Positions 1 through 59,697 of a stretch of 59,697 nucleotides of DNA are shown one piece after another (positions within the stretch are counted from its first letter, which is position 1; each line of letters starts with the position of its first letter). The notes below the pieces were generated by a model. That model was not told where the DNA came from. It worked only from the letters and a program-made list of their open reading frames with translations, and made no database searches. The DNA lies in assembly GCA_015490805.1 (NCBI GenBank), contig WFXC01000030.1, forward strand, positions 1 to 59,697, read 5' to 3'. Made by a program: the position numbers and the translations under genes. This stretch comes from Candidatus Kapaibacterium sp. GTDB lineage: Bacteria > Bacteroidota > Ignavibacteria > Kapaibacteriales > WFXC01.

Positions 1-1
1 G

Positions 2-1486
2 CCAACGAACACCCTGCACGTCAAGGCTGCCAGCAACCCACTGCGACTGGAAGGGTTGCAACCATTGAGTAATGCCGGAACGATCTTAGCCGTCGATGCC
101 AACGGCGTTGTCTATACCACCAGTGCCAGTTCCTTTACGGCATCGAACGCCTGGTCGCTGACCGGCAATGCTGGAACCAACCCGGCAAGCAACTTCCTTG
201 GGACCACCGACAACCAACCGCTGGTTATCAAGACCAACAATGCGGAACGGATGCGAGTGTTAGCCTCTGGCTACGTGGGTGTTGGGACCACCTCTCCAAC
301 CGCCCGGCTGATGGCAGTCGAAGATGCACCCGGACAGGCAGTGATGCGAATCCAGAATCTGGATGCCGCTGGCCTTTCCGGTATTGAATTCCTGAGTCAC
401 ACCTCTGCTGTAATGGGATACGTTGGGCTGGAACCCGGCGGCGGTGCTTTGCGCATCTGGAGTCAGTCGAATATGATCCGGTTCTATACCAACGGCGTAG
501 AACGGGTGCGAATCACGACCACCGGAAACGTTGGGATCGGGTCCTTAGACCCGCAATATCGGCTGCACATTGAAGGCGACGGAATGATGTACGCCTCTGG
601 AGAATTCGGGAAAGGCGCAACGATGCCAGAAGGAGCAAAGACGGCGTTCATCTGGAATCCGCGCAAAGCGGCATTGCGAGCAGGATCGGTGACAGCAGAT
701 CAGTGGAACGATGCTCAGGTCGGCGCTTACACTGTCGCTTTTGGTAAAAACACCGTTGCCAGTGGTGCATTTTCCGTTGCCGTTGGAGAAAACACTGTTG
801 CAGAGGGAACGGCTGCGTGGGTCGGCGGTCGGAATTTGCACTTGCTACCGGATGCAACGGGCACCTTCGCCTGGGGCAATACCGAACGTCCCACATCCGT
901 TGCAGCCAGCCACGCTTTCCTGATCGGTCCTGGAGACACGCCCTACCGTGTCGGGATCAACACCGCAACACCGACGTACGCGCTGGAATTGCCCAACGAC
1001 TCGCGAGCGAATGTGGGACAGGCACGAGCAAATGCGTGGCTGACATACGCAGATCCACGGATGTGGAGCACAACTGAACCCATAAGCGTAACCGGTGAGC
1101 TGTTGTCGCAACTCCAACCGCTACGATACCGTGATGTTGCAGGGAAGAGCGGGTTCAGCTTTGATCCTCAGCAACTGGCAGCGATTCTGCCGGAAGCGGT
1201 GGCGGTTCCCACAGATAGCTCGCAGCAGTGGAGCATTAACTATGCAGCCCTCATCCCTGTGCTGGTCGCAATGCTTCAGGAGCAGCAGCAGCAAATCCAG
1301 CAATTGCGGCAACAGAATCTGGCACTGCAACAGCAGGTAGCCGAAACGCAGCAACTCCGGAAGCGGCTGGCAAAGATGGAGCAGCAACTGTCAACGCTGG
1401 AACAGTTGCAACAGCAGGTTCGGTATTTGATCCAGCTCCAGCGTGAAGCACGTCCTGTTCCAACAGCAAGCAACGGCGGGAAATAA
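2..1486 (+). CDS. Tail-fibre-like surface protein with C-terminal S74-type chaperone domain (5' partial)
   Basis: The frame is open to the window edge, so the N-terminus lies upstream; an internal TTG at 56 is not a convincing start. Visible parts in order: repeats of the type found before tail-fibre ends (a TLHVKA motif at the very start, AERMRV and VERVRI units), a YadA-head-like segment rich in VAxG/VAEG around bases 720-880, then a region resembling the intramolecular chaperone (peptidase S74) domain from about base 1010 (LRYRDVAG, INYAALIPVL), ending in a glutamine-rich coiled coil. In this family the C-terminal domain trimerises the fibre and usually cuts itself off at an S-D-x-R-x-K motif; here the matching residues read ADPRMW (1049-1066), so autocleavage is probably lost. 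Such proteins are common as secreted products in Bacteroidota, and no phage genes are nearby. Exact role unknown. Confidence 0.75.
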   Translation, partial: PTNTLHVKAASNPLRLEGLQPLSNAGTILAVDANGVVYTTSASSFTASNAWSLTGNAGTNPASNFLGTTDNQPLVIKTNNAERMRVLASGYVGVGTTSPTARLMAVEDAPGQAVMRIQNLDAAGLSGIEFLSHTSAVMGYVGLEPGGGALRIWSQSNMIRFYTNGVERVRITTTGNVGIGSLDPQYRLHIEGDGMMYASGEFGKGATMPEGAKTAFIWNPRKAALRAGSVTADQWNDAQVGAYTVAFGKNTVASGAFSVAVGENTVAEGTAAWVGGRNLHLLPDATGTFAWGNTERPTSVAASHAFLIGPGDTPYRVGINTATPTYALELPNDSRANVGQARANAWLTYADPRMWSTTEPISVTGELLSQLQPLRYRDVAGKSGFSFDPQQLAAILPEAVAVPTDSSQQWSINYAALIPVLVAMLQEQQQQIQQLRQQNLALQQQVAETQQLRKRLAKMEQQLSTLEQLQQQVRYLIQLQREARPVPTASNGGK

Positions 1487-1625
1487 CGCTTCTGGAAGTG
1501 CACACTCTTAGGCGCGCTTGGGAGCGCATACTTCAGTGTGCATTCTTTGCCGGCGAAATCAGCGCTCCCGATAGGATGCTCCTGGAGCGCACGCTCCAAG
1601 GTACATTGCAATTGAAACAATTCCC
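1487..1625. repeat. Degenerate palindromic repeat island A
   Basis: This gap between the tail-fibre-like gene and hepT carries worn copies of the palindromes seen at 18645-18932 and 59298-59697. Recognisable pieces are a GCATACTTCAGTGTGC unit (1526-1541) and a perfect 7-bp stem TGGAGCG/CGCTCCA (1583-1598). It is less regular than the other two islands. Confidence 0.55.
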
Positions 1626-1635
1626 CCAACGGTCG

Positions 1636-1978
1636 TTAATGTTCCTCTGGGGGTATTAGAGGTTCAAGGAGCCGAATGAGGGTGGGGAGATCTTCCTGTA
1701 CAATTTGCCATATCCGCACTAAGTCGAGCTGGAAATAATCGTGGGCAATACGGTGGCGCAATGTGACAATCTCTCTCCACGGAATTTCGGGATGAGCAGC
1801 TTTCATTTCGTTCGACACTTTTCGTGCTAGCCTTGCCGATATTCTCCAATGCCTTAGCGATAGCATGCTGGTGGAAAGAGCTCTGTTGAAATGTCTTCCA
1901 TGTGAGCCCCTCGCTAAAATCTCTGGCTTCGCGGGCAGCAATTAGCATATCGAGAAGGTATGCTTCATCGCGCCACAT
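1636..1978 (-). pseudogene. hepT: HepT-like toxin, frameshifted
   Basis: Read from 1978, the frame starts [15 protein letters not shown] and follows the HepT (DUF86) fold to ALENIGKAS. It then loses homology and resumes one base out of frame at [15 protein letters not shown]. One surplus base near 1820-1825, perhaps in a run of four A on the minus strand, explains this. The second frame keeps the family's active motif R-X4-H-X-Y (RHRIAHDY) and ends at 1636. HepT is the HEPN-type RNase toxin of HepT/MntA modules, in which MntA adenylylates the motif tyrosine. The reading frame overlaps the end of mntA by 14 bases, the usual operon arrangement. As read, no full-length toxin can be made unless the ribosome shifts frame; a sequencing error is also possible. 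Confidence 0.8.
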
Positions 1979-2279
1979 AGACCTGCTCCAGATGAGTGAG
2001 AATATGATTGCGGCGGATATAGTTTTTGCTTTGCTCTACCATCCGGCGTTCCACTAGGTCTACCGTTCGTCCAAAAATAGTTTCCAGTTCACGCACCATC
2101 TGGAGCCAGTCCCGAAAGGACCAGGAGATCCCAGGTTGAAAAGTGACCAGAACATCCACGTCACTATCAGGACGGAAGTCTTCTCGCAGCGAAGAGCCGA
2201 AAAGAGCAAGTTCCTGAATGTGCCATCGCTTGCAGAATTTTTCAAGAGCGTCGCGGGAATACTGGATTTTCAATGGCAT
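1965..2279 (-). CDS. mntA: MntA-like nucleotidyltransferase antitoxin
   Basis: Small protein of about 104 residues with the minimal nucleotidyltransferase signature: FGSSLRE followed by the metal-binding D-x-D (DSDVDVLV). MntA antitoxins use this site to adenylylate a tyrosine of HepT and so silence the toxin. I chose the internal ATG at 2279 (MPLKIQYS) because a GGAGGG ribosome-binding site lies just upstream on the minus strand; a longer version from 2300 would lack one. The hepT reading frame overlaps its end by 14 bases. The antitoxin looks intact although its partner is frameshifted, a typical pattern for a dying toxin-antitoxin module. Confidence 0.85.
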
Positions 2280-2300
2280 TTTTTCCCTCCAGCGTTTCAA

Positions 2301-2510
2301 CTACCTGCACATCGGTGTCCCATTGGCCGAAGGTACATTGGAGAGATCCACGGAGGTTACTATTGGCAAAAACATCTTGTCTTGTGAAGCGGCGTTGACC
2401 TCCCGCTTGTGGTTCATAATACGGTAGATGCCGAAGTCCAGATCGGCGGTGTCAAACTGGAACAATTCCCGGAGCAGGTGCTGGAATTTTTTGCGAGCGT
2501 CCATATCCAT
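2301..2510 (-). pseudogene. N-terminal stub of a DNA methyltransferase
   Basis: The first 37 or so residues (LLRELFQF, then DLDFGIYRIMNHKR) match the start of large adenine-specific DNA methyltransferases of restriction-modification systems. After MNHKR the similarity stops and the frame runs through about 30 unrelated residues to a stop. A complete gene would be many hundreds of residues, so this is a remnant left by a deletion. It lies directly upstream of mntA on the same strand, suggesting a former defence cluster. Translation of the stub is possible but no function is expected. Confidence 0.7.
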
Positions 2511-2655
2511 TACTCAGAAAGTTGTTGCGATGCTAAGGAATTGCAAATTTACGCTGTTGCGCTAAGGTGCCCGGCACTCCGCTATCTGTGCTCGCTGGAG
2601 CGACTGAAGAGAGCCGGCAGAGAGCGCCGGGACGCTGCCCTGTGTGTTATCACTG
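2511..2655. other. Non-coding junction after truncated clpB
   Basis: These 145 bases lie between the clpB stop and the methyltransferase stub. I found no recognisable remnant of the ClpB second ATPase domain and no transposase or clear terminal repeats. It is the probable scar of the rearrangement that removed the 3' half of clpB. Confidence 0.4.
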
Positions 2656-3981
2656 TTATGCCGACGCTGGGGCTGCTTCCAGCTCCCGTAACAGCGCTGC
2701 TCGCTCGATTTCCAGTTGTCGGATGCGCCGCTCCAGTGCGTCCAGTTCTTCGGGCATAGAGTCGATTTCGATGCGGAGCTTGCTGGCAGCTTCGTCGATC
2801 AGATCGATTGCTTTGTCGGGCAGATACCGGTCGCTGATGTAACGGTCGGATAGCTCCGCAGCAGCAACCAGCGCAGCATCCGTGATGCGCACACCGTGGT
2901 GGACTTCGTACCGCTCTTTCAGTCCCCGCAGAATGGAAATGGTCTCCTCAACCGACGGCTCTTCAACCAGAATTTTCTGGAATCGTCGCTCCAGCGCCGG
3001 GTCTTTTTCAATGTACTTGCGGTACTCATCCAGGGTAGTAGCACCGATACATCGGAGCTCCCCACGGGCTAATGGCGGTTTCAGAATGTTGGCAGCGTCC
3101 ATACTGCCCTGCGCACTACCCGCTCCAACCAGGGTGTGGATTTCGTCGATGAACAAAATAATTTCCCCGTTGGATTCGACCACTTCTTCAATCACCGCTT
3201 TAAGCCGCTCTTCAAACTGTCCCCGGAAGGAAGTGCCAGCGACTAAGGCGGCTAAGTCGAGTTGTACAATGGTTTTGGTCTTCAGGTTTTCCGGCACATC
3301 GCCATTGACGATTCGCTGGGCGATCCCTTCTACAATTGCTGTTTTCCCGACGCCGGGATCACCAACTAATGCTGGATTGTTTTTCGTTCGCCGTGAAAGT
3401 ACCTGTAAAACGCGTCGGATTTCTTCTTCCCGTCCGATGACCGGATCCAGTTTGCCCTGCCGGGCTTCATCGTTCAACACTCTACCGTATTTCTTCAGCG
3501 CCTGATACTTCTCTTCTGCCGCCTGGTCCGTAACCCGGCGCGATCCCCGGAATTCCTGGAGCACCCGCAGAATTGTTTCCTTCGTTGCACCTTGTGCTGT
3601 CAGAATCCGCCCAGCTTCTGTTTTGGATTCTGCAAGGGCAATGAGCAGGTGTTCAGTGCTGACAAACTCGTCCTGCATTGACTGCGCTTCCTGTAGCGCT
3701 GCTTCCAGTACCGATACCAGCGTTTTGGACAGATATTGATTCCCCAGCGCCGCTCCACTTACCTTGGGCAGTCGTTCCAGTTCACGTTCCAGTTCTGATT
3801 CGATGTAGTCAACGTTCGCTCCCAGCTTGAGCAGCATTGGGCGCACAATGCCGGAGCTATCTTGCAGCAGTGCATAAAGGAGGTGCTCCGGTTCGATCGC
3901 TTGATGGCTGTGGGATGCCGCAATTTCCTGCGCTTTCTGCATAGCATCCTGGGCTTTCAGCGTGAGCTTTTGAAAATTCAT
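2656..3981 (-). CDS. clpB: ClpB disaggregase, N-terminal half only
   Basis: 441 residues against roughly 860 in normal ClpB. Present: the double Clp N-domain (1-145), the first AAA+ module with Walker A GDPGVGKT (207-214), Walker B LFIDEIH (276-282) and the arginine-finger region ERRF (331-334), then the beginning of the coiled-coil middle domain ([18 protein letters not shown]). It stops after [11 protein letters not shown] with TAA and two further in-frame stops close behind. Missing are most of the middle domain, the whole second AAA+ module and the C-terminus needed for hexamer-based threading. ClpB normally rescues aggregated proteins together with DnaK. The start overlaps the upstream glycosyltransferase stop by ATGA. 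The retained half has intact motifs and no internal damage, so truncation is recent or the short form is still used. Confidence 0.9.
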
Positions 3982-5207
3982 CGCATTTCTCCCTGATTTG
4001 TTTCGACTTGCTCATCGTGGATCGATGACGGATTTGGTTCGGCAAGATTGACGTGCGTCAGAGGAAAAAGAAGCGGCAGCATTTTTTCAGCGATTCGGTC
4101 CCAGCTCAATTCCCGTTCAATCCGTTGCCGCCCTGCGCGCCCAAGGCGCTGCGCAAGTGCGGGATCGGCAAACAGTCGGCAGATAGCATCGGCAATGGCT
4201 GGTACATTGTCAGGGTCCACGCACAGTCCCGTGACGCCATCGATGACGGCATCCGTTACACCGCCGGAGCATCCGGCAATGACCGGTTTACCGCACGCAT
4301 TGGCTTCCAGATAGGTAATGCCAAATCCTTCAACGTCGCCGGTTTCGGCAATCGTTCGAGCCACCATAATGTAGACGTCGCACAGGTTGTAGAAAGCGGG
4401 AAGGTCTGCTTCCGGTACGTACCCCTCAAAAACGACATACGGTTCGAGCCCTTTCTGCTCTACTATAGCTCGCAGCTTTGCAACGTATGCTGGATCACCG
4501 GGACCGCAGATGAAGTACCGCATATGGGGAAAGTGCTGGATCACAGATGGAAGCGCTTCCAGTACGCGATCGTGCCCTTTCCGCTCAATGATCCGGGAAA
4601 GCGTCAGTAGAATTTTTTCTTCGCCTGTCAACTGGTAGCGTTCTCGAAGCGGCTGGGAATCAATGTCAGGACGGAAGCGATCAGGATCGACACCGTTAGG
4701 AAAAACGTACATTTTATGTTTGAGCAGGGGGTCAAAGCGGAGCACCGATTGTGCCGTGAACTGGCTGACGGCGATCAGCAGATTGCTTTTGTAGAGCGTG
4801 TGCAATAGCAGTGCCCGCTTCCACCGCGGCATTCGACGCGTGATTTCCATTCCGTGCAAAACCGTAAGCAACCGGATGCGTTCCGCTGCGATGATCGAAC
4901 CCAGCCCGCGTGCGACGTTCCACGTTGTGGCAATGATGGTGTCGATACCAAAGACCTTAGCAAGCAGTTCCCGGACCGCACGGCGGTAGTACAGCGATCG
5001 GAATTGTGCCCAGCGTTTGCCGTACACAAAGTGAAGGTGTATGTTGGGATGAGGAGCCGTTGGGGTGAAATCTTTACGGTGTCGGGTAAGCACGTGGACT
5101 TCTACCCCCATTTTCGCAATGCCTGCCGCAATGCCCCGCGCCCATTGTGCAATGCCACCTGGATATGGTGGAAAGTCTTCGGATAGGATTAGCAGCTTAT
5201 GCTTCAT
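3978..5207 (-). CDS. GT4-family glycosyltransferase
   Basis: About 409 residues with the two Rossmann halves of a GT-B enzyme. Seen: an N-terminal donor/acceptor loop ([14 protein letters not shown]), the [10 protein letters not shown] turn, and the retaining-GT E-x7-E region ([20 protein letters not shown]) that binds the nucleotide sugar. The ATG at 5207 (MKHKLLIL) is preferred to an upstream one because the protein aligns with family starts there and overlaps the GT9 stop by 11 bases. It is the third of three glycosyltransferases transcribed together (7331 to 3978) and its stop overlaps clpB by four bases. Likely transfers a hexose in lipopolysaccharide or glycolipid synthesis; donor and acceptor cannot be read from sequence. 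Confidence 0.88.
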
Positions 5208-6243
5208 TCTGTGCTGCCCATAACGCTTCGATGGCACGAAAGAGGCTGGACGTAGCAATTGTTGCAATTGTTGCACCATTGGTAATGAGACGCCGATAGG
5301 GAACGCGATATGGAGCAAAGCGTTCGGCAAATCGGTGTTGGTTTAAGTACAAAACAACCACCGGTGTGCGCATAGCCGAAGCGGCGTGTACCAGCGCGGT
5401 GTCCGGAGAGATCAACAGAGCGGTAGCCTGAAGCAGCGCCGCCGCTTCAAAAATAGACGCTGGCGATGGCGGCAACAGCACCGAAGGATAGTGTCTGGCT
5501 AAGGCTGGTACGATGGATTGCTGCGCGCCAACGGCGAAGAGAATGACAGGATGAGGTGCGACGTGTTCAATGATTGCCCGCACCTGTGCTTCCGTCAGGC
5601 AACGGTCGGGATGTCCCGCACTGAGGTTGATCCCGATGGGACGATCGTTGCGATGCTGCGCAATCCATTGCCAGATTGCCGGTCGAACCGATTGCAATGG
5701 TATCACGGGGCGCAGCGATTCATCGGATGTCGTGACGCCAACTCGCTGCAGAAGGGATCGGTACTTTTCGATGATCGGCATTTCGTACGGTGTTACAACC
5801 GGGAGATGGAGGTAGCGGGCATAGTCCGGATGAGCAAAGCCAATGCGGTATTGATGGGGAATGAACTCCAATGCCAGTGCAAACGTCGCGGAAAAGTGGT
5901 CTTTGGTACTGATCAGCCAGTCGAAAGGCGGAAGTTCGGAGGTACGCAACTGCGTCAGTTGCTCATAGAAGCGGTATTGCACCCACGAATATTCCTGGCA
6001 AAATTGGTGGAAAAACTGTTTCGATGCATCCGAGAACGTGAATACGGTCAGCTCAGCCTGAGGAAATCCCTGATGCAAACCACGCACCAGTGACGTTAGC
6101 AGGATGGCATCGCCCCATCGCTCCCAGCTCAGTATGCCAATGCGAGCTGGCGGATATGGCATCGGACGTTGGGAGGCAGGAGAGACCAGTCGCGCTACCA
6201 GCCGTTTTTTGATCCATCGATGGAGATCCCGCACCAGGCTCAT
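5197..6243 (-). CDS. GT9-family (heptosyltransferase-like) glycosyltransferase
   Basis: Roughly 348 residues. The C-terminal half carries the GT9 hallmark SPDTALVHAASAMRTPVVVLY-type loop (SPDTALVHAASA), where the nucleotide-sugar is bound, and the N-terminus has the WGDAILLTSLVRGL segment typical of ADP-heptose transferases. Family members add heptose or related sugars to the lipopolysaccharide inner core. A GTG at 6246 or the ATG at 6243 can serve as start; I chose the ATG, which shares one base with the TGA of the preceding gene. Position between two GT4 genes fits a core-oligosaccharide assembly operon. Confidence 0.88.
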   Translation of the reverse strand: MSLVRDLHRWIKKRLVARLVSPASQRPMPYPPARIGILSWERWGDAILLTSLVRGLHQGFPQAELTVFTFSDASKQFFHQFCQEYSWVQYRFYEQLTQLRTSELPPFDWLISTKDHFSATFALALEFIPHQYRIGFAHPDYARYLHLPVVTPYEMPIIEKYRSLLQRVGVTTSDESLRPVIPLQSVRPAIWQWIAQHRNDRPIGINLSAGHPDRCLTEAQVRAIIEHVAPHPVILFAVGAQQSIVPALARHYPSVLLPPSPASIFEAAALLQATALLISPDTALVHAASAMRTPVVVLYLNQHRFAERFAPYRVPYRRLITNGATIATIATSSLFRAIEALWAAQNEA

Positions 6244-7331
6244 CACCGTTGTCGCTCGGCAAGCTTTTGTGCAAAGTATGCTTCCAGTTCATCGATCATT
6301 CGGTCGATGGTAAAATAGGAACGGACACGCTCATATCCCGCTTGTCCGTAGCGAGATCGCAAATCGGGATTGTCCAGTAGTCGCTGGAGCGCTGTTGCCA
6401 GTGCTTTCGGGTCTTTCGGTGGAACCAACAAGCCGGTTCGCTCGTGTTCTACCAGTTCCGGAATCCCGTTGACTGCTGTTGCGACCACCGGTTTTGCTGC
6501 TGCCATTGCTTCCAGAATCACGTTGGGCATTCCTTCGTACAGGGACGCTAAGGCAACAATATCACTGCCACGAAGCAGGGGCGCCACAGGATCGCGATAG
6601 CCAATAAGGAAGACCGTGCTGTTGAGATGGTAGCGGTCAATCAGCCGTTCTAATTGTGTCCGAAGACGCCCGCTACCTGCGATCAGCACAACAAAATCGT
6701 CCCGCTGTTGTCGCAGCAGTGCCGCCGCTTCGATGAGGAATGGAAATCCTTTTTGTTCCGATAGGCGACCAGCACTCACAATAACCTGTTTGCCGGGATA
6801 TTCCTGTCCGAAATCATAGGGGGCAACGGTGGTGAGATCTGCAACGCCGTTGTAAATGACTTTGACGAAGTCCGAATCGAACCACCCATAGGAATCGTAC
6901 ACCGCTTTGATAGATGCTGTATTGGTCAGGATGCCATCTGCTAACCGGGTAAGAGTGACCTTGTGTTTCCATTTGGGACCGCAGAGCAGGACACCGTGCC
7001 GGGCGATGACAACCGGCGTTTTGACCAATCGGGCAGCCAGTCCAGCAACTCGAACATCTTTGTTGAGATTGCACACCAGAATGTCAATCCGCTCGTGCTT
7101 GAGGAATCGAGCAATTTTCCACGTCGCCAGCGGACTGATGTCCGATCGAATGGTCAGGGGAACCGTTGTAAGTCCGGCACGCTGCGCCTGCTGCAGGAAG
7201 CGTCCATTTTTCTTCCCCCCAACGAAGACAGTGTGTCCCCGCTGTGCTAAACCGCTGGCGGCAGTAATCATCCATCGTTCGCCGCCGCCGAATTTCTTTG
7301 TGCCAATAGAATTGAGAAAGAGAATGCGCAT
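6243..7331 (-). CDS. GT4-family glycosyltransferase, first gene of the operon
   Basis: About 362 residues. Motifs: N-terminal GGGERWM loop, IYNGVADL turn, and the E-x7-E donor region (EGMPNVILEAMAAAKPVVAT). Start at 7331 (MRILFLNS) is chosen over a frame extension to 7526 because it has an AGGA site just upstream and matches family N-termini; the extension would overlap the divergent phosphofructokinase start. Heads a three-glycosyltransferase operon that ends with truncated clpB. Function by family: sugar transfer to a lipid-linked acceptor; specificity unknown. Confidence 0.87.
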   Translation of the reverse strand: MRILFLNSIGTKKFGGGERWMITAASGLAQRGHTVFVGGKKNGRFLQQAQRAGLTTVPLTIRSDISPLATWKIARFLKHERIDILVCNLNKDVRVAGLAARLVKTPVVIARHGVLLCGPKWKHKVTLTRLADGILTNTASIKAVYDSYGWFDSDFVKVIYNGVADLTTVAPYDFGQEYPGKQVIVSAGRLSEQKGFPFLIEAAALLRQQRDDFVVLIAGSGRLRTQLERLIDRYHLNSTVFLIGYRDPVAPLLRGSDIVALASLYEGMPNVILEAMAAAKPVVATAVNGIPELVEHERTGLLVPPKDPKALATALQRLLDNPDLRSRYGQAGYERVRSYFTIDRMIDELEAYFAQKLAERQR

Positions 7332-7525
7332 CCGTTTCCTGGTTCCCTGCCAAAAGCGGCAAAGGCGACGAATGTTCCACTGCTTTATGGTCGCCAGCCT
7401 GACAAACAGGCGACCGTCAGGGTTGAACCTTGAAGATAGAAGGCGCAGCGTGCCAATGGGAATCTGGAGGAAACGTCGATAACAGCTTTTCGGTAAGACG
7501 AGAACAAGAATGGAGGGCGAGGGCA
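7332..7525. promoter_or_regulatory. Divergent intergenic region
   Basis: About 190 bases separate the minus-strand glycosyltransferase operon from the plus-strand pfk operon, so both promoters should be here. A GGAGGG site at about 7511-7516 precedes the pfk start. I could not identify convincing promoter boxes. Confidence 0.35.
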
Positions 7526-8533
7526 ATGAAATGTGCCATCCTGACTGGTGGTGGTGATTCGCCGGGAATGAATGCTTTTATCCGCGCAGTGGTGCGGACG
7601 CTTCTCAACACTCGACCAGAAACCTCGGTGTGGGGTGTCATTGATGGGTGGCGGGGGCTGGCGTTTAATCACTATCGCCGGCTCGGTAAACGTGACGTTG
7701 CTGGCATCCTGACCACAGGAGGAACGATCCTGGGGACTTTGCGATTTCCGGAGTTGAAAGAAGATCCAGAGGTCCAGCGAACCGTTGCCCGGAACTTGCA
7801 CGACGAGGCTTTTGACTATCTTTTTGTGTGTGGTGGTAATGGCAGTTTGCAGGCGGCAAATGTGATCAATCAGATTTTGCGGAAAGAGCAGTGGCGGACG
7901 CGTATTCTCTTTGCCCCCGGTTCGATCGATAACGATGTCTGCAACATCTATGGCACTTCCGTTGGCTTTTACAGTGCGATCGACAAAAGCCTCCAGATGC
8001 TGGAGTGGATTCGGGATACTGCCAGCAGTCATCGCCGGCTATACCTGATCCGATCGATGGGACGAGACTCTGCTTTTTTAGCACTGTTTTCAGGTATTGC
8101 TGCTGGAGCAGAATACGTCATTCGCCCGAATGAGGAGGTGGATTTCGAAAAATTAGCAACGATCGCCTCGCAGCGAGATCGCGACACCCGCATCATCGTC
8201 AGCGAGGCATATCCAAAATCGCTGGAGGAAATACAGGCGATTTTTGAAGAGATTTTTCAGCGGCGTGGGATCCAGCGGGAAGTGCGAACAGTGGATATGA
8301 GCTACTTCCAGCGGGGTGGGAAGGCAGCCGTGACGGACATTCTGCGTGCCAGTTGGCTGGGATATCGAATGGCAAAGGATGCGCTCGGTGGCGCAGACAG
8401 CGGCTTCTACACCGCTTTTTATACCGGGCATATTCAACCACCGCTGCCGCTGGAAGTAGCAGCCGATCTGTCGCAGACCAACCACCCTGACATTCCGGAG
8501 GAAATCATTAACTTTGCACTGGCGTTGCGGTAG
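7526..8533 (+). CDS. pfkA: 6-phosphofructokinase-like protein (divergent)
   Basis: 335 residues. ATG at 7526 follows GGAGGG. Conserved: the ATP loop GGGDSPGMNAF (8-18), the substrate loop PGSIDND (131-137), MGR near residue 184 and a QRGG near the C-terminal substrate region. Glycine at the two positions that separate ATP- from pyrophosphate-dependent enzymes points to ATP as donor. Odd points: the usual GGDGS loop is GGNGS (103-107), so the Mg-linked aspartate is asparagine, and the GHIQRGG signature reads SYFQRGG without the following DR arginine. It probably phosphorylates fructose 6-phosphate or a related sugar phosphate, but the replaced residues leave substrate and activity open. First of four co-directional genes. 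Confidence 0.8.
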   Translation: MKCAILTGGGDSPGMNAFIRAVVRTLLNTRPETSVWGVIDGWRGLAFNHYRRLGKRDVAGILTTGGTILGTLRFPELKEDPEVQRTVARNLHDEAFDYLFVCGGNGSLQAANVINQILRKEQWRTRILFAPGSIDNDVCNIYGTSVGFYSAIDKSLQMLEWIRDTASSHRRLYLIRSMGRDSAFLALFSGIAAGAEYVIRPNEEVDFEKLATIASQRDRDTRIIVSEAYPKSLEEIQAIFEEIFQRRGIQREVRTVDMSYFQRGGKAAVTDILRASWLGYRMAKDALGGADSGFYTAFYTGHIQPPLPLEVAADLSQTNHPDIPEEIINFALALR

Positions 8534-8552
8534 TATCAAGGGAAGGGCAGCG

Positions 8553-9812
8553 ATGTGGTTGTTGACCAATATCAGCGAGCTGGTAACCATTGCTGGCGCT
8601 GATGGCGGCGCAAAGCGGGGAGCGGCGATGAATCAATTGCGTGTGCTTCGCAATAGTGCGATGGTGTTTGATACCCACATCCGGTGGATCGGATCAACAG
8701 AGGAAGCGCTGGAAGGGCTGCGTCAGGATCTGTGGGATGACGTTGAGGTTGTCGATTGTGAGCAGCGTGCCGTTATTCCGGGATTTGTGGATTCCCATAC
8801 CCACATTGTGTTCGCTGGCAATCGTACCGATGAATTTGTCCGCCGCCTCCGTGGCGTGTCGTATCTGGAAATTGCGGCTGAAGGAGGGGGCATCTTGCGG
8901 ACGATGGAGGCAGTACGGCAGGCATCGGTTGAGGAATTGGTAGCGCATTCGCTTCCGCGAGTGTGGAATGCAATCCGGTGGGGCACAACGGCGCTGGAGA
9001 TTAAAAGTGGTTATGGCTTGAGTGTGGAAGCGGAGTTGAAACAACTGCGAGCAATTCGGGCATTGCAGCAGCAGGTACCGGTAGAGATTTTTGCGACCTT
9101 TCTGGGCGCCCACGATTTCCCGCCCGAATATCGTTCGGATCGGCAGCGGTATATCGAGTTGATTTGTGAAGAAATGATCCCGCAAGTAGCGGAGGAAGGG
9201 CTGGCACAGTTCTGCGACGTTTTTGTTGACGAAGGCTACTACACCCCTGCAGAGGCAGAACGCATACTGGAAGTGGCGCAACAGTACGGATTGAAGATCA
9301 AGCTGCACGCTGATGAATTTGCGAACACCGGAGCGGCAGAGCTGGCAGCGCGGTTTTCGGCGGTGTCTGCCGATCATTTGCTCCAGATTTCCGATCGAGG
9401 GATCAAAGCGTTGAAGCAGGCGGGAACGGTGGCAACCGTTCTGCCTGGCACCTCCTATTTCCTCCGGATGCCGTATGCGCCAGCCCGGAAACTTATCGAT
9501 GAAGGATTGCCAGTAGCACTGGCAACGGACTGCAATCCCGGATCTTCGTTCACGGAAAATATGCAGTTGATGCTCTCAATGGCGTGTACGCAAATGCGAA
9601 TGACAGTAGAAGAAGCGCTAACGGCTGCGACACTGAATGGTGCCGCGGCGGTGGATGCTGCCGACCGGATGGGCAGTCTGGAAGTGGGGAAAGAAGCGAA
9701 CTTCTTAGTGCTGGATGTGCCCCAGGCGGCAGAAATGATTTATCACTTTGGTGTCAATCACGTCCAGCAAGTGTGGATACGGGGACAAAGGGTCGTGCAC
9801 AATGGATGCTGA
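8553..9812 (+). CDS. hutI: Imidazolonepropionase
   Basis: 419 residues of the amidohydrolase superfamily. Metal-binding DSHTH (80-84), the HutI-specific AGNRTDEF and AAEGGGIL segments, HADEFANTG and the ATDCNPGSS loop are all present. The enzyme opens imidazolone propionate to formimidoyl-glutamate in histidine degradation. ATG at 8553 lies after GGGAAGGGC; a frame extension to 8514 would overlap pfk. None of the other hut genes (hutH, hutU, hutG) is in the window, so the pathway is scattered or encoded elsewhere. Its stop overlaps folB by 11 bases, an operon link without an obvious metabolic reason. Confidence 0.95.
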   Translation: MWLLTNISELVTIAGADGGAKRGAAMNQLRVLRNSAMVFDTHIRWIGSTEEALEGLRQDLWDDVEVVDCEQRAVIPGFVDSHTHIVFAGNRTDEFVRRLRGVSYLEIAAEGGGILRTMEAVRQASVEELVAHSLPRVWNAIRWGTTALEIKSGYGLSVEAELKQLRAIRALQQQVPVEIFATFLGAHDFPPEYRSDRQRYIELICEEMIPQVAEEGLAQFCDVFVDEGYYTPAEAERILEVAQQYGLKIKLHADEFANTGAAELAARFSAVSADHLLQISDRGIKALKQAGTVATVLPGTSYFLRMPYAPARKLIDEGLPVALATDCNPGSSFTENMQLMLSMACTQMRMTVEEALTAATLNGAAAVDAADRMGSLEVGKEANFLVLDVPQAAEMIYHFGVNHVQQVWIRGQRVVHNGC

Positions 9813-10179
9813 GCAATCGCTGGTCTGCTTGCGAATTACGAACCTGCGACTCCACGCATATCACGGGGCAATTTCAGAAGAGCGAGTGCTGGGTGGCAAA
9901 TATGCCATTGATCTGGAAGTGTGGTACGATGCCAGTCGGGCGATCGAAACCGATGCGCTGGCTGATGCAGTGAATTACGAAGCCATTGTTGAATTGCTGA
10001 CCCGGTCGCTCAATCATCACAAGTTCTATCTGATTGAAAAAGTGGCGGATTACCTGCTGGAACAGGTGCTCCAGCAATTTCCCCAGATTCAACAGGCAAC
10101 CATCCGGGTTCGGAAACTGAGTCCGCCGATCCAGCATATGGTGGATTTCATAGAAGTAGAGCTTCACCGTCGTCGATGA
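9802..10179 (+). CDS. folB: Dihydroneopterin aldolase
   Basis: 125 residues, normal size for FolB. The active-site segment AYHGAISEE (19-27), the HHKFYLIEKVADYLLE helix and the late KLSPPI segment identify it. It converts 7,8-dihydroneopterin to 6-hydroxymethyl-dihydropterin in folate synthesis, which the next gene then activates. ATG at 9802 sits inside hutI; the stop overlaps folK by ATGA, so translation is probably coupled. Confidence 0.92.
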   Translation: MDAEQSLVCLRITNLRLHAYHGAISEERVLGGKYAIDLEVWYDASRAIETDALADAVNYEAIVELLTRSLNHHKFYLIEKVADYLLEQVLQQFPQIQQATIRVRKLSPPIQHMVDFIEVELHRRR

Positions 10180-10691
10180 TCCCCGTTTTGATAGGCGTGG
10201 GCAGCAATCTTGGCAACCGATTCTATTTTCTCCGCCGAGCCACTGCTGCTCTGGTTCAGGAAAAGATCTTGTTTGACATTCGCAACTCGGCGGTGTACGA
10301 AACCGAGCCAGTGGGTTTTCGCTCTCAGCCACTGTTTCTCAATCTGGTGCTTTTTGGTTATACCACTCTTTCGGTCTTGAGCCTGTTCCAGCAGTTGCAG
10401 CGATTGGAGCGCCAGATCGAACGGCAGCGCCATCAGCACGGCAGAGAGCGAGAAATCGATTTGGATTTGCTTTTGTATGGCGAGCACCAATATGCATCTG
10501 CGCAGCTACAGGTGCCACATCCCCGGATGCACCATCGTCGCTTTGTCCTCCAGCCTGCAGCCGACGTTGCGCCAGCAATGATCCATCCTTCTTTGGGGGT
10601 CTCAATACGGGAATTGCTTCGCCGCTGTCCTGATACGGCTATGGTAAGGCGGTGGCTGAGCGCTACCGCATTTTTAACACTGGTGTCGTAA
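10176..10691 (+). CDS. folK: 2-amino-4-hydroxy-6-hydroxymethyldihydropteridine pyrophosphokinase
   Basis: 171 residues. N-terminal GVGSNLGNR, YETEPVG and the HPPK signature REIDLDLLLYG (about 92-102), followed by VPHPRMHHRRFVLQPAADVAP, are all canonical. Transfers pyrophosphate from ATP to the FolB product. Last gene of the pfk-hutI-folB-folK run; a GC-rich hairpin follows before the convergent kamA-like gene. Confidence 0.95.
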   Translation: MIPVLIGVGSNLGNRFYFLRRATAALVQEKILFDIRNSAVYETEPVGFRSQPLFLNLVLFGYTTLSVLSLFQQLQRLERQIERQRHQHGREREIDLDLLLYGEHQYASAQLQVPHPRMHHRRFVLQPAADVAPAMIHPSLGVSIRELLRRCPDTAMVRRWLSATAFLTLVS

Positions 10692-10697
10692 AGCAGA

Positions 10698-10710
10698 GGG
10701 CGAAGCGCCC
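10698..10710. terminator. Hairpin between convergent folK and kamA-like genes
   Basis: GGGCG, loop aag, CGCCC, followed by another GGCG/CGCC pairing option. There is no T run on either side, so intrinsic termination is uncertain, but the position between two convergent stops suits a bidirectional stop signal. Confidence 0.35.
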
Positions 10711-10737
10711 GAAGGCGCCGCCCTGAAGATGGGTTGT

Positions 10738-12135
10738 CTATACAAGCTGCGCGATGTCTGAAACCTGCGCATACTCGGCTCTCTTCCGGGCTTCAAATGC
10801 CCGAAGCTCGTCTTCAAAGAAGAACTTCTCCGCAAATGCGGGTTTGAGGTCATCCAGCCAGAGCGCTGTTTCGTCGTATTGCGCAAAAAATGGTCGGTAG
10901 GTCCATTCCGGATTTCTGCCCTGGAGCATCCGCAGGACCAGCACCTTTTGCCCATTGATCGATTGAGGACCCAGGATTTCCACTTTGCCGGGGTGCGTGG
11001 ACATACTGGGACCTCGGACGGTACGGGCAATGCCGCTGACGCGGCTGCACGCCTGGCGGTAGATTTCCCACGCTTCCACCAGCGGAATACCAAAGTAGTG
11101 CTGAGCGCCGGTGTCCCGCACGACGAACATATAGTACGGAATGCAGCCCAGTTCGACCTGTCGCTGCCACATTCGCGCCCACACATCCGGGTCAGCATTG
11201 ATATATCGCAGCACCGGTGATTGAGTTCGGATTTCTGCTCCAGTGGATCGAATAGCCTCGATTGCGGCAACAGCCGCTTCGGTTTCCAGTTCCCGATAAT
11301 GGTTGAAGTGTGCCATCACTGCTAAGTGTTTACCGGCGCTGATAACGCGGCGGAAAGCTGCTAATAATTGCTCGCTTTCTTCTCCTTCGGCGAAGAATTT
11401 GTAAGGCCAATAAGCCAGTGACTTTGTTCCCAACCGGATGGTGCGGATATGCGGAAGATCAGCGTCGATCAGGGCGTCCAGATAGCCTGCCAGCAGCGAA
11501 CTTTTCATAATCAACGGATCTCCGCCGGTAAACAGGACATCCGTGACTTCGGGGTGATCCTGTAAGTAGCCAATGAGCTTTTCTACTTCTCGCATTGCAA
11601 ATTTGAGGTCGTTCATTCCCACAAATTGGGGCCAACGGAAGCAAAAAGAGCAGTAAGCGTGACAGGTCTGTCCCTGGCTGGGGAAGAAGAGCACGGTTTC
11701 TCGATATTTGTGTTGAATCCCTTTGAGGCGTTCCCCTTTCCAGACAGGAACGTTGTAATCCAGTTGCCCGGCAGGATGCGGATTTAACTTCATTCGGATT
11801 TCGTAGACCGCCTGTCGCAACCCAGCACTATCTTTGGCTTCCAGCAGTGCCGCAATGCGGTCGAAATCTTCCGGCAGTAACATATCCCGATGAGGAAACG
11901 TCAGGCGGAAAATGGGGTCGTCGGGAATGTCATCCCAGTTGATGAGCTCGTTGATTACATAGGAATTGGTCTTGAAAGGGAAGACCTGGGCGACAACCGT
12001 GATTTCAAATTGCTGCTGCGGACTCAGGTACTGCTGGACCTGCGGGATAGTCCGAAATGTGTGCACATTGTATGCTTTGTACGGATAGGGTAAGGATGAT
12101 ACACTGCCATTACTTCGGTGTCCATTTTGCGTCAT
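10738..12135 (-). CDS. KamA-family radical SAM enzyme (divergent lysine 2,3-aminomutase-like)
   Basis: 465 residues from the ATG at 12135, which follows a strong GGAAGAAGG site. The [4Fe-4S]/SAM motif CHAYCSFC (C158, C162, C165) and the FTGGDPL SAM-binding strand mark a radical SAM enzyme of the KamA group. Lysine aminomutases bind PLP through the lysine of a PGGGGK motif; here the aligned stretch reads STHPGKVEI, so a candidate PLP lysine remains but the glycine loop does not. The C-terminus has a long segment (RNPEWTYRPFFAQYD) not familiar from lysine aminomutase. It could be an aminomutase acting on another amino acid or a non-mutase relative. Monocistronic, convergent with folK, divergent from the M14 pair. 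Confidence 0.8.
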   Translation of the reverse strand: MTQNGHRSNGSVSSLPYPYKAYNVHTFRTIPQVQQYLSPQQQFEITVVAQVFPFKTNSYVINELINWDDIPDDPIFRLTFPHRDMLLPEDFDRIAALLEAKDSAGLRQAVYEIRMKLNPHPAGQLDYNVPVWKGERLKGIQHKYRETVLFFPSQGQTCHAYCSFCFRWPQFVGMNDLKFAMREVEKLIGYLQDHPEVTDVLFTGGDPLIMKSSLLAGYLDALIDADLPHIRTIRLGTKSLAYWPYKFFAEGEESEQLLAAFRRVISAGKHLAVMAHFNHYRELETEAAVAAIEAIRSTGAEIRTQSPVLRYINADPDVWARMWQRQVELGCIPYYMFVVRDTGAQHYFGIPLVEAWEIYRQACSRVSGIARTVRGPSMSTHPGKVEILGPQSINGQKVLVLRMLQGRNPEWTYRPFFAQYDETALWLDDLKPAFAEKFFFEDELRAFEARKRAEYAQVSDIAQLV

Positions 12136-12370
12136 TCTGCCTTCTTCCTTTTGTTCAACATTCCTTCCTGCGGTTTTCAATGGGGAGGTAAAACACCCCT
12201 ATTCCAGAGCAGCTCCTGCCCTGAAGGGTTGGGTTTTTAAAGCCCTTTAAGCGTTTGTGCCCCTTTGCCTGCGCAGAGCGCGCTGTTCCTTTTATACGAA
12301 AAAGGGACGCTTTTCGTTTGTCTTGCTTTTTTGGCAGAAAATGGTGCTGCAGGGAGTTGTCAGGAGCGTG
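12136..12370. promoter_or_regulatory. Divergent intergenic region
   Basis: 235 bases between the kamA-like start and the first M14 gene. T-rich stretches occur near 12300-12340, but no confident promoter or operator is visible and no RNA gene is recognised. Confidence 0.3.
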
Positions 12371-13996
12371 ATGAGGAAAAAACGGAAGATCTGCTGGTGG
12401 ACTGCTATCGCGTTGTTCCTGGGATACACGATACCATTGCTGGCACAAACGTTTCGTCCGGCACGTAGTGAAGAAGCGTTACTTCATCAACTGGCAGCCC
12501 GGTATCCTGAAATTATGCGGATCGATACGATCGGGGTAACACATTCAGGCATTCCAATCCTTGCCGTGAAATTGTCGGCAATGCCTGCTGATACGCTCCC
12601 AGCCGTGCTCTTTGTTGGTGGTATCGCGCCGACCGATATAACCAGTCCGGCAGTGTGCGTGGGATTGCTGCAACGGTTTTTGGCGCGCTGGGATTCGGTC
12701 CAAGCGCTGTTGCAGGGACGAGCGGTGTATTTTATCCCCCGCCTTTCGCCGGAACCGCTGGAAGGATTTTTTGAGCGTCCGCAGCGGGCGTACGTGGGGA
12801 ATGTGCATCCTGAAGATGAAGATCGGGATGGGCAGGTAGATGAGGATGATGTGGAGGATCTGGATGGCGATGGGGTCATCCGGTGGATGCGCATCTATGA
12901 CGTCCCGGAGGCTGAGTGGACCTACCATCCGGATGACTCAGCGCTGGCGCAGAAAGTCGATCGAGCTCGGGGAGAAGTAGGTGCATTTCAATTTCTGCCC
13001 GAAGGTCGGGATAATGACGGCGATTTGCAGATCAATGAGGATCAGCGTGGAGGAGTCAACATAGATCGCAACTTCACGCATCGCTATCAACCGTATCGTG
13101 CACATCACGGTCGCCATCCTTTTTCAGAACCAGAAACTCGTGCCATAGGGTTTTTCCTCTTCCAGCACCCGGAGATTCTGGTTGTTTTTGGCTGGACTCC
13201 ATATGACAACATCCACTTTCCGTGGCGTTTGCGGTATCCAGAGAACCCAACAAAGCCGAATCGATTTCGGAAAGATTCCCTTGCGTATCGCCGATTGGTG
13301 CAACGACTGGATTCTCTCTGCCCATTTGTTGGCGAAGAAACAGTGCCACCGGGAAGCTTCGGAGAGTGGGTGTTCTATGATGCTGGGCGGTTGAGCCTCT
13401 GTGCTCCAGCGTGGGCGTATCCAGCGGTTGACACAATGACGCTACCGGGAGAGATTGAGCCGGTCGAAATTCGAGCATTGCGGTGGGCGCAACAGCAGCA
13501 GGATACCGTTCTGTTCCGCCCGTGGCGGTCGATAACACATCCAGATTTTCCAGATCAGCGCGTGGAAGTCGGTGGCTTTGCTCCCTTTGCACTCTGGAAT
13601 CCACCGCCGGACACTCTCCCACTGCTTCCACAGCGGTGGATGCCGGTTGCACTGGAACTGCTTCGTCAATTGCCCCGCCTGCGCCTTTCTGCTCAGGTGA
13701 AGCAGGAACAGGCGGGTGTGTACCGGGTGGATTTGGTTGTGCGCAACATTGGTGAATTGCCAACCCACACGGTAGTTGGTAGAGCAGTGCGCGCGCTCCG
13801 ACCGTTGCACGTGCGGGTTCATCTGGCGAAAGGGCAGCATTTGCTCAACCGCCCGAAACACTTTGTGTTGCCGCAACCATTACAACCAGGAGAGCAGCAG
13901 CGGCTGTCGTTGTGGATCGTTGGCCGCGGAACGACAAAGATAACGGTTGGTTCTTCATCAGCAGGCAGGCAAACAGTGTCAGTGAGGCTGCAATGA
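12371..13996 (+). CDS. M14-family pseudopeptidase, secreted
   Basis: 541 residues with a signal peptide (basic MRKKRK, hydrophobic core, cut near PLLAQ). It follows the same plan as its downstream neighbour: a carboxypeptidase-like fold, aspartate-rich calcium-type inserts (DEDRDGQVDEDD and DLDGDG; later EGRDNDGD) and a C-terminal beta domain. The catalytic residues are gone: the zinc motif H-x-x-E is APTD (86-89), the second zinc histidine aligns with a GWTPYDN stretch, and the catalytic glutamate aligns with alanine in CAPAWAYP. NIDRNF and SEPETRA, structural motifs of the family, are kept. It therefore cannot be a standard metallopeptidase; a binding or regulatory partner of the active copy is a reasonable inference. 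Stop overlaps the next start by ATGA. Confidence 0.85.
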   Translation: MRKKRKICWWTAIALFLGYTIPLLAQTFRPARSEEALLHQLAARYPEIMRIDTIGVTHSGIPILAVKLSAMPADTLPAVLFVGGIAPTDITSPAVCVGLLQRFLARWDSVQALLQGRAVYFIPRLSPEPLEGFFERPQRAYVGNVHPEDEDRDGQVDEDDVEDLDGDGVIRWMRIYDVPEAEWTYHPDDSALAQKVDRARGEVGAFQFLPEGRDNDGDLQINEDQRGGVNIDRNFTHRYQPYRAHHGRHPFSEPETRAIGFFLFQHPEILVVFGWTPYDNIHFPWRLRYPENPTKPNRFRKDSLAYRRLVQRLDSLCPFVGEETVPPGSFGEWVFYDAGRLSLCAPAWAYPAVDTMTLPGEIEPVEIRALRWAQQQQDTVLFRPWRSITHPDFPDQRVEVGGFAPFALWNPPPDTLPLLPQRWMPVALELLRQLPRLRLSAQVKQEQAGVYRVDLVVRNIGELPTHTVVGRAVRALRPLHVRVHLAKGQHLLNRPKHFVLPQPLQPGEQQRLSLWIVGRGTTKITVGSSSAGRQTVSVRLQ

Positions 13997-15762
13997 ACTG
14001 GCAGAAGCTCTGGTGGCTGGTTGTGGTTATCCTTATCAGCTTTCCCGGCAGAGAGAGCAGGGCACAGACCCAAAGTGTGGCGATGGTCCCGTCGGCGCTG
14101 AAAGCCTTAGGGGCACCGAACAATCCGAAAATTGAGGTGGCGTGGAATCGGTATTACGACTGGGCAGGGGTTACAGCGTTAGTTCATCGCTTTGCTGAAA
14201 CCTTTCCCCATTTATGCCGATTAGAGCAGATTGGCACATCCTACGGAGGACGCCCACTATGGGCTTTGACCATTACCAATTTCCAGAAAGGGAAACCGGA
14301 AGACAAGCCGGCGATGTACATTGATGCTTCCATCCACGCCAATGAAATTCAGGCAGTGGAGGTTGCGTTGTATACGGCGTGGTTTCTCCTGGAAAGCTAT
14401 GGCAACAATCCATTTATCACGGAGTTGCTGGACACCCGCACTTTCTACATTGTTCCGGGACAGAGTCCTGATAGCCGCGATCGGTTTATGCACAGTGCGA
14501 ACAATCCCCATAGTCCCCGCTCTGGACAGGTGCCGCGCGATGATGATGGCGACGGGCTGATCAATGAGGATCCACCGGATGATCTCAACGGGGATGGGCA
14601 CATTACGCAGATGCGAGTTCGAGCGCCAGGAGGGCGGTGGAAAGTGGATCCGGAAGATCCCCGGCGAATGGTCCGGGCACGCCCTGACGAAGAGGGGGAG
14701 TATTATCTGTTCTGGACCGAAGGGTACGATAATGATGGCGATGGGCAGATCAACGAAGATGGGGATGGGTATTACGATCCGAATCGGAACTGGGGATGGA
14801 TGTGGCGCCCACATTATGTGCAGTACGGTGCCGATTGGTTCCCGTTTTCGCTCCCCGAAACGAAAGCGGTTTCCGATTTTATCAAGTCTCATCCTAACAT
14901 CCTTGGAGGACAATCCTATCACAATGCCGGGGGGATGATTTTGCGGGGACCGGGGGCGAAAGAGGATCGGATCGAATCAGAAGATTTGAAACTTTTCGAT
15001 CTGATGGGGAAGTTCGGGGAACAGATTCTGCCCGGCTATCGATACCTGGTGACATACAAGGATCTGTACACTGTCTATGGGGGAGAAACGGACTGGATGT
15101 ACGGTGCAGAAGGGATTCTCCCGTTTGTCAATGAGCTGTGGACGCCATACAATATGTTCCGGAAGCAGTATCCCAAAGACAACTGGTTTGGGGCGGGCGA
15201 AGATCAGTATAAATTTGATCGGTATCTGCTCCTGGGCGAAGCCTTCGTTGATTGGCAACCCGTCGCTCACCCTCAGTATGGAATGGTAGAAGTGGGGGGA
15301 TTCAAGAAAACCTATACACGGATGCCCCCCTCCTTCTTGCTGGAAGAAGAATGCCATCGTAATATGATTTTTACGCTCTGGCACGCCTACCATTTGCCGC
15401 TAATTACGCTGGATTCTGTTCAGGTTATTCCCTTAGGGCAACAGCGCTACCGCGTCACGCTGATCATTCACAACCACCGGGCGTTTCCCACCCGTTTGCA
15501 GGTTGATGTCAAAAACGGGATTACCCGACCGGACATCGTTACACTGCAGGGACTGCCAGTTCTGGCGGGGGGAGTACATCGGACGGTGTTTTCGCCAACT
15601 TTTGAGGCGCAGCGGGCGCATCCTGAGCGTCTTAAAATTGAACGCATCCCTGGTTTCGGCGCTGTTCGGGTGAGCTGGATAGTTCGGGGTACAGGTCCGA
15701 TACAGATAACCTTTGATTCGGTTAAAGGGGGAAAATACCAGAAAAGGGTAGTAGTCCGATGA
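13993..15762 (+). CDS. M14-family zinc carboxypeptidase, secreted
   Basis: 589 residues with a signal peptide (to about ESRAQ, residue 25). Zinc ligands H115 and E118 in IHANE, H310 in QSYHN, and the putative catalytic glutamate E381 in VNELW are in place. Aspartate-rich loops (DDDGDGLINED, DLNGDG, NDNDGDGQ-like runs around 183-260) resemble calcium-binding inserts. A beta-rich C-terminal domain follows. Family members hydrolyse C-terminal peptide or amide bonds outside the cytoplasm. No T9SS tail is visible, so it may be periplasmic or use another sorting route. Start chosen at 13993 where it overlaps the preceding stop; expression is probably coupled to the inactive paralogue. Confidence 0.9.
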   Translation: MNWQKLWWLVVVILISFPGRESRAQTQSVAMVPSALKALGAPNNPKIEVAWNRYYDWAGVTALVHRFAETFPHLCRLEQIGTSYGGRPLWALTITNFQKGKPEDKPAMYIDASIHANEIQAVEVALYTAWFLLESYGNNPFITELLDTRTFYIVPGQSPDSRDRFMHSANNPHSPRSGQVPRDDDGDGLINEDPPDDLNGDGHITQMRVRAPGGRWKVDPEDPRRMVRARPDEEGEYYLFWTEGYDNDGDGQINEDGDGYYDPNRNWGWMWRPHYVQYGADWFPFSLPETKAVSDFIKSHPNILGGQSYHNAGGMILRGPGAKEDRIESEDLKLFDLMGKFGEQILPGYRYLVTYKDLYTVYGGETDWMYGAEGILPFVNELWTPYNMFRKQYPKDNWFGAGEDQYKFDRYLLLGEAFVDWQPVAHPQYGMVEVGGFKKTYTRMPPSFLLEEECHRNMIFTLWHAYHLPLITLDSVQVIPLGQQRYRVTLIIHNHRAFPTRLQVDVKNGITRPDIVTLQGLPVLAGGVHRTVFSPTFEAQRAHPERLKIERIPGFGAVRVSWIVRGTGPIQITFDSVKGGKYQKRVVVR

Positions 15763-17438
15763 ATCGTTTGCGGTCGTTGCTTCATCGTCTGGATGGGCGG
15801 GGATATGGGGGATATAAGGAACTTTTGCATCAGGAGTTTCACTTTCCGGGATTTCATTTGCGCTTTCTTCGCGTGCAACCCGATCCATTTGCTCCGCCCA
15901 GTGTTGTGCAGATTCGGATGGATCAACAGGTGGCAAAGTATCCGACCGCGCTGATGGAGTTGCCGGTGCAGCGGACAGCGCTGCGGGACTTCCTCCAGCG
16001 GCGCTTCTGGCAGGCACTCCGTCCGTATCCGGAGCTCTCCATCGATCCTCCGGGCAATGAGATTCTGGACCGTACCGGGTGCCTGATCAGCAGTGATGAG
16101 GTTGTTGTGCGGCTGACCGTTCAATTGCCCGCATCGGGACGCCGCATCCGGGGGTATCAGGCAGCCACGTTGCTGTGTGAACAGTTGCCTGCTGTCGTGA
16201 TGGAAGTGTTGCCGTATGATCGTCAGCCGCTGGACCGTTTGCAGAAGCATCTGGAAGTTGCCATTGATGCGGAGACAATCCGCTCCCGCCTGGCAGAAAT
16301 GGGGTTGGTGGCATTCATTGCGAATGGAAGCATTTTGCCGCGGGAAAGTGGGATTTCCGAAAACCCAATGCCCTCCCCCCCGGCAGTGCCGTTTCAGTCC
16401 CCCCCGGAACTGGAATGTGAGTTTGAAGTGCCGCACCACGGTCGCATCCGGGGAATGGGGATCCCGGAGGGAGTAACCCTCATCGTTGGAGGGGGATTCC
16501 ACGGTAAGTCTACCCTGCTTCGAGCGCTGGAACGGGGGGTCTATCTCCATATCCCTGGCGATGGGCGGGAGTTTGTGGTAACCAATCCTACGGCGGTGAA
16601 AATTCGGGCTGAAGATGGACGGTGTGTTCATAATGTGGATATCTCGCCGTTTATTGCCCATTTACCGATGAAAATTGACACCGCTCACTTTTCGACCGAA
16701 AACGCCAGCGGTTCCACTTCGCAGGCAGCCAATATCATCGAGGCGCTGGAGGCGGGAGCAGAGGTGTTGCTGATCGACGAAGATACGTCGGCAACCAATT
16801 TTATGATCCGGGATGCCCGGATGCAGGCATTGATTGCGAAAGATAGGGAACCAATTACCCCCTTTATCGATCGCGTCCGGCAGCTCTATGAAGAGCACGG
16901 GGTGTCGACCATTCTGGTGATGGGGGGGAGCGGCGATTATTTCGATGTTGCTGATACTGTCATTGCGATGGTTGAATACCGACCCTTGAATGTGACGGAG
17001 CAGGCAAGAGCGGTTGCACAGCAATACCCGACGCATCGAAAAGTCGAGGCTGAAACGCCCTTTCCTTTTCCTCCACCGCGGGTGCCAAATCCCTCCCGAT
17101 TGCAATTGCGTCGTGGTAAGCGAGAAATTGCAATTAAAGCAAAGGGGATGGAAACAATTGTTGCCGGGAAAGCAGCCATCGATTTGCGGTTTGTTGAGCA
17201 ATTAGTGGAAGATGGACAGCTCAATGCTTTAGCCGCAGCCTTAGAGCTGGCACTGCGGAAGCAATGGATTGATGGTCGGCATACGCTCAATGAAATTTTG
17301 CATCTCCTGCGCGATTTTCTGGAGCATCGGGGAGTGGAAGGATTGGCAACGGCGCCGCATAACTTTGCTACTTTCCGGATGCAGGAATTTGCTGCTGTGC
17401 TGAACCGATGGCGAGCACTACAGATGCGTTCTTCATAG
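15759..17438 (+). CDS. ABC-class P-loop ATPase (PF09818 type)
   Basis: 559 residues. Walker A GGGFHGKSTLL, a signature-like STENASGSTSQAANI segment, Walker B VLLIDEDTSATNFM and a later MGGSGDYFDVAD loop match the family annotated as predicted ATPases of the ABC class, which stand alone without membrane domains. The family's role is not established; it has been linked by context to nucleic-acid or stress functions only loosely. The start overlaps the M14 stop by ATGA, making a three-gene unit with two secreted proteins, an association I cannot explain. Confidence 0.88.
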   Translation: MNRLRSLLHRLDGRGYGGYKELLHQEFHFPGFHLRFLRVQPDPFAPPSVVQIRMDQQVAKYPTALMELPVQRTALRDFLQRRFWQALRPYPELSIDPPGNEILDRTGCLISSDEVVVRLTVQLPASGRRIRGYQAATLLCEQLPAVVMEVLPYDRQPLDRLQKHLEVAIDAETIRSRLAEMGLVAFIANGSILPRESGISENPMPSPPAVPFQSPPELECEFEVPHHGRIRGMGIPEGVTLIVGGGFHGKSTLLRALERGVYLHIPGDGREFVVTNPTAVKIRAEDGRCVHNVDISPFIAHLPMKIDTAHFSTENASGSTSQAANIIEALEAGAEVLLIDEDTSATNFMIRDARMQALIAKDREPITPFIDRVRQLYEEHGVSTILVMGGSGDYFDVADTVIAMVEYRPLNVTEQARAVAQQYPTHRKVEAETPFPFPPPRVPNPSRLQLRRGKREIAIKAKGMETIVAGKAAIDLRFVEQLVEDGQLNALAAALELALRKQWIDGRHTLNEILHLLRDFLEHRGVEGLATAPHNFATFRMQEFAAVLNRWRALQMRSS

Positions 17439-17522
17439 CATTGCGAGGAATTGGCAGGGGGCGTATTTCAAGGAGTTGAAACGTTGGAGTGGCGGTGAGG
17501 CTGGCAAGGTAGACTGAACATT

Positions 17523-18644
17523 ATGAGCTGGGAGTGGTTCTTTTTCATAGGTTTTGGGTTGTTGACCGTTCGATTCTGTTTCTTCTGGTTTGGGCACCGG
17601 AGAGCACGGCAGTTTGAGCGCCAATTTAGCAGTAAGAACGGTGGTGCATATCAGCCACTGGTGTCGGTCGTTGTTCCTGCCCGGAACGAGGAGCAGCACA
17701 TCGCAGAATGTGTGCACTCAATTTTTCGGAATGATTATCCGCATTTTGAGGTCATTGTAGTTGATGATCAGTCCGAGGATCGGACGGCTGAGATTCTGTA
17801 CCAGTTGCAGCAACAATATGGACAGCGGTTACGGGTGGTCAGTACGCAGTCTGTCGATAGCCCACTGGTAGGGAAAGCGCGAGCACTGGCAACAGGGGTT
17901 CGATACGCTACCGGGGAAATCTTGTTGTTTACCGATGCCGATTGCATTGTCCCGGCGACGTGGATAGCAGCGATGGTACAGCCGTTCCAATCACCAGCGG
18001 TGGGATGCGTCGCTTCCTTTTCCTCAATGGTTGCCCATCGATGGTTCGACCAATTGCAGCAGGTGGAGTGGTTGTATAACCACACCCTGGCTCGTGCTGG
18101 ACTGGGATGGAATGTGCCGCTGGGATGCTTTGGTAACAACCTGGCTATCCGCCATTCAGCATATCAGCAGACCGGCGGATTGGAGCAGATTCCGTACTCA
18201 ATGCTCACCGAAGATTTAGCGCTGCTCTTAGCCGTTCGCCAGCAGGGGTATCGGTGCGTGTATATGCTTTCACCGCAGACCTACGTGCTGACGTATCCTT
18301 TACGAACCTTCCGGGAATACTTGCGACAACATCATCGCTGGGTGCACGGGGGAACGGCACTGGGATGGAAAGCTGTTGCCTTTATGACAGTAACTGTTGC
18401 CTACTGGCTGGGCTTGATCGCTGCGCTGCTGGGGTCTCCCCCGGCAGCAGTTCTGCTGCTGGGAGCCCGCTGTGTCTACGATGTGGTGCTGCTATTGCCG
18501 ACCGTACGTACACTACGCCAGTGGGAAATTCTGCGACCACGCCTGATCTCGATCCTGCTGTTTTTCCAGTTGCTGGAAGTTTCACTTCCGCTGTTTCTCA
18601 TTCCCCGCCACGTCTACTGGAAAGATCGACGCCTGAAGCGATAG
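17523..18644 (+). CDS. Membrane GT2-family glycosyltransferase
   Basis: 373 residues: one N-terminal membrane helix (4-24), a GT-A catalytic domain with DDQS (81-84), DAD (138-140), a TED in MLTEDLALL and the QHHRW motif of processive-type enzymes, then three or so C-terminal membrane helices. Such proteins extend or decorate polysaccharides or glycolipids at the inner membrane from UDP-sugars. It stands alone, 84 bases after the ATPase and followed by a repeat island. Substrate unknown. Confidence 0.87.
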   Translation: MSWEWFFFIGFGLLTVRFCFFWFGHRRARQFERQFSSKNGGAYQPLVSVVVPARNEEQHIAECVHSIFRNDYPHFEVIVVDDQSEDRTAEILYQLQQQYGQRLRVVSTQSVDSPLVGKARALATGVRYATGEILLFTDADCIVPATWIAAMVQPFQSPAVGCVASFSSMVAHRWFDQLQQVEWLYNHTLARAGLGWNVPLGCFGNNLAIRHSAYQQTGGLEQIPYSMLTEDLALLLAVRQQGYRCVYMLSPQTYVLTYPLRTFREYLRQHHRWVHGGTALGWKAVAFMTVTVAYWLGLIAALLGSPPAAVLLLGARCVYDVVLLLPTVRTLRQWEILRPRLISILLFFQLLEVSLPLFLIPRHVYWKDRRLKR

Positions 18645-18932
18645 AGCCTGTCCTATGCCGGGAGCACTGGCTTTCGTCGGCAAGGGAATTCCCTCTCTCT
18701 CCGGGAGAGGGTAAGGGCGATGCACACTGAAGGGTGCGCTTCCGGTGAACTGGGAGCGCCGACTTTAGTCGGCAGAGGATCAACGATGCACGATGAAGTG
18801 TGCGCTTGCGGCGCAATACGGAGGGACGAAGCGATGCCTCGCCTATGGGCGACCAGCCGGGTCGCCCCTACAAGCGTAAAAATCCCTCTCCCTCCGGGAG
18901 AGGGTTAGGAGTGAGGGCACATTGCTTCTGTG
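18645..18932. repeat. Palindromic repeat island B
   Basis: Mosaic of short palindromes between the convergent GT2 and sigma-factor genes. Units: CCCTCT-type hairpins at 18691-18711 and 18884-18904 (the second a perfect 9-bp stem with TCC loop, tail TTAGGAGTGAGGGC); TGCACACT-type at 18721-18738 and 18787-18804; GCCGACT/AGTCGGC at 18758-18773; a GGGACGAAGC-type at about 18823-18843; GGGCGACC/GGTCGCCC at 18847-18867. The same unit types recur in similar order at 59298-59697. No open frame of note. Confidence 0.8.
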
Positions 18933-19640
18933 CTATGCCGGATTCGAGAATCGATCTCGAACCGCATTGATGATGTCTTTCAATTGGCGGTGGAGCGTGG
19001 TCGTTGGAATGTGAAAGCGCTGCGTTAACTCTTTCAACGTCCATCCTTCGAGCCAGAGGCGAAAGAGTTGGTAGCTCCGGGTGCCAAAACGCTGCTGGAC
19101 AAAGTCCTGCACTCGTTCCCAATCGAGCCGGCTGGCACAAATATCCTCTGGCGTGGTGAGTGATATCAGCAGGTGAGGATGCTCAGGCAAAAAGCGGTGG
19201 TAGTACCGATCCTGGCGCAGCAGGAAGTTTCGAGCGGCTGTGTAAGCATATCGCCAGAGTCGCCGGGGCGAAGAGCGAACGTTTTCCGGTGCTTCTGCAT
19301 ACAGGGCGAGAAATGCCTGCTGTACCGCATCCTGATGATCAACTTCCGGAAATCGGGCAAAATGGTGGTGCAGGTATGCGGTAAGCGTCGTTCGGATCAC
19401 CCGCTCGGTAAGTTCAAACTGTAACAGGTCTAACTGACAGCACGGCGTATCGTTGAGCTCTGTGGCGATTGATTGAAGGAGCAGGTCGATGTTGAAGAAA
19501 GCATCCTCGAGGTTGGAACATTGGTGTCGGGCAAGAGCCGTTTCAAGGGCAGTCATAATGGCGCTGTTTTTGTGCTCCGGGAAGGCGGCGGCAACCAGAG
19601 GGTGGAGCCACCGTTCCAGTTGGGTGGTTGTTAATGCCAT
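18933..19640 (-). CDS. ECF-like RNA polymerase sigma factor
   Basis: 235 residues. The middle (DHQDAVQQAFLALY and RLWRYAYTAARNFLLR) resembles sigma region 2, and the C-terminus (LEGWTLKELTQRFHIPTTTLH) resembles the region 4 helix-turn-helix. About 75 N-terminal residues precede region 2, longer than in ordinary ECF factors, and region 2 is divergent, so a sigma-like regulator rather than a true sigma factor is possible. AAAGGAG lies before the ATG and a TAATTTTG box 32 bases upstream. No anti-sigma gene is adjacent; neighbours are a repeat island and a secreted T9SS protein. Confidence 0.7.
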   Translation of the reverse strand: MALTTTQLERWLHPLVAAAFPEHKNSAIMTALETALARHQCSNLEDAFFNIDLLLQSIATELNDTPCCQLDLLQFELTERVIRTTLTAYLHHHFARFPEVDHQDAVQQAFLALYAEAPENVRSSPRRLWRYAYTAARNFLLRQDRYYHRFLPEHPHLLISLTTPEDICASRLDWERVQDFVQQRFGTRSYQLFRLWLEGWTLKELTQRFHIPTTTLHRQLKDIINAVRDRFSNPA

Positions 19641-19671
19641 TCCACATCTCCTTTGACACCGATTGGAAAAT

Positions 19672-19679
19672 CAAAATTA
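19672..19679 (-). promoter_or_regulatory. Candidate Bacteroidota-type -7 box for the sigma-factor gene
   Basis: TAATTTTG on the minus strand fits TAnnTTTG. No TTG at the usual -33 spacing was found, so support is partial. Confidence 0.35.
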
Positions 19680-19934
19680 CGCAATGTCGGCAAAATCGGG
19701 TTCCCGTGACTGCGTTTCGATACCTGCAACAGTAAAAGCAGCGGAACGCCATTATGCAAAAGCACACCGATCAGCCTTATAGCCCCATCGAGACACCAGT
19801 GCTGAGCAGGCTTGTGGCAATGTGAGTCCTACGGTTATAACCTTTCCCGCTTGCAACCAGAATCATCAGCCACCGCCTGAACCTGCGTTTGCATCTTCGT
19901 TATAGCCCTTCTTCAAACCGGCACGGCTGGATGC
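19680..19934. other. Intergenic region without recognised features
   Basis: About 255 bases between the sigma-like gene and the end of the T9SS protein gene. I looked for tRNA-like folds, small frames and hairpins with T tracts and saw none that convinces. Confidence 0.3.
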
Positions 19935-21239
19935 TTACCGCTGTATTTGAATGCCACGTCCCTTCGACGGTCCCCACGGATTGGACAGGAACACCAGGTA
20001 ATGCCCTGCCGCTAATTGCGAGGGTAACGGCACTTCAATCTGGAAGGAGCCGGAAGGTATTTCGCCTCGCCACAACTCGGCGATGCGTTTGCCCGTTCCA
20101 TCCAGCAGGATCAAAGCAGCGTCTGATATTCGTTCAGGAGAGGTAACAGAGACAAGGAGCGCGTCGGTGCCGGATTGCTGTACTTCGAGCTGGAGTCTGG
20201 TTGGAGTTGCCGAAGATTCGGGTGTTACCTGCTTTTTCGCTAATAGTGCAGCCATTTTTTCTGGATTGTGGAGAACGTTTTCTGTTTCCGAATACCGGGC
20301 GAAGTAATCTTCTTTGATTTTGTCACTTAAAAGGATTGCGGTATGGGGTGGGAGAGTACCGGAAGCAGCCAGACCGGAGTCCAGATAGGCGCGCAACTGT
20401 TCGTAGTAGGCTGCATAGAGGGAATCCCAATCATCGCCGCGAATGCGCCAGTGCTGCCATCCAGTTGTGATCGATACACTGTCAAAGTCTCGCAGGGTCG
20501 AAAGTGAGCACCACGACCATACCCGGAAGAGCTTCAGACCGAGCGGCGTGGGTCCATAGCGATAGGGAACAATTCGGATGAAAGCTTCGGTTCCAGCGTA
20601 CTCGGAAGGCAGCGATCGAAAATGGCGAGTCTGGAGGATTTCGCTTCCAAACGGGCGAACATACCAGGAGTCGGGATTGGGCAACATTCCAATGCTGTCC
20701 AGCACTGCCAGGCGCTGTCCATCGGAAGCGCGACACAGTTCAGTCACAAAGATCACCGTGTCCAGCACCCATCCCGGCGGAGTGATCCAGAAGTGATCAT
20801 CCCAGCGGCGCACGAGCGCATCCCATTGCGATTGCGGCATAATCTCTTTCTCAGTGCTGAAGACCCGCAGCAGTGAACGGAAGAAGAACAATTGGGCATT
20901 TTCGGGAATGGTAAAGGTCTTTGTCCGAGCAAAGGCAGCCAGAAATTCATCTTTTCCCGGTTCGGTTTCTCCTGACAGTCCTTCGTCTGGAACTGGCTGA
21001 TAGATGATGGGAATAAACCGTTCTGTGCCATCGGCAAACAGGAGGCGAAACTCTCCGATCATACATCCAACAGTAGCAGTATCGAACTGATCTTCAATGC
21101 TGAAATACATCAGCTTCTCTTCATCACTGAGTTTAATGTGAAAAATCGGGCGCGGGTAGAACTGATCAATCCATCGCTGGGCGAAGAGCGAAAGACTGGT
21201 GCACAGAAACAGTGTGATCAGGCGAGTTGCTTTCATCAT
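19935..21239 (-). CDS. Secreted protein with T9SS C-terminal sorting domain
   Basis: 434 residues. Signal peptide MMKATRLITLFLCTSLSLFAQ. The last 75 residues have the pattern of a type A T9SS sorting domain: LILLDGTGKRIAELWRG, then SGSFQIEV, then LAAGHYLVFL and a final basic strand. This tail is recognised by the Por machinery, which carries the protein through the outer membrane. The body (about 25-340) is not recognised; it is rich in aromatic residues and aspartate, and a SDKIKEDYFARYSETE stretch precedes a low-complexity linker. Monocistronic. PorX (39194-40768) and a PorW-like protein (51012-53021) elsewhere in the window agree with a T9SS organism. Confidence 0.75.
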   Translation of the reverse strand: MMKATRLITLFLCTSLSLFAQRWIDQFYPRPIFHIKLSDEEKLMYFSIEDQFDTATVGCMIGEFRLLFADGTERFIPIIYQPVPDEGLSGETEPGKDEFLAAFARTKTFTIPENAQLFFFRSLLRVFSTEKEIMPQSQWDALVRRWDDHFWITPPGWVLDTVIFVTELCRASDGQRLAVLDSIGMLPNPDSWYVRPFGSEILQTRHFRSLPSEYAGTEAFIRIVPYRYGPTPLGLKLFRVWSWCSLSTLRDFDSVSITTGWQHWRIRGDDWDSLYAAYYEQLRAYLDSGLAASGTLPPHTAILLSDKIKEDYFARYSETENVLHNPEKMAALLAKKQVTPESSATPTRLQLEVQQSGTDALLVSVTSPERISDAALILLDGTGKRIAELWRGEIPSGSFQIEVPLPSQLAAGHYLVFLSNPWGPSKGRGIQIQR

Positions 21240-21425
21240 ATAGATTCCCGTGTTTTATTCAACTCTCCAATGATCTGCAATGCTCCAACTGCTTTGTATA
21301 GGTCATTTAACAGGCAAAATTTTCCACTGTCGTCTGCTGGCGAACAAAGGAGCTGGCTGGGATGGGCAGGGTGCTGAACCGATGGCAGGAATTGGCAAGC
21401 GCTCGGCTATCTACTGCTGTTTTCG

Positions 21426-21441
21426 TAAGTTTGTATGTTTG
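21426..21441 (+). promoter_or_regulatory. Two consecutive TAnnTTTG boxes upstream of accB
   Basis: TAAGTTTG (21426-21433) is followed at once by TATGTTTG (21434-21441), both exact fits to the Bacteroidota -7 consensus. accB starts 23 bases further on. No good -33 element was found for either. Confidence 0.45.
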
Positions 21442-21464
21442 TTACGCAGAGAAAAGGGGCGATG

Positions 21465-21992
21465 ATGGATTTACAATTGTTGCGACGGCTGCTGAAACTG
21501 TTCGACAACAGTTCCGCAGCAGAACTGGAGCTGGAAACGGAATCGTTTAAGCTGCGGCTATCCAAGCACTCTTCAGGGGGAGGCAATGGGAATACGGTTT
21601 CTGCGCCCGTTGCCATTCCCTATCCTGCTGTTCCCCCAACACCGCCGGTGCCGCAGCAAGCGCCAGCAGCGACGCCAACAGCGGCATCAGCAGAGCCAGC
21701 AGAGCAACCACCGGAGGTGTCTGAACCGGCAGTGAAGGAGGAAGAGGAAAATCTCCACGTGATTACGTCACCCATTGTCGGCACGTTCTATCGGGCACCA
21801 GCTCCGGATGCTGAACCGTTCGTCAAAGTAGGCGATCACGTCAATCCGGGCGATACGCTCTGCATCGTTGAGGCGATGAAATTGATGAATGAAATTGAAA
21901 GCGACATTGCTGGAACGGTCGTGAAAATCTTAGTGGAAAATGCCCAGCCGGTTGAATATGGGCAGCCACTCTTCTTCATCAAGCCAGATTAA
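21465..21992 (+). CDS. accB: Acetyl-CoA carboxylase biotin carboxyl carrier protein
   Basis: 175 residues. N-terminal helical segment, a proline/alanine-rich linker (about 48-90) and a biotinyl domain with the EAMKLMNEI motif, biotin going on K139. It carries CO2 from biotin carboxylase to the transferase in the first step of fatty-acid synthesis. ATGs lie at 21462 and 21465; the second is 5 bases from AAGGGG and is preferred. accC follows after 21 bases. The carboxyltransferase subunits are not in the window. Confidence 0.93.
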
Positions 21993-22013
21993 CAATTGCA
22001 GGGGGAACCAGCG

Positions 22014-23384
22014 GTGATCCGGAAAGTGCTCATTGCAAATCGGGGTGAAATTGCGGTACGGATCATTCGAGCCTGTCACGAACTGGGAATTGAAGCGGTA
22101 GCGGTTTATTCCAAAGCTGATCAGGACTCATTACACGTGCGGTTAGCCGATCAGGCGATTTGCATCGGAGAAGCCAGCAGTCAACAGAGTTATCTGCACA
22201 TTCCATCGATCATTGCCGCAGCGGAAATTTCCGGTGCTGATGCAATTCATCCGGGCTATGGGTTTTTAGCAGAAAATCCAGACTTTGCGCAGATTTGTGA
22301 GGATACCGGCATCATTTTCATTGGACCGTCTGCTGAAGCCATTGCGCTGATGGGGAACAAATCAGCCGCAAAGGAGACAATGAAAAAAGCAGGGGTTCCT
22401 GTGGTGCCGGGCAGCGATGGGAGTGTGCATTCGCTCAAGGAAGCGAAGGAAATTGCCGATGCGATTGGCTATCCAGTGATGCTCAAAGCGGCGGCTGGCG
22501 GTGGTGGCAAGGGAATGCGTCTGGTGCATACGCCGGAAGAGCTGGAGCGAGCGTGGATTACCGCTCGTAATGAGGCAGAAGCAGCATTCGGTAATCCGGA
22601 AGTCTACATCGAAAAGTTTATCACAAAACCCCGGCACATTGAGTTCCAGGTGATTGCTGATACCCACGGAACGACCATTCATCTCAACGAACGGGAATGC
22701 TCCATCCAGCGGCGGCATCAGAAATTGATTGAAGAGGCACCGTCACCTATTATGACCCCGGAGCTTCGGGAGGAGATGGGAGAAGCAGCTATTCGGGCAG
22801 CCGAAGCGGTCGATTACGTCAATGCTGGCACTGTGGAGTTTCTGGTGGATGAGGATCGAAATTTTTACTTTATGGAAATGAACACCCGCATTCAGGTGGA
22901 GCATCCGGTGACGGAGCAATCATTGGGTGTGGATCTGGTCAAGGAGCAAATTCGGATTGCAGATGGGCAGCACCTTTCCATTCAGCCGTCAGCACCATTG
23001 TACCATTCCATCGAATGTCGCATCAATGCGGAAGATCCGTACCACTATTTCCGTCCCTCTCCGGGGCGCATTGAGCGATTGCATTTACCCGGCGGACCCG
23101 GCATTCGCATTGATTCGCACATTTATCAGGGTTATGCCATTCCGCCACACTACGATTCGATGATTGCAAAGTTTATCAGCTATGGCACCAGCCGCGAAGA
23201 AGCGATGAGCCGGATGTATCGGGCGCTCCAGGAAGCCATCATTGAGGGGATTCACACAACGATTCCCTTTCATATCCGAATGCTCGAGAATCCTGATTTC
23301 ATCGCGGGGAATTTCGATACCCGCTACCTGGATACGCACGATTGGAATACAATGGAAGTTGTGTCAACTGAGGAGAAACGGTGA
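22014..23384 (+). CDS. accC: Acetyl-CoA carboxylase biotin carboxylase subunit
   Basis: 456 residues, normal for AccC. Starts [19 protein letters not shown]-grasp glycine loop GGGGKGMR, catalytic region [14 protein letters not shown] and the C-terminal biotin carboxylase domain are all present. Uses ATP and bicarbonate to carboxylate the biotin on AccB. GTG at 22014 is chosen because a GGGGG site lies about 8 bases upstream and the product then begins at the conserved N-terminus; a TTG at 21996 is also in frame. The stop overlaps the gcvH start (TGATG). Confidence 0.95.
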
Positions 23385-23767
23385 TGAACATTCCTGAAGA
23401 TCTGCGGTATACGAAAGAGCACGAGTGGATACGAGTAGAAGGGAATGTGGGAGTTGTGGGCATTACCGATTATGCCCAGAGTGAGCTGGGGGATATTGTA
23501 TACGTGGACATTGATCCGGCGCTGGAATCGGTTAAGCAGGGTGAAGCGTTTGGAACCATCGAAGCGGTGAAAACCGTGGCAGATTTGTATGCGCCTGTCA
23601 GTGGAAAAGTGCTGGAGATCCACGAAGACATCAACGATGAGCCGGAAAAGATCAACCAGGATCCGTACGGTGAAGGATGGTTGATCAAGATTGAGATCAG
23701 TGATCCGGGTGAACTGGAGAATCTCCTGACGGCTGAGCAGTATGCTGAGCTGATCAGCGAGACGTAA
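23384..23767 (+). CDS. gcvH: Glycine cleavage system H protein
   Basis: 127 residues. YTKEHEWIRVEG, the lipoylation motif GTIEAVKTV (K63) and INDEPEKIN followed by YGEGWL are standard. The lipoyl arm shuttles the aminomethyl group between P, T and L proteins. ATG at 23384 shares a base with the accC stop and has AGGAG upstream. No gcvT or gcvP lies nearby; linkage to accBC is unusual, and in some bacteria GcvH also serves as lipoate donor, which could connect it to fatty-acid synthesis (inference). Confidence 0.95.
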   Translation: MNIPEDLRYTKEHEWIRVEGNVGVVGITDYAQSELGDIVYVDIDPALESVKQGEAFGTIEAVKTVADLYAPVSGKVLEIHEDINDEPEKINQDPYGEGWLIKIEISDPGELENLLTAEQYAELISET

Positions 23768-23783
23768 GCAGCAACCGCCGTTG

Positions 23784-24284
23784 ATGTGGTATCAGCTTTT
23801 TGTATGGCTGCATATTCTGGCAGCAGCCATCTGGATTGGTGGTATGTTGTTCATTTCGTATGCCGTACTGCCATTGATCCGACATCCTTCGATTTTCCCC
23901 ATTCGGGCTGTGCTCCTCACAGAGTTGGGGCTACGCATCCGCCTGGTGGGATGGATCACGCTGGGAGCGCTCTTACTGACAGGAACAGGGATACTCCTTT
24001 TGCGGGGTTATACGTGGTCGGATTTGATCAGTGCTGCTTTCTGGCAGTCGGAGGTTGGCACCATTCTGGGGTGGAAGCTGGGGTTATTTGGATTGACCGT
24101 GATCGTGACACTTGCGCACGATCTGTACTTCGGGCCTAAATCCGCCCGACTGGCGGAGCAGTTGCCGGAAGATCATCCACAGCGGCAACGTATTCGGCGG
24201 ATTTCTTCGTGGTTAGGGAGAATGATTGTGCTGTTGGCACTGGGAATCTCGTTTCTGGGGGTGCTGCTTTCGCGCGGGTGGTAG
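23784..24284 (+). CDS. Small integral membrane protein (CopD/DUF4149-like)
   Basis: 166 residues with four hydrophobic helices: WLHILAAAIWIGGMLF at the N-terminus, a pair in the middle, and one at the end. The first helix with its H-x-x-A-x-x-x-W-x-G-G pattern is typical of CopD-like and DUF4149 membrane proteins, some of which bind haem or copper. Starts 16 bases after gcvH, so it may be co-transcribed. Function unknown. Confidence 0.65.
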   Translation: MWYQLFVWLHILAAAIWIGGMLFISYAVLPLIRHPSIFPIRAVLLTELGLRIRLVGWITLGALLLTGTGILLLRGYTWSDLISAAFWQSEVGTILGWKLGLFGLTVIVTLAHDLYFGPKSARLAEQLPEDHPQRQRIRRISSWLGRMIVLLALGISFLGVLLSRGW

Positions 24285-24565
24285 GTGTTGCTGCTGGAAA
24301 GCGCACGCTTTGCAGTTGTCCGTTCCCATTGCAGGAATGTTGCCGGTGGTTGGTCCGCTTTGAAGGCGTAGATGTCCGGATAATGCAGAAGCTGCTCCAA
24401 TTTCTACGGTAGCAAGGAGGTGCTGAACAAAGGATGAGGGAAGATGGGATGGCATAGCGTTCTTTGCTGCACAGCGCAAAGAGAAGGAAGTCGAGGAATC
24501 GGCATTGATGGCTCTGCCTTGAACGTCGTTTGAACTTTGCAATGAAGGCATTTGCTGAAAGGTAG
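24285..24565. other. Intergenic region without recognised features
   Basis: 281 bases. No convincing small frame, RNA fold or repeat unit. It presumably holds the promoter of the following membrane protein; none could be assigned. Confidence 0.3.
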
Positions 24566-25879
24566 ATGGAAGCAACGCAACCATTGACAGTGCGGACAGT
24601 GTTCCGGTTCTGGTATCCGTTAGCATTGACCTGGCTGATGATGGCGATTGAGGGCCCCTTTGTTTCTGCTGTCATTGCCAGAATGCCAGAGCCGAAGTAT
24701 CAGTTAGCAGCTTATGGTGTGGCGTTTGCTTTGGCATTGATCGTGGAAGCACCGGTGATTATGTTGATGAGTGGCGTTGTTGCATTGCTCAAAAATCGGG
24801 GTGCTTTTCGTCGATTGTGGATCTTTTCCCGAAACCTGAGCCTTGGTGTGACCTTCGCGATGGCTGTCTTGTTGATACCTCCCGTTTTTGATATTCTGGC
24901 AGCGGAGATTCTGGCATTACCGGAGCAGGTAGCAGAGCCAACGCATATTGCCCTGCTTCTGTTGTTGCCCTGGCCCCTTGTCATCGGCATCCGCCGGTTT
25001 TATCAGGGAGTATTGATCCGTCACGGACAAACCCGCAAAGTGGCGTACGGCACAGGCTTTCGCCTGCTGGCAGTTGGCGCGGCGGCAACACTGCTGTCAT
25101 TTACTGAGTTGCTCGATGGTGCTGCTACTGGTGCATTGACGTTGTCCATTGGCGTGACCGTTGAGCTGCTGGTTATCTACTGGATGACCCGCCCATTGCT
25201 GCGAACGTATCGCCCCTATCCACCAGCAGATAGCCTGAGTTACCGTGAGATCCTGCGGTTTTACGTTCCTTTAGCCCTGACATCGGTGATTACCCTGGCA
25301 ACCTCTCCAATGCTGACCTTTTTTATGGGACGTGCGCGGTTGCCGATTGAATCCTTAGCAGTCTACCCCGTGGTGGGAGCGCTGGTTTTTATTTTCCGCA
25401 GCGTTGGGATCTCATTTCAGGAGGTGGTGGTTGCGTTGCTGGATCCAGCGTTTCAGCGGTATCGTCTTCTGGCACGCTTTGCCTGGGGCATTGCGCTTGC
25501 GGCGGTGGCTGGTGTAGCGTTAGTTGGATGGACACCGGTCGGATCGCTGTGGTACCATACCATTAGTGGGCTCAGTCTGGAATTGACTCGCTATGCGATT
25601 GTGGCAACCCAGATTTTATGTGTTATCCCCGGACTGACCGCCTGGCTGGCATTTGAGCGTGGCGTGCTGATGACGGCTGGAACAACGGTGGCGGTGTCGA
25701 AAGCCACCGTCCTGGAAATTGCATTTATTGGTGTCACGATGTGGATTGCCATTGCTGCCTTTGACATGATTGGCATTTTCGCTGCTGCAATGGCATTGGT
25801 CGTGGGGCGATTGGCAGCAAATTTGTATTTGTACGGGAAAATCCGACGCCTCCAGGCACCTGCACCTGCTTCCTGGTAA
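24566..25879 (+). CDS. MATE/ANKH-like polytopic membrane protein
   Basis: 437 residues with about 12 hydrophobic segments in two similar halves, beginning RFWYPLALTWLMMAIEGP and, in the second half, RFYVPLALTSVITLATSP. This repeat and the LAAYGVAFAL stretch recall the MOP flippase superfamily and, by eye, the ANKH (progressive ankylosis) branch, whose animal members export small anions such as ATP or citrate. A drug or lipid exporter is equally possible. Stands alone between a short membrane protein and the polysaccharide locus. Confidence 0.6.
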   Translation: MEATQPLTVRTVFRFWYPLALTWLMMAIEGPFVSAVIARMPEPKYQLAAYGVAFALALIVEAPVIMLMSGVVALLKNRGAFRRLWIFSRNLSLGVTFAMAVLLIPPVFDILAAEILALPEQVAEPTHIALLLLLPWPLVIGIRRFYQGVLIRHGQTRKVAYGTGFRLLAVGAAATLLSFTELLDGAATGALTLSIGVTVELLVIYWMTRPLLRTYRPYPPADSLSYREILRFYVPLALTSVITLATSPMLTFFMGRARLPIESLAVYPVVGALVFIFRSVGISFQEVVVALLDPAFQRYRLLARFAWGIALAAVAGVALVGWTPVGSLWYHTISGLSLELTRYAIVATQILCVIPGLTAWLAFERGVLMTAGTTVAVSKATVLEIAFIGVTMWIAIAAFDMIGIFAAAMALVVGRLAANLYLYGKIRRLQAPAPASW

Positions 25880-26121
25880 CTCCCGGAATTTTCCGGATGG
25901 AGTGGAACGGAACGATCTGCGTTGGGAAGAGCGGCGTTGCTGTTGTCGTATTCCCAGTAAATGAGCCTGAACATCATCCTATCCGGCGCATTGGGATGGC
26001 AGGGATCGGCAAAAAGTAGAGAGTTGCTTCACAAAAGGTTGCATCAAAACGTTTATACGGAATTCGCTAAGTTTCTGGCGAAGGAATTGTTCAATGAAAT
26101 GCTCAGCGGTCAAAAAACGCG
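25880..26121. promoter_or_regulatory. Leader of the polysaccharide locus
   Basis: 242 bases ahead of asnB. The best promoter candidate is TAAGTTTC at 26068-26075, one base away from TAnnTTTG. Nothing else is recognised. Confidence 0.3.
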
Positions 26122-28056
26122 ATGTGTGGTATTGTGGCAGTGGCAGGTGGTGGTGATCGGGCAACGGTTGAGCGGATGGTATCCGCAATTGCTCACCGCG
26201 GACCTGATGCAACCGGAGTGCAGTGGTTCGACACCCACCGGGTCGGATTGGGACATCAGCGGCTGGCAATCTTAGATCTATCACCCGCTGGCAACCAGCC
26301 AATGGCAGATCCAACACAGCGGTATTGGATTGTGTACAACGGTGAGATCTACAACTTTCGCGAGTTGCGGCATCAACTGGAACAAAAAGGGTACCAGTTC
26401 CGATCGCAGACCGACACGGAAGTATTACTCTGCGGCTGGATGGAACAGGGTGCCGATTTCTTGCAGCATTGTAATGGGATGTTTGCTTTTGCTCTCTACG
26501 ACGCTGAAACAAATGCGCTTTTTATTGGGCGCGATCGGCTGGGCATAAAGCCATTGTATTATGCCGTGTACAATGGGGTGTTTATGGTTGCTTCGGAAAT
26601 CAAGGCACTGTTCCGCTCAGGACTTATTCCCGTTGAAGCTGATGAACGAGCGCTCTGCAACCCTACCCGGTTTCAGGTGACGCCGCTCACGGGATTTCGC
26701 TTTGTCCGCAAACTACCGGCGGGGTGGTGGGGAAAGTGGGACGGAGAGCAGTTGCAGCTACACTGTTACTGGGATCTCCAGCCTGTGGAGGAACTGGCTG
26801 ATGAGCAGGAAAGCATTGAGCATTTGGATACCTTGCTTCAAGATGCTGTGCGATTGCAAATGATCGCCGATGTCCCTGTTGGGGTTTTTCTTAGCGGAGG
26901 ATTGGACTCTTCTCTGGTCGCTGCATTGATGCGGCATCACACCAGTAGGGACATACACGCGTTTACCATTGCTTTTGCTCCGGAGGATCAACGCTTTGAG
27001 CAGTTAGTGGAAGATCACCGCTTTGCTCGTTCCGTCGCTCAACAGTTCGATTTTCAATACCACGAATTTGTTCTGCAACCAGACATTGTCTCATTGCTGC
27101 CGAAAATGATCTGGCATTTGGATGAGCCCATCGGGGATCCTGCTGCTATTAACACGTACTTGATTGCAAAGGCGGCTCGAGAGCATCAGATCATTGTGCT
27201 GCTCAATGGCGTAGGGGGGGATGAAGTGTTCGGTGGATACCGCAAGTATCTGGGATGTCTTAAAGCGGAGGTGTATCAAACCGTTGTCCCGAAATTTGCC
27301 CGATCACTGCTGGAGTGGGCGATACAATTTGTCCCTGTTGCCTCGGGACGCCGGGGATTCCGCTTGCTTCGCTGGCTCAAGCGCTTTCTGAGCTTTGCTT
27401 CTCTTCCTCCTCTGGAGCGATATCTGTCATCCGATCTTTCGTTTTCTCCAGCACAATTTGAGCAATTGTTCCAGTGCGGTTCCTACTATGACACGCATTT
27501 TTATCAGGCACAACAGCGGCGGTTTCACAGTGCGGCAGTGTCATACCTGACGAAGATGTGCTGGAATGACACGAAGGTATTCCTGAGCGAACATAATCTC
27601 ACGTATACTGACAAAGCGACGATGGCAGCCAGCGTTGAGGCACGTCCTCCGTTGATCGATCATCGAATTGTCGAGTTTGCATTTACCCTACCCCCGAAGT
27701 TTCGCATTCGAGGGAATGTGCAAAAATATCTGCTCAAGAAGGTCGCCGAGCGGTATCTGCCCCGTGAGATTGTTTATCGGCCCAAGGCTCCCTTTGCATC
27801 ACCTTTGCGATCGTGGATCCGGGGACCGCTGGCACCAATGATTGACGATATTTTATCGGAATCAGCCCTCCAGCGCCGGGGCATTTTTCACCCGAAAGCA
27901 GTGCGTCGGCTTATCGTTGAAGATCGGCAGGGCAAAGAGGACTATGCACTGGCAATCTGGACCTTGTTGACCGTTGAATTGTGGTTTCGCACCTTCATAG
28001 ATCAGCCCGCTGAGTACTGGGCGCGAGATATCCAGAGTTTCACAACTTCCGTGTAG
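26122..28056 (+). CDS. asnB: Asparagine synthetase-type glutamine amidotransferase
   Basis: 644 residues. Cys2 as the glutaminase nucleophile (MCGIVAVAGG), YNGEIYN, then the ATP-pyrophosphatase motif SGGLDSS (258-264) and GVGGDEVFGGY. The fold forms amides from glutamine and an adenylated carboxylate. The length and the position at the head of a polysaccharide locus match AsnB-like enzymes in exopolysaccharide clusters, some of which are thought to amidate uronic acids rather than make asparagine; the sequence does not decide. Three bases separate its stop from the next start, so the locus is translated as one unit. Confidence 0.88.
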   Translation: MCGIVAVAGGGDRATVERMVSAIAHRGPDATGVQWFDTHRVGLGHQRLAILDLSPAGNQPMADPTQRYWIVYNGEIYNFRELRHQLEQKGYQFRSQTDTEVLLCGWMEQGADFLQHCNGMFAFALYDAETNALFIGRDRLGIKPLYYAVYNGVFMVASEIKALFRSGLIPVEADERALCNPTRFQVTPLTGFRFVRKLPAGWWGKWDGEQLQLHCYWDLQPVEELADEQESIEHLDTLLQDAVRLQMIADVPVGVFLSGGLDSSLVAALMRHHTSRDIHAFTIAFAPEDQRFEQLVEDHRFARSVAQQFDFQYHEFVLQPDIVSLLPKMIWHLDEPIGDPAAINTYLIAKAAREHQIIVLLNGVGGDEVFGGYRKYLGCLKAEVYQTVVPKFARSLLEWAIQFVPVASGRRGFRLLRWLKRFLSFASLPPLERYLSSDLSFSPAQFEQLFQCGSYYDTHFYQAQQRRFHSAAVSYLTKMCWNDTKVFLSEHNLTYTDKATMAASVEARPPLIDHRIVEFAFTLPPKFRIRGNVQKYLLKKVAERYLPREIVYRPKAPFASPLRSWIRGPLAPMIDDILSESALQRRGIFHPKAVRRLIVEDRQGKEDYALAIWTLLTVELWFRTFIDQPAEYWARDIQSFTTSV

Positions 28057-28059
28057 AAA

Positions 28060-30219
28060 ATGCGACAGGTCATTCAGTATCAAAAGACCGGGGACATAAG
28101 CGTCGTTGATCTTCCTCCTCCTCTGCTGCGCCCCGGATACGTGCTGGTGCAGAATGTGGCATCGGTGATTAGTGCTGGTACAGAGCGCACATCGATTCAG
28201 ACGGCTCAAGCTTCATTGATTGGCAAAGCGCGAACCCGGCCGGATTTGGTTCGGCAGGTGCTGGCAAATGTGAAACGGGAAGGAGTATGGGCAACGGTTC
28301 AAAAAGTGCAGAATCGCCTGGATAACTACAAAGAGCTGGGGTATAGCTGTGCAGGAAAAGTCATAGCCTCGGATACAGCAGCATTCCTGCCGGGGGATGC
28401 TGTAGCCTGTGCTGGTACTGGTTACGCTGTTCACGCAGAGATTGTCGCTGTTCCCAAAAACCTGGTATGCAAAATCCCACAGGGCGTCAGCTTTGAAGAA
28501 GCAGCATTTACAACGCTGGGAGCGATTGCCCTGCAGGGGGTTCGGCAGGCAGATGTGCGAGTTGGCGAGAATGTTGCTGTGATTGGATTGGGACTGCTGG
28601 GATTGTTGACGGTGCAGTTGCTCAAGGCGGCGGGTTGCCGGGTTGTGGGTGTGGATATTACTGATCACCACTTTGCTTTAGCTCAATCCCTGGGATGTGA
28701 TGCCTGTTACCTTAGTGGCGATGATGCAGGGGAACGGATTCGTTCCTTTACCCGCGGCATTGGGACCGATGCGGTGATCATTACTGCTTCCACAAAGTCC
28801 AACCAGCCGCTGGAATTAGCGCTGGAGGTTGCAAGAAAAAAATCTGTCATCGTGATCGTTGGCGTCGTTGGGATGAATGTGCCACGGTCGCCCTTTTACG
28901 AAAAAGAATTGCACCTGACCATTGCGTGTTCGTATGGTCCCGGCCGATACGATCCCTTATACGAAGAATTTGGGATCGACTATCCGATTGGCTATGTGCG
29001 GTGGACTGAACAACGAAATATGCAGGCATTTCTGGATCTTGTTGCGCAAAAAAAACTTGCCATTGCTCCCCTCATTACCCATCGGTTTGATATCCAGGAC
29101 GCTTTGCAGGCGTACGACCTGGTGACTGGAAAGCGCAAAGAGCCATACATCGGCATCTTGCTACAGTATCCTGAACGATCGGACCATCCCCGCCGGTACG
29201 TTCCTGCAAAGGTCAAAGCGGGCACGGTCAAAACGCCTATTGCCATCGGTTTTATTGGCGCTGGGAACTTTGCACAATCATATTTGCTGCCGCCGTTGAA
29301 GTCTGCTGGTGTCCGGTTACGGGGAGTTGCAACTTCCCGTCCTGTCAATGCAAAAGCGGTCAGTGAGAAATTTGGATTTGAGTATGCGGCAACTGATCCG
29401 CAGGAAATCCTTGCTGATCCTGAAGTTGATGCGGTGTTTATTGCCTCTCGCCACGATTCCCACGCACAGTATGTGATCGAGGCTTTAAAGAACAAAAAGC
29501 ACGTTTTTGTTGAAAAGCCGTTAGCAATCAACCCGGAGCAATTGCAGGAAATCGCTCAGTTGTACGATCGCGTGTCAGCAGAGGGAATAGTGCTAATGGT
29601 GGGTTTCAATCGACGCTTTTCACAGGCTTTTCGTCGCATTAAACAATTTCTGGCAGATGTGGCAGATCCACTCACGATGCTCTATCGAGTACAGGCGGGA
29701 GCACTTTCTCCAGATCATTGGCTGTTGCAGCCGGATCAGGGAGGACGAATTATCGGTGAAGCCTGTCACTTTATCGATACAATGGCATTTGTGGCTGGAG
29801 CTTCTGTCCGGACGGTGATGGCGATGACCACTGCTGCTGATCGAGCGGACATTCCGTCAGATGAAGATACGATCGTCTCACTGCATTTTAACAACGGCTC
29901 TGTGGGAACGTTGCTGTATGTAGCAACCGGTAGTCCGGCGACTCCGAAAGAATTTGCAGAGATTTTTGGTGGACAAAAATCTGCGGTGATGCAGAACTTT
30001 GCTCGACTGCAATTACTGGATCGGAAACGGCGGACGATCAAACTGGATGGATCGAAAGGACATAAGGAAGAGGTACAGCACTTTTTGAACGTTCTTCTGG
30101 GCAAAGAGCAACCCCGGTTTTCATTTGAATCTTTCTGGAATACAACGCAGGTTACCTTCGCCATTCACCAGTCGTTGCAAACAGGACAGCCTGTCGCTAT
30201 TGATGCACCAGGGGCATAG
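28060..30219 (+). CDS. Two-domain oxidoreductase (alcohol dehydrogenase-like plus Gfo/Idh/MocA)
   Basis: 719 residues from two enzyme families fused. Residues 1-350 resemble a medium-chain dehydrogenase (GENVAVIGLGLLG nucleotide loop; a typical catalytic-zinc GHE is not apparent). From about 390 a Gfo/Idh/MocA domain begins (IGFIGAGNFAQS, then KKHVFVEKPLAI, then GGRIIGEACHFID). This fusion is known from exopolysaccharide loci next to AsnB-like and heparinase-like genes and is thought to act on nucleotide or lipid-linked sugars. Its exact reaction is not established. The following gene starts 4 bases after its stop. Confidence 0.88.
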   Translation: MRQVIQYQKTGDISVVDLPPPLLRPGYVLVQNVASVISAGTERTSIQTAQASLIGKARTRPDLVRQVLANVKREGVWATVQKVQNRLDNYKELGYSCAGKVIASDTAAFLPGDAVACAGTGYAVHAEIVAVPKNLVCKIPQGVSFEEAAFTTLGAIALQGVRQADVRVGENVAVIGLGLLGLLTVQLLKAAGCRVVGVDITDHHFALAQSLGCDACYLSGDDAGERIRSFTRGIGTDAVIITASTKSNQPLELALEVARKKSVIVIVGVVGMNVPRSPFYEKELHLTIACSYGPGRYDPLYEEFGIDYPIGYVRWTEQRNMQAFLDLVAQKKLAIAPLITHRFDIQDALQAYDLVTGKRKEPYIGILLQYPERSDHPRRYVPAKVKAGTVKTPIAIGFIGAGNFAQSYLLPPLKSAGVRLRGVATSRPVNAKAVSEKFGFEYAATDPQEILADPEVDAVFIASRHDSHAQYVIEALKNKKHVFVEKPLAINPEQLQEIAQLYDRVSAEGIVLMVGFNRRFSQAFRRIKQFLADVADPLTMLYRVQAGALSPDHWLLQPDQGGRIIGEACHFIDTMAFVAGASVRTVMAMTTAADRADIPSDEDTIVSLHFNNGSVGTLLYVATGSPATPKEFAEIFGGQKSAVMQNFARLQLLDRKRRTIKLDGSKGHKEEVQHFLNVLLGKEQPRFSFESFWNTTQVTFAIHQSLQTGQPVAIDAPGA

Positions 30220-30223
30220 AAGT

Positions 30224-31483
30224 ATGTCGGAATCGCGGCAGCAACCATCCACGCACAGGGCGGTGCAGCAGGAGTATCGGGACTTTATGGAAATGGAGAC
30301 GCTTGTCCAGAAAGCGTTTGACCGGCTACACCAGTACGTCGAAAAGGAACAGTATCGTGGCTACGAATTTGATGATTTCCTTGCTTCTCCCTTCTGTCGC
30401 TTGCTCAGTTTTGGCAATTTGTTCCTCAAGCGCGTGTGGATTCAGGTTGGAGAACGGTTACCGATTAACATTCGCCCACTCATTGGGATACCGAAGTTGG
30501 AGAGTACCAAAGCACGGGGATTCTTTGCAAAGGGAGCTTTGTGGCAATACCAGCGAAGAGGCGATCCGCAGTGGCTGGCAGTCGCTGAGCGTCACCTGGA
30601 ATGGCTGATGCAGCATCCGTCAACTGGTTATCCCGGTATTTCGTGGGGGAATCACTTTGATTTTGCCAGTCGAGGAGGTTTTTTTCCAAAAGGGTTGCCT
30701 ACCATTGTCTGGACAGCTCATATTGCCGAAAGTTTTGATCTGGCATATCAACTGACGGGTAAAGCGCGGTATCGGGAGGTGGTCATTCAAGCAGCGCAGT
30801 TTATCGTTGAAGGGTTAGAACGACATTCCGATGAAAATGGTATCTGCTTTGCCTATGCACCGGGAATTTTAAATCTCATCCACAATTCCAACCTTCTGGG
30901 TGCTGCTACCTTACTTCGAGCGTGGCGGTATACGGGGGATCCAGCGCAGCACCGATTGGCGCAGCAGGCGTATCAATGGACAATTGCTCATATGCATCCC
31001 GATGGAAGCTGGTACTATGGCGCAGAACCAAAGTATCGGTGGATCGACAACTTTCACACTGCTTATGATATCGACTGTCTGATGACAGCAGTACAGATTG
31101 TTGGAGAAGAGTTTTTCCCATTTTCCATCGTTGAAAAGGCTTATACGTTCTGGGTGAAGCATTTTTTTGAGGAGGACGGTACGCCGTGGTATTATCACAA
31201 TCGGAAATATCCCCTGGACATTCAATGTGCAGCGCAGGCTATGGAAACCTTTGCAAAGTTATGGAATGTGTTCCCCGATGCCCTGAAACGTGGAGCTGCT
31301 GTTGCGCGGTGGACCATTCGGAATATGCAGAAGTCCAATGGAGCTTTTCGGTATCGCCGCTTGCGGTTCTGGCGCAATGATTTAGAGCCGATCCATTGGG
31401 GAGAAGCGACAATGTATGCCGCACTTTCAGCGCTGCTCCTTGCATTACAACGGGCTCACAGTAGCAAGGGAGAGATGATCTAA
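30224..31483 (+). CDS. Putative (alpha/alpha)6-barrel protein, first copy
   Basis: 419 residues, mostly helical with repeated aromatic turns such as GISWGNHFDFASRGGFFPKG, DGSWYYGAEPKYRWIDNFHTAYD and TPWYYHNRKYPLDIQCAAQA. This layout suggests a six-hairpin barrel of the kind used by unsaturated glucuronyl hydrolases, epimerases and heparinase-type lyases. I see no signal peptide, so it should act in the cytoplasm. In comparable loci a heparinase II/III gene is found near the two-domain oxidoreductase; this gene may fill that place. Catalytic residues cannot be assigned. ATG at 30224 follows the previous stop closely. Confidence 0.7.
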   Translation: MSESRQQPSTHRAVQQEYRDFMEMETLVQKAFDRLHQYVEKEQYRGYEFDDFLASPFCRLLSFGNLFLKRVWIQVGERLPINIRPLIGIPKLESTKARGFFAKGALWQYQRRGDPQWLAVAERHLEWLMQHPSTGYPGISWGNHFDFASRGGFFPKGLPTIVWTAHIAESFDLAYQLTGKARYREVVIQAAQFIVEGLERHSDENGICFAYAPGILNLIHNSNLLGAATLLRAWRYTGDPAQHRLAQQAYQWTIAHMHPDGSWYYGAEPKYRWIDNFHTAYDIDCLMTAVQIVGEEFFPFSIVEKAYTFWVKHFFEEDGTPWYYHNRKYPLDIQCAAQAMETFAKLWNVFPDALKRGAAVARWTIRNMQKSNGAFRYRRLRFWRNDLEPIHWGEATMYAALSALLLALQRAHSSKGEMI

Positions 31484-32274
31484 TGCGGGTGATGGTTCTC
31501 AGCTCTTATCCCTATGTGGATTCTCATCCACACAAAATTCTTTTCTTGAAACTTCTCCTGGAGCGGTTGGAGGCTCCTCAGATAGCTCTGTGCTATGTGC
31601 AGTCCTCATTGCGGCATCACATTCAGCGGGCTCGACAACAGTTCCAGATCGCCGATGCTCTGAAGCTTTTCAAAATCTTTCGTCAACAATCTGCTCAGCA
31701 GCCAGAGCTGGAGACGGAGCTGAGGGATGTGCCGCGTGGCAAAGTGATGACCATCGCGCGTCGGTGGGGGATAGCGGTGCATTTGTTTTCGAAGATGGAA
31801 CAATTGCGTCACTTTGCCGAAGACTTTGATCCGGATATCATCCATAATTTCTCCGGAGCATTTATTCCACGCTCTTTGTTGAAAATCGCGCCAGCAGGAG
31901 TTGTGAGTGGTCACTATGGTGAGCTTCCGGCTCTGCGGGGTGGGGATACTATCCGCTGGACGATCTTTCTGGATTACCCGATGATCCTCACGGTTATGCG
32001 ACTGGCTCCAGAGCTGGATATGGGAGATATTTTACTCAAACGGCGAGTTCCAGTGTATCGGGGAGACACGATTGCATTGCTTCGGTTTCGATGTCAGATT
32101 ACCAACGCGCTTGCGCAGATCGAAACATTCGATCGCTGGCAGGCAGGAACGTTGATTCCAGTGCCGCAGCGCAAGGAAGACGGCTCAACTTTTTACCGAA
32201 TGGGGCGGTATTTGCGTTCCTTAGTGGATCAGCGGTTGCAGATGGGACAGTATTCACATCTTGAGGTGCGATGA
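31483..32274 (+). CDS. Formyltransferase-like protein
   Basis: 263 residues. The second half carries the formyltransferase core: GVVSGHYGELPALRGG followed by a tryptophan-containing segment and ELDMGDILL. In the family three residues do the chemistry, N and H of an N-x-H motif and a later D. Here H and D remain but the asparagine position is serine (SGH). The N-terminal half is variable and helical. In polysaccharide loci such enzymes N-formylate amino sugars; the altered site leaves activity in doubt, and another acyl or carbamoyl-type transfer is possible. Its start shares a base with the preceding TAA (TAATG). Confidence 0.72.
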   Translation: MRVMVLSSYPYVDSHPHKILFLKLLLERLEAPQIALCYVQSSLRHHIQRARQQFQIADALKLFKIFRQQSAQQPELETELRDVPRGKVMTIARRWGIAVHLFSKMEQLRHFAEDFDPDIIHNFSGAFIPRSLLKIAPAGVVSGHYGELPALRGGDTIRWTIFLDYPMILTVMRLAPELDMGDILLKRRVPVYRGDTIALLRFRCQITNALAQIETFDRWQAGTLIPVPQRKEDGSTFYRMGRYLRSLVDQRLQMGQYSHLEVR

Positions 32275-33404
32275 TGAGTCGATGGCTCCAGTGGTGCGAG
32301 AACATTTTGTGGCATATGGTGGATTTTGAAACGGGATTGTTCTCTTACTCAACGCGTATTGAGAATGGTCGCTATCAAAATGACTTTATCCATCCACTTC
32401 GGATTCGGTATACAGTGAACACCTACGCCGGATTGTTACACGCGCGGCCATACCTCCAGAAAGATTGGGATGTGCCAGGTTTATTTGAAAAATTCCTGAA
32501 GACATATCCAGTGGAAAATCCCGGTGATCAGGGATTGCTCCTGCTGGTTCTCACAAACTATGATCCAGACCGGGCACTGGAATGGTTTAATAAAATCCAG
32601 CCAACGGTTACCAATCCTGTAGTGCTGGCTCAACGCCCTGTTCAGGAATTGTGCTGGTTGTTGTGGGGAATAACTGCTTTAGCACACCGAACACAATATG
32701 AACTGGCTGCAGAGCAGGCGCACGCTTTGTGGAAGCTGATCCACAAAGACTTTTTCTGTCGGGATTCTTTGTTTCCCTATCATCAGCATCAATGGTACCG
32801 GAAACGCTTTGTGTCGTTTGGTGCACTGACGTACTTCCTTCGTGCCAGTTTTTCGTATGCGACGGTTTTTCAGGATCGCTACGTGCAGGTCATTGCGGAG
32901 GAGCTCACAAAGCGGTTGATCCGGCAGCAGGGACACCGAGGAGAATGGGGGTGGTTTTATGATGTGTACCGGGGATGTCTGGTTGAGTGGTATCCTGTTT
33001 ATAGCGTGCATCAGGACTCAATGGCGATGCTATTTCTGTTCCCCGCCCTGGATGCTGGTGTTGCCGAAGCTGAGTTAGCAATTGAACGGAGTTTCCGCTG
33101 GTTGCTGGGTGAGAATGATTTAAACACCCCAATGCTTCGGAGCAACCCGCCTTTGATTTATCGGTCGATTCACCGTGCTGAGCCAATGGAAGCAGGGCTG
33201 CGTTTGCTACGCGCTTGGAAGAGCACACTGCTTCGCCGATCGCCGCGGTTTGCTTCAGCCCAACGGTTACAAATCAACACCGAATGCCGATCCTATCACA
33301 TAGGGTGGATCCTGTACGTGTGGAGCAATCGTTTGCAACAATTACCGTCCAGTGTGGAGAAATTCGTGAGCAATGAGGTGCAGGTGCAGGAAAAAAATTT
33401 ATGA
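32271..33404 (+). CDS. Putative (alpha/alpha)6-barrel protein, second copy
   Basis: 377 residues, helical, with aromatic-rich turns (HRGEWGWFYDVYRG, LVEWYPVYSVHQDSMAML, CRSYHIGWILYVWS) like those of the protein two genes upstream, though the two are not close in sequence. No signal peptide. It overlaps the formyltransferase-like gene by ATGA and the next gene by ATGA. Likely a glycan- or sugar-nucleotide-modifying enzyme of the same pathway; function not recognised. Confidence 0.65.
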   Translation: MMSRWLQWCENILWHMVDFETGLFSYSTRIENGRYQNDFIHPLRIRYTVNTYAGLLHARPYLQKDWDVPGLFEKFLKTYPVENPGDQGLLLLVLTNYDPDRALEWFNKIQPTVTNPVVLAQRPVQELCWLLWGITALAHRTQYELAAEQAHALWKLIHKDFFCRDSLFPYHQHQWYRKRFVSFGALTYFLRASFSYATVFQDRYVQVIAEELTKRLIRQQGHRGEWGWFYDVYRGCLVEWYPVYSVHQDSMAMLFLFPALDAGVAEAELAIERSFRWLLGENDLNTPMLRSNPPLIYRSIHRAEPMEAGLRLLRAWKSTLLRRSPRFASAQRLQINTECRSYHIGWILYVWSNRLQQLPSSVEKFVSNEVQVQEKNL

Positions 33405-34216
33405 CGGAGACAACGCAGCATACAAAGCTCTTTGAACAGGTGCGCACCCAGCGAATTTACCTGTGGGGAATCCCGATCGATCCCCTGAGTATGGAGGAGA
33501 CAGTTACACTCATTGATGCAGCCATACAGGCACGCTATCAGGTTACGCACGCTGCTGTGAATGTTGCGAAGTTCGTTGCAATGCAGGAAAATCCAGAATT
33601 ACGACGAGCTGTCTGTGAAAGTACCATTGTCAACGCTGATGGTTATCCTCTGGTATGGCTCGCCCGGCTAATGGGATATTCAGTCCCGGAACGCGTGACT
33701 GGCATTGATCTGATGGAAGAATTGGTGAAATTGGCAGCGAGGAGGCAGTACAGAATATTTTTCTTTGGAGCGGAAGAGTGGGTAGTCCGCAAGGTGGTGG
33801 ATATTTATGCCAGCCGATTTTCACCGGAGATTATCGCTGGATGGCATAATGGCTACTACGCATCTCAAGAGGAACCAGTGATTGCGCAACAAATAGCCAG
33901 CGCTCATCCAGATATGTTGTTTGTAGCAATGAGTTCACCCAAGAAGGAACTCTTTTTGTGGAAATATCGCAATGTTCTGGGATCAATTCCCTTTGTAATG
34001 GGGGTTGGCGGCAGTTTTGACGTCGTTGCAGGAAAAGTCAAACGCGCACCCCGGTGGATGCAACGATCAGGATTAGAGTGGTTCTACCGGCTCTTGCAAG
34101 AGCCGCGCCGGATGTGGAAGCGGTATGCGTACACCAATACAAAGTTTTTGCTGTTTTTAGTGCGGGCTTTGTGGCAACAGCCAAGAGGTGGAAAGAACAG
34201 TCACCCAAGATCCTAA
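33401..34216 (+). CDS. WecG/TagA/CpsF-family (GT26) glycosyltransferase
   Basis: 271 residues. NADGYPLVW, the RVTGIDLMEELV loop and the C-terminal GVGGSFDVVAGKVKRAP and GLEWFYRLLQEPRR blocks define GT26. The family transfers N-acetylmannosamine or a similar sugar from UDP to a polyprenyl-diphosphate-linked first sugar at the membrane face, an early step in polysaccharide repeat-unit assembly. Last gene of the six-gene run. Its stop overlaps by three bases the stop of the convergent SDR gene. Confidence 0.93.
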   Translation: MTETTQHTKLFEQVRTQRIYLWGIPIDPLSMEETVTLIDAAIQARYQVTHAAVNVAKFVAMQENPELRRAVCESTIVNADGYPLVWLARLMGYSVPERVTGIDLMEELVKLAARRQYRIFFFGAEEWVVRKVVDIYASRFSPEIIAGWHNGYYASQEEPVIAQQIASAHPDMLFVAMSSPKKELFLWKYRNVLGSIPFVMGVGGSFDVVAGKVKRAPRWMQRSGLEWFYRLLQEPRRMWKRYAYTNTKFLLFLVRALWQQPRGGKNSHPRS

Positions 34217-34983
34217 TGCCGGGCAATGCCGCCGTCGACATTGATCGTTTGCCCTGTGATCATTCCTGATGCTGGCAGTGCTAAGAATGCGACGATGTTG
34301 GCAACATCTTCTGGTTCGTCGGGGCGGCGGACACATTGGGCGGGCAGAATATGCTCCAGCAAGGATTTGCTGATGCGTTCATTGTCGGAATTGGGCATTT
34401 GCGTTGCTGTCAGTCCGACGGTAATGGCGTTTACTGTGATGCCGTATTTGCCAACCTCCGCTGCCAGGGAGCGGACAAAACCGATCATTCCCATTTTGCA
34501 GGTGACATAGTGTACCAGGTAGGGAGTTCCCAGCCACACCGTGTTGGAGGAGAGCACAATGATTCGTCCAAAGCCATTTTCTTTCATCGGCGGCAGCACT
34601 GCTTTGGTGGTGAGAAAGAGCGAGTTCAACGTAACATCCAGCATTCGTTGCCATTGATCGAAACTCAGCAGTTCAAAGGGTTCTTCCTCGTAAATTCCCA
34701 CGTTGTGGACCAGGATGTCCAGGCGTCCATAGTGCTCCATAATGGTGTCGACAACTTTCTGTACCTGAGACTCTTGCGTCAGGTCTGCTTGCAGTGCCAG
34801 TGCTGTTCCGCCGGTTGCTTCGACAGAGCGGACAGTATCTGAAGCGTCAGCAATATCCGCGATGACAATACGAGCGCCTTCCTGCGCTAAACGTTCGCAC
34901 ATTGCCCGCCCATTGCCAACCGCTGCTCCTGTAACCAGCGCGACGCGGTCTCGTAATCCGTGTTCAAACTCTCCGATGCGCAT
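34213..34983 (-). CDS. Short-chain dehydrogenase/reductase
   Basis: 256 residues. NAD(P) loop TGAAVGNG (18-25), NVG (94-96), serine in VLSSN (about 145) and Y159-x3-K163 (YVTCK) complete the SDR active site; the C-terminus ITGQTINVDGG is classical. Substrate unknown; FabG-like reductases and sugar or polyol dehydrogenases look alike at this level. Preceded by 3 bases from the SFGG-repeat protein, so it sits at the end of a minus-strand run that includes an O-antigen ligase homologue. Confidence 0.9.
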   Translation of the reverse strand: MRIGEFEHGLRDRVALVTGAAVGNGRAMCERLAQEGARIVIADIADASDTVRSVEATGGTALALQADLTQESQVQKVVDTIMEHYGRLDILVHNVGIYEEEPFELLSFDQWQRMLDVTLNSLFLTTKAVLPPMKENGFGRIIVLSSNTVWLGTPYLVHYVTCKMGMIGFVRSLAAEVGKYGITVNAITVGLTATQMPNSDNERISKSLLEHILPAQCVRRPDEPEDVANIVAFLALPASGMITGQTINVDGGIARH

Positions 34984-34986
34984 TGC

Positions 34987-35676
34987 TTATGTCGAAAAGG
35001 AAGATGATCCTGAGGATGATTGCTGGCGTCGGGTTCGGATAGTGCGCCAGATAAGGAAGCCTACGAAAGCAGCTCCACCAAGGACAAGGAAAAGCCGTGC
35101 CCAGGAGAAAGTGCCCGGATACACTTCGACCGAACCATCTGGATTTTCAACAATGTAGGGACGGGAATAATAAAACGCTGGATGAAAGGGCAGAGACCAG
35201 TACCACGGTGCAGAGCCCATCAGATATCCCAGCATAAATTGGTCCGACATTCCTCCATAGTAATTGAGCTGAACTGGCTGCTTCCCTTTGGAGGAAGGCA
35301 GGGATACACGTTCAACCCTGCGAGGAACGCCGTACCGCTTGCGATAGATTTTTCCTGATTCCAGTCGCTTTCCTCCGAAGCTGCTGGCGATCCTCCTCTG
35401 TCGGGGTACAGAAGTAGCTTTTGCGCGTTGTCCACCAAAGCTACTGCGCGGTTTTTGCACCTTCCGCTGCTGCGTCGGCTGTTGCAATCCTTTGGTTGCT
35501 GGACGCTTCGGTATAGCAGGAGAAATTTTCTTGGGTTTGGACCAGGTTCGCATCGGAGTGCTCCGCCGACCACCAAAGCTTCGGCGGAAGCCTTTTCGCG
35601 CTTCTGCAATGTCCAGAATCAGGATGGAGATAAAACCCAATAAGAGGCACCACAGAATCCATTTCTGGAGTCTCAT
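34987..35676 (-). CDS. Membrane protein with SFGG repeats, unknown function
   Basis: 229 residues. An N-terminal hydrophobic stretch (5-25, signal or anchor), a basic region with three SFGG-x-R units (RSFGGRR, RSSFGGQR, ASSFGGKR), an aromatic segment (YYGGMSDQFMLGYLMGSAPWYW), and a C-terminal helix (about 190-212) followed by an arginine- then serine-rich tail. Its start overlaps the stop of the duplicated-domain protein upstream (ATGA), suggesting a joint role. I do not recognise a family with a known function. Confidence 0.65.
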   Translation of the reverse strand: MRLQKWILWCLLLGFISILILDIAEARKGFRRSFGGRRSTPMRTWSKPKKISPAIPKRPATKGLQQPTQQRKVQKPRSSFGGQRAKATSVPRQRRIASSFGGKRLESGKIYRKRYGVPRRVERVSLPSSKGKQPVQLNYYGGMSDQFMLGYLMGSAPWYWSLPFHPAFYYSRPYIVENPDGSVEVYPGTFSWARLFLVLGGAAFVGFLIWRTIRTRRQQSSSGSSSFST

Positions 35677-36146
35677 CCGAAAATTTTCTCCGTTGTTAAT
35701 GAGCCGTCTTCCTCTCGGAACGTGATTTCTGCGATGAAAATATCGGAACTGTCAGAATCATTCCGTAAAAGTTTCGGCCACGAAGATGGTCGCCCACTTT
35801 CTCGAATGTGAATCAGCAAATCCACAATGCCCGTTAATGGCTCGCCATTCCAGAAAACCACCGTTGATTCAATGTCGCCATCAGTTTCAATTTCCAGCAG
35901 ATTCAGGGATTGCGCTTCCTCCCCAGTAAATGGGGGCGGCAGGATCGGCAGATTTTCCAGGTAGTCAACCAGCAATTCTTTGGAATATTCCTTGCCATCA
36001 GTTCCTTTGTACACGATTACTGAGTCAAAGTCTCCATTTTCAGTGAGGTGAATCATCAATTCTCTGATCCCGCCGACGCACTGACCATTGATGTAAACGG
36101 CTGTCCGTTCGATAAAGCCGTTACTTTCAATTGCAACCGTTCGCAT
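35673..36146 (-). CDS. Small protein with an internal duplication, unknown function
   Basis: 157 residues made of two related units of about 70 residues: residues 1-65 (IESNGFIERTAVYINGQ, then GGIRELMIHLTENG) and residues 80-150 (IETDGDIESTVVFWNGE, then TGIVDLLIHIRESG). Each unit looks like a short beta-beta-helix module. No signal peptide or membrane segment. Start at 36146 (MRTVAIES) is preferred to an extension reaching 36248 that would overlap the upstream gene. Coupled to the SFGG-repeat membrane protein. Function unknown. Confidence 0.7.
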   Translation of the reverse strand: MRTVAIESNGFIERTAVYINGQCVGGIRELMIHLTENGDFDSVIVYKGTDGKEYSKELLVDYLENLPILPPPFTGEEAQSLNLLEIETDGDIESTVVFWNGEPLTGIVDLLIHIRESGRPSSWPKLLRNDSDSSDIFIAEITFREEDGSLTTEKIFG

Positions 36147-36156
36147 TGGTTCTACG

Positions 36157-38601
36157 TTACGGTTGTGCGACCTGCGGTGTCCGAACGGTATCAGTTCCCG
36201 CTTGCTGTTTCTGCTCTTGTAACACCATTTCCCGGTATTTCGGTGCAATGCGCAATTGCCAGAATTGCAATGCCTGTGGATTTTCTGGACCCAGTTGCAA
36301 TCCCTTGTAAGCGGCGCGTGCTGCTTCTAAGCTGTCGCCTAACATCAGCAGTGTCTGGCTTTTGAAGAGCCACATTTGCGCATCGTCTGGTTTGATCTCC
36401 AGATATTTGTTGTTGTACTCCAGCGCTTCCTTATACCGCCCTTCCCGGAAGGCAGCATCGGTGAGCACGGCATAAGCGTTGAAGTTGTACGGATGCATTT
36501 CTAAGATCCCTTTTGCCAGCTTTGCCTGAATTTTCTGGAAACCCGCTCGCTGTTGTGCATCCTGCACTTTCTGCATCTGGAGAGCAATCGCACGCGCCAG
36601 ATCGCTGATTGGCTGGAAAATCAGATACTTGCCAATCCCATCCCACACGCTGCCAAAGCGTTCGTGCGAGAAGAGCAGGTCTACCAGTTTATCGGCTGGT
36701 GGTTTTCCCTGGGTCAGGGCAGTGTAGATGTACCGGTCATTTTGCGCCATAATGTAGTATCCGAACGCCAACCAGATAAAGTACAGTCCTGCTAATCGGC
36801 GTAGTACTGGATAGGCGCGTTTCCACCACGAAAGATGGATGCGAATGACTGTCATCATCCGGGATTCTCCATAGATGATCGCGGCAATACCCCCAACCCA
36901 GAGTGCCCCGTAGATGCGGGGAGTCAGGAAGTCTGTTTGCGTCGAAAAAATCCAGGCGAAGATGCCGCCGATAGCAGCGATCATAATTCCTTTATGAGAA
37001 TTGCGAAAAGCATAGAACAAAAGGGCAATGGGAACACTGACCCAGAAGAGTAATCCCACAATGCCGGTTTCAACAAATGCCTGCACCCAGTCATTATGGA
37101 TTTCCGCACCCAGGAGATGCAGCAATCCCCAATAATACGGCACGTAGATAGGAAACTGACCAATTCCCGCGCCTGTCAGCCACATTGGCATTTTGAACGG
37201 ATGCTCGTACTCTCCACGAAGTGATTTCTCAAAAAGCATTCTGCGAGAAGCGTTCCAGAAATCGAATCGGTCACTCCGTCCACCGCGGAGAATTGCTTCA
37301 ATTGTGGAAACGGCGCTGACGACATCCACTTTGGGCGTGGTGCGCAACTTTTGTACGCTTACGTCTCGCTCCAGAAGGATTTGATTTGGAGGGATGACAC
37401 TCAAAGCTGCTGTGAGACTCAAGGTTAATACGGCAACAATGTGCCAGTTCCGCCGCCACTGCTGAGCAGAATACAGGTATACGACTAACATCACAAAGGC
37501 GATAATGCCATAGCCGATAATAACACTGATTAACTTTCCAGTTGCGTAGATGATATAGATCATCAAGAACACTGCGGCGCTCCCCAATCCTCCGATCAAT
37601 ACCTGCCTCCACGTCCACTGTTTTTGTTTGATAACCTTTTGATACATCACCACCAGAAACATCACACCCAGCGCCATAAAGATTCCGACCCAGCCGGAAC
37701 GGGCACGGGAGTAGATGAGGAAAACAAAAGTCGTTACGAATGACAGGGTAGCAAAGAGCATATGGCCAGGTGATTTGATGTGTTGGGAGAACATAAACCA
37801 CAGCAAAAACGGCAGGGTCACAACCAGATAGGTGGAGACATAAGCACGATACGAGAGCGTAGAGGATGGCAAGCCAGCAGACATAATCCAGCTAAAACTG
37901 AGCAAACCTTCGCCAACCCACCATTGCAGCATTCCAATGATGCTGACAACCAGCGCGACGCCAGCAAAGACATTCCAGAAAACAGTCGATTTCCAGAACC
38001 TTATCCGCCGTCCAATCAAATAACCGGCAACAGGATACATCAAATACACTAACCGCTCGAAGCCCAGGCGGGGTACTACGGACCACGCCATCGCCAGCGT
38101 CCCGATCAGCAAGTAGCCGAGCCAGAAAAGTTCGTGCCACTTAAACTCCAGCGTGTTAGATACTGGTGTCAGTCGTTTGCTGAAAATCAGGGTTGCAGCT
38201 ATGACTGTTGAAATCCAGATTGCTTTGATGTAGAAATCCACAGTGTGGATACCGTTGATGATGAACAACGGATTAATTGCCAGCAGGATCCATGTCCACG
38301 GGTAGCTTCCTCTAGCACTATATGCAACAAATGCTAAGAAAGCAGAGATCAGGACAAAGAGTACTTTACTGGTCGGAGGCGCGAAAAGAAACGGTATTTC
38401 ATCGATAGCGGCTTTGGGAATTTCAATCCACGTGATAATGAGCAGGGGAGGAAGAGCAAACAGAAGAGTGAACCAGTGATTTTGAAGCAAACGATCTGCC
38501 CAGTTGAGTTGCGATGATTTTCGCCGTACGCTCCCGTCGCCTGATGCCTTTGCTTGCGGTTGCTTTTTGCTTGATGTCTTCGCCGTTTTTGTCTTTCCCA
38601 T
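36157..38601 (-). CDS. O-antigen-ligase-like membrane protein with C-terminal TPR region
   Basis: 814 residues: basic N-terminus, about 13 membrane helices (40-620), a large periplasmic-type loop ending near EIHNDWVQAFVETGIVGLLFW, which matches the H-x-x-x-x-x-x-E-x-G pattern of WaaL/Wzy-type (PF04932) proteins, and a soluble end with tetratricopeptide-like helices (about 700-790, EALEYNNKYLEIKPDDAQMW). WaaL joins finished O-chains to lipid A core; Wzy polymerises repeats; related proteins glycosylate pilins. TPR extensions suggest contact with another protein. Could ligate the polysaccharide made by the neighbouring 26122-34216 locus. Confidence 0.82.
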   Translation of the reverse strand: MGKTKTAKTSSKKQPQAKASGDGSVRRKSSQLNWADRLLQNHWFTLLFALPPLLIITWIEIPKAAIDEIPFLFAPPTSKVLFVLISAFLAFVAYSARGSYPWTWILLAINPLFIINGIHTVDFYIKAIWISTVIAATLIFSKRLTPVSNTLEFKWHELFWLGYLLIGTLAMAWSVVPRLGFERLVYLMYPVAGYLIGRRIRFWKSTVFWNVFAGVALVVSIIGMLQWWVGEGLLSFSWIMSAGLPSSTLSYRAYVSTYLVVTLPFLLWFMFSQHIKSPGHMLFATLSFVTTFVFLIYSRARSGWVGIFMALGVMFLVVMYQKVIKQKQWTWRQVLIGGLGSAAVFLMIYIIYATGKLISVIIGYGIIAFVMLVVYLYSAQQWRRNWHIVAVLTLSLTAALSVIPPNQILLERDVSVQKLRTTPKVDVVSAVSTIEAILRGGRSDRFDFWNASRRMLFEKSLRGEYEHPFKMPMWLTGAGIGQFPIYVPYYWGLLHLLGAEIHNDWVQAFVETGIVGLLFWVSVPIALLFYAFRNSHKGIMIAAIGGIFAWIFSTQTDFLTPRIYGALWVGGIAAIIYGESRMMTVIRIHLSWWKRAYPVLRRLAGLYFIWLAFGYYIMAQNDRYIYTALTQGKPPADKLVDLLFSHERFGSVWDGIGKYLIFQPISDLARAIALQMQKVQDAQQRAGFQKIQAKLAKGILEMHPYNFNAYAVLTDAAFREGRYKEALEYNNKYLEIKPDDAQMWLFKSQTLLMLGDSLEAARAAYKGLQLGPENPQALQFWQLRIAPKYREMVLQEQKQQAGTDTVRTPQVAQP

Positions 38602-38623
38602 CGATCAACACTCCCAGACTTCC

Positions 38624-39148
38624 TTATACCAGGATTTTTTCTTCCTCGCTTTCTACCTGCGGTTCTTCATCGTAGCTGATGCGAATACGTCGCGTGTTGA
38701 TGTCTTCCGGACTGAATTCGAAGTGAATGGAATAATGGTGCTTCGGCAAAGTGCCATTTGCTTTTTCTGCCCATTCAATCAGTTTGATGGCTGTTCCCTC
38801 TTCGGCGCACTCAGCCAGTCCAATTTCTTCCAGCTCTTTCGGCGACTTAATGCGGTACAGATCGATATGGTACAATGTCACGTGGTGGTGTGCGGCATCT
38901 TCACCTTCGTACCGGTTGATGATGGTAAATGTTGGACTACTGACGATCTGGGAAACGTGAAAGTATGCGCAGATTCCTTTGACAAATTCCGTCTTCCCTG
39001 CTCCCAGGTCCCCATATAAGGCAACAACATCGCCAGGTTTTAATCGGGCTGCAAATTGCTTGCCTAATTCAATCGTTTCCTCTTCGCTTCGGGTCGTATA
39101 CGTTCCCAACTCCATAGCTGCGCTGATTTGTTGAACAAGAGCAAACAT
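38624..39148 (-). CDS. tsaE: tRNA threonylcarbamoyladenosine biosynthesis ATPase
   Basis: 174 residues. Walker A GDLGAGKT (46-53), SSPTFTIINRYEG and LYHIDLYRI are TsaE hallmarks. The protein drives the TsaB-TsaD complex that makes t6A at position 37 of ANN-decoding tRNAs. A second ATG 33 bases in (MELGTY) is a possible alternative start, as no strong ribosome-binding site precedes either. A TAAGTTTG box lies 30-37 bases upstream. Followed after 22 bases by the ligase-like gene. Confidence 0.94.
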   Translation of the reverse strand: MFALVQQISAAMELGTYTTRSEEETIELGKQFAARLKPGDVVALYGDLGAGKTEFVKGICAYFHVSQIVSSPTFTIINRYEGEDAAHHHVTLYHIDLYRIKSPKELEEIGLAECAEEGTAIKLIEWAEKANGTLPKHHYSIHFEFSPEDINTRRIRISYDEEPQVESEEEKILV

Positions 39149-39177
39149 TTGTCGTTATTGTTCACGATTTCATCCGA

Positions 39178-39185
39178 CAAACTTA
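39178..39185 (-). promoter_or_regulatory. Candidate -7 box upstream of tsaE
   Basis: TAAGTTTG on the minus strand, exact fit to TAnnTTTG, in the gap between porX and tsaE. No -33 partner seen. Confidence 0.4.
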
Positions 39186-39193
39186 CGAAAGTT

Positions 39194-40768
39194 TCAGGTT
39201 TTAGGCTTCAGGATAGCAACCGGTAAGATCATTTCTTCCATTGAGATTCCGCCGTGCTGGAAGCTGTCGCGATAGTAGTTCAGGTAGTGGTGGTAATCAG
39301 TCGGGTACACAAAGTAGTAATCTTCTTTGGCAATGACGTAGTTGGTCGTTACGGAATGCTTCGGCAACAGGAGTTTTTCTGGCTGATCTACAATCATTGC
39401 GTATCGTGGATCAGTGTTTACATTCCGTCCAAATTTAAATCGCAAATTAGTGGAAGTTTCCCGATCCCCAAAGACTTTTGCGCCTCGCATGCATCGAATG
39501 GCGCCGTGATCGGAGGTGATAACGATCCGGATGGAGTCAATGGTTGCTAACTTTCGCAGCATACCAAATAAACTGGAATGCTGAAACCACGACCGCGTCA
39601 GGGTGCGATATGCCGCCTCATTGGGCGCGATTTCTTTCAAAATGGGGGAATCGGACCGGGAGTGGGCTATCATATCAACCGCGTTAATCACGATTGCTGT
39701 CAGCTTGGACTGTGTGTATTGCAGAATTTCGTGTTCCACTTTCCGACCAAAATCAGAATCGTAAATTTTGACGTAGCGGGGTTTGTTCGGCAGCGAGATG
39801 CGATTGCGCTCGAAGAATTTCAACAAAAGATCCCGTTCATACTGATTCTGACTGTGCTCATCTGATCGATCCTCGACCCAGTATTGCGGATAGTACCGCT
39901 GGATCTGACGGGGAAACAGTCCGCTAAATAGCGCATTGCGCGCATAAGGGGTTGCTGTCGGTAGAATTGCGCTGTAGTAAGACTTCTCAATGGTAAAATA
40001 TGGGCGGAGCAACTCTTCCATCAGGAGCCATTGATCTAAGCGCATGCAGTCAATAACAAAAAATATCACGGTGTCGGCTTGCTCCAGTTGCGGTACGACA
40101 AAGTGCTTGAGAATTTGTGGGGAGAGCAGAGGAGTTTCATCGCCCCGCTCACGGGCATGAAGCCATTCTTCATAGTGCGTCTCAACATAGCGAGCAAATG
40201 TTGCGTTGCATTCTCGCCACTGCGTCTGGAGCGTTTCTCCCAGTCCTAAATCGGGATATCGATCTAACTCCATACTCCAGGTTACCAGGCGAGTGTAAAT
40301 GTCAACCCATTCGCTCCACGGAAGGTCTTCGCTGAGGCGCATCGTGATTTCGTTGAAGCCCCGCAGGTATTCCTGAGTAAAGCGTTCCCGCGATATCTTA
40401 TCTGACTCCAAAAATTTTTTGCACGCAGCCAGAATTTGGGCAGGATTGACGGGTTTCGTTAAGTAGTCATCGATTTTCCTCCCTAATGCCTCTTCCATCA
40501 GGGACTCTGCTTCGTTCTTGGTGACCATTACCACCGGGATGGAGGGATCAATTTGCTTCATCTGCTCTAAGGTCTCCAGCCCGCTGAGTCCCAGCATCAT
40601 CTCGTCCAGGAAAACCAGTCGATAGGAATTCCGCTTAAAAAGCTCCAGCGCATCTTCTCCATTTGTCGCAGTGTCAACGGTGTAGCCGCGATACTCCAGC
40701 AGTGTAATGTACGGCTTTAAAAGATCGATCTCATCATCAACCCAGAGAATTGCTGAGGAATGTGCCAT
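39194..40768 (-). CDS. porX: PorX-type response regulator with PglZ-like domain
   Basis: 524 residues. Receiver domain with acidic pair D11-D12, phospho-acceptor D55 (LVFLDEMM) and K105 (LTKPV); a helical middle; then an alkaline-phosphatase-superfamily (PglZ) domain with DCMRLDQW, the LPTATPYARN segment holding the presumed nucleophilic threonine, VDMIAHSRSD and a SDHGAIRC metal motif. PorX of Bacteroidota controls T9SS genes and the machine itself, and its output domain cleaves oligonucleotides in studied cases. Start at 40768 (MAHSSAILWVDDE) fits the receiver fold. The usual kinase partner PorY is not adjacent. This is the strongest T9SS marker here. Confidence 0.93.
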   Translation of the reverse strand: MAHSSAILWVDDEIDLLKPYITLLEYRGYTVDTATNGEDALELFKRNSYRLVFLDEMMLGLSGLETLEQMKQIDPSIPVVMVTKNEAESLMEEALGRKIDDYLTKPVNPAQILAACKKFLESDKISRERFTQEYLRGFNEITMRLSEDLPWSEWVDIYTRLVTWSMELDRYPDLGLGETLQTQWRECNATFARYVETHYEEWLHARERGDETPLLSPQILKHFVVPQLEQADTVIFFVIDCMRLDQWLLMEELLRPYFTIEKSYYSAILPTATPYARNALFSGLFPRQIQRYYPQYWVEDRSDEHSQNQYERDLLLKFFERNRISLPNKPRYVKIYDSDFGRKVEHEILQYTQSKLTAIVINAVDMIAHSRSDSPILKEIAPNEAAYRTLTRSWFQHSSLFGMLRKLATIDSIRIVITSDHGAIRCMRGAKVFGDRETSTNLRFKFGRNVNTDPRYAMIVDQPEKLLLPKHSVTTNYVIAKEDYYFVYPTDYHHYLNYYRDSFQHGGISMEEMILPVAILKPKT

Positions 40769-40883
40769 AATTCCGTCCTTCGTCCCCGTGAAACTTACAC
40801 CTGCGTCATCGTGTAGCACTCAAGCCCACGGTTTCCTCCTCGTCGTACCCAATTTCCATCGAGCCTAACACGTATTACGACGT

Positions 40884-41669
40884 ATGGTATTTTGCTATTC
40901 CATAGTGCCTCGCGGTGTGATCGCCGTTGTCTGGGTATGGATGTTCTGGATTGCTGCGCAGCCGCTCGGTGCGCAGTCTCGATCGGAGCTGCCTCCTTCC
41001 TACCTGGATGGCTTTGTCGGTATTGTGTTTCCTATTCAGAATGAATCGTTTTTCCAGCAGTATAAGAACCTGGGCAGTGCTACTCGATCCTTTGCTCCTG
41101 CGGTTATTATTGGAGGTACAACGATGATAGAGGTTGGTCCAGGATGGTGGGTCGGGATCAGCGTCAGTTATCACGAAGTACGGCTGCGAGAATTCTATCA
41201 GCAGGTAGTTGTGCAGAACGATAGTTTAACGCTGTTCCGAACTTTCTGGGAAGATTTAGCCTTTAAAGTGACGCAGGCAGCAGGACGGTTGGAATGGTCT
41301 TCTCATCTGCAACAATTTCGCACCCATCTGGGAGCACAGTTGGGGATTGCTTCGGTTCAAAGTTTCTGGTACGAAGGAGTCAGCTCGCCCTTTGCACAAT
41401 TGCGATATCCGGGAGGGATTCGGCTTTCAGATGAAGCACTCATCCCGACTTTGAAAATTTTTGCTCAGGTTGTGCTTGGGTTCGACCGTATGTTTTCTTC
41501 CCGTTCGTGGCTCCATGCGCTTTTGATCGAGGCTGCGTATAGTTACCTTCCGTTGGAATCTCCTGTTTTCCGCAATTTTCCACCGCAGTCGCCGTTGGCA
41601 TCTGAGCGTTCTGTCCGGCTTAATTTAGGAGGGCTGAGTCTCTCCATCGGAGTGCGCCTGCGTTTTTGA
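40884..41669 (+). CDS. Putative outer-membrane beta-barrel protein
   Basis: 261 residues. Signal peptide ending at about PLGAQ (31). The rest alternates aromatic and polar residues in strand-like blocks (WWVGISVSYHEV, LHALLIEAAYSYL, VRLNLGGLSLSIGVRLRF) and ends in phenylalanine, as is usual for proteins inserted by the BAM complex. Divergent from porX, sharing a 115-base gap. A passive barrel or OmpA-like (PorT/porin-like) role is likely; exact function unknown. Confidence 0.65.
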   Translation: MVFCYSIVPRGVIAVVWVWMFWIAAQPLGAQSRSELPPSYLDGFVGIVFPIQNESFFQQYKNLGSATRSFAPAVIIGGTTMIEVGPGWWVGISVSYHEVRLREFYQQVVVQNDSLTLFRTFWEDLAFKVTQAAGRLEWSSHLQQFRTHLGAQLGIASVQSFWYEGVSSPFAQLRYPGGIRLSDEALIPTLKIFAQVVLGFDRMFSSRSWLHALLIEAAYSYLPLESPVFRNFPPQSPLASERSVRLNLGGLSLSIGVRLRF

Positions 41670-41769
41670 GAAACACTCTTGCTGTGGACGATTCGTTTGT
41701 TTTGCCTGTTTTGAGGCTGAAAGCGCGCAGCGAACGGGGTATTTGTAAAAAGATGTGAAAGGGACGCTG

Positions 41770-42072
41770 ATGGAACTTCGTATTTCTGCACGGCACTTTG
41801 AACTCTCCGATGATCTGAAGCAGAAAATTGAGCAGACGGTTCAGAAATTTTCCCGTTTTTACCCGAAGATTATCTGGGTCGAAGCGATCCTGGAGCAAGA
41901 AGCGACGAAAGATCATCGCAAGAAAGTGGAATTTGTCGTTCATACCAATGACCATCATACCTTTGCGGCTTCCGAAGAAACTGACAATTTCTACACCAGT
42001 CTTCATAAAGCCGCGGATAAGGTCATCCGGCAACTTAAAAAGTTGAAGACCCGGAGGGAACGGCACAGTTAA
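41770..42072 (+). CDS. hpf: Ribosome hibernation promoting factor (short form)
   Basis: 100 residues, MELRISARHFELSDDLKQKI start and a C-terminal basic KLKTRRERHS tail. Lacks the dimerising C-terminal domain of long HPF. Binds the 30S decoding region and inactivates ribosomes in stationary phase. ATG at 41770 (GGGAC upstream). hprK begins 6 bases after its stop. Confidence 0.92.
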   Translation: MELRISARHFELSDDLKQKIEQTVQKFSRFYPKIIWVEAILEQEATKDHRKKVEFVVHTNDHHTFAASEETDNFYTSLHKAADKVIRQLKKLKTRRERHS

Positions 42073-42078
42073 TTGCCG

Positions 42079-43101
42079 ATGAATCCTTTTGCCCATATAC
42101 GAGCATATCGTCGGGAATCGATTACGGTATCGGCATTATGTGAATTGGCGCCGATACCAATTACGCATCACAATCATCCTGTTGGAGAAGAAAACCAGAT
42201 TGTGGATCCCCAGCCGCTGCGCCCACAGTTTCCACTGGCGGGATTCTTTGACTTTTTTTCGGCAAGTAGTTTGCTGCTTTTCGGCAGAACCGAATTTGCG
42301 TTTTTACGCTCCCTGCCAGATTCCGAAGCGCAGCAGGCAGTTGACCGGCTGTTTTCTTACCATCCGCCGGCAGTTTTAATCACTCACGATCAACCGGTGT
42401 CTCCTTTGCTAGAACAGCAGGCAGCACAATATCAGGTTGCACTCCTTACAACCGCTCTGGAGACGGCAACAGCATATGCTCTTTTGACAGACTTCTTTGC
42501 TGCTTACTTTGCTCCCTATGCCTCCGTCCACGGCTCTTTTGTGGATGTTTATGGCATTGGAATTCTCTTTATCGGGCGAAGTGGCATTGGTAAAAGTGAG
42601 ATTGCGCTGGATCTGGTGGAGCGCGGTCATCGCCTGGTAGCAGATGATTTAGTCATTCTGTCCCGTCCAAAAAAAGACATTATCATCGGACGGGGAACAG
42701 AGATTAGCCGCCATTTTATGGAAATTCGCGGATTGGGCATTGTGGACGTTCGACAGATGTTTGGGGTGAGAGCGGTGCGCTATCAAAAACGGCTGGAAAT
42801 CGTGGTGCAGTTGGAGGAATGGTCGGCAGATCGGGACTATGAACGAACTGGCTTAACACTGTCGCCTATTTCGCTTTTCGATACTGCTGTACATCACGTT
42901 GTGCTCCCGATCTATCCAGGCAAGAACATCACGGTGATTGCGGAAACCATAGCGCTCAATTATGTGCTGAAAATGTACGGCTACAACGCTGCTCAGGTGT
43001 TTGCCGATCGACAGAAAGCAGCCGTTGCACAGCAGGTGCAAGAACTGACCAGCGATGAACGCCGGTTTTTGACACCGTATTTTTACAACGACACCGAATA
43101 A
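42079..43101 (+). CDS. hprK: HPr kinase/phosphorylase
   Basis: 340 residues. Catalytic histidine in SVHGSFV (H151), Walker A GRSGIGKS (166-173), VADD (187-190) and the signature EIRGLGIVDVRQMFG. Phosphorylates HPr on serine and removes it. Its Gram-negative form usually belongs to an incomplete phosphotransferase system with regulatory rather than transport tasks; no HPr or enzyme I gene is in the window. ATG at 42079 is preferred to an in-frame TTG at 42073. Co-transcribed with hpf, a pairing also seen in Chlorobi. Confidence 0.94.
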   Translation: MNPFAHIRAYRRESITVSALCELAPIPITHHNHPVGEENQIVDPQPLRPQFPLAGFFDFFSASSLLLFGRTEFAFLRSLPDSEAQQAVDRLFSYHPPAVLITHDQPVSPLLEQQAAQYQVALLTTALETATAYALLTDFFAAYFAPYASVHGSFVDVYGIGILFIGRSGIGKSEIALDLVERGHRLVADDLVILSRPKKDIIIGRGTEISRHFMEIRGLGIVDVRQMFGVRAVRYQKRLEIVVQLEEWSADRDYERTGLTLSPISLFDTAVHHVVLPIYPGKNITVIAETIALNYVLKMYGYNAAQVFADRQKAAVAQQVQELTSDERRFLTPYFYNDTE

Positions 43102-43134
43102 AGAAGTTGAACGGAAAGAGGAGTACGCGTTGCA

Positions 43135-44898
43135 ATGAAAGCCTTGCGTTTCTGGATAATGCCGGTGATTCTGATGGGAATAGTACTGGGTGGTATCTGG
43201 TCGTGTTCCGGAGATCGATCGGAGCCGACTGCTGATTATACCAATATCCCCCCAGAGCCTGTGCCGGGAGGCTGGGTCCTGATTCACCAGCTCTCGGATC
43301 CTGAAGGACTCAATCCATATACGACCAATGATGCTGCCAGTTCGGATATCAATGTGAAGATTTTTGAGCCAATGCTCAGTCTGGATTGGGAAACGGCAGA
43401 ATTGATCCCGTGGATCGCAAAGCGTCGGGCAGAGGTTTCACCCGATCATCTGACGTATAAATTTGTTCTTCGAGATGACGTGTATTTTTCAGATGGCGTC
43501 CGCTTAACTTCCAGAGATGTTGAGTTCAGCTTCAAAGCGCTCAAAAATCCGCTGGTCATTGACGCTGCTCCGTTGCGGAATTATTACAACAACGTTGTGG
43601 ATGTGCAGGCACCAGATGATACCACGGTGATCATTCGCCTGTCGCAGCCATATTTTTTGGCAGAATATTTTTTAGGCGGGTTGCAGATTATTCCAAAGCA
43701 TATTTTCGATCCTGAGAATTTGACGGATCAATACACCATTGCAGAGACAAACGATCTGGATAATGCACCGAACAATGAGGCAATGAAAAAATTTGCCGAA
43801 TGGTTTAACTCGGCGGAGGTCAAACGAGAGCCGAAGTATATGATCGGCACAGGACCCTATGTGGTCGAGGAGTGGCGCACGAACGAGTTCATCCGGTTGA
43901 AAAAGAATTCAAATTACTGGAAAAAAGATGAGCCAGTTTACCCTGATCGGGTTGTGTTCCGCACCATTAACGATCGCACTGCCGCCGTGGTAGCGCTTAA
44001 AAATCAGGACATCGACATTATGACCTATGTCCCGCCGAACCTGTTCGAAGATATTGATACAAACCGATTGCCGCATCTTCGTAAGACCAGCTACATCGTT
44101 CCAACCTACTACTACATTGGCTGGAATCTTTCTCGGCCCTTCTTTGCCGATAAGCGGGTGCGGCAGGCGATGTCGCATCTGATCGACAAACAATCAATGA
44201 TCAAAAATCTGATGCGTGGCTTTGCAGTTCCAACGGAGAGCCCTATTTTCTTTAAGCGTCCGGAGTATGATTCCACTTTGACGCCGTATGAGTACAATCC
44301 AGAAAAGGCGAAACAGTTGCTGGAAGCAGCAGGATGGGTGGATAGTGATGGGGATGGAATACGAGATAAGATCGTCAATGGGAAAAAAGTGAATTTTGAA
44401 TTCACCATTTTGGTGAATAGCGGCAATGAGATTCGGGAAAATATCGCGCTATTGTTTTCCGACGAGCTGAAAAAGGTTGGCATTCGGGCGAAAGTGCAGA
44501 AACTGGAATGGTCTGTGTTCCTGGAGAATGTCCGGAACCGGAATTTTGACGCTGTGATCCTGGGCTGGGTTTCTGATCCAACGCCTCCTGATCCGTATCA
44601 GATCTGGCATTCTTCACAAATTGGCAAGGGAGGATCCAATTACATCGGGTTTGCCAATCCCCGAGTCGATGAGCTACTGGAAAAGAATCGGGTGGAATTT
44701 GATCCAGAAAAGCGGAAGCAGTATATGCGGGAATTTCAGCGCATTTTACACGAGGAACAACCCTACACTTTTTTGTGGTTCATTAAGTATCCGGCAGCCT
44801 ATAATAAGCGGCTGCAAAATGTGAAGTTCTACGTTGTACGCCCTGGTTATAACCTCAACGAATGGTGGATTCCCCCGCAGTTGCGGCGTTTTGAGTAA
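43135..44898 (+). CDS. Peptide/oligopeptide ABC-transporter substrate-binding lipoprotein
   Basis: 587 residues, solute-binding family 5. N-terminal membrane segment and a lipobox-like GIWSC with C24 as lipidation site. Conserved blocks: GLNPYTTNDA, YKFVLRDDVYFSDGVRLT, IGTGPYVVEEWR, VRQAMSHLIDK and DPDGIRDK-like repeats near 370 (SDGDGIRDK). Delivers peptides (or nickel, sugars) to a permease; no permease or ATPase genes are nearby. Starts 33 bases after hprK, so probably co-transcribed. Confidence 0.9.
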   Translation: MKALRFWIMPVILMGIVLGGIWSCSGDRSEPTADYTNIPPEPVPGGWVLIHQLSDPEGLNPYTTNDAASSDINVKIFEPMLSLDWETAELIPWIAKRRAEVSPDHLTYKFVLRDDVYFSDGVRLTSRDVEFSFKALKNPLVIDAAPLRNYYNNVVDVQAPDDTTVIIRLSQPYFLAEYFLGGLQIIPKHIFDPENLTDQYTIAETNDLDNAPNNEAMKKFAEWFNSAEVKREPKYMIGTGPYVVEEWRTNEFIRLKKNSNYWKKDEPVYPDRVVFRTINDRTAAVVALKNQDIDIMTYVPPNLFEDIDTNRLPHLRKTSYIVPTYYYIGWNLSRPFFADKRVRQAMSHLIDKQSMIKNLMRGFAVPTESPIFFKRPEYDSTLTPYEYNPEKAKQLLEAAGWVDSDGDGIRDKIVNGKKVNFEFTILVNSGNEIRENIALLFSDELKKVGIRAKVQKLEWSVFLENVRNRNFDAVILGWVSDPTPPDPYQIWHSSQIGKGGSNYIGFANPRVDELLEKNRVEFDPEKRKQYMREFQRILHEEQPYTFLWFIKYPAAYNKRLQNVKFYVVRPGYNLNEWWIPPQLRRFE

Positions 44899-44900
44899 CA

Positions 44901-46172
44901 GTGAAGCGATTACAGACGGTGGACGAGCGCAGGGCAGTATCGCGAGGGCAGATTTTTGCCTGGACCCTCTTTGACTTTGCCAATACTGGCTTTTCGGTGA
45001 TGATTGTCACCTTGGGGTATGCTCTGTACTTTCGGCAGGTGGTAGCAGGGAGTGATCGATATTGGGGCATTGCGGTGAGTCTGTCAATGCTGATTTGTGC
45101 CCTGTTAGCACCTCCTTTGGGGGCGATTGCCGATGCAACTCGAGGACGGAAGCGCTTTCTGCTGGGGTTTACCCTGCTTTCGGTGCTGGCAACAGCAGCA
45201 CTGTACTGGGTGGAGGCAGGAATGATCTTCTGGGGCATTACACTGTTTGTCATTGCCAACGTTGGTTTTGAAAGTGGCATCGTCTTCTACGATGCGCTGC
45301 TGCCTTCCCTGGCACCGCCGACAGCGACAGGGCGGGTCTCAGGGTACGGATATGCGATGGGATATTTCGGGTCACTGGCGATTTTAGCCCTCTGCTTTCC
45401 ACTGATTCAGGGCGGTGTTATTCCTGAAAATCTGGACAAATTTCGGCTGGCATTTCCCATCACCGCTGCCTTCTTCTTTGTCTTCGCACTTCCGCTGTTC
45501 CTCTTTGTTCGAGAGCCACTGTCCACGGTACAACCATCAAATTCTCTCAAACAGGTCGTTCGATCTGGCTTTCAGCGGGCGTGGCGTACGCTTCGAACAT
45601 TGCCCCGATTCCCTAATTTGAGCCGATTTCTGCTGGCTTTCTTTTTTTATAACGATGCGATCCTGACCGTGATCTCCTTTTCGGCAATTTTTGCTCAGAC
45701 CACCTTAGGGTTCTCCACAAAGGAAGTCGTGGTGTTTTTTCTGGTTGTGCAGACAGCAGCGATTCTGGGATCGGTGCTCTTTGGAATCCTGACTGATAAG
45801 TATGGTCCAAAGCGAACTATTTTGTTGAGTTTACTGCTCTGGTTTGTTGTAGTTGCAGTTGTATTTACCGTGGTCAGTAAATGGGGCTTCTGGGCAGCAG
45901 GATTGTTGGCAGGAGGAGCCATTGGCGGCACGCAATCTGCCAGCCGTTCCCTGATGGTGCTGTTGACACCAAAAGAGCGGGCAGCCGAATTCTTTGGCTT
46001 CTTTGATGGTTTTTTCGGTAAAGCATCTGCCATATTGGGACCTGTTGTTTTTGGCGTGCTTTCCGATGTACTGAATCAGCGACTGGCAATTTTATCGCTG
46101 GCAGTCTTTTTTCTGGCTGGTGCTCTCTTATTGGCTGGCGTTCGGGAAACGGTCGAGGCGACTGCTCCTTAA
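44901..46172 (+). CDS. MFS transporter, UMF1/ATG22-like
   Basis: 423 residues, 12 membrane helices. WTLFDFANTGFSVMIVT near the N-terminus and FYDALLPSLAP followed by RVSGYGYAMGYFGS are distinctive of the UMF1 (ATG22-type) branch. Substrate is unknown; fungal relatives export amino acids from vacuoles. GTG start at 44901, two bases after the preceding stop, so the pair with the binding lipoprotein may handle peptides and their products (inference). Confidence 0.88.
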   Translation: MKRLQTVDERRAVSRGQIFAWTLFDFANTGFSVMIVTLGYALYFRQVVAGSDRYWGIAVSLSMLICALLAPPLGAIADATRGRKRFLLGFTLLSVLATAALYWVEAGMIFWGITLFVIANVGFESGIVFYDALLPSLAPPTATGRVSGYGYAMGYFGSLAILALCFPLIQGGVIPENLDKFRLAFPITAAFFFVFALPLFLFVREPLSTVQPSNSLKQVVRSGFQRAWRTLRTLPRFPNLSRFLLAFFFYNDAILTVISFSAIFAQTTLGFSTKEVVVFFLVVQTAAILGSVLFGILTDKYGPKRTILLSLLLWFVVVAVVFTVVSKWGFWAAGLLAGGAIGGTQSASRSLMVLLTPKERAAEFFGFFDGFFGKASAILGPVVFGVLSDVLNQRLAILSLAVFFLAGALLLAGVRETVEATAP

Positions 46173-46762
46173 TTCCGACGGAGTTGTTGTTGCCGCTGCC
46201 GTTCTGCTGCGAGGTTGCGTTGCAGGCTCTGCAAATGCGCACGAAGGAGCTGCAGTCGCTGGCTTTCAGATTGAAGCTCCAGAAAATGCTGACGATTGGC
46301 GGAATCCTGGAGCCACAGGGCTGCCAGGCGGTACGATAATGGTATTGCGTGAGACTGAGCAGGTATATCGGTAGCGTGCAGTGCCTCAAGGAGTTGACGG
46401 TGGAGCTGGATAACGATCTGCATCAGCCGGTGGTGCGGCACTTCTTCACGATCCGGCAAAGGTTCTACGGTTACCTCCATTGGGGGTGCGGTTTTACGCT
46501 CTCGCAGTCGCGTCATATAATACCGTTGCTCACCAGCGATCCGGATAGTCACATAGGTATCGTTCCCTGCCAGTATTTCAACGGATGCCAGAACACCAAC
46601 GGGATGAAGCCGCCCTTGATCAAACCATTGCACGCCAACGATCTGCTCGGTTTCCCCCCACAGGGGTAAGTGCCGGGCGACGGAGTGACGCAGACGAAGT
46701 TCCATAGCGGTTGCAGGGAACAACACGAATGGGACCGGAAGCAAGGGATATTTTGCCATCAT
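46169..46762 (-). CDS. LON substrate-binding domain protein
   Basis: 197 residues. LPVPFVLFPATAMELRL and the following beta-rich half match the N-terminal domain of Lon protease; a long helix with a glutamine/arginine-rich end follows. No ATPase or protease domain. Stand-alone LON-domain proteins are widespread and of unclear role. Its stop overlaps the convergent MFS stop by a few bases. ATG at 46762 or 46759. Confidence 0.82.
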   Translation of the reverse strand: MMAKYPLLPVPFVLFPATAMELRLRHSVARHLPLWGETEQIVGVQWFDQGRLHPVGVLASVEILAGNDTYVTIRIAGEQRYYMTRLRERKTAPPMEVTVEPLPDREEVPHHRLMQIVIQLHRQLLEALHATDIPAQSHAIPLSYRLAALWLQDSANRQHFLELQSESQRLQLLRAHLQSLQRNLAAERQRQQQLRRN

Positions 46763-46818
46763 TCATTTTCTGGTTTGTTCTTCCCTTGAGCTGCAAAGCA
46801 GGCAACGAAAAGATCAAC

Positions 46819-46846
46819 TTTGTTATTTGAAGGATCGTCACCTTTG
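46819..46846 (+). promoter_or_regulatory. Candidate promoter of ispD
   Basis: TTTG (46819-46822), 16-base spacer, CACCTTTG (46839-46846), one mismatch to TAnnTTTG. Lies 27 bases before the ispD ATG. Confidence 0.35.
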
Positions 46847-46873
46847 GTAAGGTTTCAAAAAGTGGTCAGAACA

Positions 46874-47569
46874 ATGCAAGTTGGAGTGGTTATTGCTGCT
46901 GCTGGAAAAGGGGAGCGAATGGGGCAGCCGATTCCAAAGCAGTTTTTGCCCTTAGGGGGAATGCCCGTTTTGCTGCATACGATCCGGGCATTCGAACATA
47001 TGCCGGCTCTGGTCAGTTTGCTGGTTGCTGTCCATCCTCGATACCTGCAGGATACGGAACGCTGGTGCCGGGCACTTCGGATTCACCATCTTACCGCTTT
47101 AGTTCCTGGTGGATCCACGCGGCAGGCGTCGGTGTGGAACGCACTGCAGCACCCCAGCATCGCACACGTTGACGTCGTACTGGTGCACGATGCTGTGCGC
47201 CCGTTTGTCTCGCAATCTTTGCTCAATCGGCTGCTGACGGCGGTGCAGCACGCACCGGCAGTTGTTCCTGCTCTACCGCTCAAAGACACAATCAAACAGG
47301 TTGAATCACAGCAGGTGCGCTGTACGCTCAACCGCTCGGAATTAGTGGCGGTGCAAACACCGCAGGCTTTTCATCGCACCGTTTTGGTCGATGCTCATCG
47401 GGCGGCACAGCAGCAAGGGTGGGTTGGAACTGATGATGCTGCCCTGGTGGAGCAAATGGGTGTACCGGTTGCCATCGTTCCCGGCGAGGAACACAATCTC
47501 AAAATTACGACACCCTTTGATCTGCATATTGCGCAGCTTCTGCTGGATCATCGGCAATCGCTCTTTTAA
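46874..47569 (+). CDS. ispD: 2-C-methyl-D-erythritol 4-phosphate cytidylyltransferase
   Basis: 231 residues. CTP-binding loop AAAGKGERMG, PKQFLPLGG, VLVHDAVRPFV, and VQTPQAF are all characteristic. Third enzyme of the non-mevalonate isoprenoid pathway. ATG at 46874. Probably monocistronic; IspF is not adjacent or fused. Confidence 0.95.
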   Translation: MQVGVVIAAAGKGERMGQPIPKQFLPLGGMPVLLHTIRAFEHMPALVSLLVAVHPRYLQDTERWCRALRIHHLTALVPGGSTRQASVWNALQHPSIAHVDVVLVHDAVRPFVSQSLLNRLLTAVQHAPAVVPALPLKDTIKQVESQQVRCTLNRSELVAVQTPQAFHRTVLVDAHRAAQQQGWVGTDDAALVEQMGVPVAIVPGEEHNLKITTPFDLHIAQLLLDHRQSLF

Positions 47570-47636
47570 TACCCTCGGAGGTCTGCTGAGCAAGCGGTTC
47601 TCGCCAGGTTCTCCACTGCTGGACGGTGCAATTTCT

Positions 47637-47664
47637 TTTGGGAAAATTCGCTAAATTATATCTG
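47637..47664 (+). promoter_or_regulatory. Candidate promoter of clpS
   Basis: TTTG (47637-47640), 16-base spacer, TATATCTG (47657-47664), one mismatch to TAnnTTTG; 25 bases ahead of the clpS ATG. Confidence 0.4.
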
Positions 47665-47689
47665 AAGTAAAACAAAGTCGAAGAGGCGA

Positions 47690-47992
47690 ATGTCGCTGAA
47701 ATTTCCGGTGTTAGGCCAGGAATCGACCGAGACTTTGCCGACAATCAGTACAGACGTCGATTTAGATTTGCGGGGGAAGGTGATTCTTTTCAATGATGAC
47801 TGGCATACATTCGATGAAGTGATCGAACAGATCATTAAGGCAACGGGATATTCGTACGCTCGAGCAGAAGCGATCACCTGGGAGGTGCATACGAAGGGGA
47901 AAGCCAAGGTGTATGAAGGTACCTTGGAAGATTGTATTCGGGTTAGCGCGATTCTGGAGGAGATTCATCTGAAGACGCAGATTGTGTGTTGA
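47690..47992 (+). CDS. clpS: ATP-dependent Clp protease adaptor
   Basis: 100 residues. The core [17 protein letters not shown] and [13 protein letters not shown] identifies ClpS, which brings N-degron substrates to ClpAP or ClpCP; the D in NDD and the H of VHTKG line the N-end pocket. The last 50 bases overlap, on the other strand, the end of the acidic protein gene at 47943-48410. Confidence 0.94.
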
Positions 47993-48410
47993 TCTCTTCT
48001 GAAACAGCTTCCTCGGACGTTGCAGGGGCAGAGGAAGCGGAAGTGTCCGTTGCTGGAGGTTCGTCCGAGAACTGGATGATAAATTTCTTACCACACGAGC
48101 ATTGGATTTCTACAGATTCGATGGTCTGATCCTCCCGGCGATGCACAATGATGGTATCCTGATGCGTAGCGTCCGCAGCCTCTTCTTCATCTTCGTAGGT
48201 GATCTCCAGCACTTTCCCGCTATCGAGTACAACTTCAGCAGGGATGAGCGAACGATGTACGACCGAGTGTTCTTTTCCACTGATCTGGGGGGCGATGAGG
48301 AAATCCTGAAATGCTGCTTTGTCCCGTTGTTTTTGCGCTTCTGGCAAAAATGCTTCCGGGTCGTCGGGATCGAAGGGTAAAGGGGATTGTTGGCGCTGTT
48401 CCTCGCTCAT
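47943..48410 (-). CDS. Small acidic protein with a CxC motif, unknown function
   Basis: 155 residues. A basic/acidic N-terminal half, a beta-rich middle ([19 protein letters not shown]), a [11 protein letters not shown] segment that looks like half of a zinc ribbon or a metal site, and a long Ser/Glu/Ala-rich disordered tail. ATG overlaps the sigma-54 regulator stop (ATGA), so it is the last gene of the lipoprotein-kinase-regulator operon. The tail is antisense to the end of clpS. Family not recognised. Confidence 0.65.
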
Positions 48411-49885
48411 GAGACAGACTCTTGCCGTGGCATGTACATATCTTCGGTAATGTTGAGTTGTTCCAGCCGATAGCGGAAGCGGGCACGGGTGATGCCCAGC
48501 ATTTCAGCCGCTTTCATTTTGTTCCCTTTCGTCAGCCGTAAGGTCTGAATAAAGAGGTCTCGGAGAACATTGTAGTAGTTTGCCCCTTGAGGGGAAATGA
48601 TCAGCCGATGTTCGCCCGGTGCTAACTCGTAACTTTTCGGTAGCTCTGTCGCTTGATGATCGGTTCCACTGGAGGGCTCATAGCTTGGAAGGAAGCGTAA
48701 CGCTTCTTGATCGATCACGGTGTCGGTCGTGAGGAGCATAACACGCTCGATGACGTTACGCAACTCCCGTACGTTTCCTTTCCATTCGTACTGCCGGAGA
48801 ATTTGCACTGCTTCTGGCGTAAAGCCTTTGACTTTTTTCCCCATCTTCTCATTGAACTCCTGCACGAAGGCGGACGCCAGCAGCAGAATGTCTTCTTTGC
48901 GTTCCCGCAGTGGCGGGATCTCGATGCGGGCGACATTGATGCGATAGTAGAGATCTTCCCGGAACTTTCCTGCTGCTACTAATTCCTCCAGATTCTGATT
49001 GGTCGCTGCGATCACACGTACATCAGTTGAAACCTCTTTTTCGCCACCAAGGCGGTAGAAGCGTTTTTCCTGGAGAATTCGCAGCAGTTTGACCTGGAGG
49101 TCCAGCGGAAGTTCACCGATTTCATCCAGGAAAATAGTGCCTCGGTGTGCCAGTTCAAATTTTCCCTTTTTCAGTTTTTCCACCGCACCGGTGAAGGCAC
49201 CACGTTCGTAGCCGAAGAGTTCACTTTCCGCCAGGTCTCGAGGAATAGCACCGCAGTTGACGGCGATGAATGGTCCGGAAGCCCGGCGTGAATGTTTGTG
49301 AATGAATCTGGCAACCAGTTCTTTCCCGGTTCCCGTTTCTCCGGTAATCAGGACCGTTGTATCATCAGTTTGTGCATAAATTCGTGCCAGACGGATGACT
49401 TCCTGGATAGCAGGAGATTCGCCCAGAATCTCAGCAGCAGGGCTTTCTGGTAACTGTGCCTGGAGCAACTCCACGCGCCGACGCAGCTCATAGTTCTGTA
49501 GTACCTTTCGGATGGTGATTTCCAGTTGTTCCAGATCCGGAGGTTTGACAATAAAGTCTTCCGCTCCCAGCTTGATCGCCCGAACGGCTAATTTGATATC
49601 CGAAAAAGCCGTGATCATAATGACCGGAATGTTTGCTTCGCGCTCCCGAAGCTGCGCCAAGATGTCTAAGCCGTTAATGTTGCCAAGAAAAATATCCAGC
49701 AGAATGAGGTCCGGGCGAATGGTGTCCAGTTGTTCCAGCGCTTCCGCAGGATCGGTGAAGGTGAGAACAGTGTCAAAACTCTCCGACAGGACAGAATGTA
49801 ACGAAGAATTTACCAGTGGATCATCATCGATGATCAAAAGGGTATAAGGTTGCTTTTCGGGTTGATCCCTTCTTACGTGCTGCAT
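48407..49885 (-). CDS. NtrC-family sigma-54 response regulator
   Basis: 492 residues in three parts: receiver with phospho-acceptor D64 (LILLDIFLGN), AAA+ domain with GETGTGKE (182-189) and the sigma-54 contact loop GAFTGA (229-234), and a Fis-type helix-turn-helix near the end (NKMKAAEMLGITRARF). It should activate sigma-54 promoters after phosphorylation, almost certainly by the kinase encoded 17 bases upstream. Targets unknown; the PorW-like gene at the head of the operon makes envelope or secretion genes plausible. Confidence 0.93.
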   Translation of the reverse strand: MQHVRRDQPEKQPYTLLIIDDDPLVNSSLHSVLSESFDTVLTFTDPAEALEQLDTIRPDLILLDIFLGNINGLDILAQLREREANIPVIMITAFSDIKLAVRAIKLGAEDFIVKPPDLEQLEITIRKVLQNYELRRRVELLQAQLPESPAAEILGESPAIQEVIRLARIYAQTDDTTVLITGETGTGKELVARFIHKHSRRASGPFIAVNCGAIPRDLAESELFGYERGAFTGAVEKLKKGKFELAHRGTIFLDEIGELPLDLQVKLLRILQEKRFYRLGGEKEVSTDVRVIAATNQNLEELVAAGKFREDLYYRINVARIEIPPLRERKEDILLLASAFVQEFNEKMGKKVKGFTPEAVQILRQYEWKGNVRELRNVIERVMLLTTDTVIDQEALRFLPSYEPSSGTDHQATELPKSYELAPGEHRLIISPQGANYYNVLRDLFIQTLRLTKGNKMKAAEMLGITRARFRYRLEQLNITEDMYMPRQESVS

Positions 49886-49902
49886 GCCTTGCCAGAAATC
49901 TT

Positions 49903-51003
49903 TTATTCTTGCTTTGCTTGTCCCGGAACAGGTAACTTAACGTAAAAAGTTGTTCCCTTATTGAGCTGGCTGTCTACTTCAATGGTGCCGCCGTGTTCTA
50001 AGATGATACGCTGGGTGATGGAAAGCCCAAGTCCTGTGCCAGTCGGTTTGCGGGTAAAAAAGGGCATAAAGATTTTGGAAAGGTCTTCAGGAGCAATGCC
50101 CTTGCCGGTATCAGAAATTTGAATTTCGACCATTTGCTGGTGTAAACTGCTGCCCCGCAACTCGCTGATCTTTCGAGCGCGCAAAGTAATAGTTCCTTTG
50201 CTGGTGATCGCTTCGACGGCATTGCTCAGGAGATTCAGCAGGACCTGCTCCAGTTGTTGCGCATCAACCAATAATGGAGGGAGGTCAGGCTCAATTTCGA
50301 CGTCCAGCGAGATCAACTTTGTCCGATGGAGGCTTGGGCGGAGAAGGGCAACAGCATCGCGGATGATGGGTTCGATAGGTTGAAGCTGCATATTGGGAGG
50401 AACCGCGCGAGAAAAGCTCAGGGTATTCTGTACAATGGCGTCGATGCGTTGCACCCCTTCCAGAATTGCCTGAATCTGGCGATGCTCCGGAGTGTTTCTG
50501 GGAAAGCGTCGCAGTAAGGATTGCAGATGGAGCGACATTGCGGCTAATGGGTTGCGGATTTCGTGTGCAACGCCGCCAGCCAGTTTTCCCAGAAGGGCTA
50601 ACTTGTCTGTCTGGATCATCTTTTCGGTCAATTCCCGCTGCTCGCTAATATCCCGGGCGGCAACGATCAGTATCTCCTGATCGCCAATAAACTCGCTACA
50701 CAGCGCAACTTCTAAAATCAATGTGCGGCGCCGGCGAGGTTGTTCGACGATTGCTTCATCCAGGACCACAGGAGCGTTGGTCTGCCGCAGTAGCTTGTAG
50801 CTGCGACGGATGAAAGGGAATGTACTTCCGATGAGCTCATCGTCCTGAGCGTCTAACAATCGATGTGCCTGTTCGTTGGCTTCCAGAATGGTCCACGTGT
50901 GTGGTTGGAGGATAAGCAAAGCATCAGGCGCTTTGTGGAAGAGCGTGCGATACCACTCTACCTGCTGGAGCAGTTGTTGCGTTGTAGTCTCAGTGGTCGG
51001 CAT
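49903..51003 (-). CDS. PAS-domain sensor histidine kinase (NtrB-like)
   Basis: 366 residues. A single PAS domain (about 15-120), HisKA with GGVAHEIRNPL (H147), N-box LLNLLSNAVEA, and ATP lid DTGKGIAPEDL, then TGTGLGLSI. No membrane helix, so it senses a cytoplasmic signal. It lies 8 bases after the PorW-like gene and just before its probable partner regulator. Confidence 0.93.
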   Translation of the reverse strand: MPTTETTTQQLLQQVEWYRTLFHKAPDALLILQPHTWTILEANEQAHRLLDAQDDELIGSTFPFIRRSYKLLRQTNAPVVLDEAIVEQPRRRRTLILEVALCSEFIGDQEILIVAARDISEQRELTEKMIQTDKLALLGKLAGGVAHEIRNPLAAMSLHLQSLLRRFPRNTPEHRQIQAILEGVQRIDAIVQNTLSFSRAVPPNMQLQPIEPIIRDAVALLRPSLHRTKLISLDVEIEPDLPPLLVDAQQLEQVLLNLLSNAVEAITSKGTITLRARKISELRGSSLHQQMVEIQISDTGKGIAPEDLSKIFMPFFTRKPTGTGLGLSITQRIILEHGGTIEVDSQLNKGTTFYVKLPVPGQAKQE

Positions 51004-51011
51004 CGTTGCCC

Positions 51012-53021
51012 TTAGGGTTTTTTTCGCCGAACCTGGTCTATCGGAATTTCAGCAGGAGGTGACAATGGCAGCGGTTGTGACTTTGGACCCCGTCGTGGCA
51101 GGTGGAAATCTCTGGATGGATCCGTTAGCTTTTTCCTGGTGTCTGCTGCCAGCTTCGGAAGTTTGGGACGTGTACTGTCAGAGGGGGCATAGTGGTGATC
51201 GATATAAGCAGCGACGGCGGGGTAGACTTCCCGGGCATATTCAGAGTTCGGGTACTGCTGGATCAGTCGATAGTAGTACCAGAAAGCAGAATCCAGTTGC
51301 TGTCGATAGCGTTCGAAGTACCATCCGAGTAAATAGAGCGCCTGGGGAGTGTACGGTGATTGTGGAAACTGCTGGAGAAGTCGACGCAGTTGGGCAAAAG
51401 CGAAATCGTATTCGCGTGCGTGCAGCAGGTGATAAGCAGATTCATACAGCTCGCGGGCAGCATCGATCAATGCCTCCGGGGTGTATCCCAGCTGGAGCTT
51501 TGCAGCATTCGCATATTCGGTCTTTGGAAATTCTCGAGCGATTTGTTCGAATAGGGAGTCCGCTTGTGAAAATCGATTCAGCGACTGCAAGAACACCCCC
51601 AGTGCATACAGTGCTTTTGCACGAAGTGTGTGCCGCCGTGGGGCAACGTCGGCGGTCAGTTGGTAGTAGAAAATGGCTGAGTCTGTGAGTCCCAGTTTTT
51701 GATGAGTTCTTGCCAGGGCGAAAAGAGAACGGGCAACGGTTGCCTTGAGCGAGTCTTGCGCATCGGGCTTCTGGACCTTCGAGAGGAGGGGACGGACAAA
51801 CTGGAGTTTTTTCTGCCACGTTGTGAGCAGAGAGAAGTAGGTAGAAGCCTGAAAGAACAGAGGACTTTTTCGAAGCGCTGCTTTCCCGAAGTACTCTCGT
51901 GCAGCGCGGAGATCGCCAGCTTCAAAGAGGTCCATTGCCCGGTCGTAAAAATAAACTGCGATGGGAACTCGCTGAGGATATTGGGCATCGGCTTCCTGCT
52001 CCAGTTGCTGAAGGCTGTCCGCTGGAATCCCACGGAGTCGTGCTAACTGGAGCTCTTGAGCGAGGATGTAGTCTTCCCAGCGCGCATAGTCATCTTCATC
52101 CCGCAGCGTCCTGAGCAGGTCAGCAGCCCGGCGAAACTGGTGCAGATGAGCCAGCGTAGTGGCTGTATATAATTGTGCCTCGAAAGTCACCAGATCCGTT
52201 GGGTCATACTGGAAAATGTGGCGAAATTCCCGCAGGGCATAATCGAACTTGCCCATCCGATACAGCAGAGCAGCTAATTCAAGTTGCCATCGGGCTTTCA
52301 ACTCCGGGTCCTCAGCCTGAGCAATCGCCCGACGGTAGGGACGCAGCCCTTCCTCAATTTTGCCTTCGTACAGTGCTAAGGAAGCCTGGAGGCGAAAAAC
52401 CTGCGATAAAATGTCGTAGCGATCTTGAGCCCAGGCGATGTCCACCGTTCGATCCAGGTATTTCCGGGCGCTCTGGAACTTGCGTTGCAGAAGATAGGTT
52501 TTGGCAAGCAGCAGATGTACATCCGGGGAGTATGGAGATCGGGGAAAATTTTCAATGAATTCCAGACACTTGACTTCACAATTGATCCATTCGCCTTTGT
52601 AGAAATATGCTTTTGCCATCAGGTAAAGCGTGCCGTCGATATAGTCCGATTGCGGATGTTTCGCTAAGATCTTGGAGCCCTTGAGAATAATGGAGTCCAG
52701 TTTGGGACGCGTTGAGGCTAAAAAATGGGCAGGAATTATTTCATCCAGCATAAAAGGCGGGATCGAAAACTGTCGCCGTTTCGACTCCGGATGCAACAGT
52801 TCTGGTGCCAGGGTAGAGCGTTCAACAAAAAAGACCCGCGGCTGCTGTTCCGTTGCCTCCTGTTCTCGAAGATAGCCAAACTCATCCTCAACTTCGATCA
52901 TCAGGCGGTTCATATTGTAGTAAGTGTTGAAGTAGGTCGTAAAATTATCCCACGTTCGACAGCCACTGAGCATCGCTCCGACTGCAAGGAGAACTGCAAT
53001 GATGCTGGCGATTGTTTTCAT
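51012..53021 (-). CDS. PorW/SprE-like TPR lipoprotein
   Basis: 669 residues. Lipobox LSGC (C21), then TWDNFTTYFNTYYN, which resembles the conserved start of PorW/SprE proteins of Bacteroidota, then many tetratricopeptide-type helix pairs through to about residue 620 and a basic, proline-rich tail. PorW/SprE is an outer-membrane lipoprotein needed for type IX secretion and gliding, bridging the translocon to the trans-envelope motor. ATG at 53021 follows GGAAGGAG. First gene of an operon with a histidine kinase and sigma-54 regulator. A generic TPR lipoprotein (BamD-like) remains possible. Confidence 0.7.
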   Translation of the reverse strand: MKTIASIIAVLLAVGAMLSGCRTWDNFTTYFNTYYNMNRLMIEVEDEFGYLREQEATEQQPRVFFVERSTLAPELLHPESKRRQFSIPPFMLDEIIPAHFLASTRPKLDSIILKGSKILAKHPQSDYIDGTLYLMAKAYFYKGEWINCEVKCLEFIENFPRSPYSPDVHLLLAKTYLLQRKFQSARKYLDRTVDIAWAQDRYDILSQVFRLQASLALYEGKIEEGLRPYRRAIAQAEDPELKARWQLELAALLYRMGKFDYALREFRHIFQYDPTDLVTFEAQLYTATTLAHLHQFRRAADLLRTLRDEDDYARWEDYILAQELQLARLRGIPADSLQQLEQEADAQYPQRVPIAVYFYDRAMDLFEAGDLRAAREYFGKAALRKSPLFFQASTYFSLLTTWQKKLQFVRPLLSKVQKPDAQDSLKATVARSLFALARTHQKLGLTDSAIFYYQLTADVAPRRHTLRAKALYALGVFLQSLNRFSQADSLFEQIAREFPKTEYANAAKLQLGYTPEALIDAARELYESAYHLLHAREYDFAFAQLRRLLQQFPQSPYTPQALYLLGWYFERYRQQLDSAFWYYYRLIQQYPNSEYAREVYPAVAAYIDHHYAPSDSTRPKLPKLAADTRKKLTDPSRDFHLPRRGPKSQPLPLSPPAEIPIDQVRRKKP

Positions 53022-53146
53022 CACTCCTTCCGACCTCTGAAACGTGCCCAATGGTACGAATGGATGTCACCTTTATTGAGCCAATATTCCCGGCTGCCAT
53101 AGCGTTTCTGAGCGTTCCGTAGGATTAAGCAGGGTGACAAAATCGG

Positions 53147-54082
53147 ATGGATGTGCTTTTTATTGGCGGATGTGCCCGCAGCGGGACGACTTTGCTGGCG
53201 GGAATGTTAGCAAATCATCCGCAGTATTGTGCACCACAGGAACTGCTTTTTAAACAGGAGTTGTGGTATATGGCCGATGCTGAAGGAATGCTTTTACCCT
53301 CCCGTGCGATCCCTGCCCTGCGCCGCCATCTCCATTTCCGTATAATGATGGAAGCAATTCCGGATGCACGGTGGCAGCAGTTGCCAGAGCGAATGCACTG
53401 GAAAGCACTGCTGGAATGGCTGGTGCAACAGTATGCGCGGGCAGCCTACGGCAAAGATGCGTGTACCGTGTGGATTGATCATTCCGTTTCCAATCTGGAG
53501 CAGATCCATTTTCTGACGCAGCACTTCCCGCAGGCGCGCTTTGTTCACATCGTTCGGGATGGTCGGGCGGTTGCCGCATCTTTTAAGCGGATCAACTGGT
53601 GGGGACCGACCACGGTCCCCGTGGCTGCTGGTTGGTGGAAAGAGGCTATTTTCAAAGGAATTTTCGCTGAAGTTGCTTTTCCGGATCGAGTGCTGCGAGT
53701 GCGCTATGAAGATCTTCTGGAGCATCCTGAGGAGGAACTTAGGCGGATCTGTCAGTGGGCACACTTGGAATACCATCCTGCGATGCTGGAGGGCAAAGGG
53801 GTTGCGATTCATCCCATTTTCTGGGATCAGCATCGTTACGTTGGCGCTGGAATCCGGCAAGATCGGAAAGATCGATGGAAAAAAGAGCTGAGTGCGCGAG
53901 AAATCGAAATCTTTGAAGCTTTAACGGCTGAGTTGCTCCAGTTTTTTCGCTACCCGCTGGTGTACGACAAGCCGATCGCTCCTTCTCGCCGGGAATGGCT
54001 GTACTATCAGGGAGTGGAACGATGGGGGAGTGTAATGCAAAAAATTCGTCGTCGCCTTCGGATACGCCGCTACCTTCGATAG
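53147..54082 (+). CDS. Sulfotransferase-family protein
   Basis: 311 residues. PAPS-binding loop GCARSGTTLLAGML at the N-terminus and the 3'-phosphate loop HIVRDGRAVAASF near 135 are typical of membrane-independent sulfotransferases. The family transfers sulfate from PAPS to sugars, tyrosines or lipids. Close upstream of a DUF2723 glycosyltransferase operon, which suggests a glycan acceptor. ATG at 53147 with weak ribosome-binding site. A strong hairpin follows its stop. Confidence 0.85.
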   Translation: MDVLFIGGCARSGTTLLAGMLANHPQYCAPQELLFKQELWYMADAEGMLLPSRAIPALRRHLHFRIMMEAIPDARWQQLPERMHWKALLEWLVQQYARAAYGKDACTVWIDHSVSNLEQIHFLTQHFPQARFVHIVRDGRAVAASFKRINWWGPTTVPVAAGWWKEAIFKGIFAEVAFPDRVLRVRYEDLLEHPEEELRRICQWAHLEYHPAMLEGKGVAIHPIFWDQHRYVGAGIRQDRKDRWKKELSAREIEIFEALTAELLQFFRYPLVYDKPIAPSRREWLYYQGVERWGSVMQKIRRRLRIRRYLR

Positions 54083-54113
54083 CCCAGCGAATGGGTTTAC
54101 CCATATTCTGGGC
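54082..54113. terminator. Long imperfect hairpin after the sulfotransferase gene
   Basis: Outer stem GCCCAG/CTGGGC and inner stem ATGGGT/ACCCAT with small bulges, starting in the stop codon. Followed by AAAATAAG rather than T, so it is not a textbook intrinsic terminator on the plus strand; it may stabilise the mRNA end or mark the boundary ahead of the next promoter. Confidence 0.45.
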
Positions 54114-54122
54114 AAAATAAGC

Positions 54123-54130
54123 TATCTTTG
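54123..54130 (+). promoter_or_regulatory. Candidate -7 box of the DUF2723 operon
   Basis: TATCTTTG fits TAnnTTTG. It lies between the hairpin and the DUF2723 start, 38 bases before the ATG, with AGGAG at 54154-54158. A clear -33 is not visible. Confidence 0.4.
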
Positions 54131-54168
54131 CACTTTTGCAAACGCAATCAAATCAGGAGATCAGGGTA

Positions 54169-57100
54169 ATGAACACAAAGGTAGTCCACCGGATTTTTGC
54201 ATTTCTTTCTTTTGCTATTGCATTGGTGGTGTACTTGCTGACCGTTCAACCAACGGTGCCTTTTTGGGACTGTGGAGAATTTATTGCGGCAGCAGTCCAT
54301 CAGCAGGTACCGCACCCACCGGGAGCACCATTGTTCCTGATGATCGGTAAAGTTTTCCACACCCTTATTCCCTTTGGTGATCAGGCCTGGCGGGTGAACC
54401 TGGTCTCTGTTGTTTCCAGTGCACTGGTCGTTTTGTTTACATACCTGATCACTGTCCGCCTGCTCCGGTTGATTTATCGGAAATCGCCGGAGACGCCTGG
54501 GCAGGCACTGGCAGTCTACGGTTCTGCTTTTATCGGAGCGATGGCGCTGACATTCAGCGATACATTCTGGTTTAATGCGGTGGAGGCAGAAGTCTACGCA
54601 ATGTCCACACTGTTCGTGGCGCTGATTGTTTATCTGATGCTGCGGTGGTATATGGCGCCTGATCGGCCCGGCAACGAGTGGTATTTGCTGCTCATTGCCT
54701 ATCTGATTGGGTTGTCCACGGGAGTTCACCTGTTGAGTATTCTGACGATCTTTTCGCTGGTGATGCTGGTTTATTTCCGCTACTATCCGTTTACCTGGAA
54801 AACATTTTTTGGGGCGGGACTCCTGGCAGTTCTGGTCTTCTGGATTGTCTATCCGGGGGTTGTGAAGTGGTTTCCAACGATGTTGGCAGGGGATTTACCT
54901 TTTCGAACGCCTGCCCGTGAACATGTAGTTGAGGACAGTCCTATGGTACGCCTCTTAGCTATTGCGATCCTTGTCGGTGTTGCTGTACTTTTTTGGCGTG
55001 TTGGATATAAGCAGAAAAAGCCGCTGGTAGCAATTGCGGCAGGCTCTTTCTTGCTGATTATTCTGGGATATACCACCTATGTGCAAGTGTTGTTGCGAGC
55101 CAATGCTCACCCACCAATGAACGAAAACGCTCCAACAACACTGGACAAACTGGTATCCTATCTGAATCGTGAACAGTACGGCGAAGCTCCCCTCTGGCCC
55201 CGACGGTATCAGACCGATGATTACATTGCCCGCAATTACGAAAAGTACGGCAAATGGTATCCACCGGAATATGTGCCAGTTCGCCGAAAAGACGGTTCTC
55301 GCATTAGCATACCAAAGTTTACGCGTATCAATGCAGGAGGAGAGCTCAACTACTTGTGGTCTTACCAGATACAGCATATGTATTTCCGCTACTTTGCCTG
55401 GAACTTTGTAGGCAGAATGAGCGATATTCAGGATGCACCAGCCGCCTTTTTCCCTTCCGAACAGCTCAAGGATCAATGGTTGTACCAGACGCCGTACAAG
55501 TTTTTGTTCCCCATCCAGTTCTTTGCCTTGCCCCTGCTTTTTGGATTGATCGGGCTTGTGGTCCATTGGTCGAAAGATCGGCGCACCGCCTTTGTGTTTT
55601 TTATCCTCTTCCTGGTTCTCGGCGTCGTTGCTGCTATTGCCCAGAATCAGCAGGAACCACAGCCGCGGGAGCGGGATTACTTCTACGCCGGATCGTTTAT
55701 GGTGTGGGCAATCTGGATTGGCATTGGAGTAATGGGTGTCATTGAATGGATCAGCGCCCGGCAAAAGTCGCTCAGTGCGTGGCTGGAGTCCCGGCAGATG
55801 CCTTCTCTGTCCACGGCAGTGGTTGCCGCGATCCTGATTGTTGCGCTGCTGGCAGTGCCCGTGAATATGGCGATTGGTGGATGGGAAATCCACGATCGGT
55901 CGGACAACTATATGCCATTTGACTATGCCTATAACATTTTGCAGAGCGTTGAGCCAGATGCGATTGTTTTTACCAATGGCGACAATGATACGTTCCCCGT
56001 CTGGTATATGCAGGACGTGGAAGGCGTCCGGCGGGACGTGCGCATTGTCAATCTCAGTCTGGGCAATACGCTGTGGTATATCTACCAGCTTAAGAATGAG
56101 TCGCCGTGGGGCGCAAAAAAGATCCCGCTGAGTTTTCCGGATGAAAAGCTGCTGGCTGATGAATACAGCCCTGAAGCGCTCTCGTATGAGTTCGGACCGG
56201 CAAAGACCGTTGAGATACCGGTGAAGCCGGAGATCCTGGCACAGTTTACGGATGATACAACCATCATCAATCGGGGGGCGGTGGAGATTACTTTCACCGG
56301 TAGGCCAATGTCGAAGCGAGATGGCGAGCAAATGTACTTATTCCGGGTGCAGGATTTGTTGGTGATAGATATTTTGAAGCAGACGAAATTCGAGCGACCG
56401 GTGTACTATTCTTCATCTGTTGGACCGGATGCCTACTGTGGTCTGGAAGATTACTTCCGTGCGGAAGGGTTAGCCTATCGAATTTGCCCGGTTCCAGTGT
56501 CCCGGGGAATACGTTCCAACTATGCCGTCAATGAAGCGGTGATGGATCAGACCCTGTTGAATGTGCTCCCGGATGAGGAGTTTTATCGTGAGTTCCACTA
56601 CGGGATGAAGTTGCGGAATTTAACCGATTCTGGTGCTTATTACGACGAACCGAACCGGCGTCCTATCAGCAGTTACCGCGCTGCCTATCTCAATTACGCC
56701 TATGCATTGTTCCGGGATTTGAACAAACCGGATAAGGGGGCAGCAGTACTCGACACAATGAACAAGTACATTTCGCCAGAGCTGTTCCCGATGCCGTATC
56801 CGATGAACCTGCAGGTTGCAGAATTGTATGATCGGGCGGGGAAGAAAGAGCAGGCACGGCGGTTTGCTCTTCAGACTATTCAGCAGTGTAAGCTGTTGAT
56901 AGAAAAGCCGTACTTACGGGATCAGGATTACTACGCCCGAAGCTATGATCCTTACATCACTGCTGCCAGAGCCTATGAGTTGATTAAAGATTACGATGGG
57001 GCGATTGCAATGCTGGAACAGTATGTGGCAGCAACCGGAGATAAGACCACACAGGCGCGAATCGACCAGTTGCGAATTCAGAAGTATGAGGTACAGGGCG

Positions 57101-57294
57101 ACTATAAGCAGGCGTTGCAGGTTGCAGAAGAAATTCTGACAAAGTACCAGCAGAGTGATGATCGATTGATGCGGGCACTGGTGCCAGCACTGGAGCGGAA
57201 GATAACTGATTTACGCCATAAACTTCGGGGTGATACAGCAGCGGCTTTCCTGGATACAGAGGATGCAGGGGATCAACAGATTCTTCTGCCCTGA
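54169..57294 (+). CDS. DUF2723-family GT-C membrane glycosyltransferase
   Basis: 1041 residues. About 11-13 membrane helices in the first 600, with the GT-C-like loop PFWDCGEFIAAA (31-42) whose acidic pair is the likely catalytic site, HPPGAPLF next to it and a later large extracytoplasmic region, ending in TPR-like helices (about 850-1030). DUF2723 is widespread in Bacteroidota; the animal relative TMEM260 is a protein O-mannosyltransferase. Inference: a polyprenyl-phosphate-sugar-dependent glycosyltransferase acting outside the inner membrane. The next gene, 16 bases on, could make its donor. ATG at 54169. Confidence 0.85.
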   Translation: MNTKVVHRIFAFLSFAIALVVYLLTVQPTVPFWDCGEFIAAAVHQQVPHPPGAPLFLMIGKVFHTLIPFGDQAWRVNLVSVVSSALVVLFTYLITVRLLRLIYRKSPETPGQALAVYGSAFIGAMALTFSDTFWFNAVEAEVYAMSTLFVALIVYLMLRWYMAPDRPGNEWYLLLIAYLIGLSTGVHLLSILTIFSLVMLVYFRYYPFTWKTFFGAGLLAVLVFWIVYPGVVKWFPTMLAGDLPFRTPAREHVVEDSPMVRLLAIAILVGVAVLFWRVGYKQKKPLVAIAAGSFLLIILGYTTYVQVLLRANAHPPMNENAPTTLDKLVSYLNREQYGEAPLWPRRYQTDDYIARNYEKYGKWYPPEYVPVRRKDGSRISIPKFTRINAGGELNYLWSYQIQHMYFRYFAWNFVGRMSDIQDAPAAFFPSEQLKDQWLYQTPYKFLFPIQFFALPLLFGLIGLVVHWSKDRRTAFVFFILFLVLGVVAAIAQNQQEPQPRERDYFYAGSFMVWAIWIGIGVMGVIEWISARQKSLSAWLESRQMPSLSTAVVAAILIVALLAVPVNMAIGGWEIHDRSDNYMPFDYAYNILQSVEPDAIVFTNGDNDTFPVWYMQDVEGVRRDVRIVNLSLGNTLWYIYQLKNESPWGAKKIPLSFPDEKLLADEYSPEALSYEFGPAKTVEIPVKPEILAQFTDDTTIINRGAVEITFTGRPMSKRDGEQMYLFRVQDLLVIDILKQTKFERPVYYSSSVGPDAYCGLEDYFRAEGLAYRICPVPVSRGIRSNYAVNEAVMDQTLLNVLPDEEFYREFHYGMKLRNLTDSGAYYDEPNRRPISSYRAAYLNYAYALFRDLNKPDKGAAVLDTMNKYISPELFPMPYPMNLQVAELYDRAGKKEQARRFALQTIQQCKLLIEKPYLRDQDYYARSYDPYITAARAYELIKDYDGAIAMLEQYVAATGDKTTQARIDQLRIQKYEVQGDYKQALQVAEEILTKYQQSDDRLMRALVPALERKITDLRHKLRGDTAAAFLDTEDAGDQQILLP

Positions 57295-57310
57295 TGTAAG
57301 ATGATAAGGC

Positions 57311-58066
57311 GTGGAATCAAAGCAGCGAACATCCATTCAGCAACCAGCAGCTAACATACCGCTTGTGTCGCTAATTATCCCCGCATACAATGAAGAGGGA
57401 CGAATTGGCAACACTTTGCGTACCGTTCTCCAGTATCTGGAGCAGCAGCCGTACGAATGGGAAGTGCTGGTTGTTGATGATGGATCAACGGACCAAACGG
57501 CGGCAGTGGTGGCACAATTCCCAGCAGTAAAGCTTTTGCAGTTACCGGAGAATCGAGGAAAAGGAGCCGCCGTGAAGGAGGGAATGTTGCACGCCCGAGG
57601 CGCAATTCGGGTTTTTTCCGACGCAGATCTTTCGACCCCGATCACGGAATTGCCAAAGTTGCTGGAGTGCATCCGGTCCGGATGCGATGTCTGCATTGGC
57701 AGTCGGGCACTTCGACCAGAGCTGGTACGGCGGCATCAACCGTGGTACCGGGAAACGATGGGCAAAATTTTTAATGTTATTGTCCAGTTGCTGGTGATGC
57801 GAGGCATTAAAGATACACAGTGCGGATTCAAGGCATTTCGGGCGGAGGTCGTTGAAACAGTGTTCCCGCAGCTCCGGACAATGGGCTTTGCTTTTGATGT
57901 TGAAGTGCTGTTGCTGGCTCGCCGGGCGGGATATTCCATTTGCGAAATTCCGGTACTATGGTACAACGATGAGCGGTCCAGAGTGCATCCAATTCGAGAC
58001 GCCACGAAAATGCTCATTGAGCTGCTGAGGATTCGGTTCCGCCATTGGCGCCGTTCCCGGAGCTGA
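57311..58066 (+). CDS. Polyprenyl-phosphate glycosyltransferase (dolichyl-P-glucose synthase-like GT2)
   Basis: 251 residues, GTG start. GT-A motifs DDGS (56-59) and SDADLSTP (103-110), then the GIKDTQCGFKAFR loop that is typical of dolichyl-phosphate beta-glucosyltransferase relatives. No membrane anchor helices are visible. Makes a lipid-phosphate sugar from a nucleotide sugar on the cytoplasmic side. Placed between the DUF2723 gene and an MFS transporter, it is a natural donor synthase for the former. Confidence 0.9.
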   Translation: MESKQRTSIQQPAANIPLVSLIIPAYNEEGRIGNTLRTVLQYLEQQPYEWEVLVVDDGSTDQTAAVVAQFPAVKLLQLPENRGKGAAVKEGMLHARGAIRVFSDADLSTPITELPKLLECIRSGCDVCIGSRALRPELVRRHQPWYRETMGKIFNVIVQLLVMRGIKDTQCGFKAFRAEVVETVFPQLRTMGFAFDVEVLLLARRAGYSICEIPVLWYNDERSRVHPIRDATKMLIELLRIRFRHWRRSRS

Positions 58067-58073
58067 CATTCTG

Positions 58074-59297
58074 ATGGCAACACCGCTCTGGAGACGGAAT
58101 CTCTGGATCCTGCTGATAGCGCAGTCTGTGGTGATGATCGGGATCAGTGCAGCATTTCCGTTGTTACCGCTCTACGTGCGAGAACTGGGAGTCACTGAAT
58201 TACGGCAGGCGCAGCGGTGGTCCGGGATCATTCAGGCAGCCCCATTTCTGGTAGCTGTTTTTGCCATTCCATTATGGGGCACCTTGGCGGATCGCTATGG
58301 GAGGAAGTTGATGGTGCTTCGGGCGGTGCTGGGGCTGGCAATTGTGACGGGATTGATGGCGATCGTGCAGTCCGTTGAACAGTTGCTGGTAGTACGGTTG
58401 CTTCAGGGCGCGCTGACCGGTTTTATCGCCTCTGTGTTAGCTCTCATTACAGCAACGGTGCCGCCGCAGTATGCGGGGTATGCTATCAGTATGCACCAGG
58501 GATCTATTGCTGCCGGTGCGATGGTTGGTCCACTGATCGGCGGTGCACTGGCGGATTTAGTGAGCATTCGCAGTGTGTTCCTCCTGGTTGCCTGTCTGGC
58601 GCTCGTCAGTACCGGTATTGTACTGATAGGCGTCCGTGAACCACCGATGCGGTTGGCAACGACTGCTGGCGTGACGGCTTTGCGGCAGAATCTTCGATAT
58701 GCGCTGCGGAAGCGCCGAATTCTCCAGCTCCTGGTGATGACTGTACTTGCGCAGGCTGGGATCGTGTTTACCGTCCCTATTTTCCCGTACTATCTGGAGC
58801 ATCTGGGCGCAACGCCCCACTGGCTGGCAACCATTACGGGCGTAATGCTGGGGACCACAGGGTTTTTTCTGGCGGCAATGGCGCCTTTCTGGGGCAGGCG
58901 GATCGATCGCTCCGGTCCGCATCGTGTGCTCCGGATCACCATACCCGCCGGAGCGCTGGCAGTCGCTGCACAGGGTATAGTGCCATCGTATTGGTGGATT
59001 CTTCCATTCCGGGTGTGGATCGGCATATTTCTGGCGGGAGTGATCCCCGCACTGTATGCAGCGCTCAACCGGTGTGTCCCTCAAGAACGCAAAGCGGGCA
59101 TAATGGGCATTGGCTCCAGCGCTACGCTTCTGGGCAATCTCATAGGACCGCTTGCCAGTGGCTGGATTGCCGCTACCTGGAGTATGGAAGCGTGTTTCTT
59201 CGTTGCCGCTTTCCTGCTGTTCTGCGTCCTTGCACTCCCCATTGCTTTCCCGCTTGCGGCGTCTGAAGAGAAGGCAGTGCCCGCGGAGGAATGTTGA
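58074..59297 (+). CDS. MFS multidrug-type transporter
   Basis: 407 residues, 12 helices. GTLADRYGRKLMVLRAV between helices 2 and 3 is the MFS signature, and the overall pattern matches the drug-proton antiporter branch. Seven bases after the GT2 gene, so in the same operon. Substrate unknown; a role in moving a glycan precursor is possible but not shown. Confidence 0.88.
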   Translation: MATPLWRRNLWILLIAQSVVMIGISAAFPLLPLYVRELGVTELRQAQRWSGIIQAAPFLVAVFAIPLWGTLADRYGRKLMVLRAVLGLAIVTGLMAIVQSVEQLLVVRLLQGALTGFIASVLALITATVPPQYAGYAISMHQGSIAAGAMVGPLIGGALADLVSIRSVFLLVACLALVSTGIVLIGVREPPMRLATTAGVTALRQNLRYALRKRRILQLLVMTVLAQAGIVFTVPIFPYYLEHLGATPHWLATITGVMLGTTGFFLAAMAPFWGRRIDRSGPHRVLRITIPAGALAVAAQGIVPSYWWILPFRVWIGIFLAGVIPALYAALNRCVPQERKAGIMGIGSSATLLGNLIGPLASGWIAATWSMEACFFVAAFLLFCVLALPIAFPLAASEEKAVPAEEC

Positions 59298-59697
59298 GAT
59301 CGCTGAAGACAGCCAACGGTAACCTTCCCACTTTGCCGGTGCAGAACGCTGACATTCGCCGGCAGGAAATGCATTCTAAGGGATGCGTTCCCGGCGAACC
59401 GGGAGCGCCGACTTTAGTCGGCAAAGAGATGCACCCTAAAGGGTGCATTCCCAGTAGATGCACACTAAAGTGTGCGCTCCCCAGTAACAGGGAGCACCTC
59501 ACTGGGAGCGCCGACTTCAGTCGGCAAAGAAAGTGCACCCTAAGGGGGTGCGTTCCCGGTAAATACACACTGAAGTGAGCGTTTCCAGCACAGTACGTAG
59601 GGGCGAAGCGCTGCTTCGCCCGATGGGCGACCCAGTGGGTCGCCCCCACGGGATCAGGAATTCCCTCTTCCTCCGGAAGAAGGTAAGGGTGAGGGCA
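59298..59697. repeat. Palindromic repeat island C
   Basis: About 400 bases without a gene. Units: GCATTCTaagGGATGC (59371-59386); GCCGACTttAGTCGGC (59407-59422); TGCACCCTaaAGGGTGCA (59430-59447); TGCACACTaaAGTGTGCG (59459-59476); GCCGACTtcAGTCGGC (59510-59525); TGCACCC with extra G (59534-59552); a worn TACACACT copy (59564-59581); GGGCGAAGC/GCTTCGCCC (59601-59621); GGGCGACCCA/TGGGTCGCCC (59625-59645); CCCTCTTCC/GGAAGAAGG with AAGGGTGAGGGC tail (from 59663). Same unit types and similar order as 18645-18932. The island may continue past the window edge. Confidence 0.85.

Follow-up and report, generated by a model that had tools for sequence, protein, structure and literature searches.

Carboxypeptidases of family M14 are generally regarded as enzymes that need no partner and, to our knowledge, neither carboxypeptidase T of Thermoactinomyces vulgaris nor CPA/CPB has a dead partner gene. 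Members of the family whose active site is lost have been reviewed, and the sections of that review cited here name carboxypeptidase D domain III (CPD-III), AEBP1/ACLP, CPXM1/2 and Ecm14, all of them eukaryotic and none bacterial; CPD-III is there proposed to present substrate to the active domains linked to it (PMC11266112). The bacterial metallopeptidase heterodimer TldD/TldE needs both subunits for activity, TldE being without any metal ligand (PMC5810440), and heterodimers of the M16B type are represented by MPP alpha/beta, SPH2681/SPH2682 and TTHA1264/1265 (PMC12731061). Among 5.39 million open-access papers, the scope of our search, we found no bacterial M14 pseudopeptidase and no dead/live M14 pair. 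Dead/live metallopeptidase pairs are already known, and an M14 version extending across several bacterial phyla appears to be new.

The window, that is, the whole stretch of 59,697 nucleotides analysed here, is part of a 2.67 Mb genome (G000, contig 30). The original prediction, made from its letters, had placed two tandem M14 peptidase genes in it, and both open reading frames were found and both matched PF00246 (Peptidase_M14, Pfam), with values of 3e-17 for gene 1 and 2e-37 for gene 2. The general features of the pair are as follows:

12371..13996, + strand: gene 1 (P0001), putative secreted M14-fold pseudopeptidase, 541 aa; ATG start, AGGAG upstream
13993..15762, + strand: gene 2 (P0002), putative secreted M14 metallocarboxypeptidase with an intact site, 589 aa
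13993..13996, + strand: overlap of the gene 2 start and the gene 1 stop, ATGA, read from the sequence and kept in both congeners
12371..12445, + strand: signal-peptide-like N-terminus of gene 1, about residues 1-25, read from the sequence
13993..14064, + strand: signal-peptide-like N-terminus of gene 2, about residues 1-24, read from the sequence

PF00246 was the sole Pfam match at E up to 1, and membership of the TldD/TldE or M16 families was rejected; NCBIfam gave no assignment. The predicted overlap was verified base by base, and the same layout that had been claimed for both genes was also found: the two proteins aligned nearly over their full length, the C-terminal beta-rich region included (29% identity over 542 positions, 2e-36), and shared signal-like N-termini and two Asp-rich DxDxDG inserts. 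A hydrophobic N-terminus was present in 69 of 75 gene-1 relatives and in 71 of 74 gene-2 relatives. Promoter and terminator scans gave counts no better than those obtained with shuffled sequences. An assembly or frameshift artefact was ruled out by the same arrangement in two further congeneric genomes and in many isolate genomes; Bacteroidota isolates with the pair include Roseivirga, Sphingobacterium and Runella.

Gene 2 kept the residues H115, E118, H310 and E381 that had been assigned to its active site, and it also kept R176, N264, R265 and Y359, which by their presumed equivalents in CPA make up the substrate-binding set. All of them were invariant in 74 relatives, as indicated in the following features of gene 2:

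14335..14346, + strand: HANE, H115-E118, zinc ligands; H115 and E118 invariant in 74 relatives
14518..14520, + strand: R176, likely (by inference) the equivalent of CPA R127; invariant in 74 relatives
14782..14787, + strand: N264-R265, carboxylate-binding pair (presumably CPA N144/R145); invariant in 74 relatives
14920..14922, + strand: H310, third zinc ligand; invariant in 74 relatives
15067..15069, + strand: Y359, presumed equivalent of CPA Y248; invariant in 74 relatives
15133..15135, + strand: E381, general base (CPA E270); invariant in 74 relatives
14539..14604, + strand: first Asp-rich DxDxDG insert, about residues 183-204; D183, D187, G188, D193 and D197 invariant
14719..14769, + strand: second Asp-rich insert (EGYDNDGDGQINEDGDG), about residues 243-259; E243, D246, D250, N254 and D256 invariant

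The DxDxDG motif was found in 73 of the 74 gene-2 relatives. With HxxE...H, the general-base Glu, the N/R pair and the Tyr all in place, gene 2 has the residue set of an M14 enzyme and would be expected to act as one.

The corresponding site of gene 1 was lost, as shown by its alignment with gene 2 (HANE to APTD, with A86 and D89; YHNAGG to TPYDNI, with T276), and the substrate Tyr (Y359 of gene 2) was lost as well. The claim that every active-site residue is replaced in gene 1 held for the three zinc positions and for the Glu, although the latter, said to have become Ala, aligned to Pro346, which lies between Ala345 and Ala347. No other point of the original observation needed correction. The features concerned are:

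12626..12637, + strand: APTD, A86-D89, replacing the zinc motif HxxE, from the alignment
13196..13210, + strand: TPYDN, T276-N280, replacing the third zinc ligand His; [DN]N[LI] kept in the clade
13406..13408, + strand: P346, replacing the general base Glu, from the alignment (NELW to APAW)
12815..12883, + strand: first Asp-rich DxDxDG insert, about residues 149-171; among 75 relatives, D153 and D163 invariant and D151 nearly so
13001..13054, + strand: second Asp-rich insert, about residues 211-228; E211, D214 and D216 invariant in 75 relatives

Having neither zinc ligands nor general base, gene 1 does not have the residues of an active M14 peptidase and would be non-catalytic. Its invariant columns among the 75 relatives, 73 of which had the DxDxDG motif, corresponded mostly to the Asp-rich inserts and to VEVGG, plus scattered scaffold residues. 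The inserts had been described as calcium-like; they are indeed Asp-rich in both proteins, and the likeness to calcium sites is a resemblance of sequence only, which would make them putative calcium-binding loops. At the former site the gene-1 clade had preferences of its own, namely E or D at the position of the first His (59 of 77 members), His at the second ligand position (36 of 77), [DN]N[LI] in the loop of the third ligand, a Trp next to the general-base position in 65 of 77 and an R or K where gene 2 has R265 (61 of 77), suggesting that the pocket was re-shaped and not simply relaxed. Such a pocket would suit the docking of substrate or of a new ligand equally with a structural subunit.

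The structure of each protein alone, a check proposed together with the original prediction, was modelled with AlphaFold2, and both were predicted to be M14-folded (mean pLDDT 92.2 and pTM 0.91 for gene 1, from an alignment of 75 sequences; pLDDT 90.0 and pTM 0.90 for gene 2, from 74 sequences). The predicted fold was in both cases that of carboxypeptidase T and CPA/CPB (gene 1 against carboxypeptidase T, VIA-align, Z 30.1, 2.5 A over 283 residues; gene 2, Foldseek, 2.5e-22). As in these enzymes, the zinc, general-base and carboxylate-binding residues are all present in gene 2; unlike in them, the two Asp-rich inserts and a beta-rich region at the C-terminus are additions in both window proteins, and gene 1 is without an active site. 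With a PF00246 match above the cut-off and this modelled fold, gene 1 is M14 by descent, and by prediction it still folds as an M14 domain, minus its site, and is not debris. Several known M14 inhibitors appeared as partners in the list of structure hits.

Homologues were collected by scanning a genome collection with six gene-1 proteins as seeds, which gave at least 80 loci. The patterns used in the scan (VE[VI]GG... and the NRN region) took no account of the zinc and base positions, and a gene-1 homologue that still had its site would therefore not have been filtered out. The 80 loci listed belonged, by NCBI phylum, to Bacteroidota (53), Planctomycetota (14), Gemmatimonadota (4), Ignavibacteriota (2) and Verrucomicrobiota (2), and five were without a phylum call, KSB1 and Aminicenantes among them; the closest named relatives among the matches listed were Candidatus Kapaibacterium MAGs, with gene 1 94-96% identical. 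When 185 proteins of at least 430 aa were sorted by profile score alone, 95 were of the gene-1 type and 90 of the gene-2 type. None of the 95 had the full site, as against 88 of the 90 (one of the other two had HELE and one was truncated), which argues that the loss in gene 1 is not due to chance and, to judge from the residues, bears out the description of the first gene as a pseudoenzyme.

The gene-1-type (91) and gene-2-type (89) proteins formed one clade each in a 192-protein tree for which other M14 members served as outgroup (SH-aLRT 98 and 99, and 97-99 over this and a further tree). These supports come from quick searches with several long branches and leave the exact root of each clade unsure. 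Single-copy relatives with an intact site (SOLO and INT groups) all fell on the gene-2 side, and 12 site-less planctomycete proteins (DS) joined the gene-1 side (103 proteins, SH-aLRT 93). Homologues of gene 1 with an intact site, named beforehand as the finding that would tell against an inactive partner, were sought; no HxxE...H...E site was present in the gene-1 clade (91 sequences, or 103 with the planctomycete offshoot), and all intact relatives lay outside it. One ancient duplication and one loss would be the simplest account of the site-less clade, and the absence of the site in gene 1 seems best explained as a single, ancient event. The gene-1-like DS proteins of planctomycetes lie outside the pair.

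The arrangement of the pair was also conserved. All 76 listed loci holding both genes, which span at least six phylum-level groups, had the dead gene upstream of the live one on the same strand, with a median gap of 8 bp that was not larger than 150 bp in 75 of the 76. Four listed loci held gene 1 only, one of them at a contig end (L070) and the other three (L052, L053 and L071) representing an unlinked lineage (see below). Co-occurrence was counted in whole genomes, MAGs forming part of the sample, independently of the seeded locus scan, and in these counts pair-type proteins were told from the remaining M14 proteins by a gap in bit score. In the class of the window (294 genomes), 20 genomes had a gene-2-type protein and the same 20 had a gene-1-type protein. 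Among 395 Bacteroidota genomes, pair-type gene 2 (at least 690 bits) was found in 37 and gene 1 in 36 of these, full or long in 35 of the 37 (the copy of G222 was cut by a contig end); in the one exception, G411, only 14 bases separate the start of gene 2 from a contig end, and no genome of the 395 had gene 1 alone. In the planctomycete class of G606 (121 genomes), pair-type gene 2 was present in 60 genomes (in 59 with at least 650 bits and in G693 as a shorter match), with gene 1 directly upstream in 59; in the exception, G722, a contig end lies 225 bases from the start of gene 2. Three Ignavibacteria-type genomes of the unlinked lineage (G025, G057 and G616) had the genes on different contigs and retained both, and this persistence without linkage favours a functional tie over hitch-hiking.

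Pairwise distances within the gene-1 set correlated with those within the gene-2 set (Mantel r 0.93 over 70 pairs), a value that plain co-inheritance would also produce and that alone is no proof of contact. No third gene was conserved beside the pair in the loci examined, suggesting that the pair itself is the unit; a downstream ABC_ATPase gene adjoined it only within the genus, and no natural fusion of gene 1 and gene 2 was present in these loci. Lack of the pair in relatives, the other finding named beforehand as adverse, was not observed, and the uniform loss of the site together with the conservation of the pair supports the proposal that an inactive copy is maintained beside an active one as a functional partner.

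In several phyla the dead copy has almost always been retained together with its live counterpart, and for this reason the pair most likely functions as one two-part enzyme. We think it probable that the pair encodes an obligate two-subunit secreted M14 metallocarboxypeptidase with a non-catalytic partner. Gene 2 would be the zinc-binding catalytic subunit, which does the cutting, presumably in a zinc-dependent way. Gene 1 would be the dead paralogous subunit, with its fold and Asp-rich scaffold retained, and would most likely pair with gene 2, stabilising it and presenting or selecting the substrate, at a periplasmic or extracellular site. TldE, the M16B pairs and CPD-III, taken as precedents, favour this two-subunit reading by analogy. 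Like CPD-III, AEBP1/ACLP, CPXM1/2 and Ecm14, gene 1 has an M14 fold whose active-site residues are lost; those proteins are eukaryotic, and CPD-III forms part of one chain with its active domains (PMC11266112). TldD/TldE shares with the gene pair a dead paralogue along with a live metallopeptidase (PMC5810440), and the M16B heterodimers share paralogous subunits, neighbouring genes in bacteria and only one zinc site (PMC12731061). Paralogous genes, one of them site-less, that occur together are thus common to the three. However, the fold of TldD/TldE and the clam-shell fold of M16B are unrelated to M14, and the interaction is proven in those systems (PMC5810440, PMC12731061) and would be expected for the gene pair.

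Given such a multi-phylum dead/live pair, a sizeable set of the proteins labelled by Pfam as zinc carboxypeptidases would not be peptidases, and homologues of gene 2 assayed alone may seem inactive or mis-specific. The pair would also offer a clean, assayable case of an enzyme paralogue becoming an obligate subunit.

The DS proteins indicate that the dead fold may serve without this live partner, which counts against an obligate pair. A broader proposal, which we put forward tentatively as possible but rather doubtful, sees in the gene-1 clade an ancient lineage, spread over several phyla, that converted the M14 fold to a binding subunit without catalysis. Together with a live M14 protein it would form a two-subunit secreted carboxypeptidase. 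The planctomycete DS offshoot would instead have a second site-less M14-like protein as its partner, so that the carboxypeptidase fold would there serve binding or sensing alone, as a heterodimer. The same DS offshoot, which has no adjoining live partner, and the clade's own residues at the former site (E/D, [DN]-N, Trp and R/K) would suit a gene 1 that binds a peptide or cell-wall fragment by itself, in the same pathway as gene 2 and without a stable complex; we consider this unlikely, because the near-obligate 1:1 co-occurrence and adjacency of the genes point to a tighter dependence.

The strict co-occurrence would also fit a dedicated inhibitor or zymogen-like chaperone, which would block the active-site funnel of gene 2 during export until release. 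With the dead gene first, translational coupling would yield gene 1 ahead of the enzyme, as would befit a guard, and two proteins of the same fold could dock. The sequence of gene 1 by itself does not separate an activator from an inhibitor. Known M14 inhibitors, however, are small unrelated proteins or N-terminal prodomains and differ in kind from a full-length paralogue. No inhibitory tail common to the gene-1 clade was identified, and what is conserved in this clade lies in the internal scaffold and the pocket, so that inhibition seems improbable and the presentation of substrate within a two-subunit enzyme is preferred.

The non-random replacements in the pocket ([ED]xx[HD], [DN]N and Trp), among them E/D for the first ligand and, in about half of the clade, His for the second, might instead mark a new active or metal site. 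We regard such a change of chemistry as very unlikely, because the pocket has no catalytic-type set of residues common to all clade members, invariance being found mostly in the Asp-rich inserts and the VEVGG motif, and because two of the positions concerned are occupied in P0001 by Ala86 and Thr276.

Finally, the selection acting on both genes was estimated in three congeneric genomes (NG86). The Ka/Ks values of gene 1 were 0.108, 0.111 and 0.147, indicating purifying selection, and those of gene 2 were 0.045, 0.046 and 0.118. A decaying duplicate kept by chance, which the loss of all catalytic residues and the evolution of gene 1 at about 1.4 times the rate of gene 2 (slope of pairwise distances) might have suggested, has a negligible probability and was rejected on these values (0.11-0.15), on the tree, with an ancient loss followed by retention across phyla, on the predicted intact fold and on the co-occurrence of the two genes.

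An ABC-class ATPase gene lies directly downstream of the live metallocarboxypeptidase gene (gene 2). In each of the three congeneric genomes the two genes share an ATGA overlap where gene 2 ends, and an ATPase gene adjoining the pair formed by the site-less gene 1 (dead gene) and gene 2 was not found outside these three. Further along the window, a protein with a signal-peptide-like N-terminus had no Pfam match at E 0.001.

15759-17438, plus strand, ABC-class ATPase gene (PF09818, ABC_N, MRB1590_C)
19935-21239, minus strand, 434-aa protein

The same genome (G000) also encodes one more M14 protein, of the classical type (locus L001, contig C40, 10028-10867), with an open frame of 806 aa and a PF00246 match of 1.3e-56.

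Among Bacteroidota we found a single-copy M14 subfamily (L130-L136 and L139; 606-694 aa), which scored about 335-360 bits against the gene-2 profile and retained both HxxE and the Glu at the base position; seven of these eight proteins had DTRVPMH aligned at the third-ligand loop and HR at the NR pair.

At locus L138 (G222:C50), a truncated dead gene was followed by a HELE copy (499-2229), carrying Leu in place of the third zinc ligand His, and then by an intact copy. The HELE copy represents a second, local loss of the site within the gene-2 lineage. Two live-gene matches, G550:C2 683387-685126 and G132:C314 3824-5557, were reported with one in-frame stop apiece (TAG and TAA, respectively).

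In planctomycete genomes, the site-less DS subgroup of M14 proteins had GGxDGxS where HxxE would be. The DS gene was directly followed by a second M14-like gene at L156-L161 and L163, and stood without it at L162.

L156, 92-1462 and 1357-3252, minus strand, DS-type tandem

HxxE was also absent from the second gene in the copies examined (L142-L144), and the tandem appears to consist of two dead copies.
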